From positions 930,001 to 994,000 of the forward strand of contig NZ_CP024621.1 of assembly GCF_009846525.1 (NCBI RefSeq): a stretch of DNA of 64,000 bases, written 5' to 3'. The notes beneath the pieces are model-generated. The model saw only the letters and a program-made list of their open reading frames with translations. It was not told the DNA's origin and searched no databases. The DNA comes from Halomonas meridiana. Its GTDB lineage: Bacteria > Pseudomonadota > Gammaproteobacteria > Pseudomonadales > Halomonadaceae. Below, in pieces: positions 1 to 64,000 of this stretch. How positions within the stretch are numbered: the stretch's first letter is position 1; each line of letters starts with the position of its first letter. Both the position numbers and the translations under genes were made by a program.

Positions 1-1
1 G

Positions 2-394
2 CATCAATTGGGGCGCTCGCTGGATTTGCGTGATCTTGCCCAGCATCGTCAACTGGTGGTGCGTGACTCGGCGCTGCGTCAATCCACCAACGCGGGCTGG
101 TTAAAAGCCGAGCAGCGCTGGACGGTCGGTCACGTGGGAACGTCGCTGGATATGCTGCGGCGCGGCTTGGGGTTTGCCTGGGTTCCGGAAACGCGTATCG
201 CCGACGAGCTGGCCAGCGGTGAGCTGAAGCCGCTGCCGCTCAGTGCTGGGGGCATTCGTGAAGTGCCCGTGCAGCTTATTTTTCGTGATCGTGATCGTGC
301 GGGCCCGGCAGCCCATGCCATGGCCGCGGCTTTGAAGCGGGCAGTGAGAGAGGTGTGCGAGCAACGTTCGATTCCCTCGAATGAACGGCCGTAA
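2..394 (+). CDS. LysR-family transcriptional regulator, C-terminal part
   Basis: The reading frame is already open at the left edge, so only the last 130 or so residues are present and the DNA-binding helix-turn-helix lies outside the window. What remains looks like the second lobe of a LysR effector-binding domain: a segment ending in VGTSLDMLRRGLGFAWVPE is the usual LysR pattern (effector-domain helix followed by G-xG-hydrophobic-P), then a short 'L..G.L..L' stretch and a C-terminal helix. The family binds a small co-inducer and controls neighbouring genes; the next gene, a glutathionyl-hydroquinone reductase, has its own promoter 10 bp after this stop and is a plausible target, but that is inference. 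Confidence 0.8.
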   Translation, partial: HQLGRSLDLRDLAQHRQLVVRDSALRQSTNAGWLKAEQRWTVGHVGTSLDMLRRGLGFAWVPETRIADELASGELKPLPLSAGGIREVPVQLIFRDRDRAGPAAHAMAAALKRAVREVCEQRSIPSNERP

Positions 395-403
395 AACATC
401 CGC

Positions 404-431
404 TTGAGCCTGACTCCGTCGGGGGTATGCT
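404..431 (+). promoter_or_regulatory. Sigma70-type promoter of the hydroquinone reductase gene
   Basis: TTGAGC (404-409), 16-bp spacer, TATGCT (426-431). It lies between the LysR stop codon and the ATG at 475 and would give a leader of about 35 nt with a GGAG ribosome site. Confidence 0.5.
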
Positions 432-474
432 GAACGTCATACACCTCTATAACGTTCAATGCAGGAGACGCCCG

Positions 475-1479
475 ATGGGACTGTTAGTCAACGGCGAGTG
501 GGTCGATCAGTGGTACGACACCAAAAAGCACGGCGGGGAATTCGTTCGCGAATCCGCGCAGCTGCGCGACTGGGTGGGCAGCGATGAGACGTCTAAAGGC
601 GAGAGCTATCCGGCTCAGGCCGATCGTTACCACCTTTACGTATCGCTCGCGTGCCCCTGGGCGCATCGGGCGCTGATCATGCGCAAACTGAAAGGGCTCG
701 AGCCGCTGATCGTAGCATCCCATGTGAGCCCGCTGATGTTGGAAAACGGCTGGACCTACCATCAAGACGAAGGGTCGAGTGGCGACCCTATCAACCATGC
801 TGACTATCACCATCAGCTCTACACCATGACCGACCCAACGTACACGGGCCGGGTCACGGTGCCAGTTTTGTGGGACAAGCAGCGCAGCGCCATCGTCAAC
901 AACGAATCCGCCGATTTGCTACGCATCTTCAACCGCGCTTTCGATGAGCTGACGGGCAATGATTTGGACTTCTATCCAGACGATTTGCGCAGCGTCATCG
1001 ATGATGTGAACGATGACGTGTACGACCACATCAATAACGGCGTTTACAAATCGGGTTTTGCCACGGATCAGCAGGTCTATGAAAAGCACGTCACGGCCTT
1101 GTTCGATGCGCTAGAGCGCATGGAGACGCGGCTTGGGGAGCATCGCTATTTGGCGGGTGAGTGGCTGACCGAAGCGGATATTCGCCTTTTCACCACGCTG
1201 ATTCGCTTCGACGCGGTCTACTTCGGTCACTTCAAGTGCAATTTCAAACGTATCGAAGATTATCCCAATCTCTCCAACTACGTACGCGAGCTATACCAAT
1301 GGCCGGGCGTGGCCGATACGGTCAATATGGATCACATCAAACGCCACTACTATTACAGCCACGACACGATCAACCCGACGCGTATCGTGCCGGCGGGCCC
1401 ATGGCTGGACTTCATGCGTCCTCACGACCGTGAACGTTTGCCGGGGCAGGGAATACGTCGGCACTCACGTCCCCAGTGA
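475..1479 (+). CDS. Glutathionyl-hydroquinone reductase (ECM4/YqjG family)
   Basis: 334 residues. Family members are Xi-class glutathione transferases that reduce glutathionyl-hydroquinones using GSH in the cytoplasm. The thioredoxin-fold half carries the catalytic CPWAHR motif (LACPWAHRA, near residue 60), followed by the helical C-terminal half with the conserved 'DIRLF..L.RFD.VY..HFKCN' block, both diagnostic for the family. Length is normal. The ATG at 475 is chosen over an in-frame ATG at 427 because GGAG lies just upstream of 475, the upstream ATG overlaps the predicted -10 box, and family members start MG-L-V-N-G-x-W. Followed at once by a strong terminator. Confidence 0.93.
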   Translation: MGLLVNGEWVDQWYDTKKHGGEFVRESAQLRDWVGSDETSKGESYPAQADRYHLYVSLACPWAHRALIMRKLKGLEPLIVASHVSPLMLENGWTYHQDEGSSGDPINHADYHHQLYTMTDPTYTGRVTVPVLWDKQRSAIVNNESADLLRIFNRAFDELTGNDLDFYPDDLRSVIDDVNDDVYDHINNGVYKSGFATDQQVYEKHVTALFDALERMETRLGEHRYLAGEWLTEADIRLFTTLIRFDAVYFGHFKCNFKRIEDYPNLSNYVRELYQWPGVADTVNMDHIKRHYYYSHDTINPTRIVPAGPWLDFMRPHDRERLPGQGIRRHSRPQ

Positions 1480-1490
1480 TGCACATATTA

Positions 1491-1522
1491 AAAAGGGCCA
1501 CCCGCTTGGGTGGCCCTTTTTT
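1491..1522. terminator. Bidirectional rho-independent terminator
   Basis: Stem GGGCCACCC / GGGTGGCCC with a 4-nt loop GCTT, preceded by an A run and followed by six T. It serves the hydroquinone reductase on the + strand and could end the PRC-barrel gene on the - strand. Confidence 0.9.
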
Positions 1523-1584
1523 GATCGACTATACGCTACGGGGCGATGATGCCACTCTGCGCAAAGTGGCCCATCGCTAGCGTG

Positions 1585-2067
1585 TCACTCGTCGGCATCG
1601 ACGGCGTCACGGGTCGTTTGCCAAGCGCTTTGGGCACCCTCTTTGGTGCTCTGCCAAGCGTCTTGCGCGTTAGCTTTGGTCTGCTCCCACCAGTCGCGAT
1701 CATACGTGGGGAAGGATTCGACGTCCTCGGCCGTCGCATCCAGCATGATGCGGTGCTCGGTGTCACCATCATCTTCGGTGTGCGTTTCCAGAGTGAACTG
1801 GTCAGCCTCGACCACGACTTCGCGTCCGCCCAGACCCAGCACATCGCCGCTTTCGATGACCAGTGCTGAAATACGCATCTCTTCATCGAAGAGAATATCG
1901 TCGACTTCACCGATCTCTTCCTCAGAGCCGTCGGCAAAGAACACTTCTGCATCAAGAATGTCGTCGGCCGAATACATGCCCTGGGGTTCCGTTTGCGCTT
2001 GGACGCCAAACGCCATGCCGCCGAATAGGGCAGTCGTAATTGCAGTCGTCAGAATCGATTTACGCAT
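1585..2067 (-). CDS. Secreted PRC-barrel domain protein
   Basis: 160 residues. Sec signal peptide (MRKSILTTAITTALFGG... cleaved after VQA) then a PRC-barrel-like beta domain (roughly residues 35-100: D-A-E-V-x-x-x-D-G-E-x-I-G-x-V-D-D-I-L-F-D), rich in acidic residues as expected for a periplasmic protein of a halophile. The C-terminal 45 residues (WWEQTKANAQDAWQSTK...) form an amphipathic, Trp/Gln-rich helix with an 11-residue-like repeat. The start at 2067 is preferred because GGAGAG precedes it and the signal peptide begins there. The role is unknown; PRC barrels are small ligand- or RNA-binding or assembly modules. Next gene upstream on the same strand is a CsbD stress protein. Confidence 0.85.
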   Translation of the reverse strand: MRKSILTTAITTALFGGMAFGVQAQTEPQGMYSADDILDAEVFFADGSEEEIGEVDDILFDEEMRISALVIESGDVLGLGGREVVVEADQFTLETHTEDDGDTEHRIMLDATAEDVESFPTYDRDWWEQTKANAQDAWQSTKEGAQSAWQTTRDAVDADE

Positions 2068-2166
2068 AGCTTCTCTCCATGTGGCTATCAAGAGGTAGCG
2101 TCATGCTACCTGTGAGTGAATTCGGTATGTGAATTCGTAGGGAAGGGACGTGGAAAGTGGAGGGGC

Positions 2167-2364
2167 TTAGAGCCCGTTCGCCCAGTCATCCGCACGGCGC
2201 TCGGCCTCTGCGCGCTCCAAGCCATATTTCTGTTGGAGCTTACCAACGAGTTGGTCTTTCTTGCCGCCGATTTGCGTCAGTTCATCATCGGTCAGTTCGC
2301 CCCAGCTGGCGCGAGCTTTACCTTTCATTTCCGTCCATCTGCCTTCGATCTGATCCCAGTTCAT
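2167..2364 (-). CDS. CsbD family stress-response protein
   Basis: 65 residues starting M-N-W-D-Q-I-E-G-x-W, the hallmark of CsbD/YjbJ proteins, small hydrophilic proteins induced by general stress in many bacteria with unknown mechanism. The ATG at 2364 has AAGGAG at 8-nt spacing; an ATG six bases upstream would be too close to that site. A second, divergent CsbD-like protein is encoded at 39.7 kb. Confidence 0.9.
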   Translation of the reverse strand: MNWDQIEGRWTEMKGKARASWGELTDDELTQIGGKKDQLVGKLQQKYGLERAEAERRADDWANGL

Positions 2365-2403
2365 GTGCATCACTCCTTGAAGTTCGTGAACGTCATCGGG
2401 CAC

Positions 2404-2881
2404 CTTTCAGGTTAGACGACATAGTCACATGTGCAAGCCCCGGTATTGATATGGGTTAAATCAAAAAGACTGGTCAGAACCCATTGGCGGTGTTAGGATG
2501 CGCCCTCCTCGCATGTGTTGACCCCTCCATCACGACGATAAACGTTCTTCACTGACGCTGAGCCTGATGTGCCACGCCAGTCGAAACGTTTGCGGGAACA
2601 TCTCATTCATTGCAGATGTTCATTGCTGTGAAGATGGCGCGCCTCCAGCATTTCACCAAACGGGTGAAATCGGCGCAGAAGGTCGCCACAGCGGTTGGCC
2701 CGCAACGCGGTGTTGCCAACCGAATGCTAGGTGCGACCGGCGTCTCCGACTCCACTGATGACGATATCCGCTATGCGGAGCCTTGTTCTTTTGCTGCGCA
2801 CCGTTATGCGCTGCATAAAACAGAGTCAGAGACGCTTACGATGTTTTTTGCCGGTTCAGCCGGCCTACCAAGGTGTGATTA
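2404..2881 (+). promoter_or_regulatory. Gene-free stretch: structured leader of the RNA helicase gene
   Basis: 478 bp without a convincing gene. It holds a series of perfect inverted repeats on the side of the helicase gene: GAACATCT/AGATGTTC (2596-2603, 2614-2621), ATTTCACC/GGTGAAAT (2650-2657, 2663-2670), CGGTTGGC/GCCAACCG (2692-2699, 2715-2722) and GCCGG/CCGGC (2850-2854, 2860-2864), the last about 10 nt before the ribosome site AAGGTG. Long folded 5' leaders are known for E. coli deaD/csdA and other cold-shock mRNAs, so this is most simply an autoregulatory or cold-responsive leader. No clear -35/-10 pair was found. Confidence 0.5.
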
Positions 2882-4594
2882 ATGACCTCGACTTCTGTCG
2901 CCTCGCCGAGCTTCGGCGATCTGGCTCTATTGCCTGCCGTTCTGTCTGCTGTTGAAGCACAGGGCTACGAAACTCCTTCGCCTATTCAGGCGCAGACGAT
3001 TCCTGCGTTGCTGGAAGGCCGCGATATGCTGGGCCAAGCACAAACCGGCACCGGCAAAACCGCCGCCTTCGCACTGCCGCTGCTGTCGCGTCTCGACATG
3101 CAGCGTCGCGAGCCCCAAGTACTGGTACTCGCACCGACCCGCGAACTTGCTCAGCAGGTCGCCGTCTCTTTTAGTAAATATGGTCAGAATCTTCAGGGCT
3201 TGGAAGTCGCTACCCTGTGTGGCGGTCAAGAGTACCGTGAACAGCTAGGCGCGCTGAAGCGTGGCGCGCAAGTGGTCGTCGGCACGCCGGGCCGTGTGAT
3301 CGATCACCTGGATCGTGGCAGCTTGAAGCTGGACGGCCTCTCGGCGCTGGTGCTCGACGAAGCCGACGAAATGCTGCGCATGGGCTTTATCGACGACGTC
3401 AAACGCGTGGTTGCCGATACCCCGAAAGATGCTCAGCGCGTGTTCTTCTCGGCCACACTGCCGACGGAAATCGAGCGCATCGTCAACCGTTATCTGGTCA
3501 ACCCGGTGAAGGTCGCGATTGAATCGCGTACCACGACGGGCGAAAACATCGAACAGCGCATCGTGCGCGTGGACGGTGGTGCCAAGCTGGAAGCGTTGTC
3601 GCGTATTCTTGAAGTCGAGCCGGTCGATGCCGCGATCGTCTTCGTGCGCACCCGTGCGGCCTGTACCACGCTGGTCGAGCAGTTGACCGCTCGTGGCGTC
3701 AACGCTGCTGGCCTGTCCGGTGACCTGGATCAGAGCCTGCGCGAGCGCACCATTACCCGCTTGAAGCGTGGGAAAGTCGACGTGCTGATCGCGACCGACG
3801 TAGCGGCCCGTGGCCTCGACGTTCCGCGTATCACCCACGTCATCAACTACGACCTGCCGCAGGATGCAGAAGCCTACACCCACCGTATCGGTCGTACCGG
3901 TCGTGCGGGCCGTAGCGGCATTGCGATCACTTTCGCGGGCTTCCGTGAAGGCCGCAAGGTGGGCTGGATGGAGCAGGCTACCGGTCAGAAAATGACCGAA
4001 ATGCCGCTGCCTGACGAAGCCGCTATTCGCGCTCACCGTGACGACGTGTTCCATCACCGTGTAGTGGCGGCACTGACCAAAGGTGCTGAAGAGCAGCGCG
4101 CACTGGTCGAGCGTCTGGTGGAAGAGGGGCATGACGCCGTTGAGCTGGCCTGTGCGTTTGCCGCCATGGCCCGTGCCGACGAAGCGCCGATCGGTCGTCT
4201 TCAGGCACCGCGCAAAGAGCGTGCCCCGCGCGATGGCGCACCGGGCAAGCCGGGTGGTGCCCGTCGCGAGCGCTCCAGTGCGCCCAGCGAAGGCATGACC
4301 CGCTACCGCGTCTCCGTGGGCCATAAAGACGGCGTGAAGCCGGGCCAACTGGTCGGTGCGCTGGCGAACGAGGGCGGTATCGAAGGCGCGCGTATCGGCC
4401 GTATCGATATCCGTAATGCCTTCTCCGTGGTCGAGCTGCCCAGCGGTCTGCCTTCCACCATCCTGGCGAAAATGGCTCGTGCCCGTGTGGCCGGTCGCCC
4501 GCTGGAAATCAGCGAAGACCGTGCGCCGGAACGCGCACCGCGCCGTCGTCGTGACGATGGCGATGCGCCGGTTCGCCGTCGCGAACGTGCGTAA
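2882..4594 (+). CDS. deaD: DEAD-box ATP-dependent RNA helicase (DeaD/CsdA type)
   Basis: 570 residues, cytoplasmic. Q motif (PSPIQAQTIP, ~32-41), Walker A AQTGTGKT (53-60), PTRELAQQ, DEAD (159-162), SAT motif (FFSATLP), second RecA domain with ARGLDVPRI and HRIGRTGRAGRSG. After the core comes a basic linker (residues ~435-470, K/R/P/G-rich), a DbpA/CsdA-type RNA-binding domain (YRVSVGHKDGVKPGQLVGAL...), and an Arg-rich tail, which is the DeaD/CsdA architecture rather than RhlE or SrmB. E. coli DeaD unwinds structured RNA in ribosome assembly and mRNA decay, mainly in the cold. The start is supported by AAGGTG at good spacing. The long folded leader upstream suggests post-transcriptional control. 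Confidence 0.95.
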   Translation: MTSTSVASPSFGDLALLPAVLSAVEAQGYETPSPIQAQTIPALLEGRDMLGQAQTGTGKTAAFALPLLSRLDMQRREPQVLVLAPTRELAQQVAVSFSKYGQNLQGLEVATLCGGQEYREQLGALKRGAQVVVGTPGRVIDHLDRGSLKLDGLSALVLDEADEMLRMGFIDDVKRVVADTPKDAQRVFFSATLPTEIERIVNRYLVNPVKVAIESRTTTGENIEQRIVRVDGGAKLEALSRILEVEPVDAAIVFVRTRAACTTLVEQLTARGVNAAGLSGDLDQSLRERTITRLKRGKVDVLIATDVAARGLDVPRITHVINYDLPQDAEAYTHRIGRTGRAGRSGIAITFAGFREGRKVGWMEQATGQKMTEMPLPDEAAIRAHRDDVFHHRVVAALTKGAEEQRALVERLVEEGHDAVELACAFAAMARADEAPIGRLQAPRKERAPRDGAPGKPGGARRERSSAPSEGMTRYRVSVGHKDGVKPGQLVGALANEGGIEGARIGRIDIRNAFSVVELPSGLPSTILAKMARARVAGRPLEISEDRAPERAPRRRRDDGDAPVRRRERA

Positions 4595-4636
4595 CTCAGC
4601 GCTAGGCGCTGGATAGCGCCTGATCGGTGAGTCACC

Positions 4637-4686
4637 TCCCCCTATGCCACTGGCCCTGTGCCTGCTGGCGTAGGGGGATTTTTTTT
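4637..4686 (+). terminator. Rho-independent terminator after deaD
   Basis: Stem TCCCCCTATGCCA / TGGCGTAGGGGGA (one U-G pair) around a 16-nt loop, followed directly by eight T. Confidence 0.85.
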
Positions 4687-4727
4687 GGCTACGCTAAACG
4701 TTCATTACCTCGATACAAGGAGCCTGC

Positions 4728-5417
4728 ATGGACGCTGCGCTACACGAATGGAACCTGTCACCCAAACAGGCCATTGCCCTTCAGTCACAGCTCGCCCAAC
4801 GGTTGGAGAGCCGTGATCGCCTCGACCCGGTAAGGTATATCGCGGGGGTGGATATTGGCTTTGAGGAAGGGGGTGCGGTAACGCGGGCGGCAGTGGTGGT
4901 GTTGACGTGGTCGCCCGAGGCGGCTCCTCAACTGCCAGTGGTCGAGCAGGTGGTGCATCGCGAACCTACCCGCATGCCCTATATTCCAGGATTGCTGTCG
5001 TTTCGTGAAATCCCCGCCGCCCTAGGGGCATTTGCCAAGCTTAAGACTCAGCCACAGCTGGTGATGGTCGATGGCCAAGGCATCGCTCACCCTCGGCGCT
5101 TGGGCGTAGCCGCGCACTTGGGGCTTTGGCTCGATCTGCCTACCATCGGTATCGCCAAGTCGCGCTTAACCGGCACGCATGCAGCGGTCGGAGACGCGCG
5201 AGGCGATTGGGTGCCGCTCCTGGCCGGGCAAGAGGTCATCGGTGCCGTGCTGCGCTCGCGGGCGAACGTCAAGCCGGTATTCGTCTCGCCGGGGCATCGG
5301 CTGTCGCTGGATACCTCCCTTGAGTGGGTGATGCGCTGCCTTGGGCGAACCAAGCTGCCCGAGCCGACCCGGCTGGCAGATCGGCTGGCGTCACGGCGAG
5401 ATCAACAGAAGCGTTAA
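4728..5417 (+). CDS. nfi: Endonuclease V (deoxyinosine 3'-endonuclease)
   Basis: 229 residues, the usual length. Endonuclease V nicks DNA one phosphodiester 3' of deaminated adenine (inosine) and starts its repair. Visible family blocks: Y-I-A-G-V-D-I-G-F near residue 40 (first metal-binding Asp), P-Y-I-P-G-L-L-S-F-R-E (wedge, PYIP, and conserved Glu), M-V-D-G-Q-G-I-A-H-P-R-R (catalytic Asp, ~110), and GIAKSRLTG (~145). Start supported by AAGGAG upstream of 4728. Its last codons overlap the convergent glutamine amidotransferase gene by 4 bp. Confidence 0.95.
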   Translation: MDAALHEWNLSPKQAIALQSQLAQRLESRDRLDPVRYIAGVDIGFEEGGAVTRAAVVVLTWSPEAAPQLPVVEQVVHREPTRMPYIPGLLSFREIPAALGAFAKLKTQPQLVMVDGQGIAHPRRLGVAAHLGLWLDLPTIGIAKSRLTGTHAAVGDARGDWVPLLAGQEVIGAVLRSRANVKPVFVSPGHRLSLDTSLEWVMRCLGRTKLPEPTRLADRLASRRDQQKR

Positions 5418-6124
5418 ATAAAACTGATAAAACGCTGCAGCAGGCTGGTCGCTTCTGGCGTCTCGCTAATTTCACTGAGTAGCTGGTCTGGGTCGTCACC
5501 CTGGTCGCGCAGGGCAGCGCGCTGACGCTCGATGTAGGCACGCATGACGGGCGGTGAGAACTCCGGATGGAACTGCACGCTCCATTGGCGCGGCCCGTAG
5601 CGAAGCGCTTGGTGGGCGTCGTGGCAGTTGTGAGCCAGAATGGTGGCGCCATGGGGTAGCTGCATCACCGACTGGGCATGGGTAAGGTGCGCGTCGAAAT
5701 GCCCAGGTAGCTGACTAAAGAGGGGGTCCTTCAGGCCGGCTTGGGTCAAGCGCACCGTGCGCGTGCCCGATTCGCGCCCGGCGGGGTGGTAGTCGCTGAC
5801 GCCACCAAAGGCCGCCGCCATGAGCTGATGACCATAGCATACGCCCAGCAGCGGCAGGTTATCGGCTAGCGCCTGCTGCAGCCACGGCTTGAGCGCCTCG
5901 CTCCAGGGGGGCTGCTCGCTCACCATGCTATGCGAACCGGTGATCACGGCACCGACGATGTCGTCCGGAGGTGTCGCCGTTAGCCGCGCATCCCACACCT
6001 TGAGCGTCACGCCCTCGGGAAGCGCCTCGTGTAACCGGTGAATGAACAGCTGCTCGAAATCACCGTGCTGGTCGACCACTTCAGGGAACGCATCCCCGGT
6101 TTTGATGATGACTAAAGAGGCCAT
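5414..6124 (-). CDS. Class I glutamine amidotransferase (GMP synthase-like)
   Basis: 236 residues. A stand-alone GATase1: nucleophile elbow GVCYGHQ (Cys near residue 95), oxyanion region G-A-V-I-T-G-S-H, and the His-Glu pair in Q-F-H-P-E-F near residue 185. It resembles the guaA amidotransferase domain and the YfeJ-like proteins annotated as 'glutamine amidotransferase', but has no synthetase domain, so its partner or substrate cannot be read from the sequence. The order of motifs is normal and nothing is missing. Tail-to-tail 4-bp overlap with nfi. Confidence 0.88.
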   Translation of the reverse strand: MASLVIIKTGDAFPEVVDQHGDFEQLFIHRLHEALPEGVTLKVWDARLTATPPDDIVGAVITGSHSMVSEQPPWSEALKPWLQQALADNLPLLGVCYGHQLMAAAFGGVSDYHPAGRESGTRTVRLTQAGLKDPLFSQLPGHFDAHLTHAQSVMQLPHGATILAHNCHDAHQALRYGPRQWSVQFHPEFSPPVMRAYIERQRAALRDQGDDPDQLLSEISETPEATSLLQRFISFI

Positions 6125-6236
6125 GGCATTCTCGTTATCGTATCGCGGCGGTGGAAAGATAGCCGAATCAGGTCATTCCGCTGTAAGCTGAAACGTCTTG
6201 TTTGACGACCGTTTTACCATACATTAGGAGCTTGAT

Positions 6237-6740
6237 ATGCAACAGATTACACGTGCAGGCGCGCCGATGGACGTGGCGGGCACGCTACCAGCCGTTGGTC
6301 AAACGGCCCCAGCCATGACGCTGACCAACAGCGACTTGGAAGACGTCACGCTGGCCACCTATCAGGGTAAGCGTAAGGTGCTGAACATCATTCCCAGCGT
6401 CGATACCCCGACCTGCGCGATGTCCACCCGGCGGTTCAACGAGCTGGCCTCCAAGTTGGACAACACCATCGTTCTCGTCGTATCCGCAGACCTGCCGTTC
6501 GCCGCGAAGCGCTTCTGCGGGGCCGAAGGGCTGGATAACGTTGAAACACTCTCAACTTTCCGCCATCGGGAGTTCCAGGAAGCGTGGGGCGTGGCGCTAA
6601 GTAACAACAGCATGGAAGGGCTGTGTGCCCGCGCGGTCGTCGTACTGGATGCAGACAACCGCGTGCTACATAGCGAGCTGGTGAGTGAGCTGAAAAACGA
6701 ACCGGATTACGAGGCGGCGCTGGCGGTGCTCAACGCTTAA
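6237..6740 (+). CDS. tpx: Thiol peroxidase (Tpx, atypical 2-Cys peroxiredoxin)
   Basis: 167 residues, standard for Tpx. It reduces lipid and organic hydroperoxides with thioredoxin as electron donor. Peroxidatic Cys in the P-T-C-A-M-S block (~residue 60, preceded by the family's S-V-D-T) and resolving Cys in R-F-C-G-A-E-G (~95); thioredoxin fold throughout. TAGGAG sits 7 nt before the ATG. Its last 11 bp overlap the convergent peptidase C26 gene. Confidence 0.96.
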
Positions 6741-7413
6741 CCTGGTCGCGCCCCCGTTGGGCAGCCGCCACCAGCGCGCTGATGAGGCGCTGCTGGGGGC
6801 GGTTGAAAATCAGCCACTCGGGGTGCCACTGCACGCCGATGAGAAAATCGTGGGCTTCTGATTCGATGCCCTGTACCAGCCCGTCGCGGTCACGAGCGAC
6901 GATTTGAATGCCTTCCCCCGCCCGATTGACGGCTTGATGATGCAGGCTGTTCACCCGGCACCAGGTCACGCCCAGCAGTTGATACAGCTGGCTGCCGCCG
7001 ACGATGTCGACCGTTTTGCGAGGTAGTACGGTACGGCGCCGTTTTAGCCCTTCATGGGTCGTGTAGATGTCGGGGTCCAGCGTGCCGCCCAAATGGACGT
7101 TGATCAGTTGCGCTCCGCGACAAATGCCCAGCACCGGCGTATTTTGCGGAATGAACCGGTTGAGCAGGCTCAGTTCCAGTTCGTCCCGGGCAGGGTCCAG
7201 GCGCACGTCGAGCTGGACTTCGCCGCCGTAAAGTTGCGCTTGAATATCGTCGCCACCGCCGATGATCAGCCCGTCCAGATGCTCGGGCATGGGGCGAGAG
7301 GGGGACAGGCGCAGCGGTTTACCGCCATGCCGCCAGACGGCAAACCAGTCAAAGCACCAGGCAAGCTGGCTTTTACGATCCGAGGTGGTGATTCCAATCA
7401 GCGGTCGAGGCAT
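6730..7413 (-). CDS. Gamma-glutamyl hydrolase-type glutamine amidotransferase (PuuD-like, peptidase C26)
   Basis: 227 residues. Motifs: P-L-I-G-I-T at the N-terminus, [10 protein letters not shown] near residue 50, nucleophile G-I-C-R-G-A-Q (~97), L-H-H-Q-A-V and the catalytic H-P-E-W (~195). This is the C26 family that includes PuuD, which hydrolyses gamma-glutamyl-GABA. It lies 39 bp downstream of, and in the same direction as, an amidoligase, so the pair may form and cleave (or feed ammonia to) an amide bond. Such pairs were described in comparative-genomics work on amidoligases; the substrate is unknown. GTG/ATG choice: ATG at 7413 gives the conserved MPRPLIGIT start. Confidence 0.88.
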
Positions 7414-7452
7414 GCAGTGGGCGTCTCGTCTGTCTGTGAGAATAAGCGGGGG

Positions 7453-8460
7453 TTAGGCGTTGCCGAATGGCTTCAAGAGCGCGGCTTTCAAGCGTGCCCA
7501 CCAGGGCTTGCTGTGCTCGGCGATGTACTCATCGCAGCGGGCGCGCAATACCTTGTCATCGGCGGCTAACTTCTCGACCTCCACCCAGCGATTCCACTCT
7601 ACCACCGACCCCCAGCCTGGCTGGGAGAGCTGGGCATTGGGCAGGCGGTAGTGAAAGGTCGGGCGCGGCTTGGTGAGTTCGCCATGCAGCAGCTCGTGGG
7701 GGTGGTCGGGGCGCAAATGGGCAAACAGCGGCAGCAGGTCGAGCTCTCGGTTGCGGGTGGGGTTGTAGTGCAAGTAGTCGTCGATGAAGGTGTCCAAATC
7801 CGGCTGGTAGCGGGCGTCCAGGACTTTCAGGGCGTACTCTTTATGAAACGGGTTGGCGTGGGGCAGCACTTCGCGCGTAATGTCGACTTTGATCTCTTCG
7901 CGCAGCCAGCTAGCCAGCAGCAGATACGCCCGCATCATGGCCAGCAGGTAATCCACCTCCTGGCGCTCTACCTCGGGATTGAGGTGCAGGCCAAAGCCAT
8001 AGAGCAGGCTGGCATCGGTGCCTTTGGCCCCTTTTTCCCGCAGCGTTTCGAAGAGCGTATCGAGGGTGTCCAGTTCATCCCAGGGAATGGGCGGACAGAC
8101 GATCTCGGTGGGCACCAATCCGGTCACCATATCGCCGATCAGCTCGCGGGTTTTTTGGTGGAACTCGACCCGGCGCTGATGCTGCTGGCGCGCCCATTCG
8201 CTATCGCTTTCATGATGCTCTTCCAGCAGCGCTTTATCGGGGTGGGCATACTGGGTATCCAGTTCGATGCCGAACTCTCCCCACCGCGTGCCCTCCACCT
8301 GTAGCCGATGGGGGCTGACCACGTTAAGCTCCCCCCCAAACAGCGTGCGCACCAGTTCGGCCGTCTCGCGGGGCGGTAGGCCAGCGAACTCGATTTCGAC
8401 ACCGACACAGCGAGTCTGGCCATCTTTATTTACGCGTTTGGGTGGGGCTTGCAGCGTCAT
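7453..8460 (-). CDS. Putative amidoligase (COOH-NH2 ligase, glutamine-synthetase fold)
   Basis: 335 residues, start at 8460. Matches the putative amidoligase family (PF12224-type): an N-terminal G-V-E-I-E-F metal-binding strand near residue 20, a conserved W-G-E-F-G-I-E-L-D segment (~62-70), E-I-V-C-P-P-I-P (~120), and a long helical C-terminal half. The family has the glutamine synthetase/glutamate-cysteine ligase fold and is predicted to make an amide bond using ATP; none of the close relatives has a firmly known substrate to my knowledge. It is the first gene of a two-gene unit with the C26 amidotransferase and is divergent from the MscS gene. Confidence 0.8.
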   Translation of the reverse strand: MTLQAPPKRVNKDGQTRCVGVEIEFAGLPPRETAELVRTLFGGELNVVSPHRLQVEGTRWGEFGIELDTQYAHPDKALLEEHHESDSEWARQQHQRRVEFHQKTRELIGDMVTGLVPTEIVCPPIPWDELDTLDTLFETLREKGAKGTDASLLYGFGLHLNPEVERQEVDYLLAMMRAYLLLASWLREEIKVDITREVLPHANPFHKEYALKVLDARYQPDLDTFIDDYLHYNPTRNRELDLLPLFAHLRPDHPHELLHGELTKPRPTFHYRLPNAQLSQPGWGSVVEWNRWVEVEKLAADDKVLRARCDEYIAEHSKPWWARLKAALLKPFGNA

Positions 8461-8586
8461 CTCGGTATCCTTGAGGTGAACGTTTGAAGGGCCAGCCTAT
8501 CACAATCACGCGTTGAGGCTGAGCGTCATCAACGTGGTCAACGTCAATCACCGGTACCCGTGGCCGGTCTATGTCGGGAGTAACGT

Positions 8587-11013
8587 GTGCGACAGCACTG
8601 GATAACCAAGATCATCGTCGGCGTGGTGCTCAGCCTGCTGCTGAACGCGCCAGCGCTTGCGCAGGGTGTGTCTCTGCCGAATCTGACCGGTAACGATTCG
8701 TCGGAGCAGGCGGAGGTGAGCAACGAGGATTTTCAACGGTCGCTGAGCGACGTGATCTCGATGCTCGAAAACGAAGAGCAGCGCACCGCGCTGCTGGCGT
8801 CGTTACGCGAGCTGCAGGTGAGTACCGATGCCGCAGAGGAGGATGGCGTCGTCCGCCAGGGCCTGCTGGGGGCGCTGGCCGACACGCTGACCGACATCGG
8901 CGAACAGGCCCAGGCGGGGGATTCTCCCATCGACGAGTGGTCTCGCCAGCTCGTGCAGGGGGCCGATGATTTACGCGCGTTGAACGATGACGCTGACCAG
9001 GGCGAAGCCATTCGCGCGGTGGCCGACGGTGCAGTGTTGGCCTTCGTTTGGAGCGTGCTGCTGGTCGTGATGATTGCCTTTGGCCGTTTGGTCGCCACGC
9101 GTCGTCACTGGCCGCTGGACCTTCCCCGTGACCCCAAAGCGTGGCTGCTGGCGGTGCACTTTTTGCGTCGCATGCTGCCGTGGACGCTGGCCTTTGCCAT
9201 TACGCTTGGTATCGGGCAAATCCTCCCCTACAGCCCCGGTCGCGCCGTGGTGCTCGTGGTGGCTTACATCTGCCTGTGCGGCCGGGCACTCTCGGTGGTA
9301 TTTGAGACCGTCATCGCCTTCTTCAGCCGTGGGCATCGCTTCCCGGCGGTGCAGGTGCTGCAACACAAAGCGCTGCGCGGTCTGTTTGTCATCGGCGCAC
9401 TGATTGCCTTGGGCGATGCGGTGAACTCCACGCGGCTGGTCGAGCTGCTGGGGGCCGAACTCTCCAGCCTCGTGTCGGTGCTGGCCAACATGCTGGCTGC
9501 GCTCTTGTCGGCTCGCTTTATCTTCAAATTCCAACGGCCGATTCGCCATCTGATTTGCAACCGGCCCTATAAGCAGCGCCGCGATGCCAGCACCGCCGTC
9601 GAGATGATTCGTGCCCTGGGGGGGCTTTGGCATATCCCCGCGCTACTGATGGTGGGTGGTTCGCTGCTGGCGATCTTCATTACCGTGGGCGATGTAGGCA
9701 CGGCCCTGGCACGCTCCATCGTCTCTGCCAGTTTACTGGTGTTGACGCTGGTGGTGACCGGCCTGCTGCGCCGTCAAGCGGAGCGGCTCAACAAACGCCG
9801 CCACCGTCGCCGCTTCAGCCAGTACCGCAAACGTTTGGAGCGCTTTGGTTTCGTACTGGCACACCTCTGTGCGTGGATGGTCTTTGCCGAGCTCTCCATG
9901 CAGGTGTGGGGTGGCTCGCTGTTTGGCCTGGGGCAGCAGGCCGTCGCGAGCGCCCGGATCGGGCAAGCGCTGGTGAGCCTGGGGGCGACGATCCTACTGG
10001 CTTGGCTGGTGTGGATCTTTGCCGATACGGCCATTCAGCGGGCGCTGACGTCGTCGGCTCGGTCGCGCGGCCGGCGGGTGAATCAGGCAAGGGCGCAGAC
10101 CATCACGCCGATGATTCGCAACGTCATTTTCGTCGCCATTCTGATCATCGCGGTGATTGCGGGGCTAGCCAATCTCGGGGTGAACGTCACGCCGCTGCTG
10201 GCCGGTGCCGGTGTGATCGGTCTGGCCATCGGTTTTGGTGCGCAAACCCTGGTGCAGGATTTGATCACCGGTATTTTCATCCTCATCGAAGACTCGCTGG
10301 CGGTGGACGACTTCGTCCAGATCAACGGCCACATGGGCACGGTAGAAGGGTTGACGCTGCGCACCGTGCGGCTGAGAGACCTGGATGGCGTGGTGCACAT
10401 CATCACCTTCAGTCGTATCGAGTCGATCCACAACATGTCACGCCAGTTCGGCATCGCGCTAATGCGTATTCGTATTCCTTACGACATGAAAATCGACGAT
10501 GCGATTACTCTGATGCAGGAGACCGCCCAGGAGCTGCGTAAAGACCCGATGATGCGCCACTACATCTGGTCGCCGCTGGAGATGCAGGGCGTGCAGGGCT
10601 TTGAAGAGGGCTGCCCGATTTTGCGGATGCGTTTTCGCACCGCGCCGGAAATGCAGTGGGATGTCTCTCGTGCCTTCAATCTGTTGCTGAAGCAGCGCAT
10701 GGAAGCACAAGAGATCGACCTGGGCGTGCCGCGTTTGAGTGTCAGCATGGAGGCGCGCTCCGAGTCGCGCATGGAGGACACCTCCGGTACCGATCTAAGC
10801 CTGGAGCGGGGTGAGGAGGGCGCTTCCTCCTCGGCAGACGAGGCGCATAAAAAGCCGGCGCCGCCGAAGCCCGCGCCGCGCCCCACTCAGGCGGAAATTC
10901 GCCAAGACGAGCGGGAGCGCCGCGGCGCGTCAACCCAGGCCAAGCCCCACGCTCAAGGCAAACCCCAGAGCGAGGCCTATGCCCGCCCCCACGGTGAAAA
11001 CGGCGATGAGTAA
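8587..11013 (+). CDS. Large mechanosensitive ion channel of the MscS family
   Basis: 808 residues, far longer than MscS (286) and closer to the MscM/YbdG-YnaI size classes with extra N-terminal membrane spans. A Sec signal peptide (cleaved after ALAQ) and a ~110-residue periplasmic domain come first, then about 8-10 hydrophobic segments, and the conserved MscS core near residues 500-690: pore helix rich in Gly/Ala ending in G-L-A-I-G-F-G-A-Q-T-L-V-Q-D, then the beta domain (V-D-D-F-V-Q-I-N-G-H-M-G-T-V-E). The last ~90 residues are a charged, Pro/Lys-rich cytoplasmic tail. GTG start with GGGAG at 6-nt spacing. The channel releases solutes on osmotic downshock, which suits a halophile. Its last 84 bp overlap the convergent gene. 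Confidence 0.9.
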   Translation: MRQHWITKIIVGVVLSLLLNAPALAQGVSLPNLTGNDSSEQAEVSNEDFQRSLSDVISMLENEEQRTALLASLRELQVSTDAAEEDGVVRQGLLGALADTLTDIGEQAQAGDSPIDEWSRQLVQGADDLRALNDDADQGEAIRAVADGAVLAFVWSVLLVVMIAFGRLVATRRHWPLDLPRDPKAWLLAVHFLRRMLPWTLAFAITLGIGQILPYSPGRAVVLVVAYICLCGRALSVVFETVIAFFSRGHRFPAVQVLQHKALRGLFVIGALIALGDAVNSTRLVELLGAELSSLVSVLANMLAALLSARFIFKFQRPIRHLICNRPYKQRRDASTAVEMIRALGGLWHIPALLMVGGSLLAIFITVGDVGTALARSIVSASLLVLTLVVTGLLRRQAERLNKRRHRRRFSQYRKRLERFGFVLAHLCAWMVFAELSMQVWGGSLFGLGQQAVASARIGQALVSLGATILLAWLVWIFADTAIQRALTSSARSRGRRVNQARAQTITPMIRNVIFVAILIIAVIAGLANLGVNVTPLLAGAGVIGLAIGFGAQTLVQDLITGIFILIEDSLAVDDFVQINGHMGTVEGLTLRTVRLRDLDGVVHIITFSRIESIHNMSRQFGIALMRIRIPYDMKIDDAITLMQETAQELRKDPMMRHYIWSPLEMQGVQGFEEGCPILRMRFRTAPEMQWDVSRAFNLLLKQRMEAQEIDLGVPRLSVSMEARSESRMEDTSGTDLSLERGEEGASSSADEAHKKPAPPKPAPRPTQAEIRQDERERRGASTQAKPHAQGKPQSEAYARPHGENGDE

Positions 11014-11361
11014 CCATGGCCCGCGCAGGCGGCGCCAGCGGTTGTAGAGTGACACCGCATGGCTGACGCGATCGACCAGCTCATCGTGGCGGGAGATCGC
11101 GTGATCCGGCGGCAGAGAGAAGTCGTTGGCCACGTCGCCCTGCCAATGGGCACCGTGGGTCAGACCTAAGCGAGCGCGCAGGCGGCCAATGTCGCTCAGC
11201 GTATGATGTAGCGTGTCGTAGGTTTCCCGGTGAGGCGGCACGGCGAGCACGGACGTGGCATCCTGGCGCAGCGCACTATTGGGGCAGCGGGCCACGGCGC
11301 TCTTGATCTGCTGGTCGTTGGCATCCGGCGTCAGAGCGAGGCGTTGGTACAGGTCGCGCAT
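10930..11361 (-). CDS. Small membrane protein with degenerate J-like N-terminus
   Basis: 143 residues. The N-terminus (M-R-D-L-Y-Q-R-L-A-L-T-P-D-A-N-D-Q-Q-I-K) reads like helix I and the start of helix II of a J domain, but no HPD motif follows, so Hsp70 stimulation is not expected. A hydrophobic segment rich in Gly/Ala/Leu (about residues 113-140) forms one C-terminal membrane span. It follows the TerB/J-domain gene by 31 bp on the same strand and probably shares its transcript. Its 3' end overlaps the MscS coding sequence by 84 bp tail-to-tail. A possible paralogue-derived adaptor; function unknown. Confidence 0.6.
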   Translation of the reverse strand: MRDLYQRLALTPDANDQQIKSAVARCPNSALRQDATSVLAVPPHRETYDTLHHTLSDIGRLRARLGLTHGAHWQGDVANDFSLPPDHAISRHDELVDRVSHAVSLYNRWRRLRGPWLLIAVFTVGAGIGLALGFALSVGLGLG

Positions 11362-11392
11362 AATCCAGGGAGTCTCTCTCCAAGCGTAACGA

Positions 11393-12382
11393 TTAGTAGG
11401 TTTGCATCAGATAATCATAGGCATTTTTGATGCGCTGAAAACGCGCCGACGCCAGCGCCACCTGATGCTCGCTCTCGGAGTAGAAACGATCCGGGTGATG
11501 GAGCTGGGCCATGCGACGATACGCGCGGCGCACATCGGTTTTGCTGGCACCAGGGGTCAAGCCCAGCACGGCTAACGCGCGGGTGGTGCGATCGGGCGGC
11601 GGCGGGCTACTTCGCTGCTGGCGGCGTCGCGCCTCTTCCTGGCGCGCCTGCTCTTGACGCTGGCGCTCTTGCCGGGCCTGCTCCTGGCGGGCTTGCTCGG
11701 CTTTGGCCTGGTCGGCGCTGGACTGCTCCGCTCGGGCCTTGGCGCGGCGAGCCTCCTCTTTTTGCTGCTTTTTTTCCTGCTGCTTCTGCTTCTTTTCTTG
11801 CTGTTTGTCGGTTTTGGAACGCTGTTGCTGCTCGGCCTTCTCTTGCGACGCTTTCTCGCGCTGAGCGGCGTCGGCCTCCTCCTGCGCTTTGTGGGCATAG
11901 TAGGCCGGGTCGTGGGTTTGCCAGTAGGCGTCGCGGCTGGGATCCTCCGGCGGGCGCAGCGGCTTGCCGGTCAGCTCTTGGAACAGGGTGCCCAGGGTCG
12001 TGGGCGTCACGTTTAACAAATCGGCTAAAAACCGCAGAATGTAATGATTGGCCAACGAAATATCGCCGTCGTCCGTCGCCACGGTAATCGCTTGGTGCAT
12101 CACACTCAGGCTACGCTCTTTAGAGCACTCTTTGCGTACCACCTCGGCAGCCAGTTGGATGGCATGCAGATCTTGGCTGTGGGCAATGCTCATCACGGGC
12201 CCCAGTTCGTGCCCATGGCGAAACTGCGCCGTCACCTGGGCCAAGCGGCGGCGCCGCTGACCTTCCGAGACGTGCTGGCGGTGCACCAGCACCCACCCCA
12301 GCAGTAGCAGGGTAGCCGTATCCACTTGGCTGCGGCTTTTGAGCAGCAGCAGCTCAAAGGGTGAAAAACGGGCGATGGACAT
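11393..12382 (-). CDS. TerB-like / J-domain co-chaperone
   Basis: 329 residues in three parts. Residues 1-150: all-helical, TerB/DjlA-like region (L-L-L-G-W-V-L-V-H-R-Q..., L-A-N-H-Y-I-L-R-F-L-A-D-L-L). Residues 155-260: very long charged Gln/Lys/Glu/Arg repeat, almost certainly a coiled coil or single alpha-helix. Residues 265-329: a J domain with the H-P-D tripeptide (LHHPDRF), so it should stimulate a DnaK-type ATPase. Unlike E. coli DjlA it has no membrane span at the N-terminus. The neighbour downstream has a J-like start without HPD and one span, and the divergent neighbour is a two-span protein, so these may form a membrane-associated chaperone unit. Start ATG has AGGGA very close upstream. 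Confidence 0.8.
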   Translation of the reverse strand: MSIARFSPFELLLLKSRSQVDTATLLLLGWVLVHRQHVSEGQRRRRLAQVTAQFRHGHELGPVMSIAHSQDLHAIQLAAEVVRKECSKERSLSVMHQAITVATDDGDISLANHYILRFLADLLNVTPTTLGTLFQELTGKPLRPPEDPSRDAYWQTHDPAYYAHKAQEEADAAQREKASQEKAEQQQRSKTDKQQEKKQKQQEKKQQKEEARRAKARAEQSSADQAKAEQARQEQARQERQRQEQARQEEARRRQQRSSPPPPDRTTRALAVLGLTPGASKTDVRRAYRRMAQLHHPDRFYSESEHQVALASARFQRIKNAYDYLMQTY

Positions 12383-12493
12383 TCCCTAGCTCCAAGGCGA
12401 AGTAGTAAACCGTAGCCTCTGTATAGCAGACCACTATGGCGAATTAACCATGGTATATCATCGTGTTTGGCAATGAAGTAGGAGATTCGTGAG

Positions 12494-13903
12494 GTGATCA
12501 ACGTTGAGCGTAAAAATAGCTTCCAGCTGCGCCTGTCGCGGCGATTGAAAGAGGAAACCTCGCATACGCTCGATGTCTACTTATTCGTGCCCAAAGAGCT
12601 TGGATTGAGCACCCACGTCATCTCCGAAGAGGCATTTTACCATGGCGCGATCAGCGTCTCGCGGACCTACTACAGCGACGAGTACCACCTGCCGCTGGTG
12701 CACAGTCGGCTCGCCAGCCGCAATCAGCTAGGCAGCGACTCTTACCGCTTGAGCCTTAGCCTTTACGCCTACCAATACGTGGGAGCACTGGAGCGCACCA
12801 CGCAAACGCTGCTCTCCGACGCCCGCAAGCTGCGTCGTGAACCGAGCGATGACCCCGCCGCCTGGCAAGAGAAAGCCGACGCGCTGAGCGAGCAGCTCGC
12901 CGAGATGAGCGATCTGAGCGACGGCATTCTCAAACGCCTGCGGCGCAACCCACCCAGCGACGAACGGCTCTACAAGTACTTTGCCAATATCGATAACTAC
13001 CTCTCTTGGTTCACGGAGCAGCAGCTATTGGCGCTCGTTGCCCACATGCCGAGGGGAGGGGCGTTCAGCGAGATCAAGCGGCGCTTCATTACCATTTGCC
13101 AGCGCGAAGGGGAGTACCGAGAGGCCCAGGAGTATAACGCCGAGCGGGTGGTGGACGACCCGACCCGCATGTCGAATAAAATGCGTCTGCTACGGCGGCT
13201 CATCGAACACCCCATCACCCTCAAGCAGCGAGCCCTGGAGCTGGGCAGCGGCGAACAAAAGGCAGTGAAAGCCCTGGCCACGGCGGTGGTGATGGCCTTC
13301 GTCTCGCTGGGCGTACTGCAACTGCGCAGCGCCTTGGGCGATATCACCGCGCTATTCGTACTGGCCATGGCGCTGCTCTATGCGCTGCGGGAGGTGTTCA
13401 AAGACGACCTGCGTAATACGCTATGGCGTTGGCTGCGCCGTGGCCGCCCCAAATGGCGCCGCCAGTACATCGACCCCACCCGTAACGCCCTGGTGGGGCG
13501 GCAGCTTGAGTGGTTCGACTACAAACGCTACGCCGCGCTGGATCGTGACATTCAACAGATGCGACGGCGCACCGTCGCCCAGCGGGACGAAGTGGTGATG
13601 CACTACCGCTCCAGCTCGCACATGTCGCCCACCCGTTTTCTCAGCGGTTACGAACACACCCGCGAAACGCTGCATATCGACCTCTCGATGCTGACTCGCC
13701 TAATGAGCAAAGAGAAGCACCACATCTACCGTTTAAAAGAGGGCCAAGCGGTGCGGGAAAGCGTCGAGCGCCGCCATCTTTTTAATCTAGTGGTGCGCGA
13801 AACCGGCAGTGAAGATTCTCCCTACCTTGCCCGTTGGAAAGTCGCGGTGAGCCGCTCGGGCATCGTGGATGTCGAGCAAGTGGCCGAAAACCGCGATGAC
13901 TAA
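12494..13903 (+). CDS. Unknown two-span membrane protein
   Basis: 469 residues, GTG start with TAGGAG at 9-nt spacing. Not a family I can name. The N-terminal ~255 residues are soluble and mixed alpha/beta, Arg/Glu-rich, with a predicted helical stretch (A-W-Q-E-K-A-D-A-L-S-E-Q-L). Two adjacent hydrophobic segments follow (about residues 258-278 and 280-295), so the rest (Arg-rich, ~170 residues) is on the same side as the N-terminus, presumably the cytoplasm. Divergent from the TerB/J-domain gene, with about 110 bp between the two starts, so the two may be co-regulated. Confidence 0.7.
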   Translation: MINVERKNSFQLRLSRRLKEETSHTLDVYLFVPKELGLSTHVISEEAFYHGAISVSRTYYSDEYHLPLVHSRLASRNQLGSDSYRLSLSLYAYQYVGALERTTQTLLSDARKLRREPSDDPAAWQEKADALSEQLAEMSDLSDGILKRLRRNPPSDERLYKYFANIDNYLSWFTEQQLLALVAHMPRGGAFSEIKRRFITICQREGEYREAQEYNAERVVDDPTRMSNKMRLLRRLIEHPITLKQRALELGSGEQKAVKALATAVVMAFVSLGVLQLRSALGDITALFVLAMALLYALREVFKDDLRNTLWRWLRRGRPKWRRQYIDPTRNALVGRQLEWFDYKRYAALDRDIQQMRRRTVAQRDEVVMHYRSSSHMSPTRFLSGYEHTRETLHIDLSMLTRLMSKEKHHIYRLKEGQAVRESVERRHLFNLVVRETGSEDSPYLARWKVAVSRSGIVDVEQVAENRDD

Positions 13904-13941
13904 TCGCTTCTTGTGTCGTTGAATGCGACTAAAAGCTAATA

Positions 13942-13976
13942 AGTAAACGTTTACTCTAATAACGTAAACGTTTACT
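13942..13976. promoter_or_regulatory. Paired LacI-type operators upstream of thuA operon
   Basis: A perfect 14-bp palindrome AGTAAACGTTTACT (13942-13955) and a second site with GTAAACGTTTAC as perfect 12-bp core (13964-13975). Centres lie 21 bp apart, two helical turns. Palindromes with a central CG are typical for LacI/GalR-family repressors; the LacI gene that ends the same cluster is the obvious candidate. Confidence 0.75.
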
Positions 13977-14041
13977 TTTTTGCCCAGGCGCCGGTCGAAA
14001 CGGCTGGTGAAGTGATACACGAACACGCTTGGGAGAGAGCG

Positions 14042-14821
14042 ATGACACTACGAGTCACCGTGTGGGGCGAAAACGTCCACGAGCAAACCAACGAGGTGGT
14101 AGCACGCATTTACCCAACCGGCATGCACCAGTGCATCGCCGATGGGTTGAATGAGTCAGAGGCGCTGTCCGCCACCGCCGTCACGCTGCAAGACCCAGAG
14201 CAAGGTCTTAGCGAGGAGACGCTGGAGAATACCGACGTGCTTCTGTGGTGGGGCCATGCCGCCCACGGCGACGTGCTGGAAGAGACCGTTGATCGGGTGC
14301 AAAAACGCGTGCTGCAGGGCATGGGCTTGATCGTGCTGCACTCCGGCCACTACTCCAAAATCTTCAAACGGCTGATGGGGACTACCTGCTCGCTGAAATG
14401 GCGGGAAGCCGGCGAGCGTGAGCGCCTTTGGGTCGTGAATCCTGGGCACCCCATCGTGCAAGGTCTGGGGGATTATCTAGAGCTGCCCCATACCGAAATG
14501 TACGGCGAGCCCTTCGCGGTGCCGAATCCGGATGAGGTGATTTTCATCAGCGCCTTCGAGGGTGGCGAAGTATTCCGCTCCGGCCTGACCTACAAGCGTG
14601 GCAACGGCAAGATTTTCTACTTCCGCCCCGGCCATGAAACCTACCCGATCTACTACGACGAGCAGGTGAAACGGGTGCTCAAAAATGCCGTTGTCTGGGC
14701 ACAGCCGGAAGGCTCCCGTTGGATCGATAGCTGCCCCAACGTGCCCGCCGACCAGGCGCCCAACCCGGTCGAGATCAAAGGTGAAAGCTTGCACAAACCC
14801 GGCGAGGAGGGCTTCAAATGA
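14042..14821 (+). CDS. ThuA-like domain protein
   Basis: 259 residues. ThuA proteins have a class I GATase-like fold and occur in operons for disaccharide or polyol use (first seen in rhizobial trehalose utilisation). Seen here: '[10 protein letters not shown]' start, the central [13 protein letters not shown] block, and the '[13 protein letters not shown]' C-terminal block that marks the family. Catalytic Cys of GATases is absent, as in the family. ATG 14042 is chosen because GGGAGAGAG precedes it, whereas the in-frame GTG at 14012 has none. Stop overlaps the start of the next gene (ATGA), so the two are translationally coupled. Confidence 0.9.
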
Positions 14822-15867
14822 TTCGTATCGCAATTATTGGCGCAGGCAGCATGGCGGGCGAACACGCCAAGCACTATGGCCGCATCGAAGGCGTTGAGGT
14901 CGTGGCGGTTTGCGATCGCGACTATCCCAAAGCCCAGGCGTTTGCCGAGCGCCACGGCATTGCCGATGTGTATCAAGACTTGGACGCCATGTTGGCCCGG
15001 GACGATATCCACGCGGTGAGCAACGTCACCCCGGATGGCGTGCACAAGGTCACGTCGCTGGCTGCCATTGCCGCAGGTAAACACATTCTGTGTGAAAAGC
15101 CCCTAGCCACCAACGCCGAGGATGCCCATGAGATGGCCGCCGCCGCCCAGGCCGCCAACGTCATCAACATGGTCAACTTGAGCTACCGGGACGCCCCTGC
15201 CATTCAGCACGCCCGCGCACTCGTCACCGGCGGCGCCATTGGCACCGTGCGCCATGTGGACGCCAGCTACCGCCAAAGCTGGCTGGTGAGCAACGCCTGG
15301 GGCCGCTGGGATCAGGAGAGCCAATGGCTATGGCGGCTCTCGGAAGCCCACGGCAGCAAAGGCGTACTGGGGGATGTGGGTGTACACATCGTCGATTTCG
15401 CCAGCTTCCCAGTGGGGGACATCACCCGCGTCAACTGCGAACTCACCTGCTTCGATAAAGCGCCGGATAACCGCATTGGCGACTACGTGCTGGACGCCAA
15501 CGACACCGCGCTGATGCGCGTACGCTTTGCCAACGGTGCCATGGGTACTATCCAAGCGACCCGCTGGGCCACTGGCCACCACAACTCGTTAACGCTGAGC
15601 GTTCACGGTGATAAAGGCGCCATCCGCGTGGATCTGGATGCCTCCAAAGACGAGGTACAGGTGTGCCTGAACGACGATGTGCATCCTGCCCGCTGGAGCA
15701 CCGTTAAAGCGCCGCCCACGCCCAGCATTTATCAGCGCTTCATCGAGAGCATTCGCACGGGGGAGAACGACCAGCCCGATTTTGCTCGCGGTGCGGCCAT
15801 TCAAACCGTGCTGGACGCCTGCTTCGTTTCTAGTCAGGAAGATCGCAGCATGGCGATTGCCAGCTAA
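14818..15867 (+). CDS. Gfo/Idh/MocA family oxidoreductase
   Basis: 349 residues. N-terminal Rossmann fold with [13 protein letters not shown] (NAD(P)-binding, residues 6-18) and the family's catalytic E-K-P-L-A motif (~residue 97-101, CEKPLATN), then the C-terminal beta-sheet substrate domain. Members oxidise sugars, inositols or their derivatives. Coupled to thuA by a 4-bp overlap and followed after 63 bp by a solute-binding protein, so it probably works on an imported sugar or sugar alcohol; which one cannot be read from the sequence. Confidence 0.92.
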
Positions 15868-15930
15868 CGAGCACGTTGCAACACGCATCTTTAAACGTAC
15901 GACACCCAATAACAAAATGAGGACGCGACG

Positions 15931-17193
15931 ATGCGCCAACCACTGAAAACACCGCTGCTACTGCTGACCCTGCTGCCCACGGCGCTGCCTGCCATGGCCG
16001 CCGAAATTACCGTTGCCTGCGGCGACGGTGGGGCGGCGGATTTCTGCCCCGAGCTCTCCCAGCGCTGGGCCGAGGCCAACGGCCACCAGGTCAATATCGT
16101 CACCACGCCTGCATCGGCCACCGAAAAATTGTCGCTCTACCAACAGTTGTTGGGCAGCCAATCCCAGGATGTCGACGTGCTGATGGTGGATATCGTCTGG
16201 CCGGGCCTGCTGGCCGAGCACTTGGTAGATTTGCACGATTACCTGCCGGAAGGCGCAGCAGAAGGCTTTATTCCCTCGCTGATGGAGAACAACACCGTGC
16301 AGGGCAAGCTGGTCGCGCTGCCCTGGTTTACCGATGCCGGGCTGCTCTACTACCGCCACGACCTGCTTGAGCAGTACGGCGCTGACGTGCCGCAGACCTG
16401 GCAAGCGCTCACCGACACTGCTCGACGCATTCAAAACGCCGAACGGGAAGCGGGCAACGAGCGCATGCATGGTTTCGTCTTTCAAGGGCGCGCTTACGAA
16501 GGGCTGACCACCAACGCGCTGGAGTGGGTGGCGAGCTACGGCGGCGGTACGTTCGTGGATGCCGAGGGGCAGGTCACGGTGAACAATCCCCAGGCGGTGG
16601 AAGCGCTGGCGTTAGCGGCTTCTTGGGTGGGGGATATCAGTCCAGAAGGTGTGCGTAACTACATGGAAGAGCAGGCTCGCGGCGTTTTCCAGGCGGGCAA
16701 CGCGGTGTTCATGCGTAACTGGCCCTACGTGTGGTCGCTGGGCCAAGCGGACGGCACGCCGATTCAGAACAAATTCAGCGTGGCGCCGCTGCCCAGCGGG
16801 CCAGAGGGCGAGTCCGTCGCGACGCTGGGCGGCTGGAATTGGGCGGTGTCCCGCTATTCGGATGAGCCGCAGGCCGCCGCTGACCTGGTGGCTTATCTCA
16901 CCGCTGAAGCGCAGCAAAAAGCCCATGCCATCGAGTTTGGCCGCAACCCCACGCGCCCAGCGCTGTACGAAGACGACGAGGTACTGGCCGCGCATCCGTT
17001 CATTGGCGAACTGTATGAAACGGTGATGAACGGTGTACCGCGTCCGGCCAGCGTCACCGGCGATGCCTACCCGCGAGTCTCCAACGCGATCTTCAACCGC
17101 GTGCACGATGCGCTGTCCGGCAGCGTCACGCCGGAGCAAGCGGTGCAGCAGTTGGATAGCGAGCTGGCGCGACTGGGACGGCGTGGCTGGTAG
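15931..17193 (+). CDS. Periplasmic extracellular solute-binding protein (sugar ABC type)
   Basis: 420 residues. Sec signal peptide (MRQPLKTPLLLLTLLPTALP, cleaved after AMA) and family 1 solute-binding protein layout, with D-V-D-V-L-M-V-D-I-V-W-P near residue 85-95 and the A-L-P-W-F-T-D-A-G-L-L-Y-Y-R hinge block near 130. The closest type is the trehalose/maltose group (ThuE/MalE). GAGG precedes the ATG. Oddly, no permease or ATPase genes follow: the next gene is the LacI regulator, so the binding protein must use a transporter encoded elsewhere or be a remnant of a larger cluster. Confidence 0.9.
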   Translation: MRQPLKTPLLLLTLLPTALPAMAAEITVACGDGGAADFCPELSQRWAEANGHQVNIVTTPASATEKLSLYQQLLGSQSQDVDVLMVDIVWPGLLAEHLVDLHDYLPEGAAEGFIPSLMENNTVQGKLVALPWFTDAGLLYYRHDLLEQYGADVPQTWQALTDTARRIQNAEREAGNERMHGFVFQGRAYEGLTTNALEWVASYGGGTFVDAEGQVTVNNPQAVEALALAASWVGDISPEGVRNYMEEQARGVFQAGNAVFMRNWPYVWSLGQADGTPIQNKFSVAPLPSGPEGESVATLGGWNWAVSRYSDEPQAAADLVAYLTAEAQQKAHAIEFGRNPTRPALYEDDEVLAAHPFIGELYETVMNGVPRPASVTGDAYPRVSNAIFNRVHDALSGSVTPEQAVQQLDSELARLGRRGW

Positions 17194-17277
17194 CGCTAGC
17201 GGCGTTAGCGTCCGTGCATTCAGCGCTTTTCGGCCCCGCTTTTTGTACAATCAGGGCCCGACTGGCTGAGGCATGGC

Positions 17278-18267
17278 ATGAAACAGAACAAACCGAGCGC
17301 ACAAACCGCCACCATTCGTGAAATTGCCCGGCGTGCCGAGGTCTCGATTGCCTCGGTAAGCCGGGCGCTGAACGGCAAGCCGGGGATCAGCGACGCGCTG
17401 CGCGACAAAATCCTCACCATCAGCCGTGAAGTGGCCTATCAGCCCAGCGCAGCGGCCCGGCAGCTCATCAGCGGCAAAGCCGCTGTCGTAGGAATCTCCC
17501 TTGGGCGGCAGGATATCGAGCTGCGCCCCTACTATATTCTGCTCTATCAACACCTGACCGTCGCGCTGCACCAGCAGGGCATGGTGCCGATCTTTTTCCA
17601 CCACGACCAAACCCATGAGCTGCCCGAACGGGCGGGCGCGGCGATTTTGTTAGGGGAAACCGGGGAGGACGAGCGCCCAAGCGTACTGCGTGCGGCAGGC
17701 ATACCGTTCGTGCGCATTGGCAATGCGGGGGAGGGCTTTTCGGTGGCCCCGGACGATGTCTCCGGGCTCTACCAGATCACTCAGCATCTGATCGAACAAG
17801 GGCGAACGCGGATTGCCTTCGTGGGCGGGGAGTTAGACGTGCCGCGCCCCCACAGCCGCCTTTCCGGCTATCAACAAGCGATGGCCGAGGCGGGGCTGAG
17901 CGAGCAGCTGCTGAACCTGCCTCATCGGTTTACCTCCGACTCCCTGACCAGCTACCGCCATCTCAATCGCTTTCTCAATCAGGAAGGCGCTGAGCAGCTA
18001 CCGTTCGATGCGCTGGTCTGCGCCACCGACGAGCTGGCACTCGGCTGTGTCGCCGCGCTGGAAGATCGCGATATTCGTGTGCCCGAAGACGTGGCCGTTA
18101 CCGGCTTTGACGACCTGCCTACACTAGCCACCGGATTAACGACGGTGCGCCAGGATATTGCAGCCATTGCGGCGATGAGTGTCGAGCTATTGAGCGAAGC
18201 GCTGGCGGGAAAAGCGCCCCGGCACGTGTCGCTGCCGGTGGCGCTGGTGTTACGAGAAACCTCTTAA
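17278..18267 (+). CDS. LacI-family transcriptional regulator
   Basis: 329 residues. N-terminal helix-turn-helix and hinge (T-I-R-E-I-A-R-R-A-E-V-S-I-A-S-V-S-R-A-L-N-G-K-P-G, residues 12-35; hinge helix with S-A-A-A-R-Q-L near 58-66), then a periplasmic-binding-protein-like sugar domain with C-terminal T-G-F-D-D-L-P. It ends the ThuA cluster and is expected to bind the paired palindromes at 13942-13976 and release them when the imported sugar is present. Its end overlaps cdd by 4 bp tail-to-tail, so there is no spacer for a terminator. Confidence 0.93.
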   Translation: MKQNKPSAQTATIREIARRAEVSIASVSRALNGKPGISDALRDKILTISREVAYQPSAAARQLISGKAAVVGISLGRQDIELRPYYILLYQHLTVALHQQGMVPIFFHHDQTHELPERAGAAILLGETGEDERPSVLRAAGIPFVRIGNAGEGFSVAPDDVSGLYQITQHLIEQGRTRIAFVGGELDVPRPHSRLSGYQQAMAEAGLSEQLLNLPHRFTSDSLTSYRHLNRFLNQEGAEQLPFDALVCATDELALGCVAALEDRDIRVPEDVAVTGFDDLPTLATGLTTVRQDIAAIAAMSVELLSEALAGKAPRHVSLPVALVLRETS

Positions 18268-18671
18268 CGCCCTGGCAGCTGCTCCGGGCCGAAGGCATCG
18301 GGCAGCAGGCTGTCCATGGTGTAGGTTTTTAGCACTTCACCCTGCTTGGAGAGCACCATGATTTGCGTGCTGGGGGTAGCGAACTCGCGAATGCGCTGGC
18401 GGCAGTCGCCGCAGGGCGTGCAGAGATGCTCGCCAGGGCCCATGACGTATACCTTGGCAAGCTCACGCTGGCCGGCGGTAATCATGGCAGAGATGGCCGA
18501 GGCTTCGGCGCATAGCCCTTTGTAGTGGGCCACTTCCACGTTACTACCGGCAAACTGCTGACCATCCGGGCACTCCATGACGGCAGCGACCGGGTGGTTG
18601 GAGTAGGGCGCGTAGGCGTTGCCCAAGGTGGTCAACAGCGTGTCTACCAGGGCCTGATCCGCACGGCTCAT
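18264..18671 (-). CDS. cdd: Cytidine deaminase
   Basis: 135 residues, the homotetrameric short type. Zinc and proton shuttle ligands are present: C-A-E-A-S (CAE near residue 54) and P-C-G-D-C-R-Q (near 90). Deaminates (deoxy)cytidine to (deoxy)uridine in pyrimidine salvage. Last gene of the long nucleoside operon, 37 bp after deoD. Confidence 0.95.
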   Translation of the reverse strand: MSRADQALVDTLLTTLGNAYAPYSNHPVAAVMECPDGQQFAGSNVEVAHYKGLCAEASAISAMITAGQRELAKVYVMGPGEHLCTPCGDCRQRIREFATPSTQIMVLSKQGEVLKTYTMDSLLPDAFGPEQLPGR

Positions 18672-18708
18672 GACGTTATCCTCTCAGTGGGCGCTTGTTC
18701 CCAAGCGG

Positions 18709-19434
18709 TTAAGCGTTGGCAGCGTCGTCGCGCAGAACGGTGTCGAGCGCAATCACCATCATGTCATTGAAGGTGGTTTGACGGTCGGCGCTGGAGAGCG
18801 AGTCGCCTTTCAGAATGTGGTCAGACACGGTGCAGATGGTCAGTGCGCGGGCACCGAACTCGGCAGCTACGCCGTACAGGCCAGCGGCTTCCATCTCGAC
18901 GCCGACAATGCCGTAGCGCTTCATCAGCTCGGCCATGTCGGTTTGCGGGTTGTAGAATAGGTCCGCTGAGAAGATGTTGCCGACTTTGACCGGCACGTTC
19001 TGCGCTTTGGCGGCCGCAACGGCGTGGCTGGTCAGCTCGAAATCGGCGATGGCAGCAAAGTCGTGGTCGTTGAAGCGCATGCGGTTCACTTTGGAGTCGG
19101 TGCAGGCGCCCATGCCAATTACCACGTCGCGCACGTTGACATCGTCGCGTACCGCGCCGCAGGAGCCGACGCGAATGATCGACTTGACGCCGTAATCGGT
19201 AATCAGCTCTTTGGCGTAAATGGAGACGGAAGGAATACCCATACCGTGGCCCATTACGGAAATCTCGCGGCCTTTATAAGTGCCGGTGTAGCCGAACATA
19301 TTGCGCACATCGTTCACTTGGCGCACGTTCTCCAGGTACGTATCCGCGATGTACTTGGCGCGCAGCGGGTCGCCGGGCATCAGTACGGTATCGGCGAAAT
19401 CGCCCTTCTCGGCATTGATATGTGGGGTAGCCAT
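18709..19434 (-). CDS. deoD: Purine-nucleoside phosphorylase, DeoD type
   Basis: 241 residues, the usual length. Phosphorolysis of purine (deoxy)nucleosides to base and (deoxy)ribose-1-phosphate. Start [13 protein letters not shown] and [22 protein letters not shown], and R-V-G-S-C-G-A are the NP-I family landmarks; a catalytic Asp lies in V-S-D-H-I near the C-terminus. AGAGAGGAG precedes the chosen ATG at 19434; a longer in-frame start exists but is not supported. Confidence 0.96.
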
Positions 19435-19460
19435 GGAACACTCCTCTCTAAAAAATGTTT

Positions 19461-19493
19461 GGCCTGAATAACCCAATCAGTGGCATTCAGGCC
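19461..19493. other. Inverted repeat between deoB and deoD
   Basis: Perfect 9-bp arms GGCCTGAAT / ATTCAGGCC around a 15-nt loop in the 93-bp deoB-deoD gap. On the mRNA the stem is followed by AAACATTTTTT, so it could be a weak intra-operon terminator or a 3' stabiliser of the upstream genes. Confidence 0.45.
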
Positions 19494-19527
19494 GTGCACA
19501 TAAGCGTGCTAATGGGGTTGTCGGCTT

Positions 19528-20772
19528 TTATGCCGCGTTCGGTAAAAAGCTCTCGCCATCGGCCATGGCATCGACGGCGAAGAACGCCGCGAGGGTTTGG
19601 CCAATGTCGGCGAAGGTGCCGCGCTCGCCCAGCGGGCCGGGGGTGAAGCCTGCGCCGCGTACCATGATTGGCACGTATTCGCGGGTGTGCTCGGTTCCTT
19701 CCCAACTGGGGTCGCAGCCGTGGTCGGCGGTGAGCAGCAGCAGGTCGTCGTCGTTAAGGGCGGCGAGCAGCTCCGGCAGGCGGGCATCGAAGTGCTCCAG
19801 CGCAGCGGCGTAGCCCGGCACGTCCCGGCGGTGCCCATAGACCGAATCGAAATCGACGAAGTTGGTCATGATCATGGTCGGGCGGTCGCTAGTTTCGTTG
19901 GCGGTTCGCGCCACTTCTGCCAGGGTGGCCTCCATCAACGCGTCGTGGCCGCTGGCTTTGACCTTGTGGGTAATGCCGCAGTGGGCGTAGATGTCGGCGA
20001 TCTTGCCAATCGACACCACTTCACCGCCGGCTTCAGCCAGCTTTTGCAGCACGGTGGGGGTCGGCGGCTCGATGCTGTAGTCGCGGCGATTGCCGGTGCG
20101 GGCAAAGCTTTCGCGGTCGTCGCCGATAAACGGGCGGGCGATCACACGGCCAATGTTGTAGGGCTCCAGCAGTTCGCGAACGGTTTCGCACAGCTTGTAG
20201 AGGCGCTCTAGGCCAAAGTGCTCTTCGTGGGCGGCAATCTGGAACACGGAGTCCGCCGAGGTGTACACGATAGGTTTGCCGGTGGCGATATGCTTTTCGC
20301 CCAGGCGGGCAATGATTTCGGTGCCCGAGGCGTGGCAGTTGCCGATTACGCCGGGCAGGTCTGCCTGCTCGACGATGCTGTCCAACAGCGCTTGGGGAAA
20401 ACTATCGGTTTTGTCGCTGAAGTAACCCCAGTCGAAGCGCACCGGCACACCGGCAATTTCCCAGTGGCCGGAAGGGGTGTCTTTCCCGCTGGAGATCTCT
20501 TTGGCGTGGGCGTAAGCGCCGTTCAACTGCTCGGGCAGGCTGACGCCTTCCGCCACGCTACCGGTGGCATCCCGGTGGGCGTGGAACAGGCCGAGCGCGG
20601 CCATATTGGGGAGCTTCAACGGGCCGGAACGCTCGGCGGTATCCGCTTCGCCACGGGCGCAAGCAGCGGCGATGTGGCCTAGAGTGTCGGCACCCTGGTC
20701 GCCAAAGGTCGCGGCGTCTGGCGCGCTACCGATTCCAAAAGAGTCGAGTACTAAGACAACGGCACGGCGCAT
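19528..20772 (-). CDS. deoB: Phosphopentomutase
   Basis: 414 residues. Alkaline-phosphatase superfamily mutase that interconverts (deoxy)ribose-1-phosphate and 5-phosphate. Metal and catalytic blocks: [12 protein letters not shown] at residues 9-20, [11 protein letters not shown] (catalytic Thr region, ~95), [15 protein letters not shown], and T-A-D-H-G-C-D-P near the C-terminus. It is joined to deoA by a one-base overlap, so the two are co-translated. Confidence 0.96.
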
Positions 20773-22124
20773 TAGGCTTCTCCTCGGAAGGTCTCTTGCA
20801 GCAGGGTGTCGGCGGTGGCCTCGGCGTCACCGAGGGTGACCGCCGCGCGTAGCTGGGCGGCGGCACGAGCGGCGGCCTCTTCGGTGCGGGCGTGGACGAT
20901 AGCCAGCGGGCGCTGGCTATCCACGCGGTCGCCGATTTCGACGATATCGCTAAAGCCGACGCTGTGATCGACGCTGGCGTCGTTACGCAGGCGACCGCCG
21001 CCCAGTTCCACCACGCTCATGCCCACGGCGCGGGTATCGAAGCGCTGGACGATGCCGCTCTGCTCGGGGTACACCGCTTGAATCACCGGGGCGGTGGCCA
21101 GGTAGCTGTCCGAGCGCTCCATAAAGTCGGCAGGGCCGCCCAGTTCGCGCACCATGCGAGCGAAGACCTCCGCCGCCGCGCCAGAGGTGAGCGCTTTATC
21201 CAGCTTGGTGAGGGCTTCTTCGCGGTTGGCCACCAGTTTGCCCGCAATCAGCATCTCAACGGCGAGTTCGCGGGTGACCTGCATCACACGGCTGTTGGCG
21301 CGCTCGCCGCGCAGCAGCGCCAAGGTTTCGACGATCTCTACCGCGTTACCGGCACAGGGGGCCAGCGGCTGGCTCATATCGGTGAGCAGCGCGGTGGTGG
21401 GCGTGCCCGCTTGGGTCGCGACGTTGGCGATACTTTTCGCCAGCTCGCGGGATTTTTCCGGGGTGGGCATGAACGCGCCGCTGCCGACCTTAACGTCCAT
21501 GACCAGGGCGTCCAGGCCAGAGGCCAGCTTTTTACCCAGGATGGAAGCGGTAATCAGCGGAATGGATTCCACGGTGGCGGTGACATCACGCACGCCGTAG
21601 ATGCGTTTATCCGCCGGGGCGAGGTTGCCGGTTTGGCCGATGATCGCCACACCGGTGGATTTTACGACATCGCTGAAGCGCTCGGGCGCGGGGTAGGGGT
21701 CGTAACCGGGGATTGATTCCAGCTTATCCAGCGTGCCGCCGGTGTGGCCCAGGCCACGCCCAGAAATCATCGGTACGAACGCGCCGCAGGCGGCGACCCA
21801 CGGGCCGAGCACCAGCGATACCAGGTCACCCACGCCGCCGGTGGAGTGTTTGTCCACAATCGGGCCGGGCAGGTTGAGCGAATCCCACTGCATCACGTGG
21901 CCGGAGTCCCGGGTGGCGGTGGTCAGCGCCACGACTTCTTCCCGGCTCATGCCGTTTAAAAACACCGACATGGTGAAGGCGCCAATCTGCGCGTCGCTGA
22001 TGCGGTCGTCGGCGATGCCCTGTACGAAGGCTTTGATCTCTTCAGCGGGCAGCGGCTGGCCGTCGCGCTTCAGGCGAATCAGTTCTTGGGGGAGCAGGGC
22101 GTGGTGAGAAGCGTTAGACGGCAT
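20772..22124 (-). CDS. deoA: Thymidine phosphorylase
   Basis: 450 residues. Pyrimidine-nucleoside phosphorylase family: KHSTGGVGD phosphate-binding motif near residue 84-92, [15 protein letters not shown], and the [11 protein letters not shown] block. Converts thymidine and deoxyuridine to base plus deoxyribose-1-phosphate for DeoB. Directly abuts the deoC stop (no spacer), upstream in the same transcript as deoB and deoD. Confidence 0.96.
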
Positions 22125-22931
22125 TTAGTAGCCTCCATTCGTCACGGCATCAGCATTGCCGTTTAGCGTGTTCAATAAGTTATTCAGCAGGCTGGATGCA
22201 CCGAACCGGAAGTGCTCGGGCGTGACCCACTGCGGGCCCATGATATCAGCGGCCAGCGCGAGGTACTCGGCGGCGTCTTCGGCGCTGCGTACGCCACCTG
22301 CGGCTTTGAAGCCAACGTCTTTGCCGCTGGCTTTAATCGCCTTGAGCATGATCTCGGCGGCTTCCAGGGTAGCGTTCACCGGCACTTTGCCAGTGGAGGT
22401 CTTGATGAAGTCCGCGCCACCTTCAATGGCCAGCTCGCTAGCGCGTTGGATAAGCGCAGGCGCTTTGAGTTCGCCAGATTCAATAATCACTTTTAGCTGC
22501 GCTTGTCCGCCGCAGGCGGCTTTACACATTTCTACCAGCTCGCGGCCGGTCTCTTCGTCGCCTGCCATTAGCGCGCGGTAGGGGAACACTACGTCGACTT
22601 CGTGGGCGCCAGACGCCACGGCTTCGCGGGTTTCACGGGCAGCACCCATGATGTCGTCGCCGCCGTGGGGGAAGTTAGTCACGGTGGCAATCTTGACTTG
22701 GCCGTCCAACTTGTGGGCACTCAGGGCGCGGGCGGCGGTGACGATGAACTGCGGATAAACGCAAACCGCCGCCGGGTTGCCGAACGGCGTCTTCACCTGC
22801 TGGCACAGCGCTTCAATCACGCTGTCAGTGTCGCTGTCGTTCAGACTGGTCAAATCCATCAGCGTCAACGCTTGGCGAGCGGCTTGGGTGAGTTGGGCTT
22901 GAGTGAGCTGGGGGGAGGCAGTCGCGTTCAT
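22125..22931 (-). CDS. deoC: Deoxyribose-phosphate aldolase
   Basis: 268 residues. Class I aldolase that cleaves deoxyribose-5-phosphate to glyceraldehyde-3-phosphate and acetaldehyde. Schiff-base lysine in F-I-K-T-S-T-G-K (about residue 180) and the V-N-F-P-H-G-like T-V-T-N-F-P-H-G and E-V-D-V-V-F-P strands are present. The ATG at 22931 (M-N-A-T-A-S) is favoured over a longer hydrophobic N-terminal extension, which would not fit a cytoplasmic enzyme. Acetaldehyde and triose products link to the acetate genes at 31.5-34.9 kb only metabolically. Confidence 0.95.
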
Positions 22932-23014
22932 GAAATTCTCGCAAATCAATAAAAGACAAAACGGGCACTGCGAAAACATAGCAGCGCCCGTTGCATGGTG
23001 TCGTACTCGCTGCG

Positions 23015-24298
23015 TTACGCCGTGACGTTGCTCAGCGCAATGAAGAAGCCGGCGATGGAAGCAGACATCAAGTTAGAGAGCGTACCGGCCAAGACGGCTT
23101 TCACACCGAAGCGGGCAATCTCCTTGCGACGCGTGGGGGCAATGCTACCCAGGCCGCCCAGCAGAATCGCAATGGACGACAGGTTGGCAAAGCCACACAG
23201 GGCAAAGGAGAGAATCGCCATGGTGTGCGGGGTCATCATCTGACCCGTTGCCGCCACCACCTGTTCCCCATCGATATAGGGGGCCAGGTTGATGTAGGCC
23301 ACGAACTCGTTGACCACCAGCTTCTGGCCGATGAACGAACCCGCCAGGGTCGCCTCTTCCCAGGGCACGCCCAGCAGGAAGGCCAGCGGCGCAAACAGCC
23401 AGCCGAGAATCAGCTCAAGGCTCAGCGATTCAAAGCCGAACCAGCCGCCAACGCCACCTAAAATGCCGTTGATCAGCGCGATCAGGCCAATGAACGCCAG
23501 CAGCATCGCACCGACGTTGGCTGCCAGCATTAGGCCAGACGTTGCACCGGAGGCCGCTGCATCCAGCACGTTGGTGGGTTTGTCGTCCTGCTCTTTCAGC
23601 TCTTCATCGACCTTGGAAACGCTGTCGCTGTCTTCAGCGTCTTGGGTTTCCGGCATGATCAGCTTGGCGAACAGCAGGCCACCCGGCGCCGCCATGAAAG
23701 AGGCCGCGACCAAGTACTCCATCGGAATACCCAGCGCCGCGTAGCCCGCCAAAACGGAACCGGCTACCGATGCCAAGCCGCCACACATCACCGCAAATAG
23801 CTGCGAAGGCGTCATGCGGGCAATGAACGGACGCACCACCAGCGGTGCTTCGGTTTGGCCGACGAAGATGTTCGCAGTCGCGGAGAGCGATTCGGTACGT
23901 GAGGTGCCCAGTGCTTTTTGCAGCGCGCCGCCCAGAATCCGAATGACCCACTGCATGATGCCCAGGTAGTAGAGCACGGCAATCAGCGACGAGAAGAAGA
24001 TGATGACCGGCAGTACCTTGATGGCAAACACAAAACCGACGTTTTCCACATCGGCCAAGCCGCCAAACAGGAAGCCGATACCGTCGTTGGCGTACACCAG
24101 TACCTGGCTAACGCCCGCCGAGATGGCCTGAAGCACCGCCTGGCCGAACGGCACGTACAGCACGAACGCGCCAATACCGGCCTGGATGGCGAAGGCACCC
24201 AGCACGGTGCGCAGCCGAATCGACTTGCGGTCGTAAGAGAAGATCAGGGCGATGGCCACCAGGGTGACCATACCAACCAAGCTCATGATGAGGGTCAT
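23015..24298 (-). CDS. nupC: Concentrative nucleoside transporter (NupC/CNT family)
   Basis: 427 residues, about 10 membrane spans. CNT-family blocks visible: [16 protein letters not shown] (helix-hairpin nucleoside site with conserved Gln/Glu) and the E-F-V-A-Y-I-N-L segment near residue 335. A charged loop of ~25 acidic residues ([14 protein letters not shown]) splits the middle. Takes up nucleosides across the inner membrane with a cation. Second gene of the tsx-nupC-deo operon, 34 bp after tsx. Confidence 0.94.
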
Positions 24299-24332
24299 GG
24301 GAGTACCTTCGGATCGTGAGGAGTGTGAGCGA

Positions 24333-25178
24333 TTACAGTAAGTTCAACTTCACTGAGTAGATCATCGCGTTTTGATAAGCGTCCGGGGTGCCCAGTTTAT
24401 TCTCTGAGTAGCGGTACTGCACGCCCGTGGTGATCAGATCGGACGGGTGCCACCATAGGCTCAGCGCACCGTTGGTACCGACGCTGCCTGCTTTGTCGCC
24501 CACGTAGTTCTGAGTCAGGTACTCGTCGTCGCGGCCGAAGGTCTGCTCGTGCCAGTTGGTCACGCTGAAGTTTTGGTTCAGGGCGGTAAAGTCGTAGCCC
24601 GCGACCCAGCCAGCCATGAAGCCGTTCATGCCGGTGTAGCTATTGCTCTGCACACGGGCTGCACCGATGAACGGTTTGAACCACAGGCCGTTGTCGAACG
24701 TGGTGCGATACCCCAAGCCGAGAATTTGGTCTTGCTCGCGAGACTCGTAGCCGTAGTCGCGGAAATCGTACAGGTGGGCGTAAATCGACAGCGGGCTGTC
24801 GCCCAAGTAGATGTGAGAGGTCACTTTACCCGCAGTACGGAAGTTGTCTTTACCGCCGCTGGCTTGGTCGAACTGGTCGTTGGTCGGGTTCTCGAAATCG
24901 AAGAAGCCGTAGAATTCGCCCCAGCTAAAGCCGACGCCGCCTTCGATTTCAACGAACGTAAAGTCGCTTTTCGCCGCGTTGCTGGCGGTGCGTGCTTCGG
25001 TGCCGTTCGACCAGTCCAGGTAGTTGACTGAAACGTTGGCAAACGACCACAGACGGTCGAGGGTTTGCGGCTCGGCATCGTCGGCAAACGCAGGGGTTGC
25101 TACGGCAGCACTGGCCAGTAAAACGCCAGCGCCAAGCGTGACGAACGAAGAAGAACGAGAGTGGGATAGAGCAGTCAT
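24333..25178 (-). CDS. Tsx-like nucleoside-specific outer membrane channel
   Basis: 281 residues. Signal peptide at the ATG at 25178 ([10 protein letters not shown]... cleaved near A-F-A-D) then a beta-barrel of alternating Trp/Tyr strands; the outer membrane channel Tsx family pattern ([19 protein letters not shown]) is visible. C-terminus ends in ...I-Y-S-V-K-L-N-L-L rather than terminal Phe. Lets nucleosides cross the outer membrane ahead of NupC. The first gene of the operon; GAGG precedes the start. A longer upstream frame through the promoter region is rejected because it would include the operator. Confidence 0.88.
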
Positions 25179-25257
25179 GGAAGCCTCAACAGGTTTGTAT
25201 CTCGGGGCCAGAGGGGCTGGCGTTCCGACGTTATGGGTCGTGTGGGCTGGCGTTGAT

Positions 25258-25292
25258 GTTAAAATTATAACATTGAGTGTTATTTTTTTAAC
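25258..25292. promoter_or_regulatory. Operator and -10 box of the tsx-nupC-deo operon
   Basis: Near-perfect inverted repeat with 15-bp arms (25258-25272 and 25278-25292, 13 of 15 match), core ATAACA-TTGAG-TGTTAT. On the minus strand TATAAT (25264-25269) lies inside one arm, so a repressor bound here would cover the operon promoter. The divergent DeoR gene is the natural candidate. A further inverted TCACAT/ATGTGA pair lies at 25311-25316 and 25330-25335. Confidence 0.65.
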
Positions 25293-25460
25293 GTTGATTT
25301 GCAAGTATTGTCACATCAACGCTATTTAAATGTGATAAGCGCATCATATGCGGGTGATAAACGTGCGTAGCAGTGGAAATCAGCGAGGGGCTAGCTCAGC
25401 ATAGAGCGCCTGGTAGGGCTTAGTGCTGATAACAAAATGAATCATAAGGAGATGCCAGAC

Positions 25461-26228
25461 ATGAACGATCGGAGCGCACAGCGCATGGCGATGTTGCAAG
25501 AAGCGTTGGCTAGCGGGGGAACGCTGCATCTTCGCGATGCTGCCGAGCTGTGCGGCGTCTCCGAAATGACCATTCGTCGGGACCTTTCAACGCAGCCGTC
25601 GGCCATTAGTCTACTGGGTGGGCGGCTGGTGATGGCCAGCTACCCGGGCGTGACGCCGGTGTACGATCTGACCGAACAGCAGGCGAGTCACTACCAAGTG
25701 AAGCAGCGGCTTTGCCAGCGTGCAGCCAGCTTTATCGAAGAGGGCGACACGCTGTTCATCGACTGCGGCTCCACACTGATTCCGCTGCTGGGCCAGCTCA
25801 GCCGCTTCCGCGAATTAACCGTAGTGACGTATGCGCTCAACGTGGCCAACGCCGTGGCCGGGTTGCCCAACGTGCGCTTGGTGCTGCTGGGCGGACTGTT
25901 CTATGCCTCCTCCCAATCGTTTGGTAGCGACGGCATGGGCGCTGCTATCGAGCGTTTGGGCATCAATAAAGCACTGATCTCTGCCGCAGGCGTGGATTGC
26001 GAACGAGGCGTAAGCTGCTTTCATTTTCATGAAGTCGGGCCCAAACAAGCGGCCATTGCCACGGCGATGCAGCGGCTGTTGGTGGTCGATGCCAGCAAAT
26101 TTGGCGTGGTGCGCCCGGCCTATTTTGCCTCGCTGGAGGATTTCGATATCGTCGTCACCGACGATGAGCGAGCCCCTGGCCTGCTGGAGCGCCATCCACT
26201 GCCCACCTTGAGCGTCACGCTCGCCTAA
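25461..26228 (+). CDS. deoR: DeoR-family transcriptional repressor
   Basis: 255 residues from the ATG at 25461, which has AAGGAG 9 nt upstream; an in-frame ATG at 25437 is upstream of that site. N-terminal winged HTH (L-R-D-A-A-E-L-C-G-V-S-E-M-T-I-R-R-D-L, residues ~24-42) is the DeoR signature, followed by the NagB-like sugar-phosphate sensor domain (F-I-D-C-G-S-T, and A-A-G-V-D...). E. coli DeoR responds to deoxyribose-5-phosphate; here it is divergent from a tsx-deo operon and so most likely controls it. Confidence 0.9.
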   Translation: MNDRSAQRMAMLQEALASGGTLHLRDAAELCGVSEMTIRRDLSTQPSAISLLGGRLVMASYPGVTPVYDLTEQQASHYQVKQRLCQRAASFIEEGDTLFIDCGSTLIPLLGQLSRFRELTVVTYALNVANAVAGLPNVRLVLLGGLFYASSQSFGSDGMGAAIERLGINKALISAAGVDCERGVSCFHFHEVGPKQAAIATAMQRLLVVDASKFGVVRPAYFASLEDFDIVVTDDERAPGLLERHPLPTLSVTLA

Positions 26229-26291
26229 ACAGAGAGGATGCTGCTTGGCACCCAACGGGTGCGCAGGGTGCGGCATAACGTCTCTTTCTGA

Positions 26292-26305
26292 TTGACCCAG
26301 ATCAA
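26292..26305. promoter_or_regulatory. ANR/FNR box upstream of cyoA
   Basis: TTGACCCAGATCAA fits the FNR-type half-site pattern TTGAY-N4-ATCAA. The start of the same element also reads as a -35 (TTGACC). In E. coli and Pseudomonas FNR/ANR represses cyo at low oxygen, which fits a site over the promoter. Confidence 0.65.
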
Positions 26306-26356
26306 TAGAAAATACTTTAGTCTTAGTTGATGCACGCAAGGTGCACGGCCAAGGCT

Positions 26357-26427
26357 CGCCACCAACCCCATAAGGTGGCGCATATTTTTCCCGGAGCAAC
26401 GCAGTTGCGCTCACTGTTCTGGGAAAA
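26357..26427 (+). promoter_or_regulatory. Two overlapping hairpins in the cyoA leader
   Basis: CGCCACC/GGTGGCG (26357-26363, 26374-26380) is followed by TTTTT (26385-26389). The same T run begins the 5' arm TTTTCCC (26386-26392) of a second stem with GGGAAAA (26421-26427), which encloses GCAAC/GTTGC (26396-26400, 26404-26408). The first looks like a weak terminator; the second would trap its U run. Confidence 0.45.
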
Positions 26428-26517
26428 GTATGGGGTGATAGTTAGCTTGCTACTTAGTTGGCTACACGTCCGCCAAGCAGCAGGCTGTTTTAGACAACTC
26501 TCTGATGAGATCACACC

Positions 26518-27564
26518 ATGCAACTACCTACCCACTGGCGCAGGCGAGGCACTTTTGTGCTCGTCGTATTGTGCTTGCTGTTAACGGGCTGCAGTTCTGC
26601 ATTGCTGGATCCCAAGGGGCAGATTGGCGTCGAGCAACGCTCGCTGATTTTGACCTCCTTTGGGCTGATGCTGATCGTGGTCATTCCGGTCATCGTGATG
26701 ACGCTGCTGTTTGGCTGGCGCTACCGGCGCAGTAACCGCGTCGCCAAGTATCTGCCGGACTGGGCGCACTCCAACGCCATCGAAGCGGCCGTTTGGACCG
26801 TGCCCTGCTTGATCATTGCCGTACTCGCCTTTCTCACCTTTAAAACCTCCCACAGCCTGGACCCCCACAAACCGCTGGAAAGCGACGTGGAACCCATGGA
26901 GATCCAAGCCGTCGCGCTGGATTGGAAGTGGCTGTTCATCTACCCGGAACAGGGCATTGCTAGCGTCAATGAACTGGCCTTCCCGGTAGATACCCCCGTG
27001 CGCTTCCGAGTGAGTTCTGGCTCGGTAATGAACGCCTTCTTCATTCCACGCTTAGGCAGCCAGATCTACGCCATGGCGGGCATGGATAACGACGTTCACC
27101 TGATTGCCGACGAAGAGGGCGTCTACCCCGGCCGTTCCACCAACTACAGCGGTGCTGGCTTCTCTGGGATGACCTTCGATGCCCACGTCACCTCTCCGGC
27201 GGAATTCGACGCCTGGGTGGAAAACGTGCGTGCCGCCGACGACACCCTGACCTTCCCGGATGGTTACGAAGCCTTGGCGCAGCCGACGGAGTATCACCCG
27301 GTGGAGTACTTCTCGGCGGTCACGCCCGAGCTGTATGAGTCGATCGTCAGCAGCTTCCACAGTGGTGACGGCAGTGGGCACGGCGGTCATGCAAACCACG
27401 GTGACGCCATCAGTGATGCCCACGATAGCCACGGCGAATCCAGCGAGCTAGAGAGCGCCAACGGGTCGCAACAGCAGGCCGCGATCGGCCACGTTACCAA
27501 TCAGCATGCAGGTGATGACCACGCCTTGGGCGGCCATCCCACAAGCGTTGAAGCGGGGGGTTAA
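26518..27564 (+). CDS. cyoA: Cytochrome bo3 ubiquinol oxidase subunit II
   Basis: 348 residues. Lipoprotein signal peptide with lipobox L-T-G-C (Cys at residue 25), two membrane spans, then a cupredoxin domain that has lost the CuA ligands as expected for quinol oxidases ([12 protein letters not shown] at ~135). The C-terminal ~65 residues are unusual: a low-complexity, His/Gly/Ser/Asp-rich tail (many H-G, H-A, D-H pairs) longer than in the E. coli protein, which could bind metal. First gene of cyoABCDE; the start is 2 bp from no good Shine-Dalgarno, but matches the family. Confidence 0.94.
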
Positions 27565-27566
27565 GC

Positions 27567-29594
27567 ATGTTTGGAAAACTCACGTTAGAAGCAATTCCGT
27601 ATCACGAACCGATCATTATGGTCGTTGCCGCCTTCATGGCGATTGGGGGTGCCGCGCTACTGGGCGCACTGACGTACTACCGTAAATGGGGCTGGCTGTG
27701 GAACGAGTGGTTTACCTCCGTTGACCACAAAAAGCTCGGCATCATGTACTTCGTGGTGGCCTTGGTCATGCTGCTTCGCGGCTTTGCCGATGCGATTATG
27801 ATGCGTACCCAATTAGCCATGGCGGCCGGTGGGGCCGCAGGTTATCTCCCTCCTGAACACTACGATCAGATCTTTACCGCCCACGGCGTGATCATGATCT
27901 TTTTCGTTGCGATGCCCATGGTCATCGGCCTGATGAACCTGGTGGTGCCCCTGCAAATCGGCGCACGCGACGTTGCTTTCCCGTTTTTGAATAACCTGAG
28001 TTTCTGGCTGTTCGCCGTCTCGGCGATTTTGGTCAATATTTCCCTCGTGGTAGGGGAGTTCGCCAAAACCGGCTGGCTCGCTTACGCGCCTTTATCGGGG
28101 ATAGAGTTTAGCCCTGGGGTGGGGGTCGATTACTGGATATGGGCACTGCAAATATCCGGGATAGGCACCACGCTCACCGGCATTAATTTCTTCGTTACCA
28201 TTCTGAAAATGCGCACCCAAGGCATGACCCTGTTCCGCATGCCGATTTTTACCTGGACGTCGCTGTGCGCTAACGTCCTGATCATTGCCTCGTTCCCGAT
28301 TCTGACCGCGACCATCGCGCTGCTAACGCTTGACCGCTACTTCGGTATGCACTTCTTCACCAATGACTTTGGCGGCAACATGATGATGTACGTCAACCTC
28401 ATTTGGGCCTGGGGTCACCCGGAAGTGTACATTCTGATTCTGCCGGCCTTTGGCGTGTTCTCTGAAGTCATCGCCACCTTCGCGCGCAAGCGTCTGTTTG
28501 GTTACAAAACCATGGTCTGGGCCACGGTGGCCATCACGCTGCTGTCGTTTATCGTGTGGCTGCACCACTTCTTCACCATGGGTGCTGGCGCCAACGTGAA
28601 CGCCTTCTTCGGCATCATGACGATGATCATTGCCATCCCCACCGGGGTGAAGGTGTTCAACTGGCTGTTTACCATTTTCCGCGGCAGCCTTGAGCTGACC
28701 TCGCCGGTGCTGTGGACCCTTGGCTTCATCATCACCTTTACCCTAGGCGGTATGACTGGCGTGATGCTGGCGCTCCCGGCGGCTAACTTCGTGCTGCACA
28801 ACAGCCTGTTCGTGATTGCCCACTTCCACAACGTGATTATTGGCGGCGTGGTATTCGGCATGATGGCGGGCCTGACCTACTGGTTCCCCAAAGCGTTCGG
28901 CTTCACGCTGAGCGAGAAGTGGGGCAAGCGCTCGTTCTGGTGCTGGTTCATCGGCTTCTACGTCGCGTTCATGCCGCTCTACGTGTTGAGCTTCTTCGGT
29001 GCCGTGCGCCGTATGCAGTCCTACGCGAATCCTGAGTGGCAACCCTGGATGATTCTGGCTTGGGTAGGTGCCGTGATCATCATGATGGGGATTGCCTGCA
29101 CCATCATTCAGTTCTGGGTCAGCATCCGCGACCGCAAGCTGAATGCCGACCTGACCGGCGACCCCTGGGATGGCCGCACGCTGGAGTGGTCGACCTCGTC
29201 GCCTGCGCCGTTCTACAACTTCGCGCGCCTGCCGGAAGTCGGTGATATCGACAGCTTCTGGTCGCAAAAGCAGCGGGGTAACGAGCAGTTGGACGAAGCG
29301 CCCTACACCGATATTCACATGCCGCGTAACACCGTGGCGGGGCCGGTCATCAGCTTCTTCGCGCTGATTCTAGGCTTTGCGCTGGTGTGGCATATCTGGT
29401 GGCTGGCCGCCGTCGGCGCGCTGGGTGCGGTGGTAAGTTTCCTAGCACGTGTATTCAACGAAGATATCGACTACTACGTGCCCGCCGCTGAAGTGGCGCG
29501 CATCGAGCGCGAGCACGAAAAGCGCAAAACCTCTGCGCCGAGTAGCGCAGCGTCTGATCGTGAACAGACCAACTATGTGGAGGCACGAGCGTAA
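27567..29594 (+). CDS. cyoB: Cytochrome bo3 ubiquinol oxidase subunit I
   Basis: 675 residues, about 15 spans. Haem-copper oxidase core: haem b/o3 and CuB histidines in [22 protein letters not shown] (H and cross-linked Y), H-H-F-F-T-M-G and [10 protein letters not shown]. Proton-pump channel glutamate in G-H-P-E-V is present. Reduces O2 to water with ubiquinol electrons and pumps protons across the inner membrane. Two bases after cyoA; its stop overlaps the cyoC start by one base. Confidence 0.97.
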
Positions 29595-30205
29595 TGGCCA
29601 CCGATACCCTACATCATGGCGCCGCAGCCGAGCCCCATGAGCACCACGACGCGACCGGCACGAAAGTGTTTGGCTTCTGGGTCTACTTGATGAGTGACCT
29701 GGTGATCTTCGGGTCACTGTTCGCTACCTACGCCGTGCTGATGAAAGGCACGGCTGCCGGCCCCACGGCGGCGGATATCTTCGAGCTGCCCTTCGTGCTG
29801 GTGGAAACCTTCCTGCTGCTGTTCAGTAGCTTCACCTTTGGTATGGGCGTGCTGGCGATGAACGCCGAGCGCGTCGGCCAAGTAAAAGCGTGGCTGGCGA
29901 TCACCTTCCTGCTGGGTGCCGCGTTCGTCGGCATGGAAGTGTACGAGTTTCAGCATCTGATTCATCAGGGCTACGGCCCTGATCAGAGCGCGTTTCTTTC
30001 GTCGTTCTTTACCCTGGTCGGCACCCACGGCCTTCACGTCACCGTGGGTTTGGTGTGGATTCTGGTCATGCTGGTGCAGCTTTCGACCAAGGGCATCACC
30101 CCGATGACGCGTCCACGGATTCTGTGCCTCAGCCTGTTTTGGCACTTCCTGGACATCGTGTGGATCTGCGTGTTCTCGTTCGTTTATCTGATGGGAGTGC
30201 TGTGA
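29594..30205 (+). CDS. cyoC: Cytochrome bo3 ubiquinol oxidase subunit III
   Basis: 203 residues, five membrane spans, member of the haem-copper oxidase subunit III family; short cytoplasmic N-terminus with several His ([13 protein letters not shown]), then [10 protein letters not shown], and the [12 protein letters not shown] near residue 145. It abuts cyoB and is followed after one base by cyoD. Confidence 0.96.
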
Positions 30206-30206
30206 C

Positions 30207-30533
30207 ATGAGCCATTCATCATCTTCAACGTCATCCCACGGCAGCGTTAAATCGTATGTGACGGGGCTTCTGCTATCTTTAGTGCTAACCGTGATTCCGT
30301 TCGCGGTCGTTATGAGCGGTGCGTTAAGCACCGCCACGACGGTGGTGGTCATCGCTATAACAGCCGTGCTGCAGATTTTGGTTCAGCTGGTCATGTTTAT
30401 GCATATGAATACCAAGGCCGACGAAGGCTGGAACGTCATGTCCTTCGTTTTCACACTGACGATACTCGTCCTGGTGGTAGGGGGCTCGTTATGGATCATG
30501 CAGCATCTGCATCTCAACATGATGATCGGCTGA
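30207..30533 (+). CDS. cyoD: Cytochrome bo3 ubiquinol oxidase subunit IV
   Basis: 108 residues, three spans. Typical start S-x-G-S-V-K-S-Y-V-T-G-L-L-L-S and L-V-Q-L-V-M-F-M-H-M in the second span, which marks the subunit IV family. It is needed for assembly of the haem-copper centre rather than catalysis. Its end overlaps cyoE by 43 bp. Confidence 0.95.
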   Translation: MSHSSSSTSSHGSVKSYVTGLLLSLVLTVIPFAVVMSGALSTATTVVVIAITAVLQILVQLVMFMHMNTKADEGWNVMSFVFTLTILVLVVGGSLWIMQHLHLNMMIG

Positions 30534-31414
30534 ACGTGGCACCGAGCCGCTGGCGCGACGTGCTGGCGCTCACCAAGCCGGGGATCATCGGTGGCAATCT
30601 GATTGCGACCTTGGGCGGCTACTTCCTAGCCGCCCACGGTACCTTCGATTGGGTCACCTTTGCCTCGGTGATGATGGGTATTGCCCTGGTCATCGCCTCG
30701 GGCTGCGCCTGCAACAACGTGATTGATCGGGATATCGATGCACTGATGGCGCGTACGCGCCATCGCCCGCTGGCCAAGGGCCGCATCTCGATCACCCAGG
30801 CGCTGGGGATTTCAGCGCTGTTGGGGGTGGCCGGCGTGGTCTGTTTGGCGCTGGGTACCAACGGCTTAACGGTGGCGCTGGCAGTAATCGGCTGGGGCGT
30901 GTATGTGGGGGTGTATAGCCTCTATATGAAGCGCCACTCCGAGTACGGCACGCTGGTGGGCAGCCTTTCCGGCGCGATGCCGCCGGTAGTGGGCTACTGC
31001 GCGGTCACGGGGCAGTTCGACAGCGGCGCGTTCATGCTGCTGGTGATTTTTTGTCTGTGGCAGATGCCGCACTCCTACGCTATCGCGATTTTCCGCTATG
31101 CGGATTACCGTCGCGCCTCCATCCCGGTGCTGCCGGTGGTGCACGGCATTAAGCGGGCCAAGCACCATATTCTGGGCTATATCGTGGCGTTTATTCCCGC
31201 GTCACTGGCGCTGGTACTGGCCAGCCAAGCAGGCGCAGGCTACCTGTGTGTGGCGCTGACCATGGGTGGTTACTGGCTTTATCTGGCGCTATGCGGCTAC
31301 CGGTTAGATGACGACGTGCGCTGGGCGAAGAAGGTGTTCGGCGTCTCGATTCTGACCATTACCGCCATGAGCTTAGTGATGGTATTGGAAGCCATGGTGC
31401 CCATGTGGGCGTAA
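30491..31414 (+). CDS. cyoE: Protoheme IX farnesyltransferase (haem O synthase)
   Basis: 307 residues. UbiA-family prenyltransferase with nine spans; prenyl-diphosphate and Mg binding motif N-N-V-I-D-R-D-I-D near residue 75 and a second Asp region D-Y-R-R-A-S-I-P-V. Farnesylates haem B to haem O for CyoB. The ATG at 30491 has a GGGGG site 6 nt upstream inside cyoD; an in-frame GTG at 30536 is a possible alternative that would remove the 43-bp overlap. Confidence 0.95.
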   Translation: MDHAASASQHDDRLNVAPSRWRDVLALTKPGIIGGNLIATLGGYFLAAHGTFDWVTFASVMMGIALVIASGCACNNVIDRDIDALMARTRHRPLAKGRISITQALGISALLGVAGVVCLALGTNGLTVALAVIGWGVYVGVYSLYMKRHSEYGTLVGSLSGAMPPVVGYCAVTGQFDSGAFMLLVIFCLWQMPHSYAIAIFRYADYRRASIPVLPVVHGIKRAKHHILGYIVAFIPASLALVLASQAGAGYLCVALTMGGYWLYLALCGYRLDDDVRWAKKVFGVSILTITAMSLVMVLEAMVPMWA

Positions 31415-31449
31415 TACATCCTAACGATTCAACCTGACGCAAAACTTAA

Positions 31450-31487
31450 AACGCCCCGAACAGTTCACTGTTCGGGGCGTTTTTTTA
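31450..31487. terminator. Bidirectional terminator between cyoE and pta
   Basis: 13-bp perfect stem ACGCCCCGAACAG / CTGTTCGGGGCGT with a TTCA loop, an A-rich run before it and seven T after it. It ends the cyo transcript and, read the other way, the ackA-pta transcript. Confidence 0.93.
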
Positions 31488-31511
31488 GCGCGTATGGTAC
31501 GCGGCAAGTGG

Positions 31512-33695
31512 CTAGCTTTCCCGCTGGCTGGCCTGAATCGCGGTGAGAGCGATGGTGTAGACGATGTCATCCACCAGCGCGCCACGGGAGAGGTCGTTCA
31601 CCGGCTTGTTCAGACCTTGCAGCATCGGGCCAACGCTCACCACGCGGGCGCTGCGCTGCACCGCTTTGTAGGTGGTGTTGCCGGTGTTGAGGTCGGGAAA
31701 CACGAACACGGTGGCCTTGCCCGCCACGGGGGAGTCGGGGGCTTTCTGCTTGCCTACGCTTTCGATGGCGGCGGCGTCGTACTGCAGCGGGCCGTCGATG
31801 GCCAGATGCGGCGCGCGCTCTTTAGCGATGCGAGTAGCTTCGCGCACTTTGTCCACATCCGCGCCGGTGCCGGAGTCACCGGTGGAGTAGCTGATCATCG
31901 CCACGCGCGGCTCTATACCAAACGCCTCGGCAGAGCGGGCGCTCTGTAGGGCGATCTCTGCCAGGGTTTCGGCGTCCGGGTCTGGGTTTACCGCGCAGTC
32001 GCCGTACACCACCACCTGTTCCGGCAGCAGCATAAAGAAGATCGACGACACCTGATTGTACTCAGGGGCCGTTTTGATCAGCTGAAACGCCGGGCGAACG
32101 GTGTTGGCAGTAGTGTGAACCGCGCCAGACACCAGGCCATCCACTTCATCGAGCTGCAGCATCATAGTGCCCAGCACCACGTTATCCTGAAGCTGCGCTT
32201 CGGCGGTCAGTTCGTTGAGCTTGCCGCGACGGCGCTCGACCATCGGGTCAATGTAGCTGGCGCGGGTGCTTTCCGGGTCGATGATGGTCAGCGCATCGGG
32301 CAGCGTGAGGCCACGGTGATGGGCGACGCTTTCGATATCTTCGCGTTTGCCCAACAGCACGCAGTCGGCAATGCCACGACGCTGGCAGATGATTGCCGCC
32401 TCGATGGTGCGCGGCTCGTCGCCTTCCGGCAGCACGATGCGCTTTTTGGCCTGCTGAGCGAGCTTCACCAACTGGTGGCGGAACGCTGAGGGCGAAAGGC
32501 GGCGGGTGTAGCCACGGCTCAGCTTGGCTTTCAGCCACTCCAAATCCATGTGGGCAGCCACGTAGCGGGCCACCTGCTCGGCGCGCTCGAAGTCATCCAT
32601 GGGGATTTCAGTACTGAGCTGGCTCAGGTTTTGCGCCGTGGTCAGGCTGTCGGTTTCTACCGCCAGCACCGGCAGGCCGGTTTTCAGCGCCGGGCGACAC
32701 ATCTCGATCATGCCCTCGTTGGGCAAGAAGCCGTTGGTGAGCAGCACGCCCGCCAGCTGGGTGCCGTTCATGGTCGCCAGCGCGGAGGCCAGCACCACAT
32801 CGTCACGGTCGCCGGAGGCCACGACCAAGCTGCCCGGCGTGAAGATATGCAGCGCGTTGGCCGCACTTCGAGCGCACAGGCTGGTAGAGAGCACGCGGCG
32901 GCTGGCGGCTTCGCCCTCGTTGAGCACCTTGGCATTCAGCGCCCGGGCCACGTCCAGCGTGCGCGGGGCACTCAGAGTTTTGCTGTAAGGCACTACGCCA
33001 ATCAGGTGGAAGCGGTCAGTAGCCAGCGCCGGGGAGTAGCGGCGCAGCTCGTTGAGTACCGGCTCTTCCAGCTGCGGTTTGATGGTGCCCGGCGCGGCAG
33101 AAAGGTCATCTTCCTGGCCGTAGGGCAGGTTCTTCATGCGCATCAAGATGCCGCCCAAGGTGCGGCTAGAGCTAACGCCGCCAAAGCTGCGGGCGTGCAT
33201 ATCCAGCTCTTCGGCCAGCGCCTGGGGTTCGTTGAGATCCCCGGTGCCCACCAAAATGATGCGGGCGTTCAGCGCATGGGCCAGCTGCGCATTGGTTTGG
33301 GTGGCGTAGGTGGTGTGCTGAGTGGGGACCACGCCTTCCACCACAATAAGATCCAGCTCGCTGCCGTCTCGATAGGCCTGCTGTGTGACCTGCTCGTAAA
33401 GCTCGATGACGTTTTCCATCAGCTCGTCGGTTTGGTCATCGCGCAGCAGGCGCTCTAAACGCGCCTGGGAAATGGGCGAGGGCGGGCGTTGGTTCAGCGT
33501 GCGTGAGACCAGCGCCGTGGAGCGGTCAAGGCCGGGGCCGTTTAGCTCGTTCTGCATAAACGGCTTTAAAAAGCCGGCTTTCAGGCCGATGGTGTCGAGC
33601 GCTTGAATCAACCCAAGACAAGCGGACGTTAGCCCGGCACCGACGTTGGTGGGTACCAGGAGAATGGCTTGCGGTTGCTCGGGGGAGCTGTTCAT
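31512..33695 (-). CDS. pta: Phosphate acetyltransferase, long form
   Basis: 727 residues. Converts acetyl-CoA and phosphate to acetyl phosphate. It has the long three-part build of the enteric enzyme: an N-terminal P-loop-like dethiobiotin synthetase-type domain (starting [14 protein letters not shown]), a DRTGG middle domain, and the C-terminal PTA catalytic domain from about residue 400 ([28 protein letters not shown]). Overlaps ackA by 4 bp and is translated after it. Confidence 0.96.
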
Positions 33696-34876
33696 TCAGG
33701 GGTCTCCACGCAGTGGCGGGTTTCCATGGCAATGCGGCCCTCTTCATCGGTGGGGATCACCCACACTTCTGGGCCTTGATGGCCAGCGCTATCCAGCTTG
33801 CCCTCTTTGCCGCGAATGGTGGCTTCGTTGGCCGCTTCATCTAAGCTGAAACCAAAGTGGGGCAGCAGGGCCAGCACTTCACGACGCACGATGGGTGAGT
33901 TTTCGCCAATACCGCCGGTGAAGATCACGCCATCGAGCGTAGGCAGTGCACAGGAGAGCGCGGCCAGCGACTTGGCGATGCGGTAGCAGAACACGTCTAA
34001 CGCCAACTTGGCGCCAGGGTGCCCGGCCATGGCTTGGTCTTCTACTTCGCGCATATCGTTGGTCAGGCCGGAAAGCCCCAGCAGGCCGCTCTGCTTGTTC
34101 AGTACGTTATCGATTTCATCTAGCGACCAACCTAACTGGCGGTGCAGATGCGCATGCAGGCCGGGGTCCACGTCGCCGCTGCGGGTGCCCATTACCAAGC
34201 CTTCCAGCGGGGTTAAACCCATGCTGGTATCCAGGCTCTGGTTGTTCCACACCGCCGCGGTAGAGCAGCCGTTGCCCAGGTGGGCCGTCAGCCAGCCGCC
34301 CGCGCCACGGCTACTCAGCTCGCCAGCGCGCTGGCTCACAAAGGCGTGGCTGGTACCGTGGAAACCGTAGCGGCGAATGCCATGCTCGGTGTAAAGCGCT
34401 TCCGGCAGCGCGTAACGGTAGGCGCGGGGTGGCAGCGTTTGGTGGAAGGCGGTATCGAACACGGCCACTTGGGGCAGTTCTGGAAACACCTTGCGAGTTG
34501 CAGCAATGCCCGCCAGGTTAGCGGGGTTATGCAGCGGTGCTAAAGCTGCCGTGGTTTCGATGGCCTCGATGACGCTGTCATCAATGAGGGCAGCCTGGGT
34601 GAAGTGCTCGCCGCCGTGAACGATACGGTGGCCCACGGCACCCGGCACGCGGCCTTCCAAACGCTCCAGAATGGCGTTGAGGGCTTCGGCATGGTCAGCA
34701 TTCGGCAGCGGCTGGGTAAAGCTTTCACCGGCGCTGTTTTTACCTTTCAAGCGGGCGTCGCTGCTGCCTAAGCGCTCCGCTAGCCCGGCTAAGCGTGGTG
34801 CCTGCGGGTCAGCATCGATCAAAGCGTATTTAATAGAAGAAGAGCCACAGTTAATAACCAGCACCGGTGCGTTCAT
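33692..34876 (-). CDS. ackA: Acetate kinase
   Basis: 394 residues. ASKHA fold: [11 protein letters not shown] near the N-terminus (adenosine/phosphate site), [19 protein letters not shown], and G-I-G-E-N near the C-terminus. Makes ATP from acetyl phosphate, paired with pta. ATG at 34876; the upstream gap to the EamA gene is 134 bp and holds no clear regulator site. Confidence 0.96.
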
Positions 34877-35010
34877 AACAACCTTTGTAACGTAGTTAGG
34901 AGGTAAGGGGATAGACTTTAGTTTAACATGCTGCGACGCGGAAAATCAGCGAAGAATTTAGTTAGCCTTCTATGTAAAATGTCGGCATCCTGTTCCTTAT
35001 ATAACCCATC

Positions 35011-35949
35011 GTGAGCCCTTTTGTTCCTATGTCCTCGATTTCTAGCCCCAACCTATTACCCCGTCATCTTGCCATTCTGCTGATGATGACGGTGGCGACG
35101 ATGTTCGCTGCGAACCACGTCTCAGCTCGGTTGGCGTTTGATAACGGCACGGGGCTGCTTTTAGCGGTGTTGATGCGCTCAGGCGTGGCTTGCTTGATTC
35201 TGCTTTCCTTGGTCATCCTTCAGAAAAAGCGCCTTTGGCTGCCTCCGGGAGCGTGGCGCTGGCAGCTCGCGGTGGGACTTCTTATTACCCTGCAAAGTGT
35301 CAGCTTATATTCCGCTGTGGCGCGCTTGCCGGTGGTGATTGCGCTGCTGCTAGTGAATACCTTTCCTATTCAACTGGCGCTCATTAGCTGGGCGCTGGGC
35401 GGGCCTCGGCCATCGCTTCGTAGCTGCCTGATTATGGGCACTATTCTGATTGGCCTGTTGGTGGTGCTGGATATCCCCAGTTGGGTGGCCAACGCCGATG
35501 CAATGGGGCCGGAGTGGCTGGCAGGCATTGGCTTTGGGTTATTTGCCGCGTTCGCGTTTGCCTGTGCGCTGTGGGTGACCGAGCATCGTTTGGCCGGGGT
35601 AGGCAGTACGCTGCGCAGCCTGCTCACCATGCAAACCGTGTTTATCGCCATGATCATTGGTGGGTTTTTAGGGGCCGTGCCGGGCGGCATGAGCTTGCCG
35701 GACAATAGCACCGGCTGGGTAGGGCTAACGCTGCTGGCGCTGCTCTATGGCAGCGGGTTCTCGATTCTGTTTATTTTCGTGCCTCGGTTGGATATGGCCC
35801 GCAACGCGCCGGTGATGAATTTCGAGCCGGTGGCGTCGCTGCTGATCGCCTATCTGGTGCTTGGGCAAATGCTCAGCCCTAGCCAGCTCGTGGGCGGCGC
35901 GGTGGTGGTCGGGGGCATCGTCGTACTGAGCCTGTCGAAAGGGCGCTAG
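35011..35949 (+). CDS. EamA-type drug/metabolite transporter
   Basis: 312 residues, ten hydrophobic segments arranged as two EamA repeats: the second half contains the typical P-V-x-S-L-L-I-A-Y-L-V-L-G-Q-x-L-S-P-x-Q-L-V-G-G block near residue 275-300. Inner membrane exporter; substrate not readable. GTG at 35011 or ATG at 35029 could start it; neither has a clear Shine-Dalgarno. Confidence 0.85.
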   Translation: MSPFVPMSSISSPNLLPRHLAILLMMTVATMFAANHVSARLAFDNGTGLLLAVLMRSGVACLILLSLVILQKKRLWLPPGAWRWQLAVGLLITLQSVSLYSAVARLPVVIALLLVNTFPIQLALISWALGGPRPSLRSCLIMGTILIGLLVVLDIPSWVANADAMGPEWLAGIGFGLFAAFAFACALWVTEHRLAGVGSTLRSLLTMQTVFIAMIIGGFLGAVPGGMSLPDNSTGWVGLTLLALLYGSGFSILFIFVPRLDMARNAPVMNFEPVASLLIAYLVLGQMLSPSQLVGGAVVVGGIVVLSLSKGR

Positions 35950-36079
35950 AAAACGTCATGAACAGCGCAAGAAAAAAGGAAACTCGATGCAAGCGTGAGC
36001 GGGTGAATTGCGTTCTTCAGGGGGCTGGGCCACACTTCGAAGTGTAAGGAAACACTGTTTTTTAACTGAGGTGATCCCC

Positions 36080-36589
36080 ATGAAGATGACCGTACTATCA
36101 CTGACCTCTGCAGCGCTTTTGGCGGGTGCAGGTGCGTTCGCGGCATCCGCCCAAGCCCAAGAGTCCTTTCAATACCCACAAGGATACGTGGGTGGCGATG
36201 CCATGTTTTGGAGCTTGAACCCTGAGAGCGGCGACTCCCGCGATGACGTCGGCCTGCGCCTGCGCGGCGGTGCTCAGTTCAATGATTACTTCGCCCTGGA
36301 AGGCCACCTGGGCACCGGCGGCTCGGATCGCGGTGCCGATCTAGACCACCTAGCGGGTGCGTATGCCAAAGGCATCATCCCCGTGGCGCCCAACTTCCGT
36401 CTCTATGGCCTTGCGGGTTTCTCTGAAGTCGAGATCAGCAACAATCGCGAAAGCGGCCTCTCTTACGGTGCGGGTGCCGAAATGGACATTGCGCAGAACG
36501 TCTCCGTTGGGGCCGATTACATGCGCTACCTGGACGAATCCGCCTACGATTTTGATGCGGCCAGCATAGGCCTTCGCTACCGCTTCTGA
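36080..36589 (+). CDS. Outer membrane beta-barrel protein (copy 1 of tandem pair)
   Basis: 169 residues. Signal peptide cleaved after A-Q-A (ending AASAQA), then an eight-strand-sized barrel: strands with alternating hydrophobics, Y-P-Q-G-Y-V-G-G-D-A-M-F-W-S-L, D-V-G-L-R-L-R-G-G, R-L-Y-G-L-A-G-F-S-E-V-E, and the C-terminal S-I-G-L-R-Y-R-F with terminal Phe, the BAM signal. This is the OmpA-N/'porin family' small barrel. GAGGTGAT precedes the chosen ATG. It is followed by a paralogue and each copy has nearly the same terminator. Confidence 0.85.
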   Translation: MKMTVLSLTSAALLAGAGAFAASAQAQESFQYPQGYVGGDAMFWSLNPESGDSRDDVGLRLRGGAQFNDYFALEGHLGTGGSDRGADLDHLAGAYAKGIIPVAPNFRLYGLAGFSEVEISNNRESGLSYGAGAEMDIAQNVSVGADYMRYLDESAYDFDAASIGLRYRF

Positions 36590-36627
36590 TGTTCTAGCGC
36601 GCTAAGCGCTGCTTCAAGGGAATACGA

Positions 36628-36667
36628 CCCCGCTGACTGAGCAAAGACTCGGCAGCGGGGGTTTTTT
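36628..36667 (+). terminator. Terminator after barrel copy 1
   Basis: CCCCGCTG...ACTGAG / CTC...GGCAGCGGGG with a run of six T; nearly the same sequence as the terminator of the second copy. Confidence 0.85.
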
Positions 36668-36741
36668 GCAACAACGATTAATTTTAGTTAATGTATCTCC
36701 GCTGTTTACGACGCTAAAAGTATTAAAACCAAGGGAATAAC

Positions 36742-37281
36742 ATGAAAACATCAGCCAAAGCGCTTGCGATTGCCTCTACTCTGTTCGTGAGCGCCACCGC
36801 CCATGCGCAGTCCTTCGATGCGGGCTACCCCAAGGGGTACGTAGGCGCAGACGCAATGGCATGGACGTTAGATTTTGAGGGTATAGACGAGAGCTATGAT
36901 TCAGTGGGCCTGCGTTTGGTGGCAGGCATGAAGCTGGATGAGTACTTGGCCGTTGAGTTTCACGGGGCCACTGGCGGCTCAGACGACATTTATGGGCTAG
37001 ACGTTGAACTGGACTACTTAGTGGGCGGTTTTTTGAAAGGTATCGTTCCGCTTAGCGACAACGCCCGCCTGTTTGGTCTTCTAGGCTATTCGGAAGTCAA
37101 ACTAACCGCCAGTGGTTTTGGCCTGAACGAGAGCGGCCGCGATGACGACGTTTCCTTCGGTGCAGGCGCAGAAGTCGATGTCACCGACACCCTGGCGATT
37201 AGCGCAGATGTCACTCGTTACCTGAGCCAAGCAGACTATGATCTAGACGCTTACAGCATTGGCCTACGCTACCGCTTCTAA
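36742..37281 (+). CDS. Outer membrane beta-barrel protein (copy 2 of tandem pair)
   Basis: 179 residues. Signal peptide cleaved after A-H-A; mature start is Q-S-F-D-A-G-Y-P-K-G-Y-V-G-A-D-A-M. It aligns with copy 1 along the whole barrel (matching YPxGYVGxDAM, VGLRL, GLxGxSEV, GAGAExD, terminal YSIGLRYRF) with one longer loop (about residues 130-142). A local tandem duplication with divergence. AAGGGAATAAC precedes the ATG. Confidence 0.85.
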   Translation: MKTSAKALAIASTLFVSATAHAQSFDAGYPKGYVGADAMAWTLDFEGIDESYDSVGLRLVAGMKLDEYLAVEFHGATGGSDDIYGLDVELDYLVGGFLKGIVPLSDNARLFGLLGYSEVKLTASGFGLNESGRDDDVSFGAGAEVDVTDTLAISADVTRYLSQADYDLDAYSIGLRYRF

Positions 37282-37312
37282 GCGAGCAGCGACCACAACG
37301 GGTTACGTCATA

Positions 37313-37350
37313 CCCCGCTGACTGAGCCAAGACTCGGCAGCGGGTTTTTT
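37313..37350 (+). terminator. Terminator after barrel copy 2
   Basis: Stem CCCGCTG / CAGCGGG extended by ACTGAG / CTCGG, followed by six T. One base in the loop differs from the copy 1 terminator, so duplication included the 3' end. Confidence 0.85.
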
Positions 37351-37454
37351 AAATCCATATTGTTAGCGTGCTAATAATTTTGTTAGACTAAAGTATTCCA
37401 TCTAACGCGACCCAAGGGCCATGACCGTTTGGGAACAGTGAACGAGAAACGCTA

Positions 37455-38516
37455 ATGACCCCTGATCAACGATTTACCCGCTGGGTGAAAATAGCCCTGG
37501 CGGCGTTTGTGGTGCTGTTTGTCTATTTCTTGCTCGCCGATAGCTTTATGCCCATGACCCCGGAGGCGCGGGCGATGCGGCCCGTGACGCGGATTGCACC
37601 GGAGCTTAGCGCGCCGGTGAAAGACGTGGTGGTGCGTGACCACCAGCGGGTAGAAGCGGGTGATGTGCTGTTTCGCCTGGACCCGGCACCGTTCGAGCTT
37701 GCTCGGCAGCAGGCGGAGTTGAATCGCGAGCAAGCTGAGCAGGAGAACGCTCGGCTAACCGCCGAACTGGCGGCGGCGCGGGCCTCGCTGGCATCAGCTC
37801 AGGCCACGTTTGATGAGCGCCGCGGTGAGCGCCGCCGCGCCGAGGCGCTTTTGGGCCGGCAGGGTATCTCCCGCCAGCAGTATGAACAGCAAGTGGCCGC
37901 TGAACATACGGCCCAAGCTGCCGTGGCATCCGCTCGTGCGCAAATCGATAGCTTGGAAGTACAGCTAGGCGAAGAGGGCGATGCCAACCTACGGCTGCGC
38001 CAGGCTAACAATGCACTAGCGCAAGCCGAGCTGGACGTGGCTCGTACCACGGTCAGAGCGCGGGAAGCGGGGGAAGTGACGAACCTTCAGCTCCAGCCGG
38101 GGGATTACGTGCAGGCAGGCCAGCCTGCCGTGGCGCTGGTGGCCAGCAATGTCGACGTGGTGGCTGATTTTCGCGAAAAAAGCCTGCGCCACGTGGCTCC
38201 TGGTGATGAGGCAAAGATCGTATTTGATGCGCTGCCGGGGCGTATTTTTGCAGGCCACGTGAGCGCGTTCGATGCTGGCGTGCGAGAAGGGCAGCAGGCC
38301 GCCGACGGGCAGTTGGTGGACATTCCTACCTCTGACCGCTGGGTGCGCGACGCCCAGCGGGTGCGAATTCACGTCGTGCTGGATGAACCGCTGGAAGAAC
38401 TCCCGCCCAGCGGTGCGCGGGCCACGGTGCAATTAGTGCCCGGCGAGCACGCCTTGGCAAAGCCGTTTGCTTGGCTGCAGGCGCATCTCATTAGCTGGCT
38501 GCACTATGTTTATTAG
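37455..38516 (+). CDS. HlyD/EmrA-type periplasmic adaptor (membrane fusion protein)
   Basis: 353 residues. One N-terminal span (A-L-A-A-F-V-V-L-F-V-Y-F-L-L), a biotinyl-lipoyl domain (I-A-P-E-L-S-A-P-V-K-D-V-V-V-R-D-H-Q-R-V-E-A-G-D-V-L), a long coiled-coil hairpin (about residues 85-185, Ala/Gln/Arg/Glu-rich), and beta-barrel segment with F-R-E-K-S-L. It bridges an inner-membrane pump and the outer membrane. Overlaps the next gene by 11 bp, so the two make one efflux unit. Confidence 0.88.
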   Translation: MTPDQRFTRWVKIALAAFVVLFVYFLLADSFMPMTPEARAMRPVTRIAPELSAPVKDVVVRDHQRVEAGDVLFRLDPAPFELARQQAELNREQAEQENARLTAELAAARASLASAQATFDERRGERRRAEALLGRQGISRQQYEQQVAAEHTAQAAVASARAQIDSLEVQLGEEGDANLRLRQANNALAQAELDVARTTVRAREAGEVTNLQLQPGDYVQAGQPAVALVASNVDVVADFREKSLRHVAPGDEAKIVFDALPGRIFAGHVSAFDAGVREGQQAADGQLVDIPTSDRWVRDAQRVRIHVVLDEPLEELPPSGARATVQLVPGEHALAKPFAWLQAHLISWLHYVY

Positions 38517-39606
38517 ACGGTTGGCGAGATCGTTGGCTACTTCAAAGCCACACGCGGCGACCCCCGCCACTCGTTCGGCACCGGTTCCCTCGGCGCTTAG
38601 CCAGAACGGACTTCGCCAGTGTCTACGAGTCGCGGGTGGCGGCACGTTGGGGTTTATCATCAGCCAACTGATGGGGTGGAATTATGGCGTCTTCTTTACC
38701 GTCTTCCCTATGTTTTTGTTGGGCTTGGTGCCGGTGTTAAATGGCTCGATCATTCGCCAGTTTCTTTCCAACGTGAGCCTCAACGTGCTGGAAGTCAGCT
38801 TGGTCGTTGGGCTGTTAAAACATATGCCCGTGGTGATGACACTGGTGGTGCTGGGCCTGTTTCTGCTGCGCTTTAACCTAATGGCCAAAGGCCCGCTGTT
38901 TCTGTTCGGTGCCAACGGGGTGCTGACGCTCAGTATTCTGCTGCACTTTGCCAGCTATCCGGGGGTGGATTTAAGTGATCTGCTGGCCAGTAATCTCATG
39001 GCCAGCGTGCTGGCGGTGTTTATCGCCATGCTGATGTACACCCTGTTTCCCGATGTAGAGCCACGCCAGCCGCCGCCCAGAGGCAGTAAAACGGCGGCAC
39101 AAATCCGCCATGAAACGCTGATTGGCGGCATCACCGCCACGCTCTCGTTTGTGGTGTTTCAGGTATTTGACCTACGCGGTTCGCTCTCGGCGCAAATGGC
39201 CACCATCTTGATTCTGTTCACGCTGGGCTATTTCGGCGCTCAGGCATCGGCAGCCAAGCGTGCGGTCGGTACGCTGCTAGGCTGTAATCTCGCGCTGGTC
39301 ATGCAGTTGGCACTCTACACCCAGAGCCACCATTTTTTGTTGGTGATTCTGCTCTATTGGCTGGGACTAATGCTGTTTGCCAGGGAGCATATGTTGGAGG
39401 GTGGCGGCTCAGGCATTGGGTTTGGTGGGCTGACCACCATGGGGATTCTGTTTGGTCAGTCGTTAGGGCCGCAGCAAGACTTGGTCTACAGCGCGCTGTA
39501 CCGTTTCTCTTCCATGAGCGTGGCGCTGATCGGCACGCTGTCGGTGATGATTTGCCTGCACTACCTGCTCAACCGCTGGGAACCCACGCGCTTGCCCGAA
39601 AAGTAG
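38506..39606 (+). CDS. DUF2955 inner membrane exporter (aromatic acid efflux-like)
   Basis: 366 residues from the ATG at 38506. Two clusters of hydrophobic spans (residues ~45-175 and ~205-350) separated by a proline/charged loop, which is the FUSC/DUF2955 layout; F-F-T-V-F-P-M-F-L-L-G-L-V-P near residue 65 is a conserved block of that family. Family members with an adjacent HlyD protein export aromatic or fusaric-acid-like compounds (AaeAB-like); which substrate here is unknown. No third, outer membrane partner is adjacent. Confidence 0.8.
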   Translation: MFIRRLARSLATSKPHAATPATRSAPVPSALSQNGLRQCLRVAGGGTLGFIISQLMGWNYGVFFTVFPMFLLGLVPVLNGSIIRQFLSNVSLNVLEVSLVVGLLKHMPVVMTLVVLGLFLLRFNLMAKGPLFLFGANGVLTLSILLHFASYPGVDLSDLLASNLMASVLAVFIAMLMYTLFPDVEPRQPPPRGSKTAAQIRHETLIGGITATLSFVVFQVFDLRGSLSAQMATILILFTLGYFGAQASAAKRAVGTLLGCNLALVMQLALYTQSHHFLLVILLYWLGLMLFAREHMLEGGGSGIGFGGLTTMGILFGQSLGPQQDLVYSALYRFSSMSVALIGTLSVMICLHYLLNRWEPTRLPEK

Positions 39607-39714
39607 TTGAGGCAACTTTTTAACAAAGAGCTACGCTGAAAAAGAGTCGACGCTGATGTCGTAAGACGCACAGCGAGCGGCCATTTCCCTACTAACGGAT
39701 TAGAGGTGTTCGTC

Positions 39715-39900
39715 ATGGCAAGTGGCAAAGAAGATAAAGCGAAAGGTGCGGCCAACAAAGCCGCCGGTAAAGTAAAAGAAGCAGCAGGCAAGGCCACCGG
39801 TAGCAGCAAAACCGAAGCCAAAGGTAAAGCCCAACAGGCCAAAGGCGAACTGCAAAAAGGCAAGGGCGATGCCAAAGAGGGCGCCAAGAAGAAAAAGTAA
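39715..39900 (+). CDS. Lysine/alanine-rich CsbD-like stress protein
   Basis: 61 residues, about a third lysine, with repeats of K-G-x-A-x-K-A-A-G-K and K-A-Q-Q-A-K-G-E-L-Q-K-G-K-G-D. This is the degenerate CsbD pattern; no fold beyond amphipathic helix is visible. Start at 39715 because AGAGGTG lies just upstream. It lies alone between the efflux genes and the thiC terminator. Confidence 0.75.
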   Translation: MASGKEDKAKGAANKAAGKVKEAAGKATGSSKTEAKGKAQQAKGELQKGKGDAKEGAKKKK

Positions 39901-39920
39901 TTCTTGTTGCGCAGAACGAA

Positions 39921-39953
39921 CAACCGGAGCCAATGGCTCCGGTTGTTGTGTTT
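39921..39953. terminator. Bidirectional terminator between csbD-like gene and thiC
   Basis: Stem CAACCGGAGCCA / TGGCTCCGGTTG, 11-12 bp, with TTGTGTTT after it on the plus strand; also lies right after the thiC stop on the minus strand. Confidence 0.75.
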
Positions 39954-39958
39954 AAAGG

Positions 39959-42567
<2,609 letters not shown>

Positions 42568-42697
42568 GGTGCCTCCGGTGGTAATGATCCGGAGGGCAGG
42601 CGAAAAAGATCGAGGGAGTGGCACGGAAGGGTGGCGTAAAGGTGCGCCGCGGCCATCGCTTGATCCCTACGCCGGTACCCGCGCCGCCATTCATAAA

Positions 42698-42792
42698 GCA
42701 GCGCATTAGCCGGATCAGGTTCAGCGGGACCAGCGCTCGGTAGCTAAAAGCTCACCCTGCGCCATCTCAGCCGGATATCACCGGCACCCCGT
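42698..42792 (-). promoter_or_regulatory. TPP riboswitch (THI element) upstream of tenA-thiC
   Basis: Read on the minus strand: GGGGTGCC at the start, CTGAGA then the core G-C-A-G-G-G-T-G-A-G (usually ACCC-type variant), and CTGAACCTGATCCGGCTAAT at the 3' end, all standard THI-box elements. The aptamer ends about 130 nt before the tenA ATG, leaving room for an expression platform. It turns the operon off when thiamin pyrophosphate is abundant. Confidence 0.95.
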
Positions 42793-42999
42793 CAAGCTGT
42801 TCGTGGGTGGAGTGTAGGAGGCGGGTGGGGGAGATGCAAGGGGGGGATGGTTCGACTTAGGCTTTGCTCGGATATGAGGGAGGGGGTAGAGTTAAGTGAG
42901 GATTTTCCATAATCTCAATGAGCGGGGCAGGCTTATTAAGTTTGTATAGCCTGCCCTATTAAAACCTGTATATATCTTTGGTTTGATTAGGAGAGCTAT

Positions 43000-43188
43000 A
43001 TGCCAATCGTAACCGTCCAGCAATCCCCTGGTAGAACAAAAGAGCAACGTGAGCTCTTGGTAAAGCGGATAACCGAAGCCTTTTCAGAAGCATATGGAAC
43101 AAGCCCTGAGGCAGTCACAATATTTCTACAAGATTTTGACGACGAGCATTGGGCCAAAGGTGGGAAGCTACATTCTGAGCGATCTTGA
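43000..43188 (+). CDS. 4-oxalocrotonate tautomerase family protein
   Basis: 62 residues, the classic monomer length. Catalytic N-terminal Pro (M-P-I-V-T-V), then G-R-T-K-E-Q-R-E-L-L, F-L-Q-D-F and H-W-A-K-G-G-K-L typical of the 4-OT/tautomerase superfamily. The physiological substrate is unknown. TAGGAGAGC precedes the ATG. It is the last chromosomal gene before the integron; the remnant integrase meets its 3' end. Confidence 0.85.
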   Translation: MPIVTVQQSPGRTKEQRELLVKRITEAFSEAYGTSPEAVTIFLQDFDDEHWAKGGKLHSERS

Positions 43189-43189
43189 C

Positions 43190-43660
43190 TTCTTCCATTC
43201 GAGAAAAGTCGATTTCTTTAATACGTTGCTGATATGACTCTGAGGCTCGTAACCCCGAACCTAACATAAGTTTTGCAATTAGAAGCATGGAACCGAACAG
43301 ATGCTCAAACACACCCATGACCTCTTCGTGGGAAAGCACGACAGGTAAGCGCTGAGGGCGCTTAACTCGGCTAAATTGACCAATCTCGCCAAGCGGCTGG
43401 TCCAGCACATGGCGATAAAGGAAGACGATGGCATTGAGTGCTTGATTCTGTGTAGCCGCTGCCACGTGCCTTTCGATTGCCAGATACTCCAAAAATTGCC
43501 GTACTTCATGACCTGTTAGGGTGGCAGGGTGACGTAAATTATTAAACCGAATGTAAAATCGAATCCAGTAACAATAGGTTTTATCGGTGCGTAAGCTATA
43601 GCGCTTGACCCTCATGGTTGCCTTGACGCGTTCCATCAGTTTCATGGGAGAATGCCTCAA
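43190..43660 (-). pseudogene. Integron integrase (IntI), truncated
   Basis: About 157 N-terminal residues of a tyrosine-recombinase integron integrase: R-Y-S-L-R-T-D-K-T-Y-C-Y-W-I-R-F-Y-I-R-F (the core-binding domain), N-A-I-V-F-L-Y-R-H-V-L, and L-S-H-E-E-V near residue 110. The first catalytic Arg is present (G-S-G-L-R-A-S-E), but the frame then runs into antisense of the tautomerase gene and the catalytic half (HxxR, Tyr) is missing. The break lies near 43190. The gene points away from the cassette array, the standard integron arrangement, and must be inactive. Confidence 0.85.
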
Positions 43661-43786
43661 TAATGCTGTTCATAAAAGCAGTGTTATTGAGGCGAGCAAA
43701 ACGCGCAAGCCCGCGAATTTTGGCTACATCGCCAAAATTCTCTTTGCACGCTGTAGAATCAATGAGGTAGATTCAATTTGGTGGCT

Positions 43787-43857
43787 ATGAAACCTCAGTC
43801 ATTGTGATGTCACGTTCATTGAGGTTTCATGGCAGGGCGTATAATCACTGTTAGGGT
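43787..43857 (+). promoter_or_regulatory. attI-like site with hairpin and cassette promoter
   Basis: Perfect 11-bp inverted repeat ATGAAACCTCA / TGAGGTTTCAT (43787-43797, 43820-43830). A consensus -10 TATAAT (43840-43845) lies 5 bp before the recombination point (GTTAGGG from 43850), with TTGAGG (43819-43824) as a -35 at 15 bp, short of optimal. This would be the Pc-type promoter of the array. Confidence 0.55.
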
Positions 43858-43887
43858 TTAAAACAATTGGGTCAATAAGGAGTTTTC

Positions 43888-44388
43888 GTGTCCAGTTTTT
43901 CGATTATAGAGTTAATGACTCTAATGATGTCCGCGATGTCTGCTGTTGCTGTGCTCTATCTCGCAATGCAGGTCTCAATCATCAAAAGAATTTATATGCG
44001 TGAAACACATGCTAACCGTATGGAGAGAACGCTTGAAGCTATGGAGCTCCCGAGTGAAGTTACAAAGACGATGAGCCAGGTTCTTCACCAGCATTACAGA
44101 GGTGATATGCATGCGATATTTGAAGACCCAGAGCTGAGAGCATCTTTGTATTCCACTCTAAATACGCTAGAAAATCTATCCTTTGGGATTTTGTCGGGAA
44201 TATATGACGAAGATGTGGCGTTTGCGCAAATGGGAGGCGCGCTGCCTAGGTTTTACGATATTATTCAGAGATTTGTCTATGAATCAAGAGAAGAGTTCTT
44301 GTCATCTAGTCAGTACATTAAGTTAGAACAATTAGCTCGTATGTGGGCGCATAGGGAGAAAGGCTATTACAAAAGGAGTGCATTATGA
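43888..44388 (+). CDS. Cassette 1, gene A: DUF4760-like membrane protein
   Basis: 166 residues, GTG start with AAGGAG 5 nt upstream. One N-terminal span (residues 8-29), then a helical cytoplasmic domain. The L-N-T-L-E-N-L-S-F-G-I-L-S-G-I-Y-D-E segment near residue 90-110 resembles the DUF4760 pattern. Its stop overlaps the next gene's start (ATGA), so the two are coupled. A two-gene cassette is uncommon, and small membrane pairs of this kind are often defence or toxin-antitoxin modules; no such role is shown. Confidence 0.75.
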   Translation: MSSFSIIELMTLMMSAMSAVAVLYLAMQVSIIKRIYMRETHANRMERTLEAMELPSEVTKTMSQVLHQHYRGDMHAIFEDPELRASLYSTLNTLENLSFGILSGIYDEDVAFAQMGGALPRFYDIIQRFVYESREEFLSSSQYIKLEQLARMWAHREKGYYKRSAL

Positions 44389-44789
44389 GCAAAGAAACTC
44401 CTTTTGAGGTTATTTCAGATTATTGTAATAGCGAGGACAAGAATACGGTTGTAAGAGACTTAGCTTATAGTATTTATAGGCAGCAATTTGAAGACCTTTC
44501 TAAAGATGCAAATGGTGACCAAACCAGCATCGATGCAATTCAAAAAACACTGTTGTCGCAAGGAAATCTGGTTGCGCATGTTAGAACTGCTGAAGATATG
44601 CTGTCCAGACAATTTCAAAGTGAGTTAAAGCCAATACAGTCTAAGGCGACAAAAGACTCTTTTTGGTTTTCCGTAGGTAGTGGCGTAGTGAGTAATATTC
44701 TATATTCTCTGCTCCTAATTATTGTGTTTGTAATTGCAAAAGACCAGCTGTCATCGTGGCTCTCAACCTTAATCGAAACGAAACCCTAA
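44385..44789 (+). CDS. Cassette 1, gene B: tail-anchored membrane protein
   Basis: 134 residues. Soluble helical N-terminus (about 95 residues) and one C-terminal span (I-L-Y-S-L-L-L-I-I-V-F-V-I-A, ~residues 105-122). No family recognised. TAA stop lies inside the attC1 R'' box. Coupled by 4 bp to gene A; the pair brackets the membrane from opposite ends, so a physical complex is plausible. Confidence 0.7.
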   Translation: MSKETPFEVISDYCNSEDKNTVVRDLAYSIYRQQFEDLSKDANGDQTSIDAIQKTLLSQGNLVAHVRTAEDMLSRQFQSELKPIQSKATKDSFWFSVGSGVVSNILYSLLLIIVFVIAKDQLSSWLSTLIETKP

Positions 44790-44867
44790 CAAATGCAGGC
44801 ACGGCGACGCCTTTTCCATTGCGGCTTCGCCTTCATTTCAAAGCCGCGCATGCTGCAGGCGTTAGAC
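44784..44867 (+). other. attC1
   Basis: R'' box CCCTAAC (44784-44790), R' box GTTAGAC (44861-44867), 84 bp, with an imperfect palindrome between (GGCGACGCC and GCGGCTTCGCC segments near the centre). Recombination after G44861. CCCTAAC is the exact complement of the cassette start GTTAGGG. Confidence 0.88.
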
Positions 44868-44877
44868 AAGGAAAGAG

Positions 44878-46157
44878 ATGAAGTACGTAATCTTCTATTC
44901 ATGGCAATCAGATTTGCCCAACAATACTAATCGCGGTTTTATTGAGTCCGTTATTGAAAAGTCTATCAAGAACAGCAATGGAGCTGATCTTTATGATTTA
45001 GAACCAACCATTGATAGGGATACCAAAGATGTGCCTGGTTCGCCAAACATAACTCAAACATTAATTGATAAAATTAAGGCCAGCGATGCTTTTGTTGCAG
45101 ATATTTCCATAGTTACCGGCATATTGAACGAAGATGAACGGCCATCACCCAATCCAAACGTACTATTGGAACTCGGGTATGCGATAGCTCTATTAGGATG
45201 GGATAAAATAATCCTGTTCTGTAATGAACACTATGGAACAGACGAGGACTTGCCCTTTGATATACGCCAGCATAGAAGGATCGGCTATCGCTTGGAACAA
45301 GATGAAAAAAATCCGATGCGCGCAACAATCTAGCAAAGCATTTCGGGTCTCGATTGTCAGAACTGTTAAAAAAAGGGAAGGCTCGTTCTAGAATTAAGTC
45401 CCCGGTATTAGAAGTCTTGTGGAACTATCTAAGTGTCGAAAATTCTGCTGATATTGAATCTGGCGTAGATTCCTGTGAAATAACGCTAAAGAGAGCAACA
45501 GACAACACAGAGGTGGTGGAAAGAATCAAGCAAGAAATCACCTTAGTTAATGAAGCAGATGGGAGCATAGATCCAAAGTGGGATGATAAGAAAGAAAGTT
45601 TCAGAAAACGAGCTGAAGGATTTATCGAGGAACTTTCCGATGAGCAGAAAGGAAACGACTTCTTGGTCAATCGTAATGTCAATAATGTTTGCCCAGTCAC
45701 CCTTACAGTTGATAACGACGGAACTGCATCCGCATCAGATATCAGAGTAGAGATGGAACTACCTGAATGGATATTGGGTGTTGAGAACCTTCCAAAAGAA
45801 CGTGATGTACCAACTAGGCCGAATATGCCAATTCCAACCGCTCCGAAAGCTACTGATGCAATAAGAGGCGCATCAATATTCGGAGGTATATCAAGGATGA
45901 ACCTTGATCTAGATCATGCGGCGTTGCTCCGAGCAAACGTGAATCGCATCTCTGCTTGCTATCTAAAAAATGAGCATACAGTATATTTCTGGGCCGATCG
46001 ACTGCTGCATAAGCATGTAATAACTAATCGGAATGACAGGTTCTATCTTCTTGCTTTATCAAACGCACCAGTTGGTACGCATAAGATTACGGGTAAAGTG
46101 TTTTGCACTGAGCAAGATGACTGGCATGATTTTGAGCTATCTATCAATGTTGTCTAA
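44878..46157 (+). pseudogene. Cassette 2: TIR-like protein split by a -1 frameshift
   Basis: Two overlapping frames. Part 1 (44878-45333, 151 residues): a TIR/SEFIR-like Rossmann domain, Y-V-I-F-Y-S-W-Q-S-D at the start, D-R-D-T-K-D-V-P-G-S, S-D-A-F-V-A-D-I-S and the N-P-N-V-L-L-E-L-G-Y-A segment with the Glu that is catalytic in NAD-cleaving TIR domains. It then runs out after a run of A. Part 2 (frame open from 45306 to 46157) continues without a good start as K-S-D-A-R-N-N-L-A-K-H-F and an unknown C-terminal domain. A -1 slip at A AAA AAU (45306-45312) would join them into about 426 residues, the expected size for this group. Either programmed frameshifting or a disabling single-base deletion. 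AAGGAAAGAG precedes the ATG. Confidence 0.7.
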
Positions 46158-46232
46158 CAAGGCCGTAAACGCGGACGTATTTTTCGTTCGATTTGCTCAC
46201 TACAAATTCGCCGGTTACGGCTGGCGTTAGCC
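46152..46232 (+). other. attC2
   Basis: R'' GTCTAAC (46152-46158), R' GTTAGCC (46226-46232), 81 bp. R'' is the exact complement of GTTAGAC at the end of attC1, as expected for the ends of one cassette. Confidence 0.88.
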
Positions 46233-46264
46233 ATCTTTAAAAATAATATCATCAAGGATATTTT

Positions 46265-46684
46265 ATGAAATATCACGTAAATGCCTGGGGCGGTGATACT
46301 GAAGCTTTCAAAAAAGGTTTTGTCAAAGCTTTAGAGCTCACATTTCAAAGCGAGCACAAGTCTTTGCTTATCAGAATTGGTTTATTAGACAATGCACGAG
46401 GCATCATGATGGATGTTTTGGGCGAAAAATTCACAAAGAAACTCATTAAAGAAAAAGCAATCGACTTCACTTTAGAGGGACGCCGCATCTCTATCAATTT
46501 AGAGGGCGACAGAACCAGGCGTACTGCTTTTAGAAGTGGAGTTATTTTTTGTCCATGGGCAGCACCTGACACATTATTGGATGTAATTCAGGACTATCGA
46601 CAGATTGATATGGTCTATGTGCCTTGGATGGAAAAAGAAAGGGATGACTATATTATCTCTAATCCTGATTCAGTCGAAATCTAG
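46265..46684 (+). CDS. Cassette 3: unknown 139-residue protein
   Basis: No family recognised. Mixed alpha/beta soluble protein with no signal or span; F-C-P-W-A-A-P-D near residue 97-104 and V-P-W-M-E-K-E-R-D near 120 are the only unusual blocks. AAGGA precedes the ATG at 6 nt. It is the whole gene content of a 523-bp cassette and ends 10 bp before attC3. Standard codons, AT-rich. Confidence 0.75.
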   Translation: MKYHVNAWGGDTEAFKKGFVKALELTFQSEHKSLLIRIGLLDNARGIMMDVLGEKFTKKLIKEKAIDFTLEGRRISINLEGDRTRRTAFRSGVIFCPWAAPDTLLDVIQDYRQIDMVYVPWMEKERDDYIISNPDSVEI

Positions 46685-46693
46685 AAATCATAT

Positions 46694-46755
46694 TGCTAAC
46701 AAAACCATCCAGCGGACGCGCCAAAGGCGCGCGCCGCTGATGGTTGGCGTTATGC
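46694..46755 (+). other. attC3
   Basis: R'' TGCTAAC (46694-46700), R' GTTATGC (46749-46755), only 62 bp, with CAGCGGACGCGCC / GGCGCGCGCCGCTG as central palindrome. R'' differs by one base from the complement of the cassette 3 start GTTAGCC. Confidence 0.87.
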
Positions 46756-46792
46756 ATCCGGAAAAATTATTCAATAACTCTGGGGGTTAAGC

Positions 46793-47743
46793 TTGTCTAA
46801 CAAAAAAAGCGTGCAGAACGATTACGATAAGCTATGTTCCCGTGAGGAAGTTATAAAGTGCCCACATATGATGGTGTTACTCGGTTACTTGCATCAGAAA
46901 CACGAGCTTCCTAGGTATGGGTGGCGAAACAATGGACTCCGCTACCACTATACAGATGCTCAAGGTTTGCTTGGTATAATTCAGAATGGTCGTTTGTGGG
47001 CTACCGACATTCGTTTCCTTAATGATCCATCAGAAGGATCATTTCTACCCGAACGACTAATTAGCCTCATGGAATCGAAACCTGGCGGAATAAATAATAC
47101 TGAACGCGAAGTAATTAAAGGATTAAAAGATGCACTTCGAAATCCGAATTCAAATTATTCTAGCTTCTGTACTAGCCTCTCCGCGAACGGAGATCTTCTG
47201 AGTCAATGGCGAGGATATGGTAGCTTCGGTAAAGGTTACGCTGTTGGACTAAGTCTTGAGGGTTTATTACCACATCCACAAGTTGCTTCATATTACGACG
47301 TGATATATGGAGATAATGGTCTCGAAGAAATCGCTTTCGATCTTCTCGATCTGTTTGTATCTTCCGTTAGTAAATGGAAAGATATGATGTTCGATGAATG
47401 GGTGTTCACATTGAGCGTTTTAGCGAAATCCTTTAAAGATCCAAGTTATAGTGAAGAGCAAGAAAGCCGTTTAGTATGCTCCTATTCTGGCGATGACAAT
47501 GATCTTTTTTAGAACGAAAAGCCCCTCCGATTTAGGGCAAGAGGTAGTGATTTAATTCCTTATATTCCATTGTCTTTAAGTTTGCTTAAGGATGGAGAAG
47601 TGCCGAGACTACCCATAAAGCGAATTGTCATTGGCCCTGGAGTTGACTTCGATCGGAATTATATATCAATTAAAGAGCTTCTGAAGGCTCACTCTTACGA
47701 TGACGTGGTTGTGGAAAAATCAAATATTCCTTTTCGGCCATAG
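46793..47743 (+). pseudogene. Cassette 4: DUF2971 protein with in-frame stop
   Basis: 239 residues from a TTG start (GGGGG upstream) to a TAG at 47510-47512, then the same frame stays open for another 77 codons to 47743. Together 317 codons. The N-terminal part has the DUF2971 hallmarks (R-Y-H-Y-T-D-A-Q-G-L-L-G-I-I and F-L-N-D-P-S-E); the part after the TAG holds the family's usual end (P-I-K-R-I-V-I-G-P-G-V-D). DUF2971 proteins occur in defence islands, function not established. The TAG looks like a nonsense mutation; readthrough cannot be excluded. Confidence 0.75.
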
Positions 47744-47857
47744 AGGTAAGCTGATAAGTTGTTTTTTGTAAAATGAAAAGCACCTGAGAGTATTTGGCAT
47801 GCACGCTATTTCAGTAGGTCATTGTATCAAGATTAATACTAGCATTCGCTGGATAAT

Positions 47858-47939
47858 GCATAACAATGCCAGGCAGCGCGACCCATTTTTCGTTGCGCTT
47901 CGCTCCACTACAAATGGTCGCCTGCTGGCGGCGTTGAGG
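47858..47939 (+). other. attC4, probably interrupted by an IS-like element
   Basis: R'' GCATAAC (47858-47864), exact complement of the cassette 4 start GTTATGC, then a strong palindrome (GCGACCATTTG-type arms: GCGACCCATTT / AAATGGTCGC). At the far end the core reads GTTGAGG, which fails GTTRRRY at the last base, and GAGGCTGTAGAAAA from 47936 resembles the inverted-repeat end of IS1182-like elements. So the element seems to have entered the core after GTT. Confidence 0.7.
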
Positions 47940-48101
47940 CTGTAGAAAACCCCTTTGACAGCCAGGTTTTGGCAGGACTGAGAAAACAGACGGAGAGTGG
48001 TCAGCATGCTGCGCTTCAAGGTTTACAACTACGATCAGAACGCCATGGTGGTGATTAACTATAAGGATCAGCTCCAGCCTGGCAAAAGAGAAAGGGCCTG
48101 A
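47936..48101 (+). mobile_element. IS1182-like transposase remnant
   Basis: A reading frame from ATG 48006 begins M-L-R-F-K-V-Y-N-Y-D-Q-N-A-M-V-V-I-N-Y and reaches D-Q-L-Q-P-G, the N-terminus of IS1182-type DDE transposases, then shifts to an unrelated stretch and stops at 48101. The IR-like GAGGCTGTAGAAAA lies 70 bp upstream of the ATG, the right distance for this family. No 3' half or right end is seen. Confidence 0.55.
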
Positions 48102-48411
48102 AACATTTCAGCAAATGGCGAAGGAAGCCCCTTTTAAAGCAGAGCAATGGATCGCGTCCTGTGAAAAATGGAATAAGCTGTTGGCTAGCGATCTGTCGGA
48201 TCAAAACATCAAGGCGTTACTACCATGAAAGTTAACTCGGTTTCCGAGCGGGACTAGACGATATGCAACTCCTTCTACGATCAGTGGTATTTGCATAATC
48301 GTGGCGCTGTCGGTGTTCCTCGTCCGGCCAGCTTCTAAATTTTACTTTGAGTCTGTTGTTGTGAGTAAACTAAAGATACGAGCCACACCATAAATAAACG
48401 GAGAAATAATA

Positions 48412-48789
48412 ATGAAAATCTTGAAATTAGTGATGATGATTACTTTGTTTGCCGCCACGCCGACATGGGCAGAAAGCCTTACAGGGCCGCAGAATAATGC
48501 CGTTAGATCTGCGAATCTTTATCTCAGTATGCAGGGCTTTTCCCGAAGCGGGCTTATTCAGCAGCTCTCATCAGACTTTGGCGATGGTTATGAGGTTGCC
48601 GACGCAACCGTGGCAGTGGATAGTCTCGATATTGATTGGAACAAGCAAGCGGCTAAGTCTGCACAGCAGTACCTCAATATGATGGGCTTCTCTTGCCAAG
48701 GCCTTATTGAGCAACTTTCATCCAGTGCGGGCGATTGGTATACCGAGAGTCAAGCCACCTACGGGGCACGACAAGCAGGTGCTTGCTAA
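48412..48789 (+). CDS. Secreted protein with two Ltp (host cell surface-exposed lipoprotein) repeats
   Basis: 125 residues. Signal peptide cleaved after T-W-A; no lipobox Cys, so it is secreted or periplasmic. Two ~45-residue repeats follow: N-A-V-R-S-A-N-L-Y-L-S-M-Q-G-F-S-R-S-G-L-I-Q-Q-L-S and A-A-K-S-A-Q-Q-Y-L-N-M-M-G-F-S-C-Q-G-L-I-E-Q-L-S, the Ltp pattern (A..SA..YL....FS..GLI.QL). In phage TP-J34 the Ltp lipoprotein blocks injection by related phages; whether that applies here is inference. AACGGAG precedes the ATG at 8-9 nt. Confidence 0.8.
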   Translation: MKILKLVMMITLFAATPTWAESLTGPQNNAVRSANLYLSMQGFSRSGLIQQLSSDFGDGYEVADATVAVDSLDIDWNKQAAKSAQQYLNMMGFSCQGLIEQLSSSAGDWYTESQATYGARQAGAC

Positions 48790-48860
48790 TAGCCAACTGT
48801 AAGTCCTGACAAAGCGTTCAGGAATCGATGTCCTTACTTGCAGCTAGACGTAATGTTAAA

Positions 48861-49115
48861 TCAGTAGTGATACCGCAGCTGGGCAACAAGCAAAGCGTCG
48901 TCCGTGACCTTGTAAACGATGCGGTGTTCTTCGTTGATTCGCCGAGACCAGTAACCCGCGAGGCTGTGTTTAAGGGGTTCTGGCTTGCCGACTCCTTCAA
49001 ATGGCTCTCGCTTGATTTCTTTGATTAGCTTGTTGATTCGGTTGAGAATCTTTTTGTCAGTTTTCTGCCAGTACAAATAGTCTTCCCAGGCGTTCTCGGA
49101 AAAGATGAGCTTCAT
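48861..49115 (-). CDS. yoeB: YoeB-family mRNA interferase toxin
   Basis: 84 residues, the standard size. RelE-fold ribosome-dependent RNase: W-E-D-Y-L-Y-W, L-I-K-E-I-K-R-E-P-F-E-G-V-G-K-P-E-P-L-K-H, then G-Y-W-S-R-R-I-N-E-E-H-R-I-V-Y and C-terminal L-R-Y-H-Y with the catalytic Tyr/His. Its start overlaps the antitoxin end by 4 bp. Confidence 0.95.
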   Translation of the reverse strand: MKLIFSENAWEDYLYWQKTDKKILNRINKLIKEIKREPFEGVGKPEPLKHSLAGYWSRRINEEHRIVYKVTDDALLVAQLRYHY

Positions 49116-49363
49116 TCAAGAAGCTCCTTTTCCTGACCGCCCCCTTGCTCCAGCTCGCCAACGGATTCCAGTAAACGGCGGGCGTTCTTGGGCGCGCGCA
49201 GGAGATAGGCTGTCTCTTGCAGTGCTTCGTAGTCTTCGAGAGAGATCATGACCACGGATTGCGCCTTATTGCGGGTGATGATCATAGGAGAGTGGTCTTC
49301 ACAGACCTGCTCCATGGTTTTTGCTAGATTGGTTCTAGCGGCGGTGTAGCTGATGGCATCCAT
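49112..49363 (-). CDS. yefM: YefM/Phd-family antitoxin
   Basis: 83 residues. N-terminal Phd/YefM DNA-binding domain: M-D-A-I-S-Y-T-A-A-R-T-N-L-A-K and I-T-R-N-K-A-Q-S-V-V-M-I-S-L-E-D-Y; the C-terminal ~30 residues (G-E-L-E-Q-G-G-G-Q) wrap the toxin. It precedes and overlaps yoeB and autoregulates the pair through the palindromic operator just upstream. Such pairs often stabilise integrons. Confidence 0.94.
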   Translation of the reverse strand: MDAISYTAARTNLAKTMEQVCEDHSPMIITRNKAQSVVMISLEDYEALQETAYLLRAPKNARRLLESVGELEQGGGQEKELLE

Positions 49364-49373
49364 AAAGGGTGCT

Positions 49374-49427
49374 CCTGTACGCGATGTTGTTAACGTACAG
49401 AATAGCGTACAGGTTGGGGTTTGCCAA
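49374..49427 (-). promoter_or_regulatory. YefM-YoeB promoter and operator
   Basis: On the minus strand TTGGCA (49427-49422), 17-bp spacer, TATTCT (49404-49399). A perfect inverted repeat CCTGTACGC (49374-49382) / GCGTACAGG (49405-49413) overlaps and flanks the -10, and a third GTAC lies between (49394-49397). YefM operators contain the TGTAC core, so autorepression is expected. Confidence 0.75.
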
Positions 49428-49526
49428 TTGGCTTCGCAGCGTTCGGTTTTCTCCGCTTAAAAACAGCGGTTGAGCAGATGATGCCCATGAATCGTATCCC
49501 ACGCTAAGCCGTTGATAGGCGATTGC

Positions 49527-50348
49527 TCACACCATCATTAAACCCTGCTTGCGTGTTGGCGGCGCGTAGGCGGCATCAATCTCTGCCAAATCCTCGTCAT
49601 CGAGCCTAACGTCATCTGCATCAGCGTTCTGTTTAAGGTGGTCCAGATTTACGGCTTTAGGAATCGCGATCACGCCGGGGTGTCGCAGTGCCCAGGCAAG
49701 CGCGACTTGCGCGGGGGTGGCGCTGTGTTTGTCGGCGATGCGTTGCAGAGTAGCGTCACGAAGTAGCGCGCCGCCTTGCCCGATGGGGCAGTAGGCCATG
49801 AGCGGCATGTGGCGTTGGGCTTGCCAAGGCAGCAGGTCGTATTCAATGCCCCGGGCGCCGGGGTTGTAGAGCACCTGATTGGTGGCGCAAGCGGGCGCGT
49901 TTAGTTCTTCTAGGTCGTCAACGTCGAAGTTTGACACGCCCCAGCGCAGGATCTTGCCCTGTTCGCGCAGCCGCTCAAACGCTTCCACGGTTTCGCTCAG
50001 CGGGTACTGGCCGCGCCAGTGCAGCAGATATAGATCAATCGTATCGGTGCCCAATCGGCGCAGGCTGCGCTCGCAGGCGGCTTGAACACCTTGGGTGCTG
50101 GCGTTGTGCGGGTAAACCTTGCTAACCAGATACACCTCATCGCGCCGCCCGCGAATGGCTTCGCCAACGATTTCTTCAGCGCCGCCTTCGGCATACATCT
50201 CGGCGGTATCGATCAGCGTCATGCCCAGGTCTATACCTTCACGCAGCGCCCTGATTTCAGCCTGCCGCTGCCCGGCATTCTCACCCATATGCCAGGTGCC
50301 CTGGCCGATACGGGGTACGCTGACGCCGCCTAGCTCAATCGTCTGCAT
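49527..50348 (-). CDS. Aldo/keto reductase
   Basis: 273 residues. Full (beta/alpha)8 AKR set: D-T-A-E-M-Y-A-E-G (Asp and catalytic Tyr near 48-53), K in L-V-S-K-V-Y-P (~77), H in L-L-H-W-R-G (~110), and N-terminal R-I-G-Q-G-T-W. NADPH-dependent reduction of a carbonyl; substrate unknown. GAGAGTGAG upstream of the ATG. First normal gene after the island; GC content is back to that of the chromosome. Confidence 0.9.
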   Translation of the reverse strand: MQTIELGGVSVPRIGQGTWHMGENAGQRQAEIRALREGIDLGMTLIDTAEMYAEGGAEEIVGEAIRGRRDEVYLVSKVYPHNASTQGVQAACERSLRRLGTDTIDLYLLHWRGQYPLSETVEAFERLREQGKILRWGVSNFDVDDLEELNAPACATNQVLYNPGARGIEYDLLPWQAQRHMPLMAYCPIGQGGALLRDATLQRIADKHSATPAQVALAWALRHPGVIAIPKAVNLDHLKQNADADDVRLDDEDLAEIDAAYAPPTRKQGLMMV

Positions 50349-50546
50349 ATCTCACTCTCCTAGTGTCATTTCCTGCTGTGATGTGGTTCTGACTGCCCAA
50401 GGCCATCGCCGTTCATGCTCCCATCGTAGACGATCCGCTTTGAAGGTGGTGAACGAGAGAAGATCAATGAGCACAATTCTGAGATCATGTCAGAAGCTAC
50501 CCATTCCGACCCTAGTGGCAGCTTTCAATGAACCAGAGGAACCCAA

Positions 50547-51011
50547 ATGGCCGAATACACCGCTTCTATTCAGTGGGCCCGTGGGGCCGATGAAGCCTTT
50601 CTAGATCAGCGCTATAGCCGTGGGCACGAGTGGGTGTTTGATGGCGGCGTTCGCGTGCCTGCGTCGTCATCGCCTCATGTGGTGCCGTTGCCTTATTCGG
50701 TCGAGGCCAACGTCGACCCGGAAGAGGCGTTTGTGGCCTCGCTCTCCAGTTGCCATATGCTGTTCTTCCTCGCCATTGCCGCGCAGCAGGGTTTTGTCGT
50801 GGAAAGCTACGTGGATAACGCGGTGGGTGTGATGGAGAAGGGCAGCGATGGGAAGATCGCCATGACCCAAGTCACGCTGCGGCCAAAGGCGGTGTTTGCA
50901 GGAGAGCCACCCTCAATGGAGGCGCTTGAGCAGATTCATCATGCTGCCCATGAAAAGTGCTTTATCGCTAACTCGGTTAAGACCGATGTGGTGACCGAGA
51001 TTCAGCATTAA
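50547..51011 (+). CDS. OsmC/Ohr-family protein
   Basis: 154 residues. Two redox-active Cys: S-S-C-H-M-L near residue 73 and E-K-C-F-I-A-N-S near 132, the spacing of OsmC-type peroxidases that break down organic hydroperoxides. R-Y-S-R-x-H-x-W at residues 26-33 and P-E-E-A-F-V-A-S-L-S-S-C are the family's YjbJ/Ohr-like blocks. GAGGAACCCAA precedes the ATG. Confidence 0.9.
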   Translation: MAEYTASIQWARGADEAFLDQRYSRGHEWVFDGGVRVPASSSPHVVPLPYSVEANVDPEEAFVASLSSCHMLFFLAIAAQQGFVVESYVDNAVGVMEKGSDGKIAMTQVTLRPKAVFAGEPPSMEALEQIHHAAHEKCFIANSVKTDVVTEIQH

Positions 51012-51116
51012 AGTCGTTAAGTCGTTGGCTGCTGGAGCATGGTATAGCAAAACGTCATGGCAGCGGTTAGCCTAAACGGTGGGTTAGTCACGCTCATTGA
51101 GCATATAGGCGTAGCC

Positions 51117-51644
51117 ATGGAAGATACCTCTAACGTCACGCTGGCGTTGGCAGACGCATCGGCATTTGAAGCGTTCAAGCAAGAGTTAAAAGCCTCATTT
51201 AGTGTGGCGGTGGAAGAGACGTTTGGCGCAGTGGAAGCGAGCTTGATTCCTTCCGACGCCGATATCGACAACTCTCTTACCGCACCAGATGCCGTGGTGC
51301 ATCACATACTGCTAGACGGCGTGAAAGTGGGCGGCGCGATTGTGACCATTGACGAAGCCACTCAGCACAACGCGCTGGATCTGTTCTATCTCTTACCCAG
51401 CACCCACGGGCGTGGCGTGGGCTATCGTGCCTGGCAAGCCATCGAGCAGGCGTACCCGCAAACGCGGGTATGGATGACCCACACGCCTTATTTTGAAAAG
51501 CGAAACATCCACTTTTATGTCAATAAGTGTGGTTTTAAAATTGTCTCTTTTTATAACCGTTATTACCCCTTACCCGATGATGAAGAGCGGGGTAGTAAGG
51601 CGCATAAGCTTGAGTTTTTTGGCTTTGAGAAAGTCATGAGGTAA
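51117..51644 (+). CDS. GNAT-like N-acetyltransferase
   Basis: 175 residues from ATG 51117; a longer in-frame start at 51057 adds 20 residues that do not look like a GNAT N-terminus. Acetyl-CoA-binding loop V is seen as [15 protein letters not shown] near residue 105-120, followed by the N[11 protein letters not shown] block near the end. Substrate unknown. Next gene is another GNAT; similar size but different sequence, so no recent duplication. Confidence 0.75.
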
Positions 51645-51666
51645 CTCTCGGAAAAAGGATTTTAAA

Positions 51667-52137
51667 GTGACCGTAAGAGCTGCAGAAAGAACCGATATTG
51701 CCGCTATCGCCCAGGTGTATCAGGCCTGTTTCCCCCGCGAGAAAAACCACGTCAAGTGGATAGAGGCGTCGTTTAACGCCTACCCAAAGGGCGTTTACTA
51801 CGTGGTCGAAGTGGAAGGCCAAGTGCGCGGTTATATTCTTTGGTGCGTGAAGAACGGCTTTCGGGAAAAGAGCATTATCGAGCTGGAACAAATCGGCATT
51901 CACCCAGATGCGGCGGGTAAGGGGCTGGGTAAACAGCTTATTGTGGAGTCGCTAGCGCTGTTCAAAGCCCACGTGCGCCGCCAGGGCTGTGGCGTGGGAG
52001 CGGTGATGGTAACCACCTCGGAAGGCAACTTCGCAGAGAAGCTATATCAATCTACGCTAGGCGTCTCCCGCGCGGCGGTGATTAGTGGCTATGGCTCAGG
52101 GGATGAGGTGATCTTGTATAACGCCAGCGTGGAGTAG
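51667..52137 (+). CDS. GNAT-family N-acetyltransferase
   Basis: 156 residues, GTG start with AAGGA 7 nt upstream. Core motif A: I-G-I-H-P-D-A-A-G-K-G-L-G-K-Q-L-I (R/Q-x-x-G-x-G/A variant, residues ~78-94) and the N-F-A-E-K-L-Y C-terminal block. Generic cytoplasmic acetyltransferase; substrate unknown. 22 bp after the previous GNAT, probably the same transcript. Confidence 0.88.
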   Translation: MTVRAAERTDIAAIAQVYQACFPREKNHVKWIEASFNAYPKGVYYVVEVEGQVRGYILWCVKNGFREKSIIELEQIGIHPDAAGKGLGKQLIVESLALFKAHVRRQGCGVGAVMVTTSEGNFAEKLYQSTLGVSRAAVISGYGSGDEVILYNASVE

Positions 52138-52180
52138 CGCGAAAGCGGTGGCGTATTAAAAATTCCTTAAGGAGAAGGAA

Positions 52181-52609
52181 ATGAAAGGCGAGTGCCTGTG
52201 TGGGGAAGTGGCGTTTAAGATTGCAGGCGAGCTGCCTCATCTGTACCAATGCCACTGTTCGTTATGCCGTAAGGCAACCGGTGCCGCTGCTAATGCGGCC
52301 ACCTTTGTGCAGAGCGAGCAGTTCCAGTGGCTTTCGGGGCAGGGGAATATCCGTTCTTATCAGCGTGAAAGTGGCTACCGAAGCGATTTTTGCGCGACAT
52401 GCGGCAGTCCGGTACCCAACCAACTGCTCGGTAGCGACTGGATGTGGGTGCCAGCAGGGTTATTAGAAGGTGATACCACTGCCAGGGTCGCCGTCCATCT
52501 TCACGTGACCTCTGCCGCCGCCTGGGAGCAGGAAGCCGCCCACTGCCAGCGCTTTGATGCCTCCCCCGAGAGTCTACAGGCGCTGCACAGCGCACTTCAG
52601 CAGGTTTAG
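52181..52609 (+). CDS. GFA/CENP-V family zinc protein
   Basis: 142 residues. Four Cys pairs bind zinc: C-L-C-G near residue 5-8, C-H-C-S-L-C near 27-32, and C-A-T-C-G near 72. The family includes the glutathione-dependent formaldehyde-activating enzyme, though most members have unknown substrates. AAGGAGAAGG precedes the ATG. It has the usual size of the one-domain proteins. Confidence 0.9.
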   Translation: MKGECLCGEVAFKIAGELPHLYQCHCSLCRKATGAAANAATFVQSEQFQWLSGQGNIRSYQRESGYRSDFCATCGSPVPNQLLGSDWMWVPAGLLEGDTTARVAVHLHVTSAAAWEQEAAHCQRFDASPESLQALHSALQQV

Positions 52610-52666
52610 CCAGAATAGCGCTACACTCACCTCGAACCTTTTCCTCACTGCTTAGGAATGCACACA

Positions 52667-53548
52667 ATGAATCACCGTCAATCACGCTGGATGCGTGCTG
52701 CGCTGTCGGCTTGCTTATTTTTCGCTTCTGCCACTGTTATGGCGCAGGAGGATCGGATTGCCGCTGAGCTTGAGCGCATAGAGCAAACTCTGGATGCGCG
52801 CATTGGCTTTGCTGCCCACAACATAGCCACAGGCCAGCGCTGGGAAGTGAATGCGGATGAGCGCTTTGCCATGTCCAGCACCTTTAAAACCCTGGCCTGC
52901 GGCGCGCTACTGGAGCAGGTGGATGAGGGGCAGCTGGCGCTGGAAACCGAGGTCAGTTTTGAAGCATCGGAGTTGGTGACTTACTCGCCGGTCACCGAGC
53001 AGTACGCGGGCCACCAGCCGATGACGCTGTTTGAATTGTGCGATGCCACCATGACCACCAGCGACAACACCGCTGCTAATCTCGTGCTGCAAGCGTTAGG
53101 TGGGCCGGAAGCCATCACGGCGTTCGTGCGGAGTATGGACGACCCCGTTACCCGCCTAGACCGCTATGAGACCGAGCTAAACGAGGCCACCCCAGGGGAT
53201 GAGCGCGATACCACCACGCCCAACGCCATGCTGGCCACGCTGGAAAAGCTGGTGCTTGGAGATGTGTTATCAGATGAGTCTCGCCAGCAGTTGGAAGCGT
53301 GGATGATGGGCAATGCGGTGGCGGATGGCCTGTTCCGTGCCGCCATGCCGTTTGATTGGATAATTGCGGACAGAACCGGCGCAGGCGGTTACGGCTCACG
53401 CTCAATTACCGCGATTATTTGGCCACCGGAGCAGGCACCCACCGTCGTGGTGCTTTATATCACCGAAACCGAGGCATCATTTGAAGAGCGCAATGCGGCT
53501 ATTGCTTCTTTAGGTGAAGTGGTTCAAGAATCGTTGGCAGCTCATTAA
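52667..53548 (+). CDS. Class A beta-lactamase, CARB-like with RTG triad
   Basis: 293 residues. Signal peptide (cleaved after V-M-A). Serine nucleophile motif S-S-T-F-K (SxxK), S-D-N, the Omega-loop E-x-x-L-N in T-R-L-D-R-Y-E-T-E-L-N, and R-T-G in place of the usual K-T-G (D-R-T-G-A-G-G-Y-G). RTG marks the CARB/RTG branch of carbenicillinases, which also share T-S-D-N-T-A-A-N, G-G-P-x-A-I-T and G-D-x-R-D-T-T-T-P as here. Start ATG at 52667 chosen because AGGA lies ~9 nt before; an in-frame ATG at 52658 is too close. Lies next to ordinary chromosomal genes, not in the integron, so likely a resident gene. Confidence 0.93.
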   Translation: MNHRQSRWMRAALSACLFFASATVMAQEDRIAAELERIEQTLDARIGFAAHNIATGQRWEVNADERFAMSSTFKTLACGALLEQVDEGQLALETEVSFEASELVTYSPVTEQYAGHQPMTLFELCDATMTTSDNTAANLVLQALGGPEAITAFVRSMDDPVTRLDRYETELNEATPGDERDTTTPNAMLATLEKLVLGDVLSDESRQQLEAWMMGNAVADGLFRAAMPFDWIIADRTGAGGYGSRSITAIIWPPEQAPTVVVLYITETEASFEERNAAIASLGEVVQESLAAH

Positions 53549-53549
53549 T

Positions 53550-53585
53550 AAAAAACGGGGGGCCAATTGGCCACCCGTTTTTTTA
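53550..53585. terminator. Bidirectional terminator after beta-lactamase
   Basis: Stem AACGGG...GGCCAATTGGCC...CCCGTT with A run before and T run after; two mismatched bases split the stem. It also lies after the mntP stop on the minus strand. Confidence 0.75.
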
Positions 53586-53658
53586 TAAAAGCGCTTAAGT
53601 AGAGTTGCTAAATCGCTAACCGTTCTGGCGTTATTGAATTTAGCGAATGACGGTAAGC

Positions 53659-54219
53659 CTATAAAATCCCCGTATGCTCCACCACCACCATTACTCCAAT
53701 CCCAATCAGCACGACCCCGCCTACAAGTTCTGCCCAGTGGCCAACGTATTTGCCCAGTTTGTGGCCTAGCAGCGTCCCCATGGATGCCATGACGGTGGTG
53801 GCAAGGCCAATGGCGAGGCTGGTGGTAATGATGTTCACGTCGATGAACGCCAGGCTAGCGCCTACCGCCATGGCGTCTAAGCTGGTGGCAGTAGCCGTCA
53901 GTATCAGCAGCCATAGCGTTTGTTTGCGGTGTGCTACCTTTTCTTCTTTTTTCAGCCCTTCATGCATCATGTGCAGGCCAATGATGAAAAGTAGGGTGAA
54001 CGCCACCCAGTGGTCCCAGGCTTCGACGTACTGTTGAGACGCCTTGCCAGCCACCCAGCCCAGCACCGGTGTCATCGCTTCGATGATGCCAAACACCAAG
54101 CCAATACCCAGGGCATGTCGGAAGCGGGGCTTGCTGAGTTCGGCGCCTTTACTGATGGAGGCTGCGAATGCATCCGCCGACATGGAAACCGCAAGAAACA
54201 GTAGCGCAACAGGCGTCAT
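53659..54219 (-). CDS. mntP: Manganese efflux pump MntP
   Basis: 186 residues, six spans, standard size. L-A-V-S-M-S-A-D-A-F-A-A-S-I-S at the start of span 1 is diagnostic, with mid-protein D-A-M-A-V-G-A-S-L mirror motif (metal-binding Asp residues). Exports Mn2+. ATG at 54219 chosen; a longer frame upstream has a Phe/Tyr/Lys-rich N-terminus without family support. The 200-bp AT-rich upstream region shows none of the yybP-ykoY riboswitch core that controls mntP in E. coli. Confidence 0.94.
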   Translation of the reverse strand: MTPVALLFLAVSMSADAFAASISKGAELSKPRFRHALGIGLVFGIIEAMTPVLGWVAGKASQQYVEAWDHWVAFTLLFIIGLHMMHEGLKKEEKVAHRKQTLWLLILTATATSLDAMAVGASLAFIDVNIITTSLAIGLATTVMASMGTLLGHKLGKYVGHWAELVGGVVLIGIGVMVVVEHTGIL

Positions 54220-54445
54220 GGTAGATAGGCTCTTTAGATAAAACGCGATCTTTAAAATGCTTACTTGAGTGTAAAAGGAGAATATTGAATAGCGCTGAAT
54301 CCTATCAGGTTTTTTGCTGGTAACAAGGCGGTTTGCGAAAAATAAAGTTTGTAATAGCGAACAAACATAGCTTTGGTTAACAATGTGTCTACTAGCTGAT
54401 TTTGTTGGTGTTTTGACGTTTAGTTGCATAGTGGTTAAATGAAAA

Positions 54446-54477
54446 GCCGCCTGGTTGAAAACGTCAGGCGGCTTTTT
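54446..54477. terminator. Terminator of the CDP-alcohol phosphatidyltransferase gene
   Basis: Stem GCCGCCTG / CAGGCGGC with an 11-nt loop, flanked by A run and T run on both sides. On the minus strand it follows the stop at 54507 by about 35 bp. Confidence 0.8.
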
Positions 54478-54506
54478 AAAGACGCATTATTTAACGCCGA
54501 TTAGAA

Positions 54507-55226
54507 TTAGCGATGTTGATACAGCCACTTAACATCCACGCCGAAAGAGTAAACCAGCGTGACTAACGCGCTAAACGCAAGCAGCCCTGCTAACAAAGGC
54601 GAAGTCAGTGGCGTTAACGCCAACAGCATCGCCACGACCTGCCAGACGCACACGGCTTTGCGGCGGTAGCTCTCATTAAGCGGTGCATCTAGCCAAGGGA
54701 AGAGAAGGCTAGCGGCCACGAATAAGTAGCGCATGCCGCCAATCAGCAGCACCCACAGCCCCAGCCCCTCTTCCATGATCAAGCCAACACAGAGCAGCAT
54801 GATCAGCAGGGCATCCAGTTCCATATCGAAGCGCGCGCCAAAAGGCGAGTGGCTTCGGGTGCGGCGGGCAATCCAACCATCCACGCCGTCCAGTAGTAGA
54901 GCAATGACCGAGACACCCAGCCATAGCCAAATGGCATCGATGAAAGCGTCACTCACCAGCGCGCCCGCAACCAGAGCGACCAGCACCGCGCGTCCTAGTG
55001 TCACCCGGTTGGCCCAACCTAGCGGGCCATGGGGCCAAAACACCAAGATCAAACCGCTGATGAGCGTATAGAAGATACCGGCTGCCCACCAGTTGGCGGC
55101 GCTTGCCATGAGCGGCGCGAGCAGCATGCCCATACCCACGAGAAACAGCGCGCCTATTAGCAGCTCGAGACTGCTGAACAGCCGCTTGGGCAGTGGGTAG
55201 GAGGAGGAGTTAGAAACAGGCGGCAT
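54507..55226 (-). CDS. CDP-alcohol phosphatidyltransferase
   Basis: 239 residues, 6-7 spans. Exact CDP-alcohol phosphotransferase signature D-G-x2-A-R-x8-G-x3-D-x3-D in D-G-W-I-A-R-R-T-R-S...F-G-A-R-F-D-M-E-L-D (about residues 115-137). It transfers a phosphatidyl group from CDP-diacylglycerol to an alcohol. No acyl-CoA or inositol signature picks a substrate. It is divergent from the next gene cluster, with 259 bp between starts, and belongs to it by content: a lipid-linked head group would fit the glycosyltransferase and flippase-like protein there. Confidence 0.88.
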   Translation of the reverse strand: MPPVSNSSSYPLPKRLFSSLELLIGALFLVGMGMLLAPLMASAANWWAAGIFYTLISGLILVFWPHGPLGWANRVTLGRAVLVALVAGALVSDAFIDAIWLWLGVSVIALLLDGVDGWIARRTRSHSPFGARFDMELDALLIMLLCVGLIMEEGLGLWVLLIGGMRYLFVAASLLFPWLDAPLNESYRRKAVCVWQVVAMLLALTPLTSPLLAGLLAFSALVTLVYSFGVDVKWLYQHR

Positions 55227-55485
55227 GGTGGCTCACGAAGCGGCGCGGTCGTCCGCAGTTGAAATTAGTGATGCAATAATTTATCTATGTACCATTATTG
55301 TATAGGCTGTATGGTGGTTAGCATCCCAAAAAGTTCCCCACTTAAACAATGTTGAAGGTTGGCAAGCGTTAATAGACCGATTGCTTTTCTACGCTAAGCT
55401 ATAGGTGAGCCATTGAAAAGTCGCCATATCTTAGTAACGTTAAGATCAACGGATGGAAACAGCGCTTCAACGATAAGGAAATGTC

Positions 55486-56466
55486 ATGTCGGCGCCTGAT
55501 ACGGCGGTGGCCTTTTGGGTAACGCACCCAGGTCACGGCGAACTGCAGCAGGAAGAGCTGCCCACAATAGATACATCAGAAGTGCGTGTTCGTGCCCTGT
55601 ATAGCGGCGTGAGCCGCGGCACGGAATCTCTGGTGTTTCATGCCCGCGTGCCGGAAAGCGAAACTCAGCGGATGCGCGCTCCTTTCCAGGCCGGAGAATT
55701 CCCCACCCCGGTAAAGTACGGTTACTGCAGCGTGGGTCGTGTGACTCACGGCCCTGATTCACTTCTCGATAAAACCGTGTTTTGTCTTTATCCCCATCAG
55801 GATCACTACGTAGTGCCTGCCGACAGGGTGGTGCCGGTCCCTGATGACGTACCTGCCCAGCGCGCCGTGCTCACTGCCAACATGGAAACCGCCCTCAACG
55901 GCGTGTGGGATGCCAACCCCATGTTGGGTGAGCGCGTCTGCGTGATGGGCGCAGGCGTGGTGGGGGCGCTGGTGGCGTATTTGTGTGCGCGCATTGCGGG
56001 GGTCGAGGTCACGCTGGTCGATATCAATCCCGAGCGTGAATCTCTTGCCCGCGCCCTCGGCGTACCGTTTTCCCTGCCTGAACAAGCGCCCAACGATCAA
56101 GACTGCGTGATTCACGCCAGCGGCCACCCGGACGGTCTGCGTCTGGCTATGGAGCGGGTCGGCAATGAAGGGCGTGTTATCGAGATGAGCTGGTTTGGCC
56201 AAGGGGAGGTGGCACTGCCCCTCGGCGGGGCTTTCCATTCCCAGCGGCTGACTTTGCGCGCGAGCCAAGTGGGTCAGCTGCCTGCCAAGCTGCAACCGCG
56301 CTGGAACTATCGCCGCCGCTTGAGCGTGGCGCTACGTCTGTTGGCGGACCCCGCCCTGGAGGCGTTGATCAGCAGCGAGTGCGATTTTATCGATTTTTCT
56401 CAACGAGCCCCGGCGCTGTTTAGTCCACAGAGCACGGCGCTTTGCCACCGAATTCGCTACCCCTAA
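55486..56466 (+). CDS. MDR-superfamily (zinc-type alcohol dehydrogenase-like) oxidoreductase
   Basis: 326 residues. GroES-like N-terminal half (V-R-V-R-A-L-Y-S-G-V-S-R-G-T-E) and Rossmann half with V-C-V-M-G-A-G-V-V-G-A-L-V (NAD(P) loop near residue 155). Catalytic-zinc Cys/His pattern of true alcohol dehydrogenases is not evident, so it may be a zinc-free member. Start preceded by AAGGAA. First gene of the co-directional run MDR-PTPS-GT/MT-UPF0104; probably oxidises or reduces a pathway intermediate. Confidence 0.85.
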   Translation: MSAPDTAVAFWVTHPGHGELQQEELPTIDTSEVRVRALYSGVSRGTESLVFHARVPESETQRMRAPFQAGEFPTPVKYGYCSVGRVTHGPDSLLDKTVFCLYPHQDHYVVPADRVVPVPDDVPAQRAVLTANMETALNGVWDANPMLGERVCVMGAGVVGALVAYLCARIAGVEVTLVDINPERESLARALGVPFSLPEQAPNDQDCVIHASGHPDGLRLAMERVGNEGRVIEMSWFGQGEVALPLGGAFHSQRLTLRASQVGQLPAKLQPRWNYRRRLSVALRLLADPALEALISSECDFIDFSQRAPALFSPQSTALCHRIRYP

Positions 56467-56500
56467 ACCCCTTAACCGTTAGTTTCCGACTGGAGTTGCC

Positions 56501-56899
56501 ATGTACCGTTTATGCGTCCGCGATCACTTCATGATTGCCCACAGCTTCAAAGGCGAGATCTTTGGCCCGGCCCAGCGCACCCACGGCGCTACCTATGTGG
56601 TCGATGTCGTATTTCAGCGCCCAGAGCTGGATCAAGATGGCTTGGTGATCGACATTGGCCTCGCCAGTGAGACCGTCAAAGAAGTGCTGGCCAATTACAA
56701 CTATCGCAACCTCGATGAGGTCAGTGAGTTTAACGGCCAGAACACCACGACGGAGTTCATGGCGAAAGTGATTTTTGACCAGCTCGCCGCTGCCATCAAA
56801 GCGGGCCGTATGGGCGAGACCGCCAAAGGCCTGACGCAAATGGACATCAAGCTACATGAATCTCATGTGGCCTGGGCCAGCTACGAAGGGGCACTATGA
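56501..56899 (+). CDS. 6-pyruvoyl-tetrahydropterin synthase / QueD family protein
   Basis: 132 residues. Zinc-binding histidines in D-H-F-M-I-A-H-S-F (~residues 8-16) and R-T-H-G-A-T-Y (~27-33). The catalytic Cys usually found at this place in PTPS/QueD is replaced (G-P-A-Q-R-T-H-G), so PTPS chemistry may be changed, for example to a PTPS-III or side-chain-cleaving role. GGAG precedes the ATG. It is coupled by ATGA to the glycosyltransferase fusion. Whether the substrate is dihydroneopterin triphosphate is inferred from the family only. Confidence 0.85.
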   Translation: MYRLCVRDHFMIAHSFKGEIFGPAQRTHGATYVVDVVFQRPELDQDGLVIDIGLASETVKEVLANYNYRNLDEVSEFNGQNTTTEFMAKVIFDQLAAAIKAGRMGETAKGLTQMDIKLHESHVAWASYEGAL

Positions 56900-58830
56900 G
56901 CCAGCGCTTTACCTTACTAGTAGCAGGTGATCCGGACCAGCGTACCGGTGGTTATATCTACGATGCGCAGATCGTTGCCGCACTGCGCGAACAGGGCCTT
57001 CAGGTGGACGTGGTCGGCCTGGACGGGCGCTTTCCGCAGGCCGATGCAACGGCAAAACGTGCGCTTGATAGCGCGCTGGAAACCCTAGCCGATGGCGAGC
57101 GCGTCATTATCGATGGCTTGGCCATGGGCGCACTGCCCGATGTGGTGGCCCGCCATGCGGATCGGCTGGATATCACGTCGCTGCTGCATCACCCGCTGGG
57201 CGATGAACAAGGGCTCTCAAGTGACGAGCAGCAGTATCTTCATCGCAGCGAGCTGACGGGGCTGGCGGAGGCGGCGCGGGTCATCGTCACTAGCCGCTTC
57301 ACCGCCCGCCGTTTGAGTGAACTGGCCAGCGATTACTCGCTGCCCATTACTGCGCCCATTACGGTGGTCGAGCCGGGCGTTGCTCACGCGCCGGTCAGCC
57401 CCGCACCTGCGCCGGGTGAACCCATCCGCCTGCTGTGCGTGGCCACGCTCACGCCGCGCAAGGGACAGGATGTGCTGGTCAAGGCGCTGGCGCGCGTGAA
57501 TAGCGACCAGTGGCAGTGTGACTGCTACGGAGGGGCCCGCGATACGGCATTTAGCGCTAGCGTGCAGCAGCTCATTGACGAACATCGGCTTGCCGAGCGC
57601 GTCACTCTCCACGGTGAGTGCGATGCCGACACCTTGGAGGCCGCGTACCAACGTGCCCATGCGCTGGTGCTGCCTTCTTGGTACGAAGGTTACGGCATGG
57701 TGGTCACCGAGGCGTTGGCCCACGGGCTGCCGGTGATTACCACGACTGGCGGCGCCCTGCGCGATACCCTACCGGAAGGCGCAGGCATCAGCGTCGCTCC
57801 TGGCGATGTGGAAGCACTTAGCGCTGCGATTGCTAACTTCTGCACCCATGAGGCGCTACGTACCGAACTACGTGCCGGGGTAGCGGTGGCGCGAGGCGCT
57901 CTCAACGACTGGCAGGCCGCTGGCGTTGAGTTCGCCAAGGCGTTGAATGGCACAGGTACGCCCGACCTCTCGGCGGGCAGCCAGTTTGCGGCCAGCTGGC
58001 TCACGCTGCGGGAAGCGGTAGATAGTCACGCCCGCAGTGAAGCGCTGGTCAACCGGCTCGATGCGTGGCTATCCATGCGCGAAGCGCCGGTATCGCTGGC
58101 AGATTTAGGCTGCGGGCGGGGCAGCAATATGCAGTTTCTCGCGCCTCGGCTGAGCACTGCGCAGCGGTGGGCGCTGTTCGACCACGACGACGCCCTGTTA
58201 CGAGAGGCGCACCGTCGTGCCCTGCCGCTTCATGATGCGACGGGCCAGTCGCTGAACGTGGAAACCCACTGCGCGTCGCTTGCGAATCTCGATCACTCGG
58301 CACTGAAAGTGGCGGATGTGGTCACTGCTTCAGCGCTCATCGACTTGGTGTCTCAGCAGTGGATCGACACGCTGGCACAGCAGTGTGCCGCTCATCGTCA
58401 AGCGCTGCTAGTGAGCTTGAGCGTCACCGGCGAGTGGTGCTTTACCGATGCGGATCAGCAGCCCATCGACGACCCGGAAGACCGCTTTGTGCTGGGGCTG
58501 TTCAACGCCCATCAGCAGCGGGATAAAGGGCTGGGCGAGGCGTTAGGCGGCGAGGCTCACCGAGCGCTCTATCACGCCATGGCGGAGCAGGGGTACGCGG
58601 TGGAAGAGGCCGCTACGCCTTGGCAGCTCGCCGCGGGGAGCCATGAGCAGCAGCCGCTCGTCAGCTCGCTGATCAATGGCTGGGCGGAAGCGGCCACCGA
58701 GCAGGCGCCGGAGGCGGCAACGCGGATCGCCGAGTGGCGCACCGCGCGCCTGGATGCCGTGGAGCGTGGGCAAGTGGGCGTTTGGGTGGGCCATCGTGAT
58801 CTGCTGGCGCTGCCAGCGGAGCAGGGCTAG
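56896..58830 (+). CDS. Glycosyltransferase (GT4-like) fused to a methyltransferase domain
   Basis: 644 residues. Residues ~1-350: GT-B glycosyltransferase with an N-terminal G-G-Y-I-Y-D, and the donor-site block L-P-S-W-Y-E-G-Y-G-M-V-V-T-E-A-L-A-H-G-L-P-V (near 255-276), the GT4 E-x7-E motif. Residues ~395-600: class I SAM methyltransferase with motif I L-A-D-L-G-C-G-R-G-S-N (~398-408) and motif II-like F-D-H-D-D. Fusion of a sugar transfer and a methylation step on one chain points to one product. Overlaps the PTPS gene by 4 bp. Confidence 0.85.
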   Translation: MSQRFTLLVAGDPDQRTGGYIYDAQIVAALREQGLQVDVVGLDGRFPQADATAKRALDSALETLADGERVIIDGLAMGALPDVVARHADRLDITSLLHHPLGDEQGLSSDEQQYLHRSELTGLAEAARVIVTSRFTARRLSELASDYSLPITAPITVVEPGVAHAPVSPAPAPGEPIRLLCVATLTPRKGQDVLVKALARVNSDQWQCDCYGGARDTAFSASVQQLIDEHRLAERVTLHGECDADTLEAAYQRAHALVLPSWYEGYGMVVTEALAHGLPVITTTGGALRDTLPEGAGISVAPGDVEALSAAIANFCTHEALRTELRAGVAVARGALNDWQAAGVEFAKALNGTGTPDLSAGSQFAASWLTLREAVDSHARSEALVNRLDAWLSMREAPVSLADLGCGRGSNMQFLAPRLSTAQRWALFDHDDALLREAHRRALPLHDATGQSLNVETHCASLANLDHSALKVADVVTASALIDLVSQQWIDTLAQQCAAHRQALLVSLSVTGEWCFTDADQQPIDDPEDRFVLGLFNAHQQRDKGLGEALGGEAHRALYHAMAEQGYAVEEAATPWQLAAGSHEQQPLVSSLINGWAEAATEQAPEAATRIAEWRTARLDAVERGQVGVWVGHRDLLALPAEQG

Positions 58831-58833
58831 CCC

Positions 58834-60747
58834 ATGCCTGCCGGGCACTTTCTGCGTCGGCCTTGGGTGCAGCGCGGCATCGTCAGCGTGGCGCTGTTGG
58901 TGGCCGTGGCGCTATGGGTAGAGCCCGCTGCCGTTCTAGCCGAGGTGACACGCCTAGCGCCCGAGTGGGTGCTGGCGGCGCTGGCGGTCAGCGTACTACA
59001 GGTGATACTCAGCGCGTGGCGCTGGCAGTTCACCGCCGGCCGGGTAGATGTGCCGCTGCGCTTTCGGTACGCCCTGCGCGAGTACTACTTGGCGCTGCTG
59101 GTCAACCAGCTGCTGCCGGGCGGCGTGTTGGGCGATGCTGGACGTGCCCACCGTCATGCTCGTCAAGCTACGTCCAAGGGTAGCGCTTGGCGGGCGGTGG
59201 TGATCGAGCGGGCGTCTGGGCAAATGGCGGTGGCGCTGCTGACCTTGGTGGCACTGCTCACTTCGTCGCTGTGGCACGCTGCTCTGGGCAGTACGGGTCT
59301 GCTCGTTCTGGCTGCGGGGGTGGTCGCCTTGATACTGGTGGTTGCCGCGCTGGGAATATGGTGTCGCCGCGAGCGTGGGCCGACGCTGCCGTCCTGGTGC
59401 GTCGCGCTGGGGCGGGATGTGCGTCGCGGCCTGCTGGAGCGCCGGGTATGGCCACTGCAGTTGGCCTCGTCGCTGGCCATCGTGATCAGCTACGGACTGG
59501 TGATGGTCTGCGCCGCTCGTGCCATTGGCAGCGAGATGCCCGCTCTGGACATCTTGGCGCTGGCACCGGTGCTGCTGCTGGCCATGTTAGTGCCTCTCTC
59601 GATTGCCGGTTGGGGGCTGCGGGAAGGAGCCGCAGCGGGTATTTGGGTGCTGGTCGGTCTGCCCGCTGCTCAAGGGGTGGCGATCTCGCTCGCGTATGGC
59701 GTGCTGGTGCTGCTCTCCAGCCTGCCGGGCATTTGGGTAGCGTTTGCCAAACGCGCTCACGCAACCCCTTCGTCTGGCTCGACCTCGTTTAACCCAGCCC
59801 CGACCGGTGGGTTAGACGGCACCCAGCTCCACGTCGAACAGCATGTCATCGCCACACCGGAACGAGCGCATCGTGGGGCGCAGCGCGCTCTCCAGCGTCT
59901 CGATGGGCGTCATTTGCAGGCCGGGCCTGCCGGAGCCGATCAGCAGCGGGGCCACCATCAGGTGCAGACGGTCGACACACTGCGCTTCGATGAACTGAGA
60001 AATAGTGACACCGCCGCCTTCTACCAGCACGCGTTTAAGCCCGCGTGTCGCCAGCAGTGCCACGACCGCCGACGGCTCGAACTGCCCGCGGGCGTTCAAT
60101 GGCAGCACGCAGCGCTCCGCGTGGCTCGGTGCAGGCATCGCGTCTGGCCCGGTGATATGCAGGGTCTCGACGTCACTGCTGCGAAACAGCGCCAAATCGC
60201 CTGGCACGCGCCCGCGCGGATCAAGTACCACCCGGGTCGGATGGCAGCCGTGGACGTGGCGTACGGTGAGCTGGGGATTGTCGGCGGCAGCGGTACCCGC
60301 ACCGACCAGCACCGCATCGGCCAGGGCGCGAAGGCGGTGCAAATGGACGATGCTGTCATGACCGTTGATGTAGTGGGAGTGCCCGCTTTCCGTGGCAATT
60401 CGACCATCCAGACTCTGCCCCAACTGGGCGACTACCCAGTGGGGACGCAACGCCAGCGGCGTCAGGCAGTCCAACAGCATCTCGGCCTGAGGCGTCACGG
60501 TGTGTGGCGAGTGCCACCGACCGTCGCTGGTGACCGTCAGCGCCGCCGTGCTGGAAATTCTCTCGCGCTGAGCGAGCAGCCACTGCCACGCGGTATCAAT
60601 ATCGATCGAATGGGATGTACTACTGGAGTCGGGCATGACGCCTCCACACTGAAAATAACCTCAGATCATGCGGGGCCATGTTGCCCAACGCAAGCAACCT
60701 TTGCCCATATCATTAGGCAACCTGGAGGCCTACATGTATCAAATTGA
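58834..60747 (+). CDS. UPF0104/LPG-synthase-type flippase-like membrane protein, with long antisense extension
   Basis: Residues 1-320 (58834 to about 59805) are an integral membrane protein of the UPF0104 type (two Arg/Gly blocks: L-L-P-G-G-V-L-G-D-A-G-R and I-E-R-A-S-G-Q, then repeated spans), the fold of lysyl-phosphatidylglycerol synthase membrane domains. No stop follows, so the frame runs for another 310 residues through the whole opposite strand of the RibD-like gene. That part is low-complexity, Gln/His/Arg-rich and not a domain. The true C-terminus is likely near residue 325. In a one-base-shifted frame a TAA sits at 59790-59792, so a frameshift or a lost stop may explain it. Confidence 0.8.
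   Translation: MPAGHFLRRPWVQRGIVSVALLVAVALWVEPAAVLAEVTRLAPEWVLAALAVSVLQVILSAWRWQFTAGRVDVPLRFRYALREYYLALLVNQLLPGGVLGDAGRAHRHARQATSKGSAWRAVVIERASGQMAVALLTLVALLTSSLWHAALGSTGLLVLAAGVVALILVVAALGIWCRRERGPTLPSWCVALGRDVRRGLLERRVWPLQLASSLAIVISYGLVMVCAARAIGSEMPALDILALAPVLLLAMLVPLSIAGWGLREGAAAGIWVLVGLPAAQGVAISLAYGVLVLLSSLPGIWVAFAKRAHATPSSGSTSFNPAPTGGLDGTQLHVEQHVIATPERAHRGAQRALQRLDGRHLQAGPAGADQQRGHHQVQTVDTLRFDELRNSDTAAFYQHAFKPACRQQCHDRRRLELPAGVQWQHAALRVARCRHRVWPGDMQGLDVTAAKQRQIAWHAPARIKYHPGRMAAVDVAYGELGIVGGSGTRTDQHRIGQGAKAVQMDDAVMTVDVVGVPAFRGNSTIQTLPQLGDYPVGTQRQRRQAVQQHLGLRRHGVWRVPPTVAGDRQRRRAGNSLALSEQPLPRGINIDRMGCTTGVGHDASTLKITSDHAGPCCPTQATFAHIIRQPGGLHVSN
59812..60636 (-). CDS. RibD C-terminal-type reductase (DHFR-like)
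   Basis: 274 residues. N-terminal ~70 residues are unassigned; residues ~75-270 match the RibD_C reductase fold: V-A-Q-L-G-Q-S-L-D-G-R-I-A, H-S-H-Y-I-N, D-A-V-L-V-G-A-G-T, L-V-E-G-G-G and L-L-I-G. In riboflavin synthesis this domain reduces the ribosyl group of the diaminopyrimidinone with NADPH. No deaminase half is attached, which differs from housekeeping RibD, so it probably acts in another pteridine or pyrimidine pathway here. GGAGG precedes the ATG. It lies antisense to the tail of the UPF0104 gene. Confidence 0.85.
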   Translation of the reverse strand: MPDSSSTSHSIDIDTAWQWLLAQRERISSTAALTVTSDGRWHSPHTVTPQAEMLLDCLTPLALRPHWVVAQLGQSLDGRIATESGHSHYINGHDSIVHLHRLRALADAVLVGAGTAAADNPQLTVRHVHGCHPTRVVLDPRGRVPGDLALFRSSDVETLHITGPDAMPAPSHAERCVLPLNARGQFEPSAVVALLATRGLKRVLVEGGGVTISQFIEAQCVDRLHLMVAPLLIGSGRPGLQMTPIETLESALRPTMRSFRCGDDMLFDVELGAV

Positions 60748-61837
60748 ACGCGCTATTTTCGATATTCGTCGTGGTTTACCGGTCGTGATCAGCAACGGTG
60801 AGCAGCGCCTTCTCGTTCAAGCACTAGAGGGCAGCCGTTCGGTGGATACCCTGGCCCATTTATCCGGGGCGCGTCCTGCGCTGGTACTCACCCGCCACCG
60901 CTTGGAAGCCATGGGATTATCGCTCACTGCAGAAGCCGCTTGCCTACCGCTGGCGGAGCAGGTGAGCGAACGTGAGCTGCATCAGTTGGCCGTTGCCCAC
61001 TCCGGCAGCAAACCCAGCGCGCTATTGAGCGGACTGAAACCCGCAGGGGCCGCCGAACGGGGCGCCGTGGCATTAATGCGCCGTGCGCTGCTGATCCCCG
61101 CTGCTTTGACCGCAGTGGTCAGCGAAGACGCCCATGCCGATATTGCCGAGCAAATTGCTCAAGGGCGGCTGTTAGAAGTCAAGGCTGACGAGGCGCAGAA
61201 GTGCTTGGCGGGCGCACCGGGCATGCTGAAGCGAGTGAGCGAGGCGAGTATTCCGTTGGAAGACGCCCCGAACAGCCGCTTTGTGCTGTTCCGTGAGCCG
61301 GATGGCCTGCGCGAGCACGTGGCGGTCGTGATTGGCCAGGTCGAGGCGCTGGAAGGCCCGGTGCCGCTGCGGATGCACTCCGCTTGTTTGACCGGCGATC
61401 TGTTTGGCAGCCTGCGCTGCGACTGTGGCGAGCAGCTTCGCAATGCCGTGGCGGATATCCAGGCCATGGGGGGCGGCGTGCTGCTCTATCTGGCCCAAGA
61501 GGGGCGTGGCATTGGTCTAGCGAACAAGCTGCGTGCTTACACCCTGCAGGATAGCGGCCTGGATACCGTAGATGCTGATCAGGTGCTGGGGTTTGGCGAT
61601 GACGAGCGCCAGTACGCCGTGGCAGTGGACATGCTGAATGCACTGAATATCGAGCAAGTGCAGCTACTCACCAATAACCCGCTGAAGATGTCAGCTCTGA
61701 AAGAGGGCGGTATCGAGGTGGTGTCCCGCCAGGCATTGTATGGCAGCGTGACGGACCACAACCACCGTTACCTGAGTGCCAAAGCCAACCGGGCGGGCCA
61801 CTTTTTGGACGAAGTGCTCGAAAGCCGCGGTCGTTAA
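60734..61837 (+). CDS. RibBA-like GTP cyclohydrolase II with degenerate RibB half
   Basis: 367 residues from ATG 60734 (GGAGG 5 nt upstream). Residues ~175-360 are GTP cyclohydrolase II: zinc Cys in C-L-T-G-D-L-F-G-S-L-R-C-D-C-G-E, catalytic L-A-Q-E-G-R-G-I-G-L, and terminal N-H-R-Y-L. The residue before the first Cys is Ala rather than the usual Glu (H-S-A-C). Residues ~1-165 are homologous in layout to DHBP synthase (I-E-R-A-I-F-D-I-R-R-G) but lack its acidic D-D-E-D-R-E-N-E-G-D active site, so this half cannot make DHBP. GCH II would open GTP to a diaminopyrimidinone, giving the cluster its entry point. Confidence 0.88.
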   Translation: MYQIERAIFDIRRGLPVVISNGEQRLLVQALEGSRSVDTLAHLSGARPALVLTRHRLEAMGLSLTAEAACLPLAEQVSERELHQLAVAHSGSKPSALLSGLKPAGAAERGAVALMRRALLIPAALTAVVSEDAHADIAEQIAQGRLLEVKADEAQKCLAGAPGMLKRVSEASIPLEDAPNSRFVLFREPDGLREHVAVVIGQVEALEGPVPLRMHSACLTGDLFGSLRCDCGEQLRNAVADIQAMGGGVLLYLAQEGRGIGLANKLRAYTLQDSGLDTVDADQVLGFGDDERQYAVAVDMLNALNIEQVQLLTNNPLKMSALKEGGIEVVSRQALYGSVTDHNHRYLSAKANRAGHFLDEVLESRGR

Positions 61838-62640
61838 CGTCTGCCCGCCGCGGGTACTTCCAGCGGCGGTAGCTGTGCGGTTTCCGTAACGACTTGGGCA
61901 AGCTGCATGGCGTAGTGATCCACGAGGCGTTTACCCAGTGCAGCGTTGGCGTGGCTGGCATCCCCGGCCACGCCGTGCTCGCTTAAATCCTCCCCTAACC
62001 AGGCAAAGGCGGCGCTGCCTTCGGGGCTCACCAGCGCGCCTGTCGCAGGAGTGGCAGGGGCGGTGGGGGAATAGCCGTCTAGAGTGACGAGCTGCGGTGC
62101 CAGATGCTGCATCATGGCGGTTTCGAGCAGCCCGCCGTGCAGCCCGTAACGCAGCTCATCGGCGTTCATCGCGCCTTCCAGTGGCGGTAGCCGGGTGTAG
62201 GTCGCTTTGACCACGCGCATATGGCAGCGCCGCCGGAGTGTGAGGGCCGCTAAATCCATGACGGCTTTATTGCCGCCGTGGCTGTTGATCAGTACGAGCT
62301 TGCGAATGCCAGCGCGAGCAATGCTTTCGCCGTAGGCTTCAAGCGTGGCAATGGCCAGCGGGGCGGGTAGGCTCAACGTGCCCGGAAAGCTTGCATGCTC
62401 ATCGCTGGCGCCCACGGCCATGGCGGGCAGGCACACGACGTCCACGCGAGCATCCTGCGCGTCCAACCGTTCCAGCATCGCCGCCTGCAAGCCTTCACCG
62501 ATGATGAGGTCGGTGCCCAGCGGTAGATGGGTGCCGTGTTGCTCGATGGCCCCCAGAGTAATGACCGCGACCGGGTCGCGTGGCGATAGGGCGTGAAGCT
62601 GAGGAGCGGTCAGGTGCTGCCAGTGATAAACCATGAACAT
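61834..62640 (-). CDS. Creatininase-family amidohydrolase
   Basis: 268 residues from the ATG at 62640 (a GTT/ATG six bases further in is possible, and the ATG at 62673 would add 11 residues). Metal ligands are visible: G-A-I-E-Q-H-G-T-H-L-P-L-G-T-D, N-S-H-G-G-N, and E-T-A near 190. The family includes creatininase, archaeal ArfB (a deformylase on the riboflavin/deazaflavin precursor) and MftE; with GCH II and RibD_C next door, an ArfB-like step is attractive. Convergent with the cyclohydrolase gene, 4-bp overlap. Confidence 0.82.
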   Translation of the reverse strand: MFMVYHWQHLTAPQLHALSPRDPVAVITLGAIEQHGTHLPLGTDLIIGEGLQAAMLERLDAQDARVDVVCLPAMAVGASDEHASFPGTLSLPAPLAIATLEAYGESIARAGIRKLVLINSHGGNKAVMDLAALTLRRRCHMRVVKATYTRLPPLEGAMNADELRYGLHGGLLETAMMQHLAPQLVTLDGYSPTAPATPATGALVSPEGSAAFAWLGEDLSEHGVAGDASHANAALGKRLVDHYAMQLAQVVTETAQLPPLEVPAAGRR

Positions 62641-62804
62641 CCCGTTTGCGATAGGGTGATTAACGTGTGTCATCCAAGGGCCGCGCCGGGCTTGGCACAC
62701 GTGTTTGATAATAGCGCGTGGTCGCTGCGACAGGCGTAAATGTCTCCCGAGGCAAGCTGATCGGCCCCTTCGGCAAGCCATGCGGCCATGGCGTCCGGCG
62801 TAAG

Positions 62805-63473
62805 CTAGGTATCGAAGCGGAACTGGCGCTGCTCACCGGCAATGGCGTTGAAGCGGTAGTCGCCCAGGCGCTGAATCTGCGCTAGGCAAGCGTGACTCAC
62901 TTCGAGCATGCCCGCCACGAACTCCACGGACAGCGCGGCCACGGGATAGTTAAGCCCCTGCAGCACCTCCGCCTCGAATCCTTCCACGTCGATCTTGATG
63001 AATCGAGGCTCGCCGTAGCGGTCGATCAACGCATCCAAAGTGGTCATCTCCACCCGTAGCGTCTCTTCCCAGCGTACTCGCTGGAAGCCCGGGTTACGCT
63101 CGCCGACTTGGCGACGCCACTCGGTAGCGAGCGTCGAGAGCGTAGGGTTGCCCACGCTGATGGCAATGTCCGCATGGCCGGGGGCGGGGCCAACCGCCAG
63201 AGGCAGTAAGGTGATATGGGGACTTTTTAGCAGCCGTTGAAACCATTTGGCCAGCGCTGGCTGGGGTTCTAGCGCAATGACCTGCGCCCCCAGTGACTGA
63301 AAGGCGGCACTGCGGTCGCCCAAATGCGCGCCAATATCGAAGGCGATATCGCCCGGTGCTAAAAAGGGCTGGTAGAGCCGCTTCAAACTGCGCTGCCGCC
63401 CAGGCCGCCAGTATATGAACAAGGAGCGGGCCAAGCCGCTGGCACTACGAAGCTGTTGAAGCGTAGAGGGCAT
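62805..63473 (-). CDS. FkbM-family methyltransferase
   Basis: 222 residues. SAM motif A-F-D-I-G-A-H-L-G-D (residues ~45-54), Q-V-I-A-L-E-P-Q-P, and I-K-I-D-V-E-G-F-E-A-E-V-L (~180), which is the FkbM hallmark. O-methylates sugars or related hydroxyls in most studied cases. The stop of opgH is directly before its ATG, and AAGGAG sits 10 nt upstream inside opgH, so it is co-transcribed with opgH; it could modify glucans or the pteridine product. Confidence 0.9.
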   Translation of the reverse strand: MPSTLQQLRSASGLARSLFIYWRPGRQRSLKRLYQPFLAPGDIAFDIGAHLGDRSAAFQSLGAQVIALEPQPALAKWFQRLLKSPHITLLPLAVGPAPGHADIAISVGNPTLSTLATEWRRQVGERNPGFQRVRWEETLRVEMTTLDALIDRYGEPRFIKIDVEGFEAEVLQGLNYPVAALSVEFVAGMLEVSHACLAQIQRLGDYRFNAIAGEQRQFRFDT

Positions 63474-64000
63474 CTAATGGGGCTCCTTCGCCCGGGAAAC
63501 GGCTGGCTCTTGAGAGGACTTGCCGGGTTTTAACAGTTGGCAAGGCATATCGCCATACAGCTCGTTGGGGGGCACGTTCAGCGTGAGATCGCCACGGGTA
63601 TCCAGCGCTTGAGAGCTGCGCGCCGTCAGGTCGGCAAAGTCCTTGAGCAGTGCCGGTGTCAGGCTAATGCTGGGCGTGTGCAGCAGCCCTAGCCGGTGGC
63701 TGACCACGCCGCCCCAGGTGCCGCTGCTTGAGTATTTTACCAGCGGGGCAGCGGCCACGAGGCCAAGCCAAGCGGGGGTCAGCCAACCAAACGCCGATGG
63801 AGAGAACAGCGCCATCAGGCTTGCCCACAGCACCCCACAGAGCGTCATCCACCCAGTATGCCGCCAGGTTTCACGCCAGCTCAACGAGCGCTCGCCCCGG
63901 TGCTGAGTTTGCCAGTCGATGGCGCGGCCAATCAGCACGTTGATGATGAACAAGCTGTGCCACGCCATCATCAGCGGCGCAATCAGCGCGGCAAACACGA
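63474..64000 (-). CDS. opgH: Glucans biosynthesis glucosyltransferase H, C-terminal part
   Basis: The frame runs off the right edge, so only the last ~175 residues are seen. H-x-x-F-I-I-N-V-L-I-G-R and W-x-T-Q-H-R-G-E-R-S-L-S-W-R-E-T-W-R-H-T-G are the OpgH/MdoH C-terminal pattern, together with four or so hydrophobic spans. OpgH makes osmoregulated periplasmic glucans across the inner membrane. Followed without a gap by the FkbM gene. Confidence 0.9.
   Translation of the reverse strand, partial: VFAALIAPLMMAWHSLFIINVLIGRAIDWQTQHRGERSLSWRETWRHTGWMTLCGVLWASLMALFSPSAFGWLTPAWLGLVAAAPLVKYSSSGTWGGVVSHRLGLLHTPSISLTPALLKDFADLTARSSQALDTRGDLTLNVPPNELYGDMPCQLLKPGKSSQEPAVSRAKEPH

Follow-up and report, generated by a model that had tools for sequence, protein, structure and literature searches.

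An inactivated chromosomal integron in Halomonas, very probably capped by a decayed IS1182-like insertion sequence of an attC-favouring group

How did a cassette array on a Vreelandella/Halomonas chromosome fall out of use, and what lies at its end? The window, meaning the whole stretch of 64,000 nucleotides (64 kb) analysed here, belongs to a single 3.86-Mb contig. The original prediction described a chromosomal integron that holds four cassettes beside a dead integrase, and this outline stands; its emphasis on retained cargo and self-matching cassette ends has had to be reduced, and the insertion sequence (IS) at the right end of the array had been overlooked. The locus is very probably an inactivated sedentary chromosomal integron, capped at attC4 by a decayed IS1182-like IS from a group that favours attC sites (Table 1).

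Table 1. Features of the integron locus and its flanks, in window coordinates.
Feature	Position	Strand	Basis
TPP riboswitch before tenA-thiC; left chromosomal flank	42647..42801	-	Rfam RF00059, 65.1 bits
4-oxalocrotonate-tautomerase-like gene, in the expected place of the intI 3' half	43000..43188	+	PF01361, E 3.6e-16
intI remnant: N-terminal half, without the catalytic half	43190..43660	-	TIGR02249 positions 2-154 of 315
attI region, core G^TTAGGG at 43850-43856	43661..43856	+	Core read from letters
Cassette 1, gene 1: DUF4760 protein	43888..44388	+	PF15956, E 2.4e-15
Cassette 1, gene 2: small protein	44385..44789	+	ORF; no family-library match
attC1	44784..44867	+	R1 64.5 bits, E 1.1e-12; R2 E 4e-13
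Cassette 2: TIR-domain part (CAP12/Pycsar-like), probably 5' piece of a frameshifted gene	44878..45333	+	PF10137, E 2.4e-5
Cassette 2: second ORF, other frame, perhaps 3' part of the same gene	45354..46157	+	ORF
attC2	46152..46232	+	R1 51.5 bits, E 1.1e-9
Cassette 3: orphan gene, 139 aa	46265..46684	+	Found in 1/250 family genomes (source genome only)
attC3	46694..46755	+	R1 33.6 bits, E 1.5e-5; z -4.7 folded as bottom strand
Cassette 4: DUF2971 gene with in-frame stop at 47510-47512	46793..47743	+	PF11185 on 46793-47512
attC4; R' box formed by GTT (47933-47935) and the first IS bases	47858..47939	+	R1 54.5 bits, E 2.3e-10
Left-end remnant of IS1182-like IS, inserted at attC4	47936..48084	+	87% identity over 149 bp to the L051 IS end
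Ltp-type lipoprotein gene; right flank, likewise in L113	48412..48789	+	PF07553

The chromosomal location of this integron is conserved in the genus. The genes on its left, putatively tenA and thiC, were matched across genomes, and tenA adjoins intI in 12 of the 20 loci fetched around intI. An Rfam scan of the window returned only the TPP riboswitch at gathering score, and no group II intron RNA was found by it.

A strict scan for RYYYAAC/GTTRRRY boxes found none of the four attC sites, and the search went on with a looser scan, followed by covariance models. Model R1 was built from 35 attC sites of relatives, none of them from the window, and model R2 from 30, with IS-adjacent sites left out. 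Under R1, attC1 to attC4 were the sole matches at E<=10 in the 64 kb (E 1e-12 to 1.5e-5), and R2 returned the same four only. The covariance-model check that had been named for the predicted array therefore called precisely those sites, as expected of a sedentary integron, and attI adjoins a divergently read intI, as is also expected. For the proposed folding check, the bottom strands were folded: in the minimum-energy structure attC1, attC3 and attC4 form a long hairpin, which attC2 forms in the centroid only. For attC3 alone is the fold clearly better than that of shuffled sequence (z of -1.3, -1.7 and -2.0 for the other three).

From the first cassette to the fourth, the start and end cores pair as GTTAGGG/CCCTAAC (7/7), GTTAGAC/GTCTAAC (7/7), GTTAGCC/TGCTAAC (6/7) and GTTATGC/GCATAAC (7/7). 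This self-matching, which the original prediction had singled out, is real and above chance, and it is a general trait of cassettes rather than a special sign of this array. Of 54 neighbouring attC pairs in relatives, 42 match at 7/7, where shuffling gave 3.3 exact matches on average, and 50 match at 6/7 or better; the comparison drew on 65 of 97 attC matches, from 9 of 23 loci.

The integrase is dead, as had been claimed. Its remnant scores 164 bits against a TIGR02249 cut-off of 265, the catalytic half is gone, and a genome-wide search of the source genome found no IntI above the family cut-off. Because a functional integrase is absent, the array is filed as an inactivated sedentary chromosomal integron. 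The tautomerase-like protein encoded beside the truncation is 97-98% identical in four genomes (G001, G059, G075 and G077) and 80% identical in G041, with similar flanks. A tautomerase gene near intI in Salinisphaera (L086) had raised the idea that this gene is itself a cassette, which was set aside as the window has no model attC beside it.

Loss of intI is common across the genus, in parallel with Xanthomonas. There, inactivated integrons likewise occupy one main chromosomal locus across the genus, intI has been lost in particular lineages by deletion or stop codons, and small leftover arrays hold mostly unknown genes (PMC12444791, PMC2426708). Unlike the Xanthomonas case, the present locus adjoins tenA, and its truncated intI junction is shared with G059 despite a different array; in Xanthomonas, a shared intI lesion usually goes with an identical array, according to earlier work cited in the Xanthomonas paper (PMC12444791, PMC2426708). 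In itself, the integron is another decayed array in a well-known picture.

The idea of a frozen array is plausible for this strain, and it is qualified by two observations. In G059 the truncated intI/tautomerase junction lies beside an array with none of these cassettes, so the junction is not tied to one array. Furthermore, the identities of successive segments point to recombination at the locus: thiC is 94% identical to L131, 85% to L128 and 93% to L130; the 3' part of intI is 80% identical to L131 and 87% to L128; its 5' part is 99% identical to L131 (over 94 bases), 77% to L128 and 98% to L130. The attI region matches L130 at 98% identity, and L181 and L093 at 95-96%.

That the cargo had been kept was too strong a claim. 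In cassette 4 the stop codon splits the DUF2971 gene, and the piece beyond it (47513-47743) aligns to the C-terminal ends of two homologues of this gene (E 2.7e-13 and 3.8e-8). The cassette 2 TIR gene probably has a frameshift; plasmid homologues of its TIR part, of 356 and 372 codons, are annotated as TIR domain-containing protein. The second reading frame of this cassette has no homologue in plasmids, nor in 369 genomes of the class except the source genome, and it does not significantly resemble the C-terminal ends of the two TIR homologues. In the plasmid search, gene 1 of cassette 1 had no match, and the TIR and DUF2971 genes had relatives below 60% identity only.

At the right end of the array, attC4 is split, with its core GTT followed directly by the left end of an IS. 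In the R' box originally assigned to the fourth cassette, GTT alone derives from the integron, and the subsequent GAGG is the IS end. The remaining IS, and anything beyond it, were not found at the window locus. Because only a 149-bp remnant is present, we infer its transposition from relatives, and 80 copies of the capping IS were fetched from Halomonadaceae. Full-length copies carry terminal inverted repeats, GAGGCTGTAGAAAAAC ... GTTTTTCTACAGCCTC, as expected of the IS1182 family, of which the window keeps the left end only. Their transposases match DDE_Tnp_1_6 and DUF772 in Pfam, and reading frames of 493 aa (L051) and 527 aa (L182) score 255.8 bits (E 8.7e-76) and 254.9 bits (E 1.6e-75) against the IS1182 model NF033551. 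The label 'IS1182-like' is used because these scores fall slightly under the cut-off of 270 and the window remnant is too short for a family match.

The copies in relatives reveal a specific target. Under R1, 64 of the 80 abut an attC R' core in exact register and in a single orientation. Under R2, which has no IS-adjacent training sites, 59 are at attC, 53 in exact register and six within six bases. The junction lacks an attC call in 13 copies, and in three it has a weak one (E 1.5-3.4). CGTT precedes the IS in 77 of 80 copies, and GTT follows it in 33 of the 34 with both ends, as a duplication of the target GTT. The duplication is confirmed by the IS copy in G058, whose empty site with a single GTT is present in G044 and G069; this is the sole clean empty site and is a chromosomal GCGTTAGG site that is not an attC. 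Empty attC sites were also sought, with none found among the fetched loci and none among the matches listed for 14 joined flank pairs (82 genomes, about three places scored each); among these matches, the G058 site alone gave matches that cross the junction and extend beyond 13 bases to either side of it.

Several arrays terminate in GTTGAGG or GTTGAGC, and this ending could be taken as the right half of an ancestral attI, a fixed boundary with only incidental IS homology beyond it. This is barely credible: a 1.8-kb IS follows the same junction both within arrays and at places outside integrons, and the idea was dropped once such full-length copies appeared behind GTTGAGG. The capping IS itself accounts for these endings, and can serve as a marker for lost array ends.

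In relatives, the IS thus inserts in one orientation directly behind the R' core GTT (GCGTT^RRR) and duplicates GTT. In the preferred reading, the transposase itself would read attC through both core sequence and hairpin. Another reading is that the IS requires only the short core GCGTTR and is abundant at attC through survival, insertions between cassettes being harmless. It fits all four non-attC copies with a readable right end, which lie at CGTT-IS-GTT (L244, L245, L266 and L292), and two copies in G516 (L345 and L350) placed between CGTT and GTT with no attC call. We regard it as unlikely, though not strongly so, since neutral DNA should offer many non-attC core sites, yet 63 of the 78 distinct upstream contexts are attC. 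The window holds 102 GCGTT(A/G) sites on both strands, four of them in attCs, so that core sequence alone predicts insertion in attC in a few per cent of cases. The attC share could be inflated if insertions within genes are selected against.

The GTT core is the site used by the integron integrase. The enzyme might thus carry the IS into attC as a cassette-like circle with a core-mimicking end, and in 24 of 74 copies the IS left end is GAGC, which completes a perfect GTTRRRY. Such carriage is very unlikely, given that the same GTT duplication occurs at non-attC sites such as that in G058, that none of the 80 copies has an attC call at the IS right end, and that the IS itself encodes a DDE transposase and is bounded by inverted ends.

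With transposition by the element's own enzyme as the favoured reading, a sequence of events can be proposed for the window. The cassettes would have been captured at attI by the intI formerly present, as is suggested by their matching ends. The catalytic half of intI would then have been lost, with a tautomerase-gene segment in its place; in this strain, the segment appears to have been imported through homologous recombination. At the opposite end of the array, the IS1182-like element would have transposed into the attC4 R' core and later decayed, and whatever lay beyond would have been lost along with it. Insertion of this type leaves the upstream attC with its R'', L'', L' and GTT, and the next cassette with its GTTRRRY start, and the upstream attC would stay usable.

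Insertion at attC by this IS works like that of the IS1111-attC group of the IS110 family (ISKpn4, ISPst6 and ISPa21), reported as specialised on one attC end (PMC11187229, PMC11616780). It is not a member of that group: Pfam and NCBIfam matches are DDE-type only, and IS110/IS1111 elements are described as having an RNA-guided DEDD transposase, whereas the capping IS encodes an IS1182-like DDE transposase, has inverted termini and duplicates 3 bp (GTT) of its target. A preference for attC is shared by group IIC-attC introns; these are retroelements, reported mostly at TTGT/T within it, whereas the capping IS is a DNA transposon (PMC7923331, PMC9229058). IS1272 shares the transposase family by name and targets inverted repeats in a structure-dependent manner; it is reported to replace the target stem-loop with no target duplication, whereas the capping IS keeps the attC stem and duplicates GTT (PMC5678879). 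A literature search returned no report of an IS1182-type attC specialist, the available sections of three IS1182 papers report no attC targeting (PMC9137128, PMC9374279, PMC12950786), and a match for Halomonas with integron integrase and attC concerned carbonic anhydrases. The capping IS is apparently a third, mechanistically unrelated mobile element settled on attC, after the IS1111-attC elements and group IIC-attC introns. Its insertion at the integrase core leaves hairpin and cassette genes undestroyed, and it offers a DDE transposase for direct tests of structure-guided target choice.

Similar elements are present more widely. Homologues at 43-75% identity elsewhere in Gammaproteobacteria have the same attC junctions in 9 of 15 readable copies. 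It is possible, though we hold it tentatively and with more doubt than belief, that an old IS1182-like group across this class is an integron specialist, with a transposase that reads folded attC and cuts at the integrase core. The IS end would then rebuild the core (GTT joined to GAGC fits GTTRRRY), so that the upstream attC would be recombinable and the IS would head a composite cassette that the integrase could move. On plasmids, two homologues of the transposase were found, at 40-43% identity.

The array lies on a chromosome assembled as a single contig of 3.86 Mb, where an attI-like core (GTTAGGG) is followed by four attC sites. A covariance model (R1) whose 35 training attCs all come from relatives, outside the window, called exactly these four in the 64 kb at E ≤ 10 (E-values 1.1e-12 to 1.5e-5). 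A second model of 30 attCs (R2), which omits the five IS-adjacent training sites of R1, found the same four, in agreement with the original prediction. For folding as single-stranded DNA, a long hairpin is present in the best fold of three attCs and for attC2 only in the centroid, and attC3 alone folds clearly better than shuffled sequences. Elsewhere, the same genome has further attCs, five of them clustered at 2.22 Mb.

Features of the integron locus, with further attC sites of the same genome (G000)
Feature	Position	Strand	Content
Tautomerase gene	43000-43188		
intI remnant	43190-43660	minus	N-terminal half of integron integrase; TIGR02249 positions 2-154 of 315
attI-like core	43850		GTTAGGG
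Cassette 1			DUF4760 protein and small protein
Cassette 2			TIR-domain part, 151-aa ORF (PF10137 just above cut-off), then ORF in another frame
Cassette 3			Orphan gene, in own genome only among 250 family genomes
Cassette 4	47510-47512 (in-frame stop)		DUF2971 gene
IS left end	47936-48084		First 149 bp of the IS
Toxin-antitoxin pair	48861-49363		YoeB/YefM type (PF06769, PF02604)
attC cluster (L145)	G000:C1:2222034-2225436		Five attCs; phage-integrase-family gene (L145:7259-7894) among them, likewise DUF2971 gene (L145:4129-5109)
L146	G000:C1:1530421-1531687		One or few attCs
L147	G000:C1:1638905-1638976		One or few attCs
L148	G000:C1:1873917-1873999		One or few attCs

The start and end cores of cassettes 1 to 4 are complementary at 7/7, 7/7, 6/7 and 7/7 positions, a match that had been singled out as very unlikely by chance. 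The matches are real but not unusual: in related arrays, 42 of 54 neighbouring attC pairs match at 7/7 and 50 at 6/7 or better (a sample of 65 of 97 attC matches in relatives, from 9 of 23 loci), with a mean of 3.3 exact matches after shuffling of the 54 pairs. The remaining four pairs score 4, 3, 5 and 2 of 7, the last being poorly placed because the R' box of its attC does not read GTT. Matching ends are thus a general property, expected of cassettes that were once circular, and they support capture by an integrase.

The cassette cargo, thought to have been kept, is partly decayed, with a broken DUF2971 gene and a probably frameshifted TIR gene. In cassette 4, the sequence past the stop is similar to the C-terminal ends of two DUF2971 homologues (E 2.7e-13 and 3.8e-8). 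In cassette 2, a frameshift has probably truncated the 151-aa ORF, since two plasmid homologues of the TIR part have 356 and 372 codons; this falls short of proof because the downstream ORF is not significantly similar to either homologue.

The integrase has lost its catalytic half, as predicted, with only the N-terminal positions of the TIGR02249 model represented. Judged by this remnant, the closest named relatives of the chromosome are Vreelandella/Halomonas. The tenA gene adjoins intI in 12 of 20 loci taken around intI. IntI above the family cut-off is present in 19 of 82 genomes of the genus, three with internal stops (L018, L024, L027), whereas the N-terminal piece of the window is matched at E ≤ 1e-20 in 42 of the 82. 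Loss of intI is therefore common in this genus, as it is in Xanthomonas (PMC12444791); an early survey counted almost a third of intI genes as pseudogenes (PMC2426708). The place of the lost half is occupied by a tautomerase gene; four further genomes of this genus encode proteins of 97-98% identity to its product, and a fifth encodes one of 80%; in genomes with a similar tautomerase, the neighbouring TPP region matches the window too. One of them, G059, shares the tautomerase/intI junction. Identities of the window to locus L131 and to L128 (from G059) are, respectively, 94% and 85% in thiC, 80% and 87% in the intI 3' part, and 99% (over only 94 bases, where the L131 match breaks off) and 77% in the intI 5' part. 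A further locus, L130, has 93% in thiC and 98% over 239 bases of the intI 5' part, the 3' part being absent. These conflicting identities suggest that, in one of the lineages, homologous recombination moved the segment. DNA of cassettes 1 to 4 was found in none of 31 compared loci, G059 included. In Salinisphaera, a tautomerase gene (L086:8835-9020) with 77% relatedness to that of the window is located close to intI, towards the cassettes, and the toxin-antitoxin pair adjoining the array has 97% identical DNA in L130.

In a BLAST search, the stretch 47936-48084 at the array end recurred at attC ends of other loci, among them L051 (Halomonas halocynthiae), and also in L050 (Chromohalobacter). 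In L051 this stretch forms the left end of an element whose transposase ORF has 493 aa. Open frames in other copies reach 534-547 codons; in L182 the frame gives 527 aa when read from its first start codon. Scored with the IS1182 model, the transposases reach 255.8 (L051) and 254.9 bits (L182), slightly less than the cut-off of 270, and they also match DDE domains; the element is therefore named IS1182-like. Full-length copies read GAGGCTGTAGAAAAAC...GTTTTTCTACAGCCTC, about 1826 bp, with junctions ...GCGTT|IS|GTTRRRY; among 74 left ends, 44 start with GAGG, 24 with GAGC and 4 with GAGA. Since the window keeps no more of the IS than its first 149 bp (87% identity), at attC4, attC4 was the target of the insertion and the sequence once beyond it has been lost. 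Internally shortened, MITE-like copies of about 320-780 bp keep both ends and the GTT past the right end (L250, L253, L254, L255, L262, L266, L276, L279, L280, L281, L285, L291).

A search of 275 family genomes that scored three places in each found left-end DNA of the IS in 76 of them, from 9 of the 24 genera. From these, 80 copies starting at query base 1 or 2 were taken in list order down to E 1.3e-32, leaving out the window's copy, 24 lower-ranked such places and places starting later in the query. In 64 of the 80, the end of an R1 attC (E ≤ 0.1) coincides exactly with the junction; three more show this only at E 1.5-3.4, and 13 do not show it. Because 5 of the 35 R1 training sites adjoined the IS, the run was repeated with R2, which places an attC at 59 of the 80 junctions (53 exact, six within six bases). 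Clustering by sequence gives 78 distinct upstream contexts, 63 with an attC. GCGTT directly precedes the IS in 70 and CGTT in 77 of the 80 copies, the start having been placed by hand from search coordinates in six. Both ends could be located in 34 copies (19 full length), and GTT follows in 33. All abutting attCs have one orientation relative to the IS. The empty site of a non-attC copy (in G058) is seen in G044 and G069, with a single GTT and 91-92% identity across the junction without a gap.

GCGTTR alone cannot explain the bias, as it is too common: the two strands of the window hold 102 such sites, four in attCs. The main rival explanation for the share of copies at attC is selection against insertions elsewhere. 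The upstream hairpin and its GTT stay in place after insertion, as does the beginning of the following cassette. In our preferred reading the transposase itself would most likely recognise the R' side of attC. The attC hairpin may be a natural target for such an enzyme because IS1272, assigned to the IS1182 family, is reported to target inverted repeats (PMC5678879). Attraction to attC is already known for IS1111 elements and group IIC introns (PMC11187229, PMC11616780, PMC7923331, PMC9229058), and a Shewanella survey reportedly detected no IS interrupting attC sites. Within an open-access library, searches on IS1182 with attC or cassettes and on attC-seeking IS gave no report of an IS1182-type element that prefers attC.

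Beyond the family, a transposase homologue at E ≤ 1e-60 occurs in 18 of 369 genomes drawn from the class. Ends were sought in 22 of 30 loci (28 from the class search, two plasmids), and the left end was readable in 15 copies, those cut by contig ends or second in tandem being excluded. An attC is in register at E ≤ 0.1 in nine of the 15 (L328, L329, L330, L333, L335, L336, L339, L353, L354; identities 43-75%) and at E 0.14-0.21 in two more (L327, L332). The Halomonadaceae-trained model found none in register at L338, L345, L350 and L351, and such misses are expected from its training. CGTT precedes all 15 homologues, and GTT follows all 11 with the right end seen. Judged by these class-wide junctions, insertion at attC is an old and wide trait and no local accident. 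In L333 (genome G516), two left ends of the homologue follow each other in tandem, and a single GTT separates the copies.
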